Shown one piece after another: positions 1-41,724 of a stretch of 41,724 nucleotides of DNA. The stretch comes from Lachnospiraceae bacterium (lineage in GTDB: Bacteria > Bacillota > Clostridia > Lachnospirales > Lachnospiraceae). Position numbers and translations under genes: made by a program. Where the stretch lies: positions 1-41,724 of the forward strand of contig JAILNN010000228.1 in NCBI GenBank assembly GCA_024691565.1. Reading direction: 5' to 3'. The notes below the pieces were generated by a model. That model was not told the origin of the DNA and did no database searches. It worked only from the letters and a program-made list of their open reading frames with translations. Position 1 is the stretch's first letter; each line of letters opens with the position of its first letter.

Positions 1-2
1 TT

Positions 3-204
3 ACACTTTCAACCTTTATTTATGGAGAATTAAAAAGAGGAATTAAGCCTGAGATGTAATCACTTTCTACTGTAATATTTTGAGTGGTACATAGGTTACA
101 ATAATTAGTACCAAAAGCACCACTAAAAATATTACAGAAGAAAGTGCATACATCTCAGGCTTAATTCCTCTTTTTAATTCTCCATAAATCAAGGTTGAAA
201 GTGT
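3..204. repeat. Imperfect ~200-bp inverted repeat (fold-back) at the window edge
   Basis: Bases 3-88 match the reverse complement of 119-204 with about 5 mismatches; the central ~30 nt pair poorly. The left arm read on + encodes TLSTFIYGELKRGIKPEM*SLSTVIF*, a broken copy of the PotC C-terminus. Confidence 0.9.
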
Positions 205-834
205 ATCGATCCCAGCTCCCTTTGTGAAATATGTAACAACAAAGTCATCCATTGACATCGTCATAGCCATAAAAAATCCACTCATAACAGAAGGGAAAAT
301 TTCTGGAAAAACAACCTTAAAAAAAGCAAAAATTGGACCAGCACCTAAATCTCTCGCTGACTCATATATGCTAGGATTAAGATTTTTAAGCCTTGGAAGT
401 ATGGATAAAAGCACATAAGGAATATTAAAGGTAATATGTGCAATTAATATACTTGAATATCCAAGCTTTAAAAACCTTGATAGTGTAAGCATTAAAATAA
501 TACCAGTTACAATATCTGCATTAATTATGGGAATATTGGTTAATCCCATGATAATGGAAGCATTTTTCTTTCTCATGCTATTAATTCCAATAGCAGCCGG
601 AAGGGCAATTAATGTAGCAATTAGGGCCGATAAAAACGCTATAGTTATAGTATTTTTAAAAGCAAGCATAATTGTAGAATCATTAAAAAGCTCTTTATAC
701 CATTTAAGTGTTACACCACCAAAAACAACTCTGGATCTCGAATTGTTAAAGGAAAGTAAAACCAAAATCACAATTGGAATATATAAAAACAAAAAACATA
801 TTCCCACATAAAACTTTGTAATAAAATTCTTCAT
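67..834 (-). CDS. potC: Spermidine/putrescine-type ABC transporter permease (PotC-like); C-terminus probably not authentic
   Basis: 255-aa ORF with PotC-like N-terminus and permease EAA-like region (ESARDLGAGPIFAFFKVVFPEIFPSVMSG). The last ~12 residues lie in the centre of an inverted repeat, so the 3' end is doubtful. Confidence 0.8.
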   Translation of the reverse strand: MKNFITKFYVGICFLFLYIPIVILVLLSFNNSRSRVVFGGVTLKWYKELFNDSTIMLAFKNTITIAFLSALIATLIALPAAIGINSMRKKNASIIMGLTNIPIINADIVTGIILMLTLSRFLKLGYSSILIAHITFNIPYVLLSILPRLKNLNPSIYESARDLGAGPIFAFFKVVFPEIFPSVMSGFFMAMTMSMDDFVVTYFTKGAGIDTLSTLIYGELKRGIKPEMYALSSVIFLVVLLVLIIVTYVPLKILQ

Positions 835-856
835 CTATTTCCTCAAAAACTATATA

Positions 857-1921
857 TTATATATTATTATCTTCTTTTTTCATAAGTCGAATATTAAATG
901 GATCAATCTTAAGACCCACCTTACTTCCAACAGGTGTAGGAAGTGTTGAACAAACTAAAAATGAATGCGATTCAAAATTAACTCTCATTTGATAATGAAC
1001 ACCCTTAAAGATAATCTTATCAACTATGCCAGTAACCTTGGTAGAATCAGGCTGAACGAGGATAATATCCTCAGGTCTAATCATAACATCTACCTTATCA
1101 CCTGGGTAAAAACCTTCATCCGTACATTCAAAAACATGATCAAAAATCTTTACAGAAGTTTTTGAAATAACAGATCCATCCATCAAGTTTACATCACCAA
1201 TAAACTTAGCAACATATGCATTTTTCGGTTCATTATAAATATCTTCTGGAGTACCAATTTGCTGGATTACACCATGATTCATAACAACAACCGTATCAGA
1301 CATAGTTAGTGCTTCTTCCTGATCATGCGTTACATAAACAAAGGTAATACCAAGTTCATTTTTTAGCCTCATAAGCTCCAACTGCATTGACTGTCTAAGT
1401 TTTAAATCAAGTGCTCCAAGAGGCTCATCAAGCAAAAGAATCTCAGGTTCATTAACAATAGCTCTCGCAATTGCAATACGCTGTTTTTGACCGCCAGAAA
1501 GAGTTTTCGGATATCTATCTTCAAACCCCTCAAGATTAACAAGCTTAAGTGCATAATCAATCTTTTCTTTAATATACTCCTTAGATTTCTTTTTAATCTT
1601 TAAACCAAAGGCAATATTCTCACCAACTGTCATATGGTCAAACAAAGAATAATTCTGAAAAACTGTATTTATTTCTCTTTTTTCTGGATTTAAATTAGTT
1701 ATATCTTTTCCTTCAAAATAGATATTTCCACTATCCGGTTTTTCAAACCCTGCCATCAAACGAAGTGTGGTTGATTTACCGCAGCCTGATGGTCCAAGAA
1801 GGGTTACAAACTCGTTCTTTTTAATATATAAATCAAAATCTTTTAGGATAGTGTTCTTTCCATAAGATTTCGTAATATCACTAAGATTTAATAGTACATC
1901 ACTTGGTAAATTTTTCTTCAA
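857..1921 (-). CDS. potA: Spermidine/putrescine ABC transporter ATP-binding protein
   Basis: Walker A GPSGCGKST, signature LSGGQKQR, Walker B ILLLDEPLGALD, C-terminal TOBE-like region (MIRPEDI). Confidence 0.92.
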   Translation of the reverse strand: MKKNLPSDVLLNLSDITKSYGKNTILKDFDLYIKKNEFVTLLGPSGCGKSTTLRLMAGFEKPDSGNIYFEGKDITNLNPEKREINTVFQNYSLFDHMTVGENIAFGLKIKKKSKEYIKEKIDYALKLVNLEGFEDRYPKTLSGGQKQRIAIARAIVNEPEILLLDEPLGALDLKLRQSMQLELMRLKNELGITFVYVTHDQEEALTMSDTVVVMNHGVIQQIGTPEDIYNEPKNAYVAKFIGDVNLMDGSVISKTSVKIFDHVFECTDEGFYPGDKVDVMIRPEDIILVQPDSTKVTGIVDKIIFKGVHYQMRVNFESHSFLVCSTLPTPVGSKVGLKIDPFNIRLMKKEDNNI

Positions 1922-2068
1922 CTCGGTTACCTTTCCCTTTTATAAAAAGATAAAAATTATTACAATATTAAGCTTTAAAAAGCCGAAGATTGCATTCAAT
2001 AATTTATCATAATAAGCACATATTTGCAAGCAAATAATACATTGTAAATATAGGGAAAAGTCAAAAAA

Positions 2069-2117
2069 AATTACCATTAAATTCAGTGATTATAAAACCA
2101 CAAAATTAATGGTAATT
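2069..2117 (-). terminator. Rho-independent-like terminator downstream of the NlpC/P60 gene
   Basis: AATTACCATTAA (2069-2080) pairs perfectly with TTAATGGTAATT (2106-2117); an A-run at 2063-2070 gives a U-tract on the minus-strand transcript. Confidence 0.7.
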
Positions 2118-2142
2118 ATTTAGGGATCAGGTCATAAACAAA

Positions 2143-3093
2143 TTATTTAACAACCTTATATTCAATTCCATATAAAACAATCTTCTTAGGAAGCTTTTTA
2201 ACACTTTTCTTATCAGCCTTTGTAGAAGCTGAAGTTTCTGTTGTAGTCTCTGTTGCAGTTTCTACTGCAGTTTCTTCAGTAGCTGCAACCTCAGTTGTAG
2301 CATTTTCTGAGGTACTAACTAAACTTCCATCAGTAGTTGTTTCAACTGTTGTGCTAGTCTCGCTTACAGCTTCAACAGCAGCTTCAGTAGATGCATTTGC
2401 AATCTCTTCTGAAGTAAAGCTTTCACTTGAAGCTTTCTTAGTGCTTGACTTTTTACAATCCTTAACATATTTTACAACATGCTTATTTCCATTCTTTAAA
2501 ACCTTATAAACAGAACCAGATTTCTTATGCTTAACAACATCTCCAACTTTTAAGTTCTTAACATTATCAAGTCTTACAATTCCAATTACTCTACCAAAAT
2601 ATGTACGCATATAGCCAACTGACTGCTCCATACATCCGCTGTTTTGGCAATTAACAACAGTTCCTTCGCCAGTTGCAAGTGCTGCATGATCATTATAGAT
2701 AACAATATCACCAGCTTCAGCCTTAGACATATCAGTTCCAATCTTCTTACCCATCTTATTTCCTAAAGAAAGCATATCCCAAGAAGAACGGCATCCATTA
2801 AAGTTAACTCCTGCCTTCTTGTAGAGTGCACAGATAAATCCTGAACAATCACAACCATACTTAAGGCTTGTTCCACCATATGAATATCTAAGATGACCAA
2901 CATAGCTTCTAGCTGACTCAACAATAGTCTCACCAGCAATTTCCTTTCCTGAAACTATGCTATTATTATTTGATTTAGCTGATGCAAAATTAAATCCCAA
3001 AATCAATGTAGATAATAAACCAAAACAAAGAACAATTAATATTTTTGTAACATTTATACTCTTACTAAAATCCGCTTTTATTGGGGAATTCAT
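2143..3093 (-). CDS. Secreted NlpC/P60-family cell-wall hydrolase with Thr/Glu/Ala-rich linker
   Basis: N-terminal hydrophobic signal; YSYGGTSLKYGCDCSGFICALYKKAGV with catalytic Cys context, later AGDIVIYNDHAALATG; low-complexity TTEVAATEETAVETATETTTET. Confidence 0.88.
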   Translation of the reverse strand: MNSPIKADFSKSINVTKILIVLCFGLLSTLILGFNFASAKSNNNSIVSGKEIAGETIVESARSYVGHLRYSYGGTSLKYGCDCSGFICALYKKAGVNFNGCRSSWDMLSLGNKMGKKIGTDMSKAEAGDIVIYNDHAALATGEGTVVNCQNSGCMEQSVGYMRTYFGRVIGIVRLDNVKNLKVGDVVKHKKSGSVYKVLKNGNKHVVKYVKDCKKSSTKKASSESFTSEEIANASTEAAVEAVSETSTTVETTTDGSLVSTSENATTEVAATEETAVETATETTTETSASTKADKKSVKKLPKKIVLYGIEYKVVK

Positions 3094-3132
3094 AATATCT
3101 CTCCTAAAATTTATTAAAATTATTACAGAAAT

Positions 3133-3161
3133 ATTATATATTATGTAACAAATTATTGCAA
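3133..3161 (-). promoter_or_regulatory. Predicted sigma-A promoter for the NlpC/P60 gene
   Basis: On the minus strand TTGCAA (3161-3156), 17-nt spacer, TATAAT (3138-3133). Confidence 0.6.
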
Positions 3162-3195
3162 GGCTTTTTTTGCTTAATTTTGGCGATTTTTTATA

Positions 3196-4863
3196 TTATT
3201 TTTCAATTTCTTCAGTTTCAATCATAATTTGAAGACTTGTATCCTGATCATCATAAGCCTTTGTTAAAATACCATAAGCCTTTTCAGCCTTCTTTAATTT
3301 CTTAATATTCTTAACAACTACCTCTAAATCTTTTCCTTCAAGTTCAGAAATCTTTTTAACTGCCTTATTATTAAATTTCTCTAAGCCTTCACTAAACTCT
3401 CCTATTCCATCATCAAGCTCATCATATCCGTCAGAAAGCTCATATCCAGCATCAGATAACTCATTTGTAGCATCTGCAAACTCTTTACTTCCATCTGATA
3501 CCTTGCTTACACCATTTGTATATTCCTTTAAGCCCTTATTAAGTTCTTTTCCAGCACTACTTAGTTCTTTAAGACCGTTCTTTAATCCATTAATTAGCAT
3601 TAAAATCTCGGCCATTTCTGGCACCTGTTCATATGCACTTAAATCAACTGAATTAAGTGATTCATACATCTTTTTAACACCCTTTGTATATTCTTTAACT
3701 CCCTTTCTTAACTTAGGTGAATTATCATCTAATGCACTAACTCCGTCACTTAATTCATCAGCTCCATCACTTAATGAATCAACTCCATCTACAAAATCAC
3801 CTAAATAATCTTTAAATTCTTCTGATCCGTCCTTTAACTTTTTAGAAGCCTTACAAAGTTTCTTTGAGGCCTTTCCCATCTTTTTCATGCTCTTAGTAAA
3901 ATCAAGGAGTGACTTAATTGTTTTATCCTTCATTCCACTAAACAATCCTCTATTAGCAATAGTAAGTGTAAAATCAAGTGAAAAATTTTTAGCGTCAAAA
4001 CTTACATAAGAATAATCAGGGATTTTTATATCCGGGATTTTTTTATCCGGGATTTTTATATCCTTATCCTCTTTATCTCCATCATCCTTATTTAATTTCT
4101 TTAAATCTTCTTCTAATTCATCAATACCAAGAGAATCCTTAAGTCCTGGAATACCAAATCCTACAAAGAAACTCTCTCCTTGAAGATCAACCACCTTACC
4201 ATTCTTTACCTTATAATCACTAAACTTTTCATCATTTAAGGCTACTGCAGATAAAAATATGAAAGGAACTTGTGTCTTTTCATCCTCTACATCTGCATAT
4301 GCATCATTCTCATAGTCAAATCTAATCTTAACCTTACCGCTCTTACCAGCTAAATCCTTAGCCTTAATTTCTTTATCATCAAGATAATATGTAACCTTTA
4401 CACCAATAGGTAATTCTCCCGCATAATCACCTTCATAGGTAATATCATTACCATGGTTTTCCCAAGCATATTCTGTATTATTATCTCCCTCATCTAAAAT
4501 ATAATAATTCTCATCTCCCTCTTTATTCTTAATTTCAGATAAGTCACTAACATCCTTTAAAAGTTTACCTTCTTTAAAATCCTTCAAAGTATCTGAAACA
4601 GTGATTTCCTTAACTTCTCCATATTCATTAGCCTTTACATTAACAGTCTCATTCTTTTCTTTAGAATGTATATATTCATCACTTTCAGAGCTATCACTAA
4701 CTAAAGAATCCTTACTCTCCTCCTCTGATGAAGTATCTCCATTCTTTTCAACCTTCTTACTATCTTCTTTCTTTTCTCCACAGCCCGTAAAGCTAACAGA
4801 AACCATAGAAAAGACAAGCAAAACTGCAAAAGCTTTAGTAAGTCTATTAAATAAATTTTTCAT
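3196..4863 (-). CDS. Lipoprotein with long heptad-repeat region, linked to an ABC exporter
   Basis: Signal sequence with lipobox (SVSFTGC); many 'DGxxELSDG' heptads like those in YhgE/Pip-type proteins. Track ORF begins at 4878; MKNLFN at 4863 is a likely start. Confidence 0.75.
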   Translation of the reverse strand: MKNLFNRLTKAFAVLLVFSMVSVSFTGCGEKKEDSKKVEKNGDTSSEEESKDSLVSDSSESDEYIHSKEKNETVNVKANEYGEVKEITVSDTLKDFKEGKLLKDVSDLSEIKNKEGDENYYILDEGDNNTEYAWENHGNDITYEGDYAGELPIGVKVTYYLDDKEIKAKDLAGKSGKVKIRFDYENDAYADVEDEKTQVPFIFLSAVALNDEKFSDYKVKNGKVVDLQGESFFVGFGIPGLKDSLGIDELEEDLKKLNKDDGDKEDKDIKIPDKKIPDIKIPDYSYVSFDAKNFSLDFTLTIANRGLFSGMKDKTIKSLLDFTKSMKKMGKASKKLCKASKKLKDGSEEFKDYLGDFVDGVDSLSDGADELSDGVSALDDNSPKLRKGVKEYTKGVKKMYESLNSVDLSAYEQVPEMAEILMLINGLKNGLKELSSAGKELNKGLKEYTNGVSKVSDGSKEFADATNELSDAGYELSDGYDELDDGIGEFSEGLEKFNNKAVKKISELEGKDLEVVVKNIKKLKKAEKAYGILTKAYDDQDTSLQIMIETEEIEK

Positions 4864-4917
4864 AACATATCCTTTCAAACTAAATAATCAAGTAACAATA
4901 TAATGCTAAAATAAAAC

Positions 4918-7326
4918 TTATTCATTATTCTTAAGCGCCTGTTCAAGGCTAACCTTCTTAATTTTTATATACTCAATTCCAGCAACAATAACATAAGAAA
5001 CTATTCCCATAATAAACATCTTAATCTTTATTTTATTAGTAACATTAATATAAAACCATCCATTCATTTCCGATCTAAGAGCAAATTCAAATGCATACTT
5101 TACTAAAATAGAACTAGCAAAAATCGAAACAATAATCGAAATAATCGTAACAATTGTTGTTGCATGCAGATAAAGCGAAGAAACCTCTTGATTGCTGTAA
5201 CCGAGGATTTTTGCCATAGAAATATTTCCAGCATTCCTCTCTATAATAATCTTTGATAAAAGGTAGATTAGAATAATAAATATAAACATCGAAATATATT
5301 GTATTACCGACATAAATCCACCCATTGATACAGATAACTGTCTAGAAACCTTAGTTAAACCTTGGTAATCAATTATTGAAGAAACATATTTTTCATCTAT
5401 ATCATCTAAGGCTTCATCAGAAAAATATCCTGAAAAATAGTCATCGCCAAAAACAAAGATTTCATTCATATAATCCTGATTCATAAAAACACAAAGTGAA
5501 CCAGTATAATTGTAAATATCTGATATTACAAATTCATAATTCTTATCTTCATATTCCTCTTTTAGCTTAACCTTATCACCAATCTTAAGTTTATGCTTAT
5601 CAGCAAAGGAAGAAGAAACCACAAAATCATCCTTATCAAGCTTTAAATCAATATATTTACTATCCCCATTTATTCCATATATCATAATCTGCTCTTCTTT
5701 TATCTTAGGTGTGGTTGATAAAAGAGAATATGAAGAAAATTTCTCAGCATTTTCATTTTCCGTTTCAACTCCACTTTGAAACTTCATATATGAAATCATA
5801 CTTTCAACCTTAGAATCGCTTCCTAAAACTTCAAGTGGAACCTCTAATATGTATTGATATTTACAAAACATATTATCGTCTACTTCATCTGAATATTCTT
5901 GTATGGCACTCGGAAAAACAAGGCCAAACACAAGTATGAAATTAGCGAAAAACACACCAAACAAAAGCAAAATATAATTCCTGGAATTCTGGAAGATAAC
6001 TCTAAGTCTAAAACGAGTAAAGAACGGTATTTTATAGCTTAGCTTCAAAGCCTTCTTATTTTTATTCTTAGAGAGATTATGTCTAATAAAGTCTAATGGA
6101 GATAATCTCATCTTCTTTCTTAGGGTATTCCAAGTAATAAGCATCATCAAGGCAACTGGAATAATTGTTGTTTCAACGAACGCCTCTGGATTCCACAGGG
6201 TTTCAAATTTAGGAAGACTATAGCTTCCATAATAAAGATTTGCATTAATATCTTTAAACACCGTATAACCCAGAATATTACCAACTAGCGCACTAGTTAC
6301 GGTCACAAAAATCGGCACCATCATATAATGCGAAATAATCTCACTTTTCTTATATCCAGAAGCCCTAAGAGTACCAATACTTTCTGATTCCTTATGAATT
6401 GTATTGTTAATCATAAAACCAAATACAAAGGCAATAATCATAACAACTATATATACAAACAAACGAATCATTATTGCATCAGAGCCAAAGTCTTCCCCTG
6501 TGAAATATATTGCCTGATTCATATATTGAGGAGTATATTCCTCCATATGAACAACATCATAAATTTCCTTCATTAAATCCTCAGAAAGTTCAATCTCATA
6601 CTTTTTAGAAATTGTTCTTCCCTTCGGAGTAATAATAGGAATCTCACCCTCTTTTCCATCATATGAAAAGCCATGCATATTAATCTTTTCCTCAGGGATT
6701 GCACAATACTTCCAAGAATAACAATATCTTAGGTATTCATCATGAAAATCATCAAATACATCAGGATGAACTAGTGCCACACTAAAATTTGTAGCATCAA
6801 ACATAATATCATTATTATTCTGAAACATCGTACTATAATCAGAGAGCGCAACAAGAGCGGATATTTTAAATTCCTTATTATCAATCTTAAGCTTATCACC
6901 AATCTTAAGCTTATTATTATCAGCAAACATTCTATCTACAGCAATTTCATCTGAGTTTTCAGGTAACTCCCCCTTTATAACAGATACTCCATTTATCTCA
7001 TCTCTAAGCTTAAATACTCTATATGTTTTTTCATCCTCCGCAGGAATTTCATAGTAGAAGTTTTCGTAAATATTGACAGGAACTTTTTCATTTCCCTCAA
7101 TTAACTCTATTTCATTTTTGCTAAGTTTCTTAGATATTCTAAAGTTTCCATCTTCAGTCTTATATTTAACAAATGCATTTTTATAAGCAAACAACATACT
7201 ATTTGCAGCCACCAAGAATCCTGACCCTTCACTGATTAAAAGGATCATCATAATAAATATGACTGCATATTTTCCAAAATCAGATTTCAATTCCCTAAAT
7301 AATCTTTTATTCAATGGATTTCTCAT
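4918..7326 (-). CDS. FtsX/MacB-type ABC transporter permease (802 aa)
   Basis: Two repeated permease halves with large extracytoplasmic domains (e.g. GTLRASGYKKSEI; MAKILGYSNQEV), N-terminal TM helix. Confidence 0.88.
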   Translation of the reverse strand: MRNPLNKRLFRELKSDFGKYAVIFIMMILLISEGSGFLVAANSMLFAYKNAFVKYKTEDGNFRISKKLSKNEIELIEGNEKVPVNIYENFYYEIPAEDEKTYRVFKLRDEINGVSVIKGELPENSDEIAVDRMFADNNKLKIGDKLKIDNKEFKISALVALSDYSTMFQNNNDIMFDATNFSVALVHPDVFDDFHDEYLRYCYSWKYCAIPEEKINMHGFSYDGKEGEIPIITPKGRTISKKYEIELSEDLMKEIYDVVHMEEYTPQYMNQAIYFTGEDFGSDAIMIRLFVYIVVMIIAFVFGFMINNTIHKESESIGTLRASGYKKSEIISHYMMVPIFVTVTSALVGNILGYTVFKDINANLYYGSYSLPKFETLWNPEAFVETTIIPVALMMLITWNTLRKKMRLSPLDFIRHNLSKNKNKKALKLSYKIPFFTRFRLRVIFQNSRNYILLLFGVFFANFILVFGLVFPSAIQEYSDEVDDNMFCKYQYILEVPLEVLGSDSKVESMISYMKFQSGVETENENAEKFSSYSLLSTTPKIKEEQIMIYGINGDSKYIDLKLDKDDFVVSSSFADKHKLKIGDKVKLKEEYEDKNYEFVISDIYNYTGSLCVFMNQDYMNEIFVFGDDYFSGYFSDEALDDIDEKYVSSIIDYQGLTKVSRQLSVSMGGFMSVIQYISMFIFIILIYLLSKIIIERNAGNISMAKILGYSNQEVSSLYLHATTIVTIISIIVSIFASSILVKYAFEFALRSEMNGWFYINVTNKIKIKMFIMGIVSYVIVAGIEYIKIKKVSLEQALKNNE

Positions 7327-7381
7327 AATTCCTCCATCTATACCCTAGTATCAATAATTAAGTAAATATTTAAATTAACCA

Positions 7382-8080
7382 TTATAAATCTAATTCTTCT
7401 GCAGAAAGCTTATTCTCATTAACATAATTCTTTCTGATAGTTCCATCCTTAAGCTTAATAATTCTATCAGCCATATCTTTAATAACATCATTATGAGTAA
7501 CCATAACAATTGTGTTTTGATATGTTTTATTTATCTTTTCAATAAGCTTTAGGATTTCAAGTGAAGTTTTTGAATCAAGTGCACCAGTAGGCTCATCACA
7601 GAGAAGAATATCAGGATTCTTAACAATAGCCCTACCTATTGCAGTTCTCTGCTGCTGACCACCAGATAACTGATTAGGATACTTATTTTTATGATTACTA
7701 ATCCCTAAGATTTCCATTAGTTCATCAACATCTAAAGGATTATCAGAAAGATAAGAACCAACCTCAATATTTTCCCTAATAGTAAGGTTTGGTATAAGAT
7801 TATATCTTTGAAAAATATAACCAAGATGCTTTCTACGGTACATTGTAAGTTGCTTTTCCTTCATATCAGCCATGCTATCCCCATTAATAGATATAACTCC
7901 GGAATCAGCATTATCAATTCCACCAATAATGTTTAAAAGGGTTGATTTGCCAGAGCCAGATGGTCCCAAAAGTACACAAAACTCACCTTTCTCCAAACTA
8001 AAATCAATCCCCTTTAATACTTCTACCTTGGTTTCCCCAGAACCGAAGGATTTTTTAATTTGATTTAACTCTAAAAACAT
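7382..8080 (-). CDS. LolD/MacB-type ABC transporter ATP-binding protein
   Basis: GPSGSGKST, LSGGQQQRTAIGRA, ILLCDEPTGALD. Confidence 0.93.
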   Translation of the reverse strand: MFLELNQIKKSFGSGETKVEVLKGIDFSLEKGEFCVLLGPSGSGKSTLLNIIGGIDNADSGVISINGDSMADMKEKQLTMYRRKHLGYIFQRYNLIPNLTIRENIEVGSYLSDNPLDVDELMEILGISNHKNKYPNQLSGGQQQRTAIGRAIVKNPDILLCDEPTGALDSKTSLEILKLIEKINKTYQNTIVMVTHNDVIKDMADRIIKLKDGTIRKNYVNENKLSAEELDL

Positions 8081-8154
8081 AATTTTTCTCCTATTAAATG
8101 TAAAAACCTTCGTTAGTCATCGCTAACAATATCACAACAAATCATTAATGTCAA

Positions 8155-8190
8155 TAAAAAAACCGAAATCTAAATTAGACTTCGGTCTTT
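8155..8190 (-). terminator. Rho-independent terminator downstream of the HAD-phosphatase gene
   Basis: Minus strand ACCGAAGTCTAA...TTAGATTTCGGT (one wobble) followed by TTTTTTT. Confidence 0.8.
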
Positions 8191-8194
8191 ATAC

Positions 8195-9064
8195 TTAAAG
8201 AATATCCTGAACAAATTTTTCTATTGCATATGCTACTCCGTCATCTTCATTTGACAAGGTAACAAAATCCGCCTGTTTCTTTATTTCATCACTAGCATTC
8301 TCCATAGCAACCCCAAAATGAGCCTTTGTAATCATATCCAGGTCATTTTCATCATCACCAATAGCACAAGTCCTTTCCTTAGGAATACTCAGCTTCTCAC
8401 AAAGTCTAAGAATACCCTCTCCCTTACCAACAGTGGAATTATTAATTTCAAGATTATGCTTCGCACCACTAACAATCTTGATATCCTTCACCTTAAGAAG
8501 AGCCTCTCTCGCTCTTTCTTTTTCCACAAGTCCATCTTCATTCAAGTAAAAGTTAATAGTAATCTTTTCAACTTTATCATGTATATCTCTAACATAATCC
8601 TTTAAATCATCATAAAAATCTCTTAAGGATAAGATATATTCAGTCATTTCCTTTGTAAGTCCAAGACGCGGCACCATCTCCTTAGCAAATGTCGGCATAT
8701 GACCTTTTCCATTAACAAAGCAATCCGGCACACATACATAATCCTCTAAGATTTCAAGGATTTCAATAACCTTATCTTCTTTCATTAAATCAGAGTGTAA
8801 TATCTCAAATTCATTATTTTTATAGTCAGTAAACCTTAATGCTGTCGCACCATTAGCTGTTATTGCATAGGTAACTCCTGGAATCTCCATAAATTCAACA
8901 GGAAGACCATTTGTTGGTCTTCCTGTAACTGGTGCAACAACGAAACCTAAATCAATCGCAGACTTTATTGAATCAATAACCTTATCAGAAATCTGTTTTT
9001 TATTATTAAAAACAGTTCCATCTAAATCAAGACCAATAAAACCCTTAAAATCTTTATTCGTCAT
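8195..9064 (-). CDS. Cof-type HAD-IIB family hydrolase
   Basis: FIGLDLDGTVFNNKK motif I, PVTGRP, CAIGDDENDLDMI motif IV. Likely start MTNKDF at 9064 (track ORF extends to 9085). Confidence 0.9.
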   Translation of the reverse strand: MTNKDFKGFIGLDLDGTVFNNKKQISDKVIDSIKSAIDLGFVVAPVTGRPTNGLPVEFMEIPGVTYAITANGATALRFTDYKNNEFEILHSDLMKEDKVIEILEILEDYVCVPDCFVNGKGHMPTFAKEMVPRLGLTKEMTEYILSLRDFYDDLKDYVRDIHDKVEKITINFYLNEDGLVEKERAREALLKVKDIKIVSGAKHNLEINNSTVGKGEGILRLCEKLSIPKERTCAIGDDENDLDMITKAHFGVAMENASDEIKKQADFVTLSNEDDGVAYAIEKFVQDIL

Positions 9065-9094
9065 TTTATAACCTTTCATGTACAAATATAAGCC

Positions 9095-12000
9095 TTAAAT
9101 ATCTTCATCCAATGTAGACTCATCACCCAAATCAACAGTCTTAAGTTCTTCCTTACGATAGAATATATCATACATAACAGGAACAATAAACAGTGTCATA
9201 AGGGTTGCATAAAGAAGTCCACCAATTGTAACGATAGCCATTCCTTTACCCATCTCAGAACCCTGATCATGACTTACAGCCATAACAGACATTCCAAGGA
9301 TAGTTGTAAGAGCTGTCATAAGAATTGGTCTCATTCTTGTCTTACCCGCCTCAACAAGGGCTTCTTTCTTCTTAATACCCTCTCTTCTAAGCTGGTTAAC
9401 ATAATCAATAAATACAATACCATTGTTTACGACGACACCGGAAAGTATCAAGAATCCCATAAGTGAGAGCATTGAAATCTCCTGACCTGTAAAGAACAAA
9501 GCAAGGAAACCACCAGTAAACGCTAATGGAATCGTAAACATAATAATAAGTGGTGAGAAGAAATTCTGGAACTGTGCCACCATAATCAAATAAATAAGAA
9601 TTACGGCAACAAGCATCATAAGAGAAATATTCTTAAGCATCTCATTTACAGATTCATCTTCACCTGCAACCTCGACTGTAAAACCTTCTGGAACATCATA
9701 TTTTTCAAGCTTTGTCCTGAACTTTCTAGTTAAAAGTGTTGTATTATAACCCTCTTTTGTAGTAGCTGAAACATTTAAAAGCTTTGAACCATTTTCATGA
9801 TTAATACTTGAAACTGAATCTTCGATAGAATATGTAGCAATTTCTTTGAGCTTAACATGCTTCGTCTTCTGAGTACCATCCTTTTTAGTCTTAGTATAAT
9901 CAAGCTTAAAATCCATAAGTCCTTCTAAGTCGAGAGCATCTCTTTCATCATTAATAACTACGTCTAAATTATCTCTTTCAACAGTAATATTAGTTGCATT
10001 TCCATCTGTTGTTAAACCTTCAACAAGAGCCATATAAATCTGAGCTACAGTAAGATTTTTCTTCATAGCCTTATCTTTATCAATATCTAAGACAACCTGT
10101 TTATCAGCATCTTCCTGACCATTTGAAACTTCGGTAAATCCATCAACAGACTTAGCCATCTTCATAATATCATCTGAAATCTTTAAAAGAGTATCATCAT
10201 CATCTCCATAGATATTAACCTGAAGACCTTCACCGTAAAGAGCTGACATATCCATATTACTCTCTGCTACGGTATAATCCTCTAACTTATAATCATCTAG
10301 TATTGCTTCAATCTTTTTAGCAATCTTCTTATTATCACTAGCATAGTCATCCTTAAGAAGAATCATAGTTGAAAATGCTTTTGTGGCATCAGCACCACCA
10401 CTTGCCTGAGAACCATTCATTCCACCAATACTTAAAGATGAATTAAGCATGGTTCCAACCTTTTCAACACCTTCAATAGCCCTAATCTTATCGGAGATTT
10501 CATCTGCCATCTTATAATCTTCTTCTGAATCAGTATCAGGATCAGCCTGGAAATCAACACTCATCTGATTAGATGCCATATCCGGAATAACCACAATACC
10601 AGTATTTACCGCCTTAACAACACAGAATACTAGAAGTCCTGTTGCGATAAGAAGTGGAACAACCTTCACTCTAAGGCAAAGTCTTAATACCTTCTCATAG
10701 AAATTAATAACTGCATCAAACCATCTATGAGGACGTTCATTTGCATTTTTAAGCATTGTTGAACCCATTGTAGGAACAACAGTAAGCGCAACAATCAAAC
10801 TTGCAAGCAAGCTGTATGTAATTGTTAAACTCATATCCTGAATTAGTGTACGTGTCATTCCATCTGTAAAGATAATTGGAAGGAATACACAGATTGTTGT
10901 AAGTGTAGATGCAAAAATCGCACCAGCAACCTGATTAGCACCCATAACAGCTGCTCTAGCTGCACTAACTCCCTTATTACGAAGTCTATAAATATTCTCT
11001 ATTACTACAATGGAGTTATCTACCAGCATTCCTATACCCAGAGCCAGTCCAGACAAAGAAATCATATTCATTGTAATATCAGTAAAGTACATTGCTAAAA
11101 TCGCAAATAATACACTTAAAGGAATTGAGAACGCCACAACGATAGTAGGACGAATATCCTTTAAGAAAAGGAAAAGTACGACAATAGCAAATAGAGCTCC
11201 TAAAAGAAGGTTAGAAAGCACAGAGTGGATAATAATTCCAATATAGTCACCCTGGTTCATAAGATTAACAATATCAATCTTCTTATCCTTCTTCATAAGA
11301 TTATCAAAGGTTTTAGATACGCTCTTAGCAACTGTTGCTGTTCCAGCTGAACTTGATTTATATACAGATAAAACAACGGCATTTTCTCCATTAACCTTAG
11401 CATAAACCTCATCAGAATTATCAATTACTGTAACAACTGCAACATCAGAGATTCTAATATCTCCAACTTTATCGATATGAGTAAGGAGTGTATCAGCAAT
11501 ATCAGCATCTGAAGTATCTTTTTCATCTACCTTAATCAAATACTGCTTATTACCATCCTTAATATATCCTGCTGGCATAGCAAAGTTCTGAGCCTGAATA
11601 ATCTTAGAAAGAGAATCAATCGTAAGAAGCTGATCAAGATTTGCATTCTTAAGAGCCTCTTTTCTGCTCTTTTCATAGGACTCCTTAGCATCCTTAATCT
11701 CTTTCTTACTGTTTTCAAGTGTTTGCTTAGCATTACTTAATTGAGCCGAACCTGAACCAAAGGCTGCAGCTGCCGTAATCTTTCCAGATTCAACCTTTTC
11801 ATAATTATCAGTAGCCTCAGAAATTTGTTTTTCAACAGCCTCACAAGCCTTCTCAGAAGTTAAGATTTCCATCTTAAGGTTAGCAAGCTCTGTTTCAATC
11901 TGAGGAATTCTAGTATTAACAATATCATAGAGCTGCTGCAAAGACTTTAATTTAATATTCTTAGCAGCTTCTTCTTGACCATTATTCTCTAAGAATTCTT

Positions 12001-13201
12001 TATAATACTCAAGTTTCTCAGGATGATTTATAGCATCCTCAATATCTTCAGGAAGATTTGATTTCATATCAGCAATCTGCTTGTCAGTTGCTGCCTTAGC
12101 CTGAGCTTCAACAGTTGATGTAACTGTTCCTTGAACATCCGAAGGAAGACTTGAAAGATAAGAACTTGCATTTTCTGCAGTAATTGTAACCTTCTGTCCC
12201 ATCTGATCATAAGTCGCCTGAAGAACACTAACCAACACCTGTGCATAAACCATTTTATAGATGTTATCATAACCCTCTCCTGATGAAAGACCTTCTCTCA
12301 TTGCAGTCAAACCATCATTAATAGCATTATAAGAATCAACTACACCGTTCTTACCTGTATAAGCCTTTAACTCAGCCTTAAGAGTAGTCTTATATGCCTT
12401 AAGACTAGTTAGATTAGATTGATAAGCTGCAAGAGTCGCAACAGCCTGATTCATCATCTTAGTAAACTTAGCCATCTGATTAGATCTATTCTCCTGCTCA
12501 GTCTCTAAATCAGATTGTTTATCCTCTAATTCATCAGTCGCTTTATTAAGCTTCTTCTCAGCCTTATCAAGCTTTTTCTTTGCCTTCTTAAGTGAAGAAT
12601 CTGTTGTTTCAAGAATCCTCTCATTTACTTCATCAATCTTTTCCTGATCAAGACGAACCTCGACAGAATCCTGAATCATTCCTGAAGTCTCAACAGATGC
12701 GACACCATTAACACGCTCAATCTCAGGAATAATTTCCTCGTTAACATAATCAGAAAGCTCATTTCCTGTAAGACCTTCATAAGTTACACTTGAATACATT
12801 GTAGCAAGCATATCCATGGATATTTCCATAAGCATTGGTTCACCACAGTCATCAGGAAGCGCAACCTGATTTAAGTTGGATGAAATCTTAACCATCGCAC
12901 TATCCATGTTCGTATCGCTTTCAAATTCAAGCATAACTGTACCATAGTTTTCACTACAGGTACTTTGAACATTCTTAACACCATTAATTGTCGAAAGTCC
13001 GTTTTCAATAGGCGTCACAACCTCAGTTTCAACCTGCTGAGGAGATGCACCCGTATAAGTTGTTACTACTACAACATAAGGTAATTCCATCTCAGGTAAA
13101 AGGTCTGTAGTCATTCTTGTATAACATACAACACCGAGTACCGTAAGAACTAAAACAGCCACAACTATTAAATATGGTCGTTTTACACTAAATTTTGGCA
13201 T
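9095..13201 (-). CDS. RND-family efflux transporter permease with large coiled-coil insertion (1368 aa)
   Basis: AcrB-like TM segments and motifs (GLALGIGMLVDNSIVVIENI; GVVVNNGIVFIDYVNQLRR; AGKTRMRPILMTALTTILGM); Lys/Glu-rich helical segment at residues ~200-525. Confidence 0.92.
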   Translation of the reverse strand: MPKFSVKRPYLIVVAVLVLTVLGVVCYTRMTTDLLPEMELPYVVVVTTYTGASPQQVETEVVTPIENGLSTINGVKNVQSTCSENYGTVMLEFESDTNMDSAMVKISSNLNQVALPDDCGEPMLMEISMDMLATMYSSVTYEGLTGNELSDYVNEEIIPEIERVNGVASVETSGMIQDSVEVRLDQEKIDEVNERILETTDSSLKKAKKKLDKAEKKLNKATDELEDKQSDLETEQENRSNQMAKFTKMMNQAVATLAAYQSNLTSLKAYKTTLKAELKAYTGKNGVVDSYNAINDGLTAMREGLSSGEGYDNIYKMVYAQVLVSVLQATYDQMGQKVTITAENASSYLSSLPSDVQGTVTSTVEAQAKAATDKQIADMKSNLPEDIEDAINHPEKLEYYKEFLENNGQEEAAKNIKLKSLQQLYDIVNTRIPQIETELANLKMEILTSEKACEAVEKQISEATDNYEKVESGKITAAAAFGSGSAQLSNAKQTLENSKKEIKDAKESYEKSRKEALKNANLDQLLTIDSLSKIIQAQNFAMPAGYIKDGNKQYLIKVDEKDTSDADIADTLLTHIDKVGDIRISDVAVVTVIDNSDEVYAKVNGENAVVLSVYKSSSAGTATVAKSVSKTFDNLMKKDKKIDIVNLMNQGDYIGIIIHSVLSNLLLGALFAIVVLFLFLKDIRPTIVVAFSIPLSVLFAILAMYFTDITMNMISLSGLALGIGMLVDNSIVVIENIYRLRNKGVSAARAAVMGANQVAGAIFASTLTTICVFLPIIFTDGMTRTLIQDMSLTITYSLLASLIVALTVVPTMGSTMLKNANERPHRWFDAVINFYEKVLRLCLRVKVVPLLIATGLLVFCVVKAVNTGIVVIPDMASNQMSVDFQADPDTDSEEDYKMADEISDKIRAIEGVEKVGTMLNSSLSIGGMNGSQASGGADATKAFSTMILLKDDYASDNKKIAKKIEAILDDYKLEDYTVAESNMDMSALYGEGLQVNIYGDDDDTLLKISDDIMKMAKSVDGFTEVSNGQEDADKQVVLDIDKDKAMKKNLTVAQIYMALVEGLTTDGNATNITVERDNLDVVINDERDALDLEGLMDFKLDYTKTKKDGTQKTKHVKLKEIATYSIEDSVSSINHENGSKLLNVSATTKEGYNTTLLTRKFRTKLEKYDVPEGFTVEVAGEDESVNEMLKNISLMMLVAVILIYLIMVAQFQNFFSPLIIMFTIPLAFTGGFLALFFTGQEISMLSLMGFLILSGVVVNNGIVFIDYVNQLRREGIKKKEALVEAGKTRMRPILMTALTTILGMSVMAVSHDQGSEMGKGMAIVTIGGLLYATLMTLFIVPVMYDIFYRKEELKTVDLGDESTLDEDI

Positions 13202-13299
13202 TTTCTAATCTCCTTTAGTAACCATAAATTTTTAAATCTTCATTTAAAATCCTACAAACAATCCCATTATTTACATCTAATATCTATAATCTAAAACAC

Positions 13300-14364
13300 T
13301 TATTTCAAATAATAATCAATACTTAAACTATCCACCTTAAATAGATGCTTTTCATCATCTGAAATACTATTTTCACTATTATCCCACTTAATATCAGCAA
13401 TCGCCCCACTAATAAGCGGCATCGCTGGCGGTAAATGACCAAAATCTAAATCCATAAGTACCGGAACATTGAATTCCTTTAAATTAGCAAGTACAGCCTC
13501 ATGTCTATCAAGGCCAAACATCGGCTCATTAAAATGCATAGGCCTTCCAATCAAAAATCCCTTCACATACTTAAACCACCCTGCATGCTTAAGGTGCCAT
13601 ATAGCCCTTCTCATATCAAAGACAGATAAATCACAGCTCTCTAAGAAGAAAATAATCCCATCATCCTTATATTTAGAAGAAAATTCATTCATATTATCAA
13701 ACTTGGTTCCACAAAGCTTTTCAAGGCAATCTAGGCATCCTCCAACAAGTCTACCGCGTATATTACTTACCGAAGTATCATTAACACACATACAAGGTGC
13801 TTCAGTTAAGTTATATGGTTCAAGTGGATTATTCTCATCCTTAAGCGATTCAATTTCCCATGCATCATAATTACTAACGCGAAGTTTCTTTCCAGTTAGA
13901 ATATCAAAACTATCCTTCTGGCTCTGATGCCACTCGATACCAAAACTTGGAGCGCATGGTCCATAAATCCCGGCTATATCTGCAATTGTAGTCAGTGGAA
14001 AAATAAAATTGGTATTATCAGAATAACCAAGATACCATTTCGGTTTAGATTCTTTTATCTTTTCAAAGTCGAGAAATTCAAGAATTTCACACATAAGTTC
14101 ACCGCCACCACAAGAAATAATAACTTCATCCTCATTTCTTAGGTAATAATTCATCAATTCCTCGGCACATTTTTCAGGTGTATTACTAATGCCAACTCCC
14201 TCACCTGCATAGGCATTAGGACCTGTTTCTAAAACATAACCCATTTCTTTAAACTTCTTTAAAGCCTCATTAAATCCAGTTTTATATGGTTCAATATTAC
14301 AACCAAAAGATGGAGCTACAAAAGAAATTTTTCCCTTTTCTTTCAAAAAATCAGCAAATTTCAT
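13300..14364 (-). CDS. LD-carboxypeptidase / S66-family peptidase (MccF-like)
   Basis: ISFVAPSFG, YLGYSDNTNFIFPL, GCLDCLEKLCGT, GFLIGRP. Likely start MKFADF at 14364 with GGAGGGG Shine-Dalgarno. Confidence 0.87.
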   Translation of the reverse strand: MKFADFLKEKGKISFVAPSFGCNIEPYKTGFNEALKKFKEMGYVLETGPNAYAGEGVGISNTPEKCAEELMNYYLRNEDEVIISCGGGELMCEILEFLDFEKIKESKPKWYLGYSDNTNFIFPLTTIADIAGIYGPCAPSFGIEWHQSQKDSFDILTGKKLRVSNYDAWEIESLKDENNPLEPYNLTEAPCMCVNDTSVSNIRGRLVGGCLDCLEKLCGTKFDNMNEFSSKYKDDGIIFFLESCDLSVFDMRRAIWHLKHAGWFKYVKGFLIGRPMHFNEPMFGLDRHEAVLANLKEFNVPVLMDLDFGHLPPAMPLISGAIADIKWDNSENSISDDEKHLFKVDSLSIDYYLK

Positions 14365-14427
14365 ATATCCCCTCCATATATACAAAAGTACTATATAAAT
14401 AATACTAACCTTAAGAAAACTAACGAA

Positions 14428-15618
14428 CTACTCATTAATCAATTCATAAGTTTCCATAGCAATCTTTAATTCTTCGTTGGTAGGAACAACCCAAACTGGG
14501 ATTTCACTTTCCCTCTTAGTAATAAGCTTTTCCACACCAATTTCTTCATTAGCGATATTATCAAGCTCACAACCAATAGCCCTAAAGCTCTTAACCATCT
14601 TTCCTCTTAAAACAGAGTTATTCTCAGGAACCCCTCCGCAAAGCGCAATAGCATCAATACCACCAAGTGCCATAAAATAAGCACCAACATATTTTCTAAC
14701 ACTATAAATCATAATGTCAATAGCATATTTAGCATTCAAATTACCCTGTTTTTCAGCTAGAAGTAAATCTCTATAGTCATTAGATATCTCAGAAAGTCCT
14801 AAAACACCCGACTTTTTATTTAATATATTCATGATTTCAGAAATAGAAATACCTTCTTTTTCATGAATATACTGAATAAGCCCTGGATCTATATCACCAG
14901 AACGTGTTCCCATACAAACACCCTCTAAAGGTGTCATACCCATCGATGTATCAATAGATTCACCATTTTTAACGGCACAAACTGATGCGCCACTACCAAT
15001 ATGACACACTACGATTCTAGAGCTATGATAATCCAAACCAACAAGCTCTGCAACTCTCTCTGAAACGTAGCTATGAGAAGTTCCATGGAAACCATACTTT
15101 CTCACACCATATTCCTTATAGTAATTCAGAGGAAGCCCATAAAGATATGCTCTAGGCGGCATTGTCTGATGAAAGGCTGTATCAAAAACTGCAACCTGAA
15201 CAACCTTAGGCATCAAATCCATACAAGCTCTAATTCCCATAAGGTTAGCCGGATTATGTAAAGGTGCTAAATCTGTCACATCCTGTATTCCTTTAATTAC
15301 ATCATCATCAATAATCACAGAATGTGAAAATCTCTCACCTCCATGAACAATTCTATGTCCAACAGCTTCTATCTGATTTAAAGAATGGATAACACCCTTC
15401 TTCTCATCAAGTAAAGCATTAATAATATCCAATAGTGCTGCCTCATGATTATGGGCATCAACCTCAACTACTTCTTTTCTTCCATGTGCTTTATATGTAA
15501 GTAAACCATCCAAACCGATTCTTTCAACCTGTCCAGATGCCATAACCTCCTTATCGTCTGTTTCAATTAACTGAAACTTAATTGATGAACTTCCACAGTT
15601 AACCACCAAAATAAGCAT
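14428..15618 (-). CDS. ackA: Acetate kinase
   Basis: MLILVVNCGSSSIKFQLIE; VAVFDTAFHQTMPPRAYLYGLP; KYGFHGTSH; CHIGSGASVCAVKNGESIDTSMGMTPLEGVCMGTRSGDIDPG. Confidence 0.97.
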   Translation of the reverse strand: MLILVVNCGSSSIKFQLIETDDKEVMASGQVERIGLDGLLTYKAHGRKEVVEVDAHNHEAALLDIINALLDEKKGVIHSLNQIEAVGHRIVHGGERFSHSVIIDDDVIKGIQDVTDLAPLHNPANLMGIRACMDLMPKVVQVAVFDTAFHQTMPPRAYLYGLPLNYYKEYGVRKYGFHGTSHSYVSERVAELVGLDYHSSRIVVCHIGSGASVCAVKNGESIDTSMGMTPLEGVCMGTRSGDIDPGLIQYIHEKEGISISEIMNILNKKSGVLGLSEISNDYRDLLLAEKQGNLNAKYAIDIMIYSVRKYVGAYFMALGGIDAIALCGGVPENNSVLRGKMVKSFRAIGCELDNIANEEIGVEKLITKRESEIPVWVVPTNEELKIAMETYELINE

Positions 15619-15676
15619 AATACGAAAAACTCTCCATTCAATCGTTTCTATATATATTAGTCAAAACTAAAGACTC

Positions 15677-15705
15677 ATTTTAACAGTAAAGAATTAAAAT
15701 ATCAA
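15677..15705 (-). promoter_or_regulatory. Predicted sigma-A promoter for ackA
   Basis: Minus strand TTGATA (15705-15700), 17-nt spacer, TAAAAT (15682-15677). Confidence 0.55.
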
Positions 15706-15724
15706 TAGATAAATACGAAAAAAA

Positions 15725-15757
15725 ATCCCCATAAATCCTAGAAAGACTTATGGGGAT
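15725..15757 (-). terminator. Rho-independent terminator downstream of the prepilin gene
   Basis: ATCCCCATAA/TTATGGGGAT perfect 10-bp stem, followed on the minus strand by a T-run. Confidence 0.8.
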
Positions 15758-15784
15758 GAATATTCATCATATTATTTAATTAAA

Positions 15785-16732
15785 TTACATATCATTATCA
15801 CAGAAGAATGCATCAAATGCAAATCCAGGAAGCTTTGACGCATAAAGGTTCTTATCCATTGTACCAGTAGTATCAAGACTATGGTGATAGTTAAGATACA
15901 TTACACATCTATCCTTTAATGCTCCTCTTGTACCTGTGTTATAGTTATAAGTAATTCCAGCTGCAGGATTCTTTGTATGATACATTATCTGAATATCAAG
16001 TGAGTTGTTATTACTTACACCCTCAGCACTACTCATTGCCTTACTTTCAAATGGGCTTTCGACTTCACCACAATATCCCCATCCACTATAGCAATTATAT
16101 GACTTAGTAGAACCACTACCTGTAAGGAAGGCTTCTGGGTTCATTCTACCAGCCTTAACGATTTCATAGAAGAAACCACCTTCTTCAGTAAACTCGTTAC
16201 AATAAGCTGAATCATCAGGCTGAAGATAATCTGAATCATACTTACTAGAATCATCAGTGCTTTCAAATAATGTTTTCTTATCAGCATCAGAAATCTGAGT
16301 ATTTACACAATAGAAAATTCTATCAGTCTCATCATAAGAATGAATTCTTAAAAGACTAAGATTACCATTGGCAACTTTCATACAATCAATATAATCAGTT
16401 CCAGTAAAATCATGTCCAGTAAGCTGATATCCTAAGTTACCCTTATTAACAACTGAGCCACTACCATCAGTTCCCCATGAGGTATACTTACTAAGTGAGT
16501 TATAAATATCTACGATACCTCTATTCTCAACCTGGCTACAGAACTCTTCAAACATTGAAGAAAGTCTTTGCTTATCCTTCTTCTCTCTCGCTCTCTCAAG
16601 ATAAGGAATAATATTTCCGGCAACTACTCCAGTAAGAACTGCCATTATTCCAATAGTAATAATAAGTTCAACAAGAGTAACACCACGTTTATCATTTTTA
16701 AAATTTAAAATTTTCTCGAAAAACCTTCTCAT
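15785..16732 (-). CDS. Type IV pilin-like / pseudopilin with class III-like prepilin signal
   Basis: KRG^VTLVELIITIGIMAVLTGVVAGNIIPYLERAREKKDKQ: prepilin peptidase motif with Glu+5 and hydrophobic helix. Confidence 0.82.
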   Translation of the reverse strand: MRRFFEKILNFKNDKRGVTLVELIITIGIMAVLTGVVAGNIIPYLERAREKKDKQRLSSMFEEFCSQVENRGIVDIYNSLSKYTSWGTDGSGSVVNKGNLGYQLTGHDFTGTDYIDCMKVANGNLSLLRIHSYDETDRIFYCVNTQISDADKKTLFESTDDSSKYDSDYLQPDDSAYCNEFTEEGGFFYEIVKAGRMNPEAFLTGSGSTKSYNCYSGWGYCGEVESPFESKAMSSAEGVSNNNSLDIQIMYHTKNPAAGITYNYNTGTRGALKDRCVMYLNYHHSLDTTGTMDKNLYASKLPGFAFDAFFCDNDM

Positions 16733-16783
16733 TTTACTGCCCCCTTTAATATCACCTTAACCAAAAAGCCCATAGAGCCTATT

Positions 16784-16821
16784 ACAGTTATTAAAATAAT
16801 AACAAAATTATTAATAACTGT
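16784..16821. repeat. Perfect 11-bp inverted repeat in intergenic region
   Basis: ACAGTTATTAA (16784-16794) / TTAATAACTGT (16811-16821), 16-nt loop, no clear U-tract. Confidence 0.7.
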
Positions 16822-16843
16822 CAATAAAAACAAAACAATTAAT

Positions 16844-17239
16844 TTATAAAATATTTATGGAAATTTTATTATTTGAAATCACATTACCGTCCATTATAAT
16901 ATCATATTTTAATCCTAAAGTAATGCTTCCATCACTCTCAAGCAATGAAATACCACTCGTTGAAAACTCCATAATTAGGGCTCCCATTGGTGTTCTATAG
17001 TCAACAGTCGTTATCTCTTTCTTTTTAAACTGCATCTCTGTATTAGTAACACCCTTCTTTTTGATAACAACCTCATCATGATTAAAACGTATAATAACCC
17101 TTGTGTCACCATCTTCTGAATTTTCAATATACGATACAATATGCTTATTATTTAAATATTTATAATTACATTCATAAACTTCTTTAGTCTTATTTACTAC
17201 ATTGTCTACAATCTGTTTTGAATCAATGCTAATTCTCAT
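16844..17239 (-). CDS. DUF1934 (YwiB-like) family protein
   Basis: 131-aa beta-rich protein (GDTRVIIRFNHDEVVIKKKG...MQF...TPMGALIMEFSTSGISL...LKYDIIMDGNVISNNKISI) resembling the DUF1934 lipocalin-like fold; argS occurs further upstream in the same strand direction. Confidence 0.65.
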   Translation of the reverse strand: MRISIDSKQIVDNVVNKTKEVYECNYKYLNNKHIVSYIENSEDGDTRVIIRFNHDEVVIKKKGVTNTEMQFKKKEITTVDYRTPMGALIMEFSTSGISLLESDGSITLGLKYDIIMDGNVISNNKISINIL

Positions 17240-17244
17240 AAGCT

Positions 17245-18792
17245 TTAAGGCCTCTTCTGCTTTCGATATTCAGCAGGACTAATATGTACATACTTCTTAA
17301 ATTTAGTATGGAAGTAGTCAACATTATGATAACCTACCTGCTCAGCAATCTCATATACCTTTAAATTGCTGTTTTCGAGCAATTCCTTTGACTTATCAAT
17401 TCTAACATTATCAACAAAGGTATTAAATCCAACTCCCACCTTCTGATTAAAAATCTTTCCAAGATAAGAGCTGTTATATCCAAACATAGGCGCAAGTGAC
17501 TCTAATTTAATATCATTCATATAATTATGCTTGATATAATGAATAATATTATCCATAACACTATCACTAGAAGTATTACCAATCATATTAATAATCATTT
17601 CAAACTGATCTGAGAAGTAACCAATAATCTGATATAAATAATATTGATGATTGATAAACTCAATAATCTCACTATTAGACATGAAATTAATATCTGAATT
17701 ATGATAGAGGTGAGAAATCTTATCCTTAACCGAAATAAATAAATCAGTTAAAAGAAGCTTGATTCTAGCAACATCATTTGATGAATAGAATAGAATCTTA
17801 GATAACTCATCTAACTGTTCATTAATCTGATTCTTCCTACCAGTCTGAAGCATTGTAACGAACTTATCACAATACTCATTCAATAAATTAGGATTATTTA
17901 AATAAGGCTGTTCATTAATAGAACCTGGAAGTTCAGTATAACCCAAGGTATGCTGACTCTTCTTACAAAAGAATCGTCTCTGCATAAGCTTCATTGCCTG
18001 ATTATATGACTTAGAGCACTCATTAATATCATAAATCTTTTCTCCATAAGCAATAAACAAAGTATCTAATGGAGAATTCTTCTGTGGCATCTGCTCACTA
18101 TTATAATGTGATAAAAAGTGCTCAAACTTCTTAATAACATCCTTGTTTTTAAGTAAAAGAACCTCATTATTTTCAATAATAACGCTATCATAAGCATTAT
18201 TATTATCATTATTTACATTCAATAAATCTGAAAACTTATATTTAATACTTGTATTTTGATGACTATACTGCTCATAAATAACAACCTGATATTCATTATC
18301 TTCAGAAGTAATATTATATTCGCTTAACGCCTCTGAATCTACCTTACCAAGCAATGCATCCTTAATAACAAGTTCTCTGGTTTTTGTATGATAATACGCC
18401 TTGCTTTCCTTAGTTTTCTTATCAAGAGATTGCTTAATATCCTTAACCGTATCCATGAGTTCATCCTCATCAATAGGTTTAGATAAATAATAATCCACTC
18501 CATATTTAATGGCAGCCTGAGTATACTTAAAATCAGTATAACCACTAAGGATGATAATCTTACCCTTATATCCTTTTTCGCGGACCATCTTAACAACATC
18601 TGTTCCAATAATCTTAGGCATCTTAACGTCCATCAAAACAACATCTGGATTATTAGCAACAATATAATCATAAGCATCCTGACCATTAGCTGCCTCCCCA
18701 ACAATCTTAAAGCCAAGACTAAACCAATCGATTATATATTTAATTCCTTCTCTGATAATTAACTCATCATCTGCAATAAAAACATTGTACAT
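17245..18792 (-). CDS. YesN-type response regulator (REC + AraC-family HTH)
   Basis: N-terminal receiver (VFIADDELIIREG, VVLMDVKMP, IILSGYTDFKYTQAAIKYGVDYYLSKPID) and C-terminal AraC HTH (YEIAEQVGYHNVDYFHTKFKKYVHISPAEYRK). Likely start 18792. Confidence 0.93.
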   Translation of the reverse strand: MYNVFIADDELIIREGIKYIIDWFSLGFKIVGEAANGQDAYDYIVANNPDVVLMDVKMPKIIGTDVVKMVREKGYKGKIIILSGYTDFKYTQAAIKYGVDYYLSKPIDEDELMDTVKDIKQSLDKKTKESKAYYHTKTRELVIKDALLGKVDSEALSEYNITSEDNEYQVVIYEQYSHQNTSIKYKFSDLLNVNNDNNNAYDSVIIENNEVLLLKNKDVIKKFEHFLSHYNSEQMPQKNSPLDTLFIAYGEKIYDINECSKSYNQAMKLMQRRFFCKKSQHTLGYTELPGSINEQPYLNNPNLLNEYCDKFVTMLQTGRKNQINEQLDELSKILFYSSNDVARIKLLLTDLFISVKDKISHLYHNSDINFMSNSEIIEFINHQYYLYQIIGYFSDQFEMIINMIGNTSSDSVMDNIIHYIKHNYMNDIKLESLAPMFGYNSSYLGKIFNQKVGVGFNTFVDNVRIDKSKELLENSNLKVYEIAEQVGYHNVDYFHTKFKKYVHISPAEYRKQKRP

Positions 18793-18839
18793 ATTACCCA
18801 ACTCCATTTTTAAAAATAAAACCCACCGACCACCAAAAG

Positions 18840-20162
18840 TTAAGCAAGTTTTCCGCTCTTAGTAAGCTGAAGACTACCGCTCTTATAACTACTAGAATTA
18901 CTTACCTTATAATTAAGGGACTTTCCACTACATTTAATCTGAACTAACTCATAGTCACTTCCATAGTGGTCATCACACTTCCATAAAGGAGTTGTAACAT
19001 TAGTCGCATAATCATATTGATAAAGTGAATTATTGTAAATGAAGAAATAAATATTATTTGTATACTGAATAAACTTATCTCCATCAACATTGTATTTAAC
19101 ACTAAACTTCTTCTTTAAAAGCTTAGGTCTTTCACAAATACCCTTAACGCCCATATAAAGCCATGTCTTATTTACATAATACATTCTTGACTTAATATTC
19201 TTCCAATATTTCTTATCATACTTAGTATCACTTGGATAATTCTCATCCTCAAAATCAGAATGACCATTATTTATAAAATAATCATCACTACAAAGGAAGT
19301 TATCATGCAAAACTAAACCATATTGATCTTCCTTACTAATTGAATCAATAGCATCATCCCATGAAACATCAACATTATACCATTTTCCCTTGATATAAAT
19401 CTTATTCCATTCATGATCCATTTCATCTGAAGTAACAATAATTGAGTTGAGTCCTGCTTTATTCAAAAGAATCTTATATGCAAGTGCATAGCCCTGACAA
19501 TTACATGTGTTATAGATGAAGGCACCAGTTTCCTTTTTATAATAATAAGCATCCTTTGACGATGTGTAAGCAAGCTTCTCAACCAAGTAATCATGAAGCG
19601 CAAGAGCCTTTTCTGCCTTACCCATCTTCTTATTTATGATAGTCATAGCAGATTTTACTTCACTCTTAATAGACTTCTTATCTTTTTTAATCTTCTTAGT
19701 ATTAATGCTACCATCAGTCTTTTTATAATCATCAGCATAACTTAAGGTAATGGTGACAATAATATTTGTATTAGTATTTCTCGAAACCTTATAAGATGAG
19801 CCCGTAAAGAATAAATATGGTGTATTATTTACGATTTCTGACATCATACTTGAAAGAGAATCGTATTCTGTCTCATAATTTAAGTTGTATGCTGAAACAT
19901 CAACAGAAGATTCATACTTCTTATATGCAGCAATAATTGCCTTCTTAGCACCTGCAAAATCTGATACAGCTGCACCAGAAACCGGCTTAGCACTAGGTGC
20001 TGGTGTTGCAGTTGCTGTAGCAGCAGGTGTTGCAGTCGCCTTAGATGAAGATGTCTGTGCAGGTGTTGCTGTTGCTGCCATTGAATGCATTCCCTTACCA
20101 AAAAAAGCAAGCGAAAGAATCCAACAAAAACACGAAAACAATATAACTCTCTTAAAATTCAT
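18840..20162 (-). CDS. Secreted transglutaminase-like domain protein with Ala/Thr/Pro-rich linker
   Basis: Signal peptide; ATATPAATATATPAPSAKP linker; NTCNCQGYALAYKILLNKAG...DHEWNKIYIKGKWYNVDVSWDDA (Cys-His-Asp order of transglutaminase-like domains). Confidence 0.85.
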   Translation of the reverse strand: MNFKRVILFSCFCWILSLAFFGKGMHSMAATATPAQTSSSKATATPAATATATPAPSAKPVSGAAVSDFAGAKKAIIAAYKKYESSVDVSAYNLNYETEYDSLSSMMSEIVNNTPYLFFTGSSYKVSRNTNTNIIVTITLSYADDYKKTDGSINTKKIKKDKKSIKSEVKSAMTIINKKMGKAEKALALHDYLVEKLAYTSSKDAYYYKKETGAFIYNTCNCQGYALAYKILLNKAGLNSIIVTSDEMDHEWNKIYIKGKWYNVDVSWDDAIDSISKEDQYGLVLHDNFLCSDDYFINNGHSDFEDENYPSDTKYDKKYWKNIKSRMYYVNKTWLYMGVKGICERPKLLKKKFSVKYNVDGDKFIQYTNNIYFFIYNNSLYQYDYATNVTTPLWKCDDHYGSDYELVQIKCSGKSLNYKVSNSSSYKSGSLQLTKSGKLA

Positions 20163-20211
20163 AATAAATTCTCTCCTTTTGATATGCTATCTCAAATAAC
20201 AATAATATTCT

Positions 20212-21555
20212 TTATGCGTTTTTTGAGATTATGTAATCAACAAACTGTCTAGCTACTCTTCCAGACATTCCACCGTGATAAATCTCCCATTTATGAGCCT
20301 CTTTAAGTAGCTCTTCCTCTGAAAGTTTAATTTCAGGGTATCTCGATGCAATACCTGTAACTATTTCATAATATTCCTTCTGTGATGGTTTAAAGTAACC
20401 TATTGATACGCCAAATCTAGCCGCAAGAGAAAGTTTTTCCTGAACTGTATCCGACCTATGCAACTCATCCTCTGACATATCTGTCCTATCACTCCACATC
20501 TCCTTAATAAGATGTCTACGATTAGACGTAGCATATATTAACACATTTTCAGGCTTATTTTCAAGTCCGCCTTCAATAACAGCCTTTAAGTACTTATACT
20601 CAATTTCAAACTCTTCAAAAGATAAATCATCCATAAAAATTATGAATCTGTAATTTCTATTCTTAATCTCTGAAATAATAGAACTTAAACTCTTAAATTG
20701 ATGCTTATAAACTTCAATCATTCTAAGTCCATCATCATAATACTCGTTTAAAAGTGCCTTAACACTACTCGACTTACCAGTACCAGCATCTCCATAAAGA
20801 AGGCAGTTATTAGCAGGTTTACGATTTATGAAGGCTTCTGTATTTTGAATAAGCTTTTCTTTTTGAAGCTCATAACCAACTAAATTACTAAGTAAAATAT
20901 CATCTGTACAAGTTATTGGAGATAGAACGCTCTTACCATTTTCTACGTCGTCAACAACCCTAAATGCTTTATTAAGACCAAGTTTTCCAACACCAAACTC
21001 ATGATAAAAGTTAGTAACAACCTCATACATCTCTTCAGCTGTGCTGGTCTTCTCAATCTCAGCACTTAAGTATCTAACACTTTTACTTACACTCTTATTA
21101 TAAATCTGTTCACTCTTAACAACAGCCTTATAATCAGAAATAATACTAAAGCAATCAATCTTAAAGTAGTTTTCTAGCTTGCTAAAATCATAATCAAAAA
21201 TGCTTTTAAAATTAGCCAAATCATTTAACACAAAACGATTAACACTACCATTAAGAGCCTTATTTTTTTCAGAAACAATCGTAAATGGGTTCTCTGTAGT
21301 AGCGAGTATATAACTTATGTAATTATGCCAAAGATTCCCATCAAATCCATATTTAGTGGAGATATCAAGAAGGGAATGGATAACACTGTAAATCTCGGAA
21401 ATCATTCCACTATCATTATAAGAATTTAATCCACCATCTAGTTTAGTGTAATTATGAATATTGTCAAATTTGCGAATAATTTCAGACAATTTTATTAAGA
21501 TTGAATCTTCAGCTATATTCTTAAATACAATAAGTCTGTCTATATTACGATACAT
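20212..21555 (-). CDS. DUF815-family AAA ATPase
   Basis: [21 protein letters not shown] Walker [15 protein letters not shown] Walker B-like, [14 protein letters not shown]. Confidence 0.87.
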
Positions 21556-21574
21556 AATAACCCTCCATTTACAA

Positions 21575-23347
21575 TTACATCTGCTCAGGGATAGTTAAAC
21601 CAAGTAAATCTAGTCCATTTTCTATTAGTTTTAAACAAAGCTTACTAAGATTGATCCATGAAGCTCTCTCATCTTCATTCTCATTAGTAACAATCTTATT
21701 ATCATGATAGAAGCCATTAAAGCTCTCAGATAATTCATATAAATACTGACAAATCTTATGCGGTGCATAGTTTTCAGCAGCATCCTCAAAAGCTTCTGTC
21801 CACTTAACAATACTAAGTGAAACATTCTTTTCAGCCTCATTACCTGTTGAAACAATTTTCTCATCAGCTGGTAAAATATTAAGTTCTTCTGCCTTTCTTA
21901 AAAGAGATTTAATACGAACAGCAGTATAAAGAATATATGGGCCTGTATTTCCTTCAAATGATGTAAATCTATCTAAATCAAATACATAGTCCTTAGATGC
22001 CTGATTAGAAAGATCACCATACTTAATAGCTGCAAGACCAATAATCTTAGCAGTCTCCTTAATCAAGGCCTCATCCATATCTCTATCAGCCATCTTTTCT
22101 TCTACAGACTCTTCAACCTCCTGAATAAGCTTTTCAAGACGAAGAACACCACCATCTCTTGTCTTAAATGGCTTACCATCCTTTCCATTCATTGTTCCAA
22201 ATCCAACAAACTTCAAGGTAACATCATCACCAATAATCTTAGTCTTTCTAGCACATCTAAATACCTGCTCAAAGTAAAGAGACTGTCTCTTATCAACAAC
22301 ATAGACAATTCTATTTGGATTAAAAAGCTTCCTTCTCTCAACAATTGTTGCAAGGTCAGTTGTATTATAAAGTGTAGCACCATTTGACTTAAGAATCATA
22401 CAAGGTGGAATTGTCTGAGTATCAGTTTCCTCCTGAACATCAACAACAAGAGCACCCTGATCAATATGGGCATATCCACCTTCCTTCATATCATGAATCA
22501 TATCAGGAATATATTCCTGCGCATCTGACTCCTTCTTCCATAAATCAAAGCTAACATTTAACTTTGTATAAATAACCTTTAAGTCAGCAACAGAAACATC
22601 AATAATATGCTGCCAAATAGCCCTATATCCTCTTCTTCCACTCTGAAGCTCCTGAGTAGCAGTCTGAGCAAGAGCTTTATAGTCCTCATGTTCTTTTGAA
22701 TAGGCATTCGCATAAGGATAAATTTCCTCTAAATCGCTCATTGTAAAAGGTGCTTCCTCTGGATATTCACCCTCATAAGACTCATCAAAATAAACTAAAT
22801 CAGGCTGTCTCTTATGAAGCTCTGTAATAATAAGTCCAATCTGAAGTCCCCAATCGCCAAGATGAACATCACCAACGACATTATGACCTTTATATTTTAA
22901 AATTCTCTTTAAGCTTTCTCCAATGATTGCAGAACGAAGATGGCCTACATGGAGCGGCTTTGCAACATTAGCTCCGCCATAATCAATAACAATGGTATCC
23001 GGAGTAGCTGACTTCTCGATACCAAGGTTCTCATCCTCATTCATAGAATTAAGATATTCAACTAAATATGAAGGACTAACCTTAATATTAATAAAACCAG
23101 GCTTTACAGACTGAATATCTTCAAAGCACTCAGCATTAACACCCTCTGTAACAACCTTAACAACATCATCAGCAATCATAAAAGGTGCCTTATGATATTC
23201 CTTTGCAGCTGAAAGCGCACCATTACACTGAAATTCACAAAGGTCTGGTCTGTCAGAAATCTTAACCTTACCATACTCACTATTGTATCCAGCTGTTTCA
23301 AATGCCTTCTTGATTATACCTTCAATATTATTAATAAATGAATTCAT
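21575..23347 (-). CDS. argS: Arginyl-tRNA synthetase
   Basis: [27 protein letters not shown] (HIGH motif), C-terminal DALR-like anticodon-binding region. Likely start MNSFIN at 23347. Confidence 0.96.
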
Positions 23348-23369
23348 AAAAACTTCTCCTGTCAAAAAA

Positions 23370-24692
23370 TTAATACAACTTATCGATTATTTCAAAATAG
23401 TTCTCAAATGTCTTTTTGCAACAATCGGCATTCTGAATTATTATATTACCTCTTTTTAGTCCGGTCAAGGTAAAAGACATTGCAACCCTGTGATCGTCGA
23501 ATGTATCCAGTTTCACCAAAGAATCATCAAAATCCTCCTTAGGATATACAATAAAAGAATCCTCAGTACAAGCACATTCAACTCCAAGTGCCCTTAGATT
23601 AGTAATAATTACATTTAACCTGTCAGACTCCTGTTTCCTAATATGACCAATATTATATATTTCTACACTCTCACTCGCAAAAGGAGCAATTGCAGCAATT
23701 GTAAGTGCTTGATCTGAGAAATCCTGGAAATCAGCTCTAATACCCTTAAGCCTTCCCTCAGGTCCAGTAATACTAAGCGAATCTCCCCACTCTAATTTAC
23801 AACCCATCTTTTCTAAAACTTCTAAAAACTTCATATCTCCCTGAAGTGAGTCCCTACGCACAAAAGAGACTGTTGTCTTTAGATTGCAAAGAGCGGCAAT
23901 TCCATAAAAATAGCAAGCAGCAGATATATCTGGTTCTATAATATAATCCTGTGCAGAGTATGAACCTCCACTGATTTCATAAAGATTCTCATTAATCTCT
24001 TTAATCTCGCCACTAAAACCAAATTGAACCATCATCTGCTCAGTCATCCTAACATAAGACTTAGCCTTACGATTTCCAGTTAGTTTAATCCTTACATTTT
24101 TGTATTTAAGTGGAAGAACCATAAGACATGCACTTAAGAACTGACTACTTCTATCAATATTTAATTCTATTTCAATTTCGTCATCCACTCTTAACCCTTC
24201 TCCATTAATCACAACAGGAAAAGAGAGATTCTCTCCTTCACGATTTATACTGCATCCAATTGATTCTAATGCACTGTATAACTCATCCATCGGTCTTTTT
24301 GCCATCTGCTCAGTTGAAGAAAGTCTAATATCAGAACTTCCAAGAGCACAAAACGCAGTTAGAAATCTCGCAGCAGTACCTGCAGAACCAACAAAAATTT
24401 CTAAATCCTTCTTTAAGGCTTCGCCATCTAATTCAAGCGCAGGAATTCTACCACCTTCACCCTTAATCCTAACCACATTGTTTTCTTCATCAATATTAAC
24501 TAAAAAGCCAAGACGAATAAGTGAATCCATAAAAACTCTGGAATCATTGCTAAAAAGAACTCCACAAAGAACACTCTCACCTTCTGCCAATGCAGAAAGA
24601 AGCAAAGCCCTATTTGTTATACTTTTAGAACCAGGGACCGAAACAACAATTTCCTCAGTTCTATTTAATTTTTTTACTAAATAATCACTCAA
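23370..24692 (-). CDS. aroA: 3-phosphoshikimate 1-carboxyvinyltransferase (EPSP synthase)
   Basis: VPGSKSITNRALLLSALAEGES; GSAGTAARFLTAF; QESDRLNVI; FDDHRVAMSFTLTG. Confidence 0.95.
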   Translation of the reverse strand: MSDYLVKKLNRTEEIVVSVPGSKSITNRALLLSALAEGESVLCGVLFSNDSRVFMDSLIRLGFLVNIDEENNVVRIKGEGGRIPALELDGEALKKDLEIFVGSAGTAARFLTAFCALGSSDIRLSSTEQMAKRPMDELYSALESIGCSINREGENLSFPVVINGEGLRVDDEIEIELNIDRSSQFLSACLMVLPLKYKNVRIKLTGNRKAKSYVRMTEQMMVQFGFSGEIKEINENLYEISGGSYSAQDYIIEPDISAACYFYGIAALCNLKTTVSFVRRDSLQGDMKFLEVLEKMGCKLEWGDSLSITGPEGRLKGIRADFQDFSDQALTIAAIAPFASESVEIYNIGHIRKQESDRLNVIITNLRALGVECACTEDSFIVYPKEDFDDSLVKLDTFDDHRVAMSFTLTGLKRGNIIIQNADCCKKTFENYFEIIDKLY

Positions 24693-25276
24693 AACTTAAA
24701 AACCTTTCTAATTGACTCAGATTTATAACCTTTTCTATATAGTTTAGCCATTATTTTCTGTTTTTCTTCATAGGAAAATTCATAATCATCATCATATTTT
24801 TTTAATATCTTATCCAAATCTTTCTTAACAGCATTTTCTTCAGAATCCGAATCCTCAAAGAGAGACGAAATAATATCTTCTGGAATAAACCTTTTTAACA
24901 AATCTTGACGAATTCGCATCTGACTTTTTTTATCTTTATGTAGCTCATAAAAATGCTTTGCATATCTTTCATCATCAATATAATGAAAATGCTTAACATA
25001 TTCAACTGCAGCCAAAATGGACTCTTCTTTAAATTCCTTTTTTTCAAGATTTTTAACGAGTTGCCCCTCTGTTTTATCTCCATAATTTAAGTATCTCATA
25101 GCAGCAATTATTGCTTCTTTATCTTCCTTTTCATAAAAGGATAAATCAGTTATTGAAAATCTACCATCATCCTCTTCGACTTCTTCTTCACTAAAATCAA
25201 AATCTTCATCATCTTCATAGCTTTTGATGATTTCATCTTTAAAATCTTCAATTCTAAATTCTTTAGGCATATTCAC
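24689..25276 (-). CDS. recX: Recombination regulator RecX
   Basis: RecX-like helical repeats (YIDDERYAKHFYELHKDKKSQMRIRQDLLKRFI); located directly downstream of recA; overlaps aroA by 4 bp. Confidence 0.85.
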   Translation of the reverse strand: MNMPKEFRIEDFKDEIIKSYEDDEDFDFSEEEVEEDDGRFSITDLSFYEKEDKEAIIAAMRYLNYGDKTEGQLVKNLEKKEFKEESILAAVEYVKHFHYIDDERYAKHFYELHKDKKSQMRIRQDLLKRFIPEDIISSLFEDSDSEENAVKKDLDKILKKYDDDYEFSYEEKQKIMAKLYRKGYKSESIRKVFKF

Positions 25277-25302
25277 CTCTTTTTTTATAACTCTTACTTA
25301 GT

Positions 25303-25345
25303 TAAAAATCCGGTGAAATTGCAAACATAATGAAATCTCACCGGA
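25303..25345 (-). terminator. Terminator-like hairpin between recA and recX
   Basis: Minus strand TCCGGTGA ... TCACCGGA (25345-25309) followed by TTTTTAAC. Confidence 0.7.
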
Positions 25346-25393
25346 CTATTTTTAAATTGTATTATCGAATTCAAAATCTTTTATTAACTTAAA

Positions 25394-26506
25394 TTATTTA
25401 ATTTCATCGGCAGGAATACCCTCATCTGCCTTCTTCTTAGACTTTTTTTCTGAAGCCTTCTTAGTAGCTGCATCTTCTTCAGCATTATCAGCATCTTCAG
25501 CATTTTCACCAAAAAGCTTCTCTCTAATCTTACTTTGAACCTCTTCATAAAGAGCCTCATTTTCCTTGAGGAAAAGCTTAACATTTTCTCTACCCTGGCC
25601 GATTCTCTCGCCATTATATGAATACCAAGCACCTGACTTATTGATAATATCAAAATCAGCAGCGATATCAAGCACTTCTCCTACCTTTGAGATACCCTCA
25701 CCATAGACAATATCTACTTCAGCCTCTCTAAATGGAGATGCAACCTTATTCTTAACAACCTTAATTCTTACTCTATTACCAACAACGTCGCCATCTTTCT
25801 TAATCTGCTCACCACGTCTAACTTCAAGTCTTATTGTAGAATAGAACTTCAAAGCACGACCACCGGTTGTTGTTTCAGGATTTCCAAAGACAATACCAAT
25901 CTTCTCACGAAGCTGATTGATAAAGATAACTGTACAACTTGTCTTACCAATAATACCTGTAAGTTTTCTTAAAGCCTGAGACATAAGTCTAGCCTGAAGA
26001 CCCATATGAGAATCACCCATATCTCCTTCGATTTCAGCCTTAGGAACAAGTGCTGCAACAGAGTCAACAACGACAATATCGATAGCACCAGATCTAACCA
26101 TTGTCTCAGTAATTTCCATAGCCTGTTCACCAGTATCTGGCTGTGAAATATAAAGATTATCTACATCAACACCAATCCTCTTTGCATAAGCAGGGTCAAG
26201 AGCATGCTCAGCATCGATGAAACCAGCGATACCACCGAGTTTCTGAACCTCTGCAATCATATGAAGAGCAACTGTTGTCTTACCACCTGACTCAGGTCCG
26301 TAAATCTCAATAATTCTTCCCTTAGGAATACCACCAACTCCTAAAGCTCTATCAAGCCCAAGAGATCCTGATGGGAATGTTTCAACATTCATATGAGCAT
26401 TATCGCCCATCTTCATAACAGAACCCTTACCATAAGCCTTCTCAATCTGTGAAATAGCAGATTCGAGAGCCTTTCTTTTATTTTCATCCATCTCATATTT
26501 TGCCAT
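25394..26506 (-). CDS. recA: Recombinase A
   Basis: [59 protein letters not shown]. Confidence 0.98.
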
Positions 26507-26669
26507 AATAATATAATCCTCTTTTCTTTTATATAGTTATTTTTCTAAACCTTAAACATCAAAATAAAAACTATTCTAATTAGTATTATTCTTAATAAAT
26601 ACAATCCTATGGAATAGTAATTTGAAACACAAAAACATGTGTATATAAAAACAAGTAACAAAAAGATTA

Positions 26670-26746
26670 ACAGATATATAATTCGGGAAAAATTATAGAT
26701 AAAAAATATCATAATTTTTCAAAAAAATCAAGACTTAAATATCTGT
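26670..26746. repeat. Nested inverted repeats downstream of the DUF1653 gene (possible terminator/structured element)
   Basis: Outer ACAGATAT (26670-26677)/ATATCTGT (26739-26746) encloses GAAAAATTAT-a-GATA / TATC-ATAATTTTTC (26687-26720). Confidence 0.65.
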
Positions 26747-26748
26747 AA

Positions 26749-27408
26749 TTAACTTCTTAGTCGTCTTCCATCAAAATGTTCTCTCGCATTTAAAAAACTT
26801 AGAATATGACTAATATTATCATCCAAATCTTCGCCTGCAAGCTTGATATCAAGACTAAGAGCCATACTAACAACAGTTTGTTCGTCAAGATACTTTCTAT
26901 ACTTTCTAATAATCTCCTTCTTTTCCTTAGGAGAAGATGCATCTAAAAATGTCATTAAAACATCCTTTAAATCAACTGTAGTTATTTCTTTACTCTCATC
27001 CTTAATACTAGTAACTATGGAACTCTTATCTTCACTAACTTCCAAATTAGAATTACTTACGTTAACTTCTGATTTAACTTCAGAGTAATCCTCTTTAGTT
27101 TTATTTTTTTCACCCTCTTTAATAAATTCAGCTGAAACATAACGAAGCTTTAAGTTCTTATCGTATTTAACTCTCTGAAATCGATATTTCTGACCTGTCA
27201 CATTATCTTTAGAAGAAAACCTTTCTTCTTCTAATTCTCCCATAAAATCCTTGAGTGTTCTAACCCAGGTTGAAAAAGGAGGATAAAGATTTTCATAAAC
27301 CACGACCGGTTCCGTAGTTTCACAGTCAGAAGCTACAGTAATTACCTTGTAAAGCTTACCCTTGAAATGCAAATATAAATCATTTGGCTTTGGATTAACT
27401 CTCTTCAT
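26749..27408 (-). CDS. DUF1653 domain-containing protein
   Basis: N-terminal LYLHFKGKLYKVITVASDCETTEPVVVYENLYPPFSTWVRTLKDFMGEL. Confidence 0.8.
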   Translation of the reverse strand: MKRVNPKPNDLYLHFKGKLYKVITVASDCETTEPVVVYENLYPPFSTWVRTLKDFMGELEEERFSSKDNVTGQKYRFQRVKYDKNLKLRYVSAEFIKEGEKNKTKEDYSEVKSEVNVSNSNLEVSEDKSSIVTSIKDESKEITTVDLKDVLMTFLDASSPKEKKEIIRKYRKYLDEQTVVSMALSLDIKLAGEDLDDNISHILSFLNAREHFDGRRLRS

Positions 27409-27409
27409 A

Positions 27410-28816
27410 TTATTCCTCTTCTTTTAACATATCCCTAATTTTCATTATTATTGCAGCCTCAAGACGTTTCTTCTGAATTCCACAAGCAACATCATAGGAG
27501 TCTAAAATATCGCCATTGAAATTATAATTATTTGCATTACAACCACCGCTACAATAATACTTTGCCCAACATTTCTGACACTTAGGTTTTGAATAAACAT
27601 GTGCCTTTGAAAAGACCTTTTTAATATCTTCATCAAATGTATTATCAAGAATATTACCCATAAGGAATTCTTTCTTACCAACAAATTGATGACAAGGATA
27701 GATTTCTCCGTCTGGAGTAACACATACATATTCATTACCACTTCCACAACCACGAAGACGCTTAATAATACAAGGTCCCTGATCTAAGTCAATCATAAAG
27801 TGGAAGAAATTAATAAATTTTCCACCTTCCTTGATAGCTGTAATCTCATCCATAAGACGATCATACTCTTCATTAATTCTATCTAAATCCTTTTCAGTAA
27901 TAGCATAATCCATGCTAGGATCTTCCATTACAGGCTCAACAGAAATCTGGTCAAAACCTTCGTTGTAAAGTGATAAAATATCATTAGCAAAATCTAAATT
28001 ATTTCTTGTATAAGTTCCACGAACATAATACTCTTTATCGCCACGTTTCTCAACGAGCTTCTTAAAATTCTTTATAATAATATCATATGAACCCTTTCCA
28101 TTTGGAAGTGGTCTCATATTATCATTAACTTCTTTTCTACCATCGATTGAGAGAACTACATTATCCATGTTTTCATTAATATAATCAATTTTCTCATCAT
28201 TCAAAAGTAAACCATTTGTAGTAATTGTGAAACGGAAATTCTTTCCATATTCCTTTTCCTTTGAACGCGCATATTCCACTACCTGTTTAACAACCTCAAA
28301 GTTCATAAGTGGTTCGCCACCAAAGAAATCAACATCCAAATTAGGACGATTAGGACTTCTTTCTAAAAGGAAATCAATTGCAGCCTTACCAATTTCATAA
28401 GACATTAATTTTCTTCCAGTCCCAAAATCTCCAGTAGATGCAAAACAATACTTACATCTCATATTACAATCATGTGAAATATTTAGACATAAAGACTTAA
28501 TTGGAGAATCAACTGCTGTATTAGCATATTTTTCATATTGATCTTTTGAGAAAAGTAAATCTTCTGCTGCAAGACCTCTAACTTCTTCGAAAGACTCACA
28601 AATTTCTTCTCTAGTATACTTATCCTTAAACTGTTCTATTATTTCTTCTGGACATGTACTGCCCTCTTTAGCCATAGGTGCATCTGAACCCATCTCCTGA
28701 AAATATGGTTCGATTGCATCAATAATATCATAGGTAACATCATCTATTAAATGTACGCCGCCATTGTTAACATCTAATAAGATATTTAAATCCCTTGCTT
28801 TAAACTTGTGTATCAA
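27410..28816 (-). CDS. scfB: SCIFF peptide thioether maturase (radical SAM, SPASM/twitch-type C-terminus)
   Basis: NISHDCNMRCKYCFASTGDF (CxxxCxxC), FFGGEPLMN, C-terminal Cys-rich CGSGNEYVCVTPDGEIYPCHQFVG...CQKCWAKYYCSGGCNANN; N-terminus IHKFKARDLNILLDVNNGGVHLIDDVTYDII; next to the SCIFF precursor. Confidence 0.93.
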   Translation of the reverse strand: MIHKFKARDLNILLDVNNGGVHLIDDVTYDIIDAIEPYFQEMGSDAPMAKEGSTCPEEIIEQFKDKYTREEICESFEEVRGLAAEDLLFSKDQYEKYANTAVDSPIKSLCLNISHDCNMRCKYCFASTGDFGTGRKLMSYEIGKAAIDFLLERSPNRPNLDVDFFGGEPLMNFEVVKQVVEYARSKEKEYGKNFRFTITTNGLLLNDEKIDYINENMDNVVLSIDGRKEVNDNMRPLPNGKGSYDIIIKNFKKLVEKRGDKEYYVRGTYTRNNLDFANDILSLYNEGFDQISVEPVMEDPSMDYAITEKDLDRINEEYDRLMDEITAIKEGGKFINFFHFMIDLDQGPCIIKRLRGCGSGNEYVCVTPDGEIYPCHQFVGKKEFLMGNILDNTFDEDIKKVFSKAHVYSKPKCQKCWAKYYCSGGCNANNYNFNGDILDSYDVACGIQKKRLEAAIIMKIRDMLKEEE

Positions 28817-28847
28817 CTAACAATACCCCTCTTCCTGTTTTTAAATG

Positions 28848-28903
28848 AAAAAGGCTGTAACACATCACAAACAAAATAGTTTGCTGGATATGTAACAACC
28901 TTT
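28848..28903 (-). terminator. Terminator-like hairpin between SCIFF precursor and maturase
   Basis: Minus strand AAAGGTTGTTACATA (28903-28889) pairs with TGTGTTACAGCCTTT (28864-28850), 14/15 positions incl. G-U; inner CAAAC/GTTTG stem; followed by U-rich tail. Confidence 0.7.
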
Positions 28904-28936
28904 AAGAGACTCACACTCGGAGCCTTCACGTCAAAA

Positions 28937-29086
28937 TTAGTCCTCAGATGCTCTCTTGCATTCCTGATTACCGACAGTACAAGAAGTCTTGCAAGCTGAC
29001 TGGCAAGAAGCCTGACACTTACCGCATCCACCCTTAATTGCAGATTTAGCAAGATTTGCTTTGTTAATTGTTCTAATATGTTTCAT
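28937..29086 (-). CDS. scfA: SCIFF RiPP precursor peptide (six cysteines in forty-five), 49 aa
   Basis: Manual translation: MKHIRTINKANLAKSAIKGGCGKCQASCQSACKTSCTVGNQECKRASED*; six Cys; AGGAGG Shine-Dalgarno; adjacent to its maturase. Absent from supplied ORF track (minimum reported length ~60 aa). Confidence 0.96.
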   Translation of the reverse strand: MKHIRTINKANLAKSAIKGGCGKCQASCQSACKTSCTVGNQECKRASED

Positions 29087-29186
29087 GATAGCCTCCTAAT
29101 AAATGTAGTCATCAGTTAAAAAAACCGAATGCCTCGCTTAATCCATATTAGTTTATCATAAGCAATATAAAAAAACAAGCAATTGT

Positions 29187-29215
29187 TTGACGCTAAATTA
29201 ATCTTCTGTTATCAT
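29187..29215 (+). promoter_or_regulatory. Predicted sigma-A promoter for the patatin/AAA+ pair
   Basis: TTGACG (29187-29192), 17-nt spacer, TATCAT (29210-29215), then AGGAGG upstream of the ATG at 29246. Confidence 0.6.
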
Positions 29216-29245
29216 TATTATATCTTTATTTACAGGAGGTAAAAA

Positions 29246-30445
29246 ATGTATAGCGATTCAATAAAAAAGCTCTCTAAGTATGTTGATTTAGATGACGATA
29301 AAGAGCTTTCAGACCTTACTAAAAGTATATCTGAAGGCATGGATATGACAGATCGTATTTATAAAAATACTACAAAAGAATCAATCAATTGTATTTTCAA
29401 TGAATTCAGTCCAAAACTGCTGGAAAAAATCAATGCCTCCAAGGATGATATAGCCCTAGTTTTAAGTGGTGGAGGTGGTAAAGGTGCATATCAAGTTGGC
29501 GCCTATAAAGCAATTGTTGAAGATTCACGTTTTAAGATTTCAGGTATTTCTGGTACAAGTGTTGGAGCCTTAAATGCCGCTCTTTTCTGCGCCAAAGATA
29601 TAAAAGACGCTGAAGCTATTTGGCAAAGTCTTACACCTGATGACATCTTATCACCTAGTGCAGACAGTGATTTTTCAGCCTCAGACCTTAAATTAGATAA
29701 TTTTTCCTTAGCTGAAAAGCTAATTCTAAACGATATAAAAACTGAGAATATTTTCACCACAGAGTTTTTTAATGACAATGAATTTTTCTCAAGGGTAGGC
29801 CTATCAAAAATTATAAATGATACTAAAACACCACAGTTACTTGATATGACAAAGCCAATTTGTGCAATTTCTGCATTTAACCTTAATGATGCCATCCCTA
29901 ATTACTTTGTTTTAAACGAATTATCAGATATAGATACGGAAAAGCTCTTACTCGCCTCTTCTGCTATACCATTAGTATTCGAATATGTAACATATAATTC
30001 AAAAAACTACTACGATGGAGGCTTCCCACTCTTTGGAAATAACCTTCCAATGTCTCCACTCTATAGCCTTGGATATCGAAAGTTCATCGTGATCCATACA
30101 GACTCTTCTAAAGACACCTATATGAATATAAACTCAATTAAGAGAAATCGAAAACTCTTAAATGAAGAGTACTTTGATGACGGCATATTCTTACATCTCT
30201 TCCCATCAAAATCACTTGGTGGTATTAGAGAGGGCACTCTAAACTTCGATGATAAATATATTGATGAGACAATAGCTCTTGGATATGAAGATACAAAAAA
30301 TATTCTTCAAAGCTTTAATATTAATGAATTTAATATTGAAGAGAGCGAAATAAAGAATTATAATAGTTCTATTGAAAAACATATTTATAAGAATTCAACC
30401 TTTAGTAGCTATAATCGCCTTCTTGAAGGCCTGAATTCTTTATAA
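29246..30445 (+). CDS. Patatin-like phospholipase
   Basis: LVLSGGGGKGAYQVGAYKAI oxyanion Gly-rich motif; GISGTSVGALNAALF (GxSxG nucleophile); YYDGGFP (catalytic Asp). Confidence 0.92.
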   Translation: MYSDSIKKLSKYVDLDDDKELSDLTKSISEGMDMTDRIYKNTTKESINCIFNEFSPKLLEKINASKDDIALVLSGGGGKGAYQVGAYKAIVEDSRFKISGISGTSVGALNAALFCAKDIKDAEAIWQSLTPDDILSPSADSDFSASDLKLDNFSLAEKLILNDIKTENIFTTEFFNDNEFFSRVGLSKIINDTKTPQLLDMTKPICAISAFNLNDAIPNYFVLNELSDIDTEKLLLASSAIPLVFEYVTYNSKNYYDGGFPLFGNNLPMSPLYSLGYRKFIVIHTDSSKDTYMNINSIKRNRKLLNEEYFDDGIFLHLFPSKSLGGIREGTLNFDDKYIDETIALGYEDTKNILQSFNINEFNIEESEIKNYNSSIEKHIYKNSTFSSYNRLLEGLNSL

Positions 30446-30460
30446 AGAAAGTGAGATATT

Positions 30461-31843
30461 ATGGAAAACAATCTAACTGAAAGCGTTAAAAATGCATATG
30501 AAATGTGCGATTATATTGATGATAATAAAATAATAAAAGGCAACGATTTTCCACTTAGATTCAGCCTTCAACAGGAGTTTTTAAGTTTCCTACTCTTCCT
30601 CTCCTATATCAATGATGATTATAGTAGTGAAGAACAAAAATTCATCTTAGACACCTTGAATTTAAACATACCAAAAGAAAGAGCCTTAACACTTAGAACT
30701 CAGAGAGCCCTAAATGAAAATGGCTTTGCACTTAAGGTTCCATTCGTTCTTAAATGCTTTGTTTTATCTGATGCCGGCAAAAAGATAAGTAACGATAAAT
30801 ATAAATATAAGAAATCAAGAGCACTTGTTGAAACCTATAGAAACATAGGTCAATCTTATATCGCTCTTAATTCAACTAACACAGACGAAGAAATTCGCCT
30901 ACTTACAAAGTATATTGGATTAATGGAGAACTTCTTAAAGACCTATGGTCTTCTTCATCCTGACCATAAAACTCAACCAGTAGTCTTAGAGGAGGAAGAA
31001 GAACTCTCAACAGAAGAGCTTTTAACAGAACTTAACTCTCTTACTGGTCTTAATAGTGTTAAACAAGAAGTTAATCAGTTAATTAACCTAATAAAGGTTC
31101 AAAAGCTTCGTGAAGAAAAGGGAATGAAAACCACAGCAACAAATAAACATCTAATCTTCTCTGGTAACCCAGGAAGTGGTAAAACAACTGTTGCAAGGCT
31201 TCTTGCTAAAGTTTATAAAAGCATCGGAGCCTGCACAAAGGGTCACTTAATCGAAGTTGACCGTTCCGGTTTAGTTAGTGGATATATTGGTCAGACTGCC
31301 TTAAAGGTTCAGGATGTTGTTGAAAGTGCACTCGGTGGAATTCTTTTTATCGATGAAGCCTATGCTCTAACAAACTACAAGGGTGAAGGTGACTTTGGTC
31401 AAGAAGCTGTTGATACCCTCCTTAAGTGTATGGAGGATCATCGAGACGATTTAATCGTAATCTGCGCTGGTTACACTGAACTAATGGTAGAATTTGTAAA
31501 TTCAAACCCAGGTCTTAAGTCACGCTTCAGTAAGGTCATTGAATTTGAGGATTATACTGCAGAAGAAGAGATTGAAATTCTAATTTCTATGTGTAAAAAG
31601 CAAGACTATCAGCTCTCTGCTGACGCTCTAAAAACAGCCAAGGCCTTCTTTGAAGACAGAATTGCAAATAAAGATGATTCCTTTGCAAATGCTAGAGATG
31701 TAAGAAACTACCTGGAAAAGGGAATAATCAATCAGGCAAGCAGAATTGTTAATGACGAAAGCTTAAAAGGCACTGATGAAGCAAAAAGAGAAGTCCTTCT
31801 AAAAACTATAGAAGGACAGGATTTCGAAAATATTAAACTTTAA
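30461..31843 (+). CDS. CbbX/SpoVK-like AAA+ ATPase with ~190-aa N-terminal helical domain
   Basis: LTGLNSVKQEVNQLINLIKVQKLREEKG...LIFSGNPGSGKTTVARLLAKVYKSIG...GYIGQTALKVQDVVESALGGILFIDEAYAL. Confidence 0.9.
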   Translation: MENNLTESVKNAYEMCDYIDDNKIIKGNDFPLRFSLQQEFLSFLLFLSYINDDYSSEEQKFILDTLNLNIPKERALTLRTQRALNENGFALKVPFVLKCFVLSDAGKKISNDKYKYKKSRALVETYRNIGQSYIALNSTNTDEEIRLLTKYIGLMENFLKTYGLLHPDHKTQPVVLEEEEELSTEELLTELNSLTGLNSVKQEVNQLINLIKVQKLREEKGMKTTATNKHLIFSGNPGSGKTTVARLLAKVYKSIGACTKGHLIEVDRSGLVSGYIGQTALKVQDVVESALGGILFIDEAYALTNYKGEGDFGQEAVDTLLKCMEDHRDDLIVICAGYTELMVEFVNSNPGLKSRFSKVIEFEDYTAEEEIEILISMCKKQDYQLSADALKTAKAFFEDRIANKDDSFANARDVRNYLEKGIINQASRIVNDESLKGTDEAKREVLLKTIEGQDFENIKL

Positions 31844-32130
31844 TAATCATAATATGAAGAGGCAATTTTAAAACTTCTTTCATTTTCTTCTAAAGGCAGA
31901 TTGCATGTATCTATTCCAGTAATATTTACAAATCTGCCTTTATTTATTTGAGTAATAAATCTGGTAATTAACTCTTCATCCCCTTGAACATAAGCCTCTA
32001 CCGTTCCATCTGGCATATTTTTAACACTGCCAGTTAATCTAAATTCATCGGCTGCAGCCTTTGCTCTATACCTAAAACCAACACCTTGAACAGAACCGTA
32101 AAAGGTCAATTTTTTTCTAACAATAGCCAT
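31840..32130 (-). CDS. acyP: Acylphosphatase
   Basis: FYGSVQGVGFRYRAKAAADEFRLTGSVKNMPDGTVEAYVQGDE. Confidence 0.93.
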   Translation of the reverse strand: MAIVRKKLTFYGSVQGVGFRYRAKAAADEFRLTGSVKNMPDGTVEAYVQGDEELITRFITQINKGRFVNITGIDTCNLPLEENERSFKIASSYYDY

Positions 32131-33462
32131 TTAAAGAACCTCACCTACTAAATCATAATCCTTAGCCTGTATAATCTCGACTCTAACAAAATCCCCTGAA
32201 TCAAGTCTTCCATCATAATTCACAAAGACTAAACCATCAACATCTGGAGCGTCCATATAAGACCTTCCTACATAGATATTATCCTCTGGAATAAATCCTT
32301 CAATCATAACATCTAGTTCTCTTCCAACCTGTGCCTGTGCTTCATCAAAGGCAAGGCTCTGCTGAAGTTCCATTATTCTGTCTCTCCTGTCAGCCTTAAC
32401 ATCCTCATCAATTTGATTTTCAAGCTCAGCTGCTGGTGTGTTTTCTTCTTGAGAATATGTAAAGACACCAAGTCTTTTAAAATTCATCTCCCGAACGAAT
32501 TCATACATTTCATCAAAATCATCTTCTGTTTCACCAGGAAATCCAGTAATAAGAGTTGTTCTAATAGCAATATCCGGAATATTGTCCTTTAGTTTTCCAA
32601 CAATATCAACTAATTCCTGTTTATTAGTCCAACGTCCCATGCGACTTAAAATGTTATCAGATGCATGCTGAATAGGCATATCTATATAATGACAAACCTT
32701 TTTATTATCTCGAATTTCATAAATCAGTTCATCATAAATCTCTTCAGGATAACAATAAAGTAGCCTAATCCACTTAAGCCCCTCAATATTTGAAAGTTTA
32801 TTTAGAAGAACATGTAATTTTTTTTCGCCGTATATATCACTACCGTAAAGTGTTGTTTCCTGGGCTACTAGAATAAGTTCTCTCGCACCATTTTCAACTA
32901 AGTGAGTAGCCTGAAGGAGTAATTCTGGCATTGGCACACTCCTATAGTGACCTTTAATCTCAGGAATAACACAATAGGTACAGCACTTGTCACAACCTTC
33001 AGCTATTTTTAAATAGGCCCTTGAACCACCTGAACTATGATCATCATAAACAACAGACTTCGGAAGGTAATTAACATCCTCTAAGTAAGTAGATTTTTCT
33101 ATTTCACCCTTATTATCAAGTGTCTTCAAAATAGCCTCAGAAAGCTTCTCAACGGCCGTTGCACCAATAATAATATCAACCTCAGGAAGTTCTTCTAGGA
33201 TTTCTTTATGGTATCTTTGCGCAAGACAACCACAAACAACCAAAAGCTTACAATTACCTTCTTTATATTCACCCATCTCAATTATAGAATTAATACTTTC
33301 TTCCTTAGCATCAGAAATAAAGCAACAAGTATTAATAACAATAACCTCAGCATCCTCTGGGTCAGAAACCAATTGAAAATCATAGTCCTGTAATCTAGAA
33401 ATCATCATCTCACTGTCAACAAGGTTTTTATCACACCCAAGTGACATAAAAAATATATTCAT
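32131..33462 (-). CDS. rimO: Ribosomal protein S12 methylthiotransferase RimO
   Basis: SLGCDKNLVDSEMM; LKIAEGCDKCCTYCVIPEIKGHYRS radical SAM CxxxCxxC; MDAPDVDGLVFV TRAM-like end. Likely start MNIFFMS at 33462. Confidence 0.95.
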   Translation of the reverse strand: MNIFFMSLGCDKNLVDSEMMISRLQDYDFQLVSDPEDAEVIVINTCCFISDAKEESINSIIEMGEYKEGNCKLLVVCGCLAQRYHKEILEELPEVDIIIGATAVEKLSEAILKTLDNKGEIEKSTYLEDVNYLPKSVVYDDHSSGGSRAYLKIAEGCDKCCTYCVIPEIKGHYRSVPMPELLLQATHLVENGARELILVAQETTLYGSDIYGEKKLHVLLNKLSNIEGLKWIRLLYCYPEEIYDELIYEIRDNKKVCHYIDMPIQHASDNILSRMGRWTNKQELVDIVGKLKDNIPDIAIRTTLITGFPGETEDDFDEMYEFVREMNFKRLGVFTYSQEENTPAAELENQIDEDVKADRRDRIMELQQSLAFDEAQAQVGRELDVMIEGFIPEDNIYVGRSYMDAPDVDGLVFVNYDGRLDSGDFVRVEIIQAKDYDLVGEVL

Positions 33463-33469
33463 CAGATTA

Positions 33470-34309
33470 TTACCTTTCAACACTTTCCACACAGTTATTC
33501 ATAAGCATTGCAATAGTCATTGGACCAACTCCACCTGGTACAGGTGTATAGGCACTACATACAGGAATAACAGATTCAAAATCAACATCTCCAGTAAGAT
33601 GTCCATCTTCTTTTCTATGCATTCCTACATCGATAACTGTAGCTCCCTCTTTTACGTAAGAAGCATCAATCATCTCACGTTTTCCAATAGCAACAATCAA
33701 AATATCTGCTCTCTTACATACTTCTTTAATATTCTTAGTATGTGAATGACAAATTGTAACAGTTGCATTCTCTCTTAACATAAGCATACCCATTGGCTTA
33801 CCAACAATGTTACTTCTACCAATAATTACACATTCCTTACCATCAATTTCAATATTACTTCTCTTTAATAATTCAATAATTCCAGCAGGAGTACATGACT
33901 TAAAGCCTTTTTCACCAATACTAAGTCTTCCAACACTTTCAGGATGGAATCCATCAACATCTTTATCAGGTGAAATTGCTCTAATTATCTTATCCTCATC
34001 AATTTGTTTAGGAAGAGGTAATTGAACAAGAATTCCATTAACCTCATCGTTCTTATTTAACTCATCAACAAGCTTTAAAAGCTCTTCCTCAGAAGTTGAC
34101 TCTGGAAGCTCATATGATAATGACTTAATTCCAATATATTCACAAGCATTCTTTTTATTCTTAACATAAACCTGTGAAGCAGGATCCTCACCAACTAAAA
34201 CAACAGCTAAACAAGGCTCAACTCCAGAAGCCTTCATCTTGCTAACCTTTTCCTTTAATTCATCTTTGATTTGTTTGGAAATTTCCTTTCCATTGATAAT
34301 TGCAGCCAT
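33470..34309 (-). CDS. folD: Bifunctional methylenetetrahydrofolate dehydrogenase/cyclohydrolase
   Basis: LAVVLVGEDPASQVYVKNKKNACEYIGI; GILVQLPLPKQID; CVIIGRSNIVGKPMGMLML; VPGGVGPMTIAML. Confidence 0.97.
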   Translation of the reverse strand: MAAIINGKEISKQIKDELKEKVSKMKASGVEPCLAVVLVGEDPASQVYVKNKKNACEYIGIKSLSYELPESTSEEELLKLVDELNKNDEVNGILVQLPLPKQIDEDKIIRAISPDKDVDGFHPESVGRLSIGEKGFKSCTPAGIIELLKRSNIEIDGKECVIIGRSNIVGKPMGMLMLRENATVTICHSHTKNIKEVCKRADILIVAIGKREMIDASYVKEGATVIDVGMHRKEDGHLTGDVDFESVIPVCSAYTPVPGGVGPMTIAMLMNNCVESVER

Positions 34310-34337
34310 AGTACCCTCCTAAAATAATAAATGATAA

Positions 34338-35984
34338 TTATAATTCAAAAATTCCTCCACCCACAAACTCTCTAAGAAGTGAGTTTTTAGGAATATATTC
34401 GCTATTAACTGTAAGGAAATAATCTAAGAACTTTAATAATCTCTTAGCCTCAGTATACTCAGGTCTGTCTTTAGGAATACCGAAAAGTACAGCCTCTGCA
34501 TAAGGCTTAAGCACAGCCATTTCATATACAAGAGAAGAATTAAACATAACATCAGCATCCTCTTGATAAGGGAAGATATATAAATCTTCTCCCTTTCTAA
34601 CAGAAGGCCATCTCTTAATTGTATCCTTAGCACTAATTCCTCTAGTACGGTTATCTCTAACCATTCTTCTAATAAGTCGTCCATCAGTTGTCGAAATACG
34701 ATTGTGCTCATCAACATTTATCTGAGTTAAATCACTTATATAAATTTTAAACTTACTTTCCTTTGGAAGTGAGTAAGAAAGCTGATCATTTAAACAATGA
34801 ATACCTTCAATAACGAGTACATCATTTTCTTCAAGTTGAATAAAATGACCATCATATTTTTTCTGACCTTTAATAAAGTCAAAGCGAGGAATCTCAACCT
34901 TTTCTCCATTTAAGAGCTTAGTCATATGCTCGTTAAAGAGCTTTGTATCAACAGCTTCCAGACATTCAAAATCATAATTTCCTTTTTCATCAACAGGAGT
35001 CTCAAACCTCTCCTTAAAATAGTTATCAACTCCAATTGGATGTGGTTTTAATCCAATTGTCTTTAATTGAACACTAAGTCTATGAGAAAATGTAGTTTTT
35101 CCAGAGGAAGAAGGACCTGCAATCATAACAAATTTAACATTTCCTCTCTCCTTAATCTGAGATGCAATCTCGGCAAGCTTCTTCTCCTGAAGTGCTTCAG
35201 AAACAAGAATTAAATCGTTAATCTTACCAGCTGAAATAACATCATTCAAGGCTCCAACTGTTCCAACACCCATGAGATTACTCCACTCAGTAGATTCCTT
35301 CAAGGTATTGAAAAGCTTTTCTCTCGGAACAAAGTTCTGTACAACCTCAGGTTTCCTTCTATTAGGCATGTTAATAAGGAAACCACCATTATATTTTTGC
35401 AAATCAAAATAATTAAGAATTCCTGTACTAGCCGGCATATATCCATAAAAATAATCCTGAAAACCAGCAAGTTCATAAATATTTGCACTAGAAACTCGTC
35501 TATATTTAAAGAGTTTCTTTTTCTCATACATCTTATAGCTATCAAAGAGCTTTCTAGCCTTATCAGTAGGAATTGAAAACTTCTCAAACTTAATATCAAG
35601 TCTAACTAATTTTCTCATTCCCTCCTTAACATCCTCGATAATTTCATCAGTAATTTCGAGTCCATCGACCTCACAATAAAGGCTATCACCAATAGAATAT
35701 CTAACATAGATATCCTTAATATCATTCCTATAATTATCATAGAAACTCTTAAGCATTAAAAGAATCATTCCTCTGACATAGGTTCTGTGTCCTGCATCAG
35801 AACCAGTATCAACAAAGGTAACATCATATCCATCAGAAATCTTCTTATTAAGCTCGATTAACTTTGAACCCCTTTTTGCAAGAATAATATCATGCTGATA
35901 ATCATCCTTAAAATCCTTTGCAACATCATAGTATGTTGAATTATCATCATACTCAACCTTTTTTCCATCTACACTAATAATCAT
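34338..35984 (-). CDS. Uridine kinase-like nucleoside kinase with TGS/ThrRS-like N-terminus
   Basis: N-terminal TGS-like region; GPSSSGKTTFSHRLSVQL P-loop; DNYFKERFETPVDEKGNYDFE; VLVIEGIHCLN. Confidence 0.88.
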   Translation of the reverse strand: MIISVDGKKVEYDDNSTYYDVAKDFKDDYQHDIILAKRGSKLIELNKKISDGYDVTFVDTGSDAGHRTYVRGMILLMLKSFYDNYRNDIKDIYVRYSIGDSLYCEVDGLEITDEIIEDVKEGMRKLVRLDIKFEKFSIPTDKARKLFDSYKMYEKKKLFKYRRVSSANIYELAGFQDYFYGYMPASTGILNYFDLQKYNGGFLINMPNRRKPEVVQNFVPREKLFNTLKESTEWSNLMGVGTVGALNDVISAGKINDLILVSEALQEKKLAEIASQIKERGNVKFVMIAGPSSSGKTTFSHRLSVQLKTIGLKPHPIGVDNYFKERFETPVDEKGNYDFECLEAVDTKLFNEHMTKLLNGEKVEIPRFDFIKGQKKYDGHFIQLEENDVLVIEGIHCLNDQLSYSLPKESKFKIYISDLTQINVDEHNRISTTDGRLIRRMVRDNRTRGISAKDTIKRWPSVRKGEDLYIFPYQEDADVMFNSSLVYEMAVLKPYAEAVLFGIPKDRPEYTEAKRLLKFLDYFLTVNSEYIPKNSLLREFVGGGIFEL

Positions 35985-36029
35985 ATAATACCCCCTTCAT
36001 CCATTTAAATTCAGACTAATGATTATTCA

Positions 36030-36779
36030 TTAATCATTCCATTTTTTACCTTCTAATAAACCCTTATATTTCTTAAGCTCGTCAAGTTTTTTCTTTTGTA
36101 ATTTCCCTTTTGACAAAGCATTATTTTCTTCCATAAGTCTCAAAATATTTTCAATTCTAACGATTTCTTTTTCAACAAAATCAATAAATACGTCATCTTT
36201 ATTAATTAAAAAGTATCCCCCATACTCATATAAGAAATCCTTTGAAAATCCAGTATTTAAAGCAATATCTTCATATTCCTTCTTTAAATTATTTGTCTTA
36301 TTAAACAAATTATTAGCATGAATAATATTATAAAATTTCCCACCATCAAAGACCATCTTTTCATAGTCAATCTCTATATTATTATCTAATAAAAATTCAC
36401 GAACAAGAGCTTGATCTGATTGAGGTGAAAGCACAAATTCCTTTATAGAATGAGTAACACATAATTTAGCTTTTAGAATATCTCGAATAAGAATTCCACC
36501 CATTCCACTAATAATCACGCTATCTGCCTCGTTAGGTCTTAATTTTTCAAAACCATTTGAAAGTCTTAATTCAATTTTATCACTAAGACCATATTCATTA
36601 ATATGTACAAGAGCCTTTTCTAAAGGTCCTTTATTTACATCCATTGCGATTGCACTTAAAGAAATATTATTCTGAATTAGATATATATCAGTAAATGCGT
36701 GGTCACAGCCAATGTCTGCAACCACGCCTTTTTCTTTAATCAAATCAGCAATAGATCGTAATCTTTTGCTTAATTCCAA
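36030..36779 (-). CDS. trmK: tRNA (adenine(22)-N1)-methyltransferase TrmK
   Basis: LSKRLRSIADLIKEKGVVADIGCDHAFTDIYLI; ADSVIISGMGGILIRDIL; next to rpoD. Confidence 0.9.
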   Translation of the reverse strand: MELSKRLRSIADLIKEKGVVADIGCDHAFTDIYLIQNNISLSAIAMDVNKGPLEKALVHINEYGLSDKIELRLSNGFEKLRPNEADSVIISGMGGILIRDILKAKLCVTHSIKEFVLSPQSDQALVREFLLDNNIEIDYEKMVFDGGKFYNIIHANNLFNKTNNLKKEYEDIALNTGFSKDFLYEYGGYFLINKDDVFIDFVEKEIVRIENILRLMEENNALSKGKLQKKKLDELKKYKGLLEGKKWND

Positions 36780-36807
36780 AATATTAATTTCCTTTTGATA
36801 ATAGTTA

Positions 36808-38622
36808 TTAATCCAAATAGTCTTTAAGCTTTCTACTTCTACTTGGATGACGAAGCTTTCTTAATGCCTTAGCTTCAATCTGTCTAATTCTTTCTCTTGT
36901 TACCTTGAATTCCTTACCAACCTCTTCAAGAGTTCTTGCTCTTCCATCATCAAGACCAAATCTTAATGTAAGAACCTTTCTCTCTCTTTCAGTAAGTGTT
37001 CCAAGAACCTCAGAAAGCTGTTCCTTAAGTAATGTATATGCCGCAGATTCTGCTGGTACAGGAACATTATCATCCTGAATAAAATCTCCTAAGTGACTAT
37101 CTTCCTCTTCACCAATAGGTGTCTCAAGTGAAACAGGTTCAAGAGAAATCTTCTGAATCTCACGAACTCTTTCAACCGGAAGATTCATCTGTTCAGCAAT
37201 CTCCTCTGGATATGGCTCACGACCAAGTTCCTGGAGTAACTGTCTCTGAATTCTAACAAATTTATTTATGGTTTCAACCATATGAACAGGAATTCTTATT
37301 GTTCTAGCCTGATCAGCAATAGCTCTTGTAATAGCCTGTCTAATCCACCATGTAGCATATGTTGAGAACTTATAACCCTTCTTGTAATCAAACTTTTCAA
37401 CAGCCTTAATAAGTCCTAAGTTACCTTCCTGAATCAAATCAAGGAAGAGCATTCCTCTACCAACATATCTCTTAGCAATACTAACTACAAGTCTAAGGTT
37501 AGCCTCTGCAAGCTGTTTCTTAGCAGTCTGATCACCATTTTCCATCCTTTTAGCAAGTTCAACCTCTTCTTCAGCTGAAAGAAGTGGAACACGACCAATT
37601 TCCTTAAGATACATTCTAACTGGGTCTTCAATACTAACACCATCTGGAATACTTAAATCAATATTCTCAAGGTCTTCTTCCATACCCTCTTCATCATCAT
37701 CCATCTCAAGAAGCATATCGTCCTGCATATCAGAATCAACCATACGAAGAACATCTATACCATTTTTCTCAAGATACTCAATAACATGCTCAATTCTCTC
37801 AGGCGTAAGGTCTGTTACATCTCTATAAAAACTATTGATTTCCTGAAGTCCAACCACATTCTTCTGTGATTTAGCATAGGTAACAAGTCTATTAAGCTCT
37901 TCAATAACCTTATTAGGATCTGCAAAACAATCTGGAGCAGCTGGTTCAATAGGAATGGCTGAAAGTTCAGCAATGCTGATTTCAACAGTCTCTTCTTCCT
38001 CAGAATTCTTTTCATCTTCCTTGGTTTCAGAAACTTCTTCAGACACCTTTTCTTGAACAACCTCTTCAATATTCTCAACTTCTTCTACATCACCATTTTC
38101 TTCAACCTCTTCAACCTTCTTCTTTCTTGTTGAAGTCTTCTTAGTAGTTGATTTAGAAGCTTTTGCTGTTGATGTCTTTTTGCTAGTAGCCTTTTTAGTT
38201 GTCTTCTTCTCTTCTACGACTTCCTCTACAGCCTCTTCATCAGCCTTCTTTGAAGCACTCTTCTTTGAAGCAGTTTTTGTTGTCTTAGTAGCACTCGCTG
38301 CTTTTGTAGTCTTAGTTGCTTTTGTATCCTTTGTAGCTTTTGTATCCTTTGTAGACTTTGTAGATTTTTTAGCCTTTGGCTTCTCTTCTTCTACCTCTTC
38401 ATCTTTAGCCTTTTTAGTAGTCTTTGCTTTAGTAGTCTTAGCCTTATCTGCAGTCTTTGTAGTCTTAGAAGTTTTAGATTTAGCCTTTGTCTTTGGCGTA
38501 GCCTCTTCTTTAACCTCTTCAGGCTCGGTCTTTTTTCTAGTCCTTCTGGTTGTCTTCTTTACCTCTTTAACTTCAGTCTCATCTTTTACATTTTCATCTA
38601 CATTTTTCTTTCTCGAAGCCAT
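36808..38622 (-). CDS. rpoD: Primary sigma factor RpoD with long low-complexity N-terminal extension
   Basis: [97 protein letters not shown] end; first ~215 aa Lys/Thr/Ala- then Glu-rich. Confidence 0.97.
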
Positions 38623-38684
38623 AAAAATTCCTCCTTAAAATCACCTACGTATAAAATAAGTAGCATCCTAGACATGTAACTTAT

Positions 38685-38714
38685 ATTATACCTTAATTGC
38701 ATCGGGTTTCTCAA
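38685..38714 (-). promoter_or_regulatory. Possible rpoD promoter overlapping the 3' end of dnaG
   Basis: Minus strand TTGAGA (38714-38709), 18-nt spacer, TATAAT (38690-38685) overlapping the dnaG stop codon. Confidence 0.5.
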
Positions 38715-40455
38715 GCTTTTTCTTTAAAGCTGCTAATTCAGTAATCTTGTTTACATCAGTAAGATTTTTCATTTGGTGACTTACCGAATTTCTTTTAATA
38801 AGAGTAACCATTTCATTCAATGCAACCTCACGTTCCGCTCTAGGAAGCTCAAAATCAAAGTCTGTTTGAAGCATAGACGAAACTCGTTGTTGCATAGCTG
38901 CATCTTCATACTCACCAATAATCGATGCCGGGTTAAGCTTATTTGCTTCAAGCTGTTCAAAGATTTTTTTAGCGACCTCCCTATATTCTTCGTCAACAAA
39001 ATCATCATAGCCAATCCACTTAGATATTCTTCCATAATCCTCAGGTTCTTTTAAGAGCCATGACAAAACCAATGCATAAGCCTTGTTTATTCCAGTTAAC
39101 TTATGATTCTTTTGTTCATACTGCTTAATGTTTTCCTGCCTTTTTTCAGACCGGCTAACCATTCCAGCATTTGACTGCCTAATGCTTCTAACATTATTCT
39201 TCAAAATGCCTTCATCGATAGAATAACGGACACTTGCCGATTTAATATATGACTCTCCAACCACTTCATCATTTAAATCTGCAATTAAATGAGCAACCTT
39301 CTTAATGAAATTGGCCCTTTCATCAGGATCACTCATTCTGTATCTCTTCTTTGCATACTCACATTCAAAGAAGAATCCATTCATGGCGTCATCAATTCTC
39401 TTTTTGAATTCATCACTGCCTAGGTTTTTAATGAATTCATCAGGATCCTTATAAGGCTCCATATTGATAACGCGAGGAGAAAGACCTGCACTTCTCAGAA
39501 TAGGGATTCCCCTGATTGCTGCCTTTTGACCAGCATCATCACTATCATAGGTTAGATAAACATTATCCGCATATCTTTTAATCTCCCTTGCCTGCTCTTC
39601 AGTAAGAGCCGTTCCAAGACTTGCTACTGCGGTTGTAAATCCAGCCTGATGTAAGGAAATCACATCCATATAGCCTTCACAAAGAATAAAGTAATTCTCT
39701 TTAGACTTTCTCGCAAAATTCATTGCAAACAAGTTTTTTCTCTTAGAAAAAACATCATTTTCCAATGAATTAAGGTATTTAGGTTTAGCGTCTGACATGA
39801 CTCTTCCCCCAAAACCTATAACATGGTTACTTCTGTCAAAAATAGGAAACATAACACGATTCCAAAAAATCCCATATACCTTGTTACCATCTTTTTTAAA
39901 AAGTTTGCTCTCCATTAAAATTCCATCATCATAACCCTTCTCTTTAAGGATTTCATATAACTGTGTTGAATTTTGAGGAGCAAAACCTAATCCAAAATGA
40001 ATGATGGTCTCATCTGTTAGACCTCTGTCCCGTAGGTATTTGTAACCGTAATATCCATCCTTACTTTTGAGACATCTATAAAAATAAGTTGCCGCCTGTT
40101 TATTAATCTCGAACAACTTATTTTTTTTATCATTAAACTTCTTAGCAGACTCAGAATTCATCCTATCTTCACCTTGAACTCCGGCCTTTTCGCCAAGATA
40201 ATTAATAGCTTCTGAATATGACATATTATCATATTCCATTAGAAATGTAATTACATTTCCAGAAGCATTGCATCCAAAACATTTATAAATCTGGAGATCA
40301 GGATTTACGCTAAAAGAAGGTGTCTTTTCATTATGAAACGGACAAAGTCCCATAAAACTTCTACCACTTCTTTTTAGATTAACATAAGAACCAATCACAT
40401 CAACAATATCTGTTCTGGATAAGATTTCATCTTTTTGTTGGGGTGTAAACCACAT
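38686..40455 (-). CDS. dnaG: DNA primase
   Basis: Zn finger CPFHNEKTPSFSVNPDLQIYKCFGC; TOPRIM (EGYMDVISLHQAG, YDSDDAGQKAAIRG). MWFTPQQKDEIL at 40455 with GGAGGG Shine-Dalgarno is the likely start (track ORF extends to 40497). Confidence 0.95.
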   Translation of the reverse strand: MWFTPQQKDEILSRTDIVDVIGSYVNLKRSGRSFMGLCPFHNEKTPSFSVNPDLQIYKCFGCNASGNVITFLMEYDNMSYSEAINYLGEKAGVQGEDRMNSESAKKFNDKKNKLFEINKQAATYFYRCLKSKDGYYGYKYLRDRGLTDETIIHFGLGFAPQNSTQLYEILKEKGYDDGILMESKLFKKDGNKVYGIFWNRVMFPIFDRSNHVIGFGGRVMSDAKPKYLNSLENDVFSKRKNLFAMNFARKSKENYFILCEGYMDVISLHQAGFTTAVASLGTALTEEQAREIKRYADNVYLTYDSDDAGQKAAIRGIPILRSAGLSPRVINMEPYKDPDEFIKNLGSDEFKKRIDDAMNGFFFECEYAKKRYRMSDPDERANFIKKVAHLIADLNDEVVGESYIKSASVRYSIDEGILKNNVRSIRQSNAGMVSRSEKRQENIKQYEQKNHKLTGINKAYALVLSWLLKEPEDYGRISKWIGYDDFVDEEYREVAKKIFEQLEANKLNPASIIGEYEDAAMQQRVSSMLQTDFDFELPRAEREVALNEMVTLIKRNSVSHQMKNLTDVNKITELAALKKKLEKPDAIKV

Positions 40456-40475
40456 TTTAATCCCTCCAAAAGCTT

Positions 40476-40484
40476 TTTCTATTA
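40476..40484 (-). promoter_or_regulatory. Possible extended -10 promoter upstream of dnaG
   Basis: Minus strand TGGTATAAT (TGn + perfect -10) in the dgt-dnaG gap. Confidence 0.45.
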
Positions 40485-40516
40485 TATTATACCACAAATA
40501 GAAAAAACGTGAATTC

Positions 40517-41554
40517 CTATAAACTCCAAGCCTTAGGAATCATCAAATCTTTATACAAATTAACAACATAATTATCGCTCATACATGCAATGAAATCGCA
40601 AACTGCTCTTTCCTTAGACTCACCCTCATCAATAAGTCCTGTAAATTCATCGCTCATTTCATTAGTATGTTCATAATAATAATTATATAAATGCTTAATT
40701 AAAATCTCAACCTTCTTTTCCTCGCCCTTCGCTAAAGGATTAGTATATACATTCTTAAATAAATACTTCCTTAAGCCAAAGAATGCTTCTTTAATTGGAT
40801 CAGAAAGTCCAATACAATCATTCTTTTCACTATGGGTAATCATATCATGAACAAGTGTGTTAAGTCTTTGTTTGTAGCTATTTCCAAGAACACTCGTAAA
40901 TTCAGATGGAAGACTCTCTTCCGTTAAAATTCCAGCCCTAATTGAATCATCAATATCTGAATTTATATATGAAATCTTATCAGAAAGTCTAACAATTTGA
41001 CCTTCTAGAGTTGCAGGAAGTAATTCCATCTCATGATTTAAGATTCCATCCTTAACTTCAAAAGTTAGATTTAAGCCTTTCCCGTTCTTTTCAAGCTTTT
41101 CAACCACTCGGACACTTTGTTCATTGTGTTTAAAGGCTGGAAGATTATGTTCAGCCATTATTGTAGTAAGAGCCCTCTCTCCAGCATGCCCAAAAGGTGT
41201 ATGTCCAAGATCATGACCAAGTGCAATCGCCTCGGTTAAATCCTCATTAAGCCTAAGTGCTCTTGCAATAGTCCTTGCATTCTGAGCAACCTCAAGTGTA
41301 TGAGTCATCCTTGTACGATAGTGATCTCCCTCTGGAAGAAGATAAACCTGTGTCTTTTGTTTAAGGCGCCTAAATGCCTTAGAATGAAGAATTCTGTCTC
41401 TGTCTCTTTGATAATCAGTTCTAATATCACATTTAACTTCATCAATTTCTCTTCCGCGACTTTCATCAGCAAAAGATGCTTTTTCAGATAAGATTAAATG
41501 TTCTCTTTTTTCCTGTCTTTCTCTGATAGTAATATCTTCATTGAAATCTACCAT
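40517..41554 (-). CDS. dgt: Deoxyguanosinetriphosphate triphosphohydrolase-like HD protein
   Basis: SKAFRRLKQKTQVYLLPEGDHYRTRMTHTLEVAQNARTIARAL; EAIALGHDLGHTPFGHAGERAL. Confidence 0.93.
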   Translation of the reverse strand: MVDFNEDITIRERQEKREHLILSEKASFADESRGREIDEVKCDIRTDYQRDRDRILHSKAFRRLKQKTQVYLLPEGDHYRTRMTHTLEVAQNARTIARALRLNEDLTEAIALGHDLGHTPFGHAGERALTTIMAEHNLPAFKHNEQSVRVVEKLEKNGKGLNLTFEVKDGILNHEMELLPATLEGQIVRLSDKISYINSDIDDSIRAGILTEESLPSEFTSVLGNSYKQRLNTLVHDMITHSEKNDCIGLSDPIKEAFFGLRKYLFKNVYTNPLAKGEEKKVEILIKHLYNYYYEHTNEMSDEFTGLIDEGESKERAVCDFIACMSDNYVVNLYKDLMIPKAWSL

Positions 41555-41590
41555 GGTTCATCCTCCCTTCAGCGATAGAGTTGATACGTC

Positions 41591-41713
41591 AAGACTCGCT
41601 CGCGAGTCTTGCGCGCCGGATTCGGGTCTGCTTCAGCAGACAAATTCCTGTCCGAATCCGTGCGCATCCTCGCGGAGCGTTTAACTCAGTCGGAGCTTGT
41701 ACCCCGACTGAGT
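41591..41713. repeat. GC-rich multi-hairpin palindromic element (may continue past the window end)
   Basis: AAGACTCG-CTCG-CGAGTCTT (41591-41610); CGGATTCGG (41617-41625)/CCGAATCCG (41652-41660) enclosing GTCTGC-TTCA-GCAGAC (41626-41641); ACTCAGTCGG (41684-41693)/CCGACTGAGT (41704-41713). Confidence 0.88.
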
Positions 41714-41724
41714 ATAGTTTGTCA

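Follow-up and report, generated by a model that had tools for sequence, protein, structure and literature searches.

What is the GC-rich, hairpin-forming sequence with which this contig ends? The window, i.e., the whole stretch of 41,724 nucleotides that was analysed, closes with dgt, the gene for a deoxyguanosinetriphosphate triphosphohydrolase (40517..41554, minus strand; NCBIfam NF002327, 489 bits against a cut-off of 393), and, starting 33 bp upstream of its start codon, with a cluster of inverted repeats. The initial annotation took this cluster for an interspersed palindromic repeat of the REP-like or MITE-like kind, or for a structured non-coding RNA. The analysis described here makes it probable that the sequence is a non-autonomous mobile element of the Lachnospirales, which an IS200/IS605-like (Y1 HUH) transposase acting in trans would move in single-stranded form.

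The structured sequence upstream of dgt

The repeat copy occupies the last 137 bases of the window (41588..41724, plus strand), and the start of the feature, previously placed at 41571, is corrected to 41588. It agrees with the family consensus at 137 of 137 positions, and the same consensus is matched at 100% over 192 bp by copies in Eubacterium oxidoreducens. Matches at E ≤ 3.8e-4 occur in a minimum of 11 further places of the own genome. The window copy represents the first 137 bp of an element of about 187 bp; the contig stops inside the element, before its CTGAG end. Its G+C content is 56%, compared to 33.5% across the window, and its folding energy is −71.8 kcal/mol, compared to −46.6 ± 3.7 for dinucleotide shuffles (z = −6.8; none of 200 shuffles equal). 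The opposite strand folds with z = −6.6. Together with the inverted repeats, these values bear out the GC-rich nested hairpins originally described. The copy also proved free of coding frames and of a U-tract terminator, as had been stated, and no ORF of at least 60 aa is listed there. An intrinsic terminator was rejected for lack of a T-tract, and an outward promoter at the TTGAC tip was dropped, as no promoter-like site appeared in the one copy scanned.

The copy begins with the tip GTCAAG (41588..41593, plus strand), which reads ...CTTGAC on the complementary strand, where the proposed right-end cleavage would fall 3' of TTGAC. Terminal hairpin 1 (41590..41611) has a perfect stem of 10 bp, not 8 bp as first reported, formed by CAAGACTCGC/GCGAGTCTTG (inverted repeat 41590-41599/41602-41611); changes from T-A to A-T in column pair 13/28 keep the pairing. 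The stem lengths given for the other two hairpins were correct. Hairpin 2 (41617..41660) consists of a perfect 9-bp stem, CGGATTCGG/CCGAATCCG (41617-41625/41652-41660), enclosing the 6-bp stem GTCTGC/GCAGAC, and both stems show compensatory changes across genera. Around it, the larger pairing CGCTCGCGAG/CTCGCGGAGCG (41597..41679), also foreseen from the sequence, is present in the minimum-energy fold and in the consensus fold of 12 divergent copies as an alternative to hairpin 1. An internal TTTAA (41680..41684, plus strand), the proposed guide for pairing with a target TTAAA, directly adjoins the outer arm of terminal hairpin 3 (41684..41713). This last hairpin has a perfect 10-bp stem, ACTCAGTCGG/CCGACTGAGT (41684-41693/41704-41713), with compensatory changes. 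In the long form of the element, its outer arm is repeated at the right end; in a short form of about 125 bp, this arm is itself the right end.

Copies and forms of the repeat family

The own genome (G000) holds at least 12 copies or part-copies, several of them at contig ends. A complete copy on contig C153 measures 193 bases up to and including the final A of the adjoining TTAAA. The copies are modular, combining two left halves with two right halves, and both a long and a short right end occur. Contigs C90, C126, C192, C234, C163 and C43 start or stop within the repeat, and one of the other contigs that break off there probably continues the window end. The contig ends here because the repeat breaks the assembly; the contig end does not create the feature, which contradicts the notion of a contig-edge artefact.

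Carriers include relatives in the same genus as well as other genera. Among the matches listed from GTDB contigs are E. oxidoreducens DSM 3217, Lachnospira multipara ATCC 19207, Lachnospiraceae bacterium C10 and many rumen MAGs. Relatives from several genera of gut and rumen Lachnospirales carry from tens to more than 100 copies per genome. Right ends number at least 60 in genome G002 and at least 31 in G014, with no match to reversed-pattern controls; left ends number at least 84 in E. oxidoreducens, 74 in C10 and 35 in L. multipara, again with no control matches. The own genome and its relatives hold many intergenic copies that are nearly identical and show compensatory changes in their stems. 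This agrees with the repeat family initially proposed, although the element is neither a MITE with terminal inverted repeats and target site duplication nor a GTAG-tagged REP.

Full copies are 98-100% identical between E. oxidoreducens, L. multipara, isolate C10 and rumen MAGs. Because copies are near-identical between genera, the data point to frequent recent transfer, and horizontal transfer would account for the identity. Carriage by phages, plasmids or viruses was considered and dropped, as the plasmid, phage and viral collections searched contained no match to the element. A separate IS200-type element, which also breaks contigs, is about 99% identical between C10 (loci L541, L547, L549, L551) and E. 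oxidoreducens (L548), another sign of recent transfer between the lineages. At locus L545, this IS200-type element is inserted right beside a remnant of the repeat.

The element occurs as a long form of 187 bp, a short form of about 125 bp and a minimal form of about 55 bp. Isolates hold mainly complete copies. In G002, where the family is old, many copies are left-only, right-only or internally deleted, and units of about 55 bp of the type GTCAAT[hairpin]...CTGAG retain both tips. The short forms may arise by contraction, i.e., by repeat-mediated deletion between the CCGACTGAGT repeats. Further variants were observed. Two L. multipara copies (L525 and L527 on G063:C7) share the same extra multi-hairpin insert of about 80 bp within hairpin 2, so the modified element itself was copied. 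Stand-alone perfect palindromes of 26 nt, GTCAAGACTCGCTTGCGAGTCTTGAC, occur in G002 (L361, L382, L385, L388, L390, L391, L404; variant L402), and in some of them the palindromy extends into the flanks (AAAAGTCAAG...CTTGACTTTT). Like the G014 copy L214, they look like products of snap-back correction; the G002 palindromes could also be recruited bidirectional terminators. In genome G003, L096, L097 and related loci form a related family with the tip CTGCGTTAAA and the internal sequence ATAACGCAGG, a hint of other sister families whose terminal arms differ.

Boundaries, target choice and orientation

The element is bounded by GTCAAG...CTGAG. In 68 complete copies, the left boundary is sharply defined, with G at 94%, T at 97% and C at 95% in the first three bases; the right end reads CTGAGTTAAA, and outside either end there is no consensus. 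Terminal inverted repeats are absent, as the ends GTCAAGAC... and ...CCGACTGAG are unrelated. Palindromes lie near both termini, one hairpin beginning 2 nt from one tip and another at the opposite tip.

The insertion site was resolved by comparing L. multipara with its close relative G072. Three exact empty sites were found, with the insertion point between GGATAG and TTAAACTTG, between CAAATGCG and TTAAAAATAG (AAATGCG directly preceding TTAAAAATAG), and between ATTATTATTT and TTAAGTTAG. All three correspond to ...[GTCAAG...CTGAG]TTAA... when filled, without duplication or loss of target sequence. In 200 kb of G072, TTAA occupies 1.2% of positions; three out of three would arise by chance with a probability of about 2e-6. 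Three further L. multipara/G072 sites are deletion scars. At pheS, the empty sites in two relatives read TTAG instead of TTAA, and again there is no duplication. Insertion is thus immediately 5' of TTAA (once TTAG), which is 3' of TTAA on the complementary strand, without target duplication. It follows from the exact empty sites that TTAAA is part of the target and that the element is about 187 bp long.

Since the internal TTTAA abuts the outer arm of the hairpin, the stem can extend into a flanking target TTAAA. The internal and flanking sequences vary together. With an internal TTTAA (105 copies), the flank is TTAAA in 89 and ATAAA in none; with an internal TTTAT (14 copies, mostly from one genome, the element end being placed by homology), it is ATAAA in 12 and TTAAA in none. 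There is no crossover among the 119 copies. The empty sites belong to the type 1 (TTTAA) lineage. As the TTTAT copies come mostly from one genome, the covariation may correspond to one or few evolutionary changes. It would be expected of guide-directed target choice. A more specific proposal, possible but held with some reserve, is that of a transposase-less single-strand element, 98-100% identical across Lachnospirales genera, whose target is set by an internal 5-mer extending the terminal hairpin.

The element is almost always intergenic and strongly oriented. Only 7 of 82 complete copies lie within ORFs, compared to 70% of random points. Among 66 copies with both neighbours assigned, both genes are on the minus strand in 41 cases, convergent in 14, both on the plus strand in seven and divergent in four. 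GC skew on the element's plus strand is negative for 67 of the 82 complete flanked copies (p = 5e-9), a bias partly confounded with gene orientation, the figure in opposed-gene contexts being 15 of 19 (p = 0.02). Adjacent copies in E. oxidoreducens share their orientation in 45 of 54 cases. Skew and concordance together place the complementary strand (TTTAA followed by CTCAGTCGGAG...CTTGAC) usually on the leading-sense strand, i.e., the template for lagging-strand synthesis.

On this complementary strand, the element starts after ...TTTAA with CTCAGTCGGAG and ends with ...AGTCTTGAC. A Y1-type enzyme would cut this strand 3' of TTTAA and 3' of TTGAC, and the element would be excised from the lagging-strand template. 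The element would be re-inserted where a TTTAA target can pair with the internal TTAAA next to the terminal hairpin. As for the window copy, it is expected to be largely neutral where it lies upstream of dgt, or to act as a modifier of the 5' UTR or promoter region.

Candidate enzymes, alternative explanations and known relatives

The search for a Y1 transposase gave no result in G000, G002, G014, G064 and G072. Y1_Tnp genes are present in E. oxidoreducens, C10 and L. multipara, unlinked to the element; the intact tnpA loci inspected there do not have the element's ends, and no transposon bearing them was detected. Derivation from the IS200 elements of E. oxidoreducens and C10 was rejected, their ends being unrelated.

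Within the Y1 HUH model, the enzyme might instead be a domesticated single-copy RAYT (TnpA-REP) that moves and maintains a REP-like element, as in REPIN/RAYT systems. High-copy intergenic palindromes are common to both, and G013 and G065 encode RAYT-like proteins of 270 and 258 aa (Y1_Tnp E-values of 3.5e-12 and 1.5e-13). Upstream of each gene, no more than about 400 bp away, lies a copy of the element with the same relative orientation. Such a copy is present on one side only (n = 2), which is suggestive. However, the proteins score 70.5 and 68.3 bits against NCBIfam REP_Tyr_transpos, below the curated cut-off of 80, and the element copies beside them are diverged or incomplete. No RAYT was found in G061, G062, G063, G072, G000, G002 and G014, which hold the most or the freshest copies. 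The GTAG tetranucleotide is absent at the hairpin foot in all aligned copies. In contrast to REPs and REPINs, the element is 187 bp long, has multiple hairpins, lacks the GTAG tag and is spread across genera, no RAYT having been found in most carriers. The RAYT explanation is therefore considered unlikely. At locus L237 (1228-1848, minus strand; G030:C36), a 206-aa Y1/RAYT-like protein has the HUH motif region YAYCVLDYEAY, with the metal-binding histidines apparently missing; judging from this motif, it is possibly an inactive, domesticated homologue.

A structured RNA, be it a cis-regulator or a small RNA kept for its function, would fit the strong fold, the covariation of stems across genera and the place of the window copy, where the 5' UTR of dgt could be. 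In an alignment of 12 sequences from several genera (A2), 88% of the named pairs were kept and 21 cells were changed on both sides, compared to 6.3 in shuffles (0 of 500) and at most six in slid controls. RNAalifold detected double changes in 12 of 53 pairs. This supports conserved hairpins, not necessarily conserved as RNA. Stem covariation is not specific to RNA, because Y1 transposases read hairpins in single-stranded DNA and snap-back correction can perfect palindromes. In addition, the copies are numerous and lie beside unrelated genes in several contexts, with no fixed gene relation, and precise empty sites exist in close relatives. Rfam yielded no match at the gathering threshold and no credible one at E ≤ 5, and the copy tested has no promoter-like site. 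The non-coding RNA reading thus found no support and is very improbable.

Slightly more improbable still is a classic MITE or a retro-inserted SINE-like element with 5' truncation: the repeat is indeed short, gene-less and dispersed, and many truncated G002 copies retain the right end only, but a MITE is contradicted by the missing terminal inverted repeats and target duplication, and retro-insertion was rejected on three grounds: copies that keep only the left end are common as well, those in isolates are mainly complete, and no RVT_1 reverse transcriptase was found in five carriers (G000-G003, G014). An attC-like integron site, considered because of the motif GTTTAAC, was dropped because the copies are dispersed singly.

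The preferred reading, single-strand transposition in trans, has parallels in described systems. PATEs of Haloquadratum walsbyi have no terminal inverted repeats, carry palindromes near their termini, cause no target duplication and are too short to encode a transposase; they form homogeneous families and include terminal-only versions of about 52 bp that arose by repeat-mediated deletion of the core (PMC3119063). Their palindromes match resident IS605-type transposons, an observation made there outside the tabulated definition (PMC3119063). All tabulated features are found in the 187-bp element, and the 55-bp units of G002 resemble the terminal-only PATE. In contrast to the archaeal PATEs, for which a parent transposon was matched, none was found for the Lachnospirales element, whose copies have several hairpins each and are 98-100% identical between genera. 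Members of the IS200/IS605 family such as IS608 and ISDra2 use AT-rich targets of 4-5 nt without duplication, have subterminal hairpins and prefer the lagging-strand template (PMC5934647, PMC6006769). The element likewise inserts 3' of a short AT-rich target on the complementary strand, without duplication and in lagging-strand template orientation; it differs in lacking tnpA and tnpB and in its target, TTTAA. In IS608, pairing with a guide in the transposon selects the target, and insertion occurs on its 3' side (PMC5934647). This guide lies 5' of the terminal hairpin, whereas the guide proposed here lies 3' of the hairpin and extends its stem. The element would thus work like an IS200/IS605-derived PATE. 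Descent from a known IS is not claimed, as likeness to a resident IS605-type element was looked for and not found. It is a PATE-like repeat of a new family, a variant in that no resident parent was found, its guide is continuous with the hairpin and its copies are nearly identical across genera.

BOX- and ERIC-type intergenic repeats are also modular, structured and intergenic; the element differs from them in its precise ends, empty sites and target rule, a comparison made by description. No prior description of the element in Lachnospiraceae was found within the open-access literature searched.

Gene-less mobile repeats that occur in high copy number and whose insertion rule has been solved are well documented in proteobacteria and haloarchaea; for the Lachnospirales, a dominant order of the gut and rumen, no such account was found. 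The element fragments assemblies and places dozens of copies in gene-flanking regions. To our knowledge, DNA-guided target choice has so far been shown mainly by engineering IS608, and the covariation of guide and target offers a natural test of it. If the proposal is true, a change of the guide from TTTAA to TTTAT would shift insertion from TTAAA sites to ATAAA sites, and a mobile element would have been retargeted in nature.
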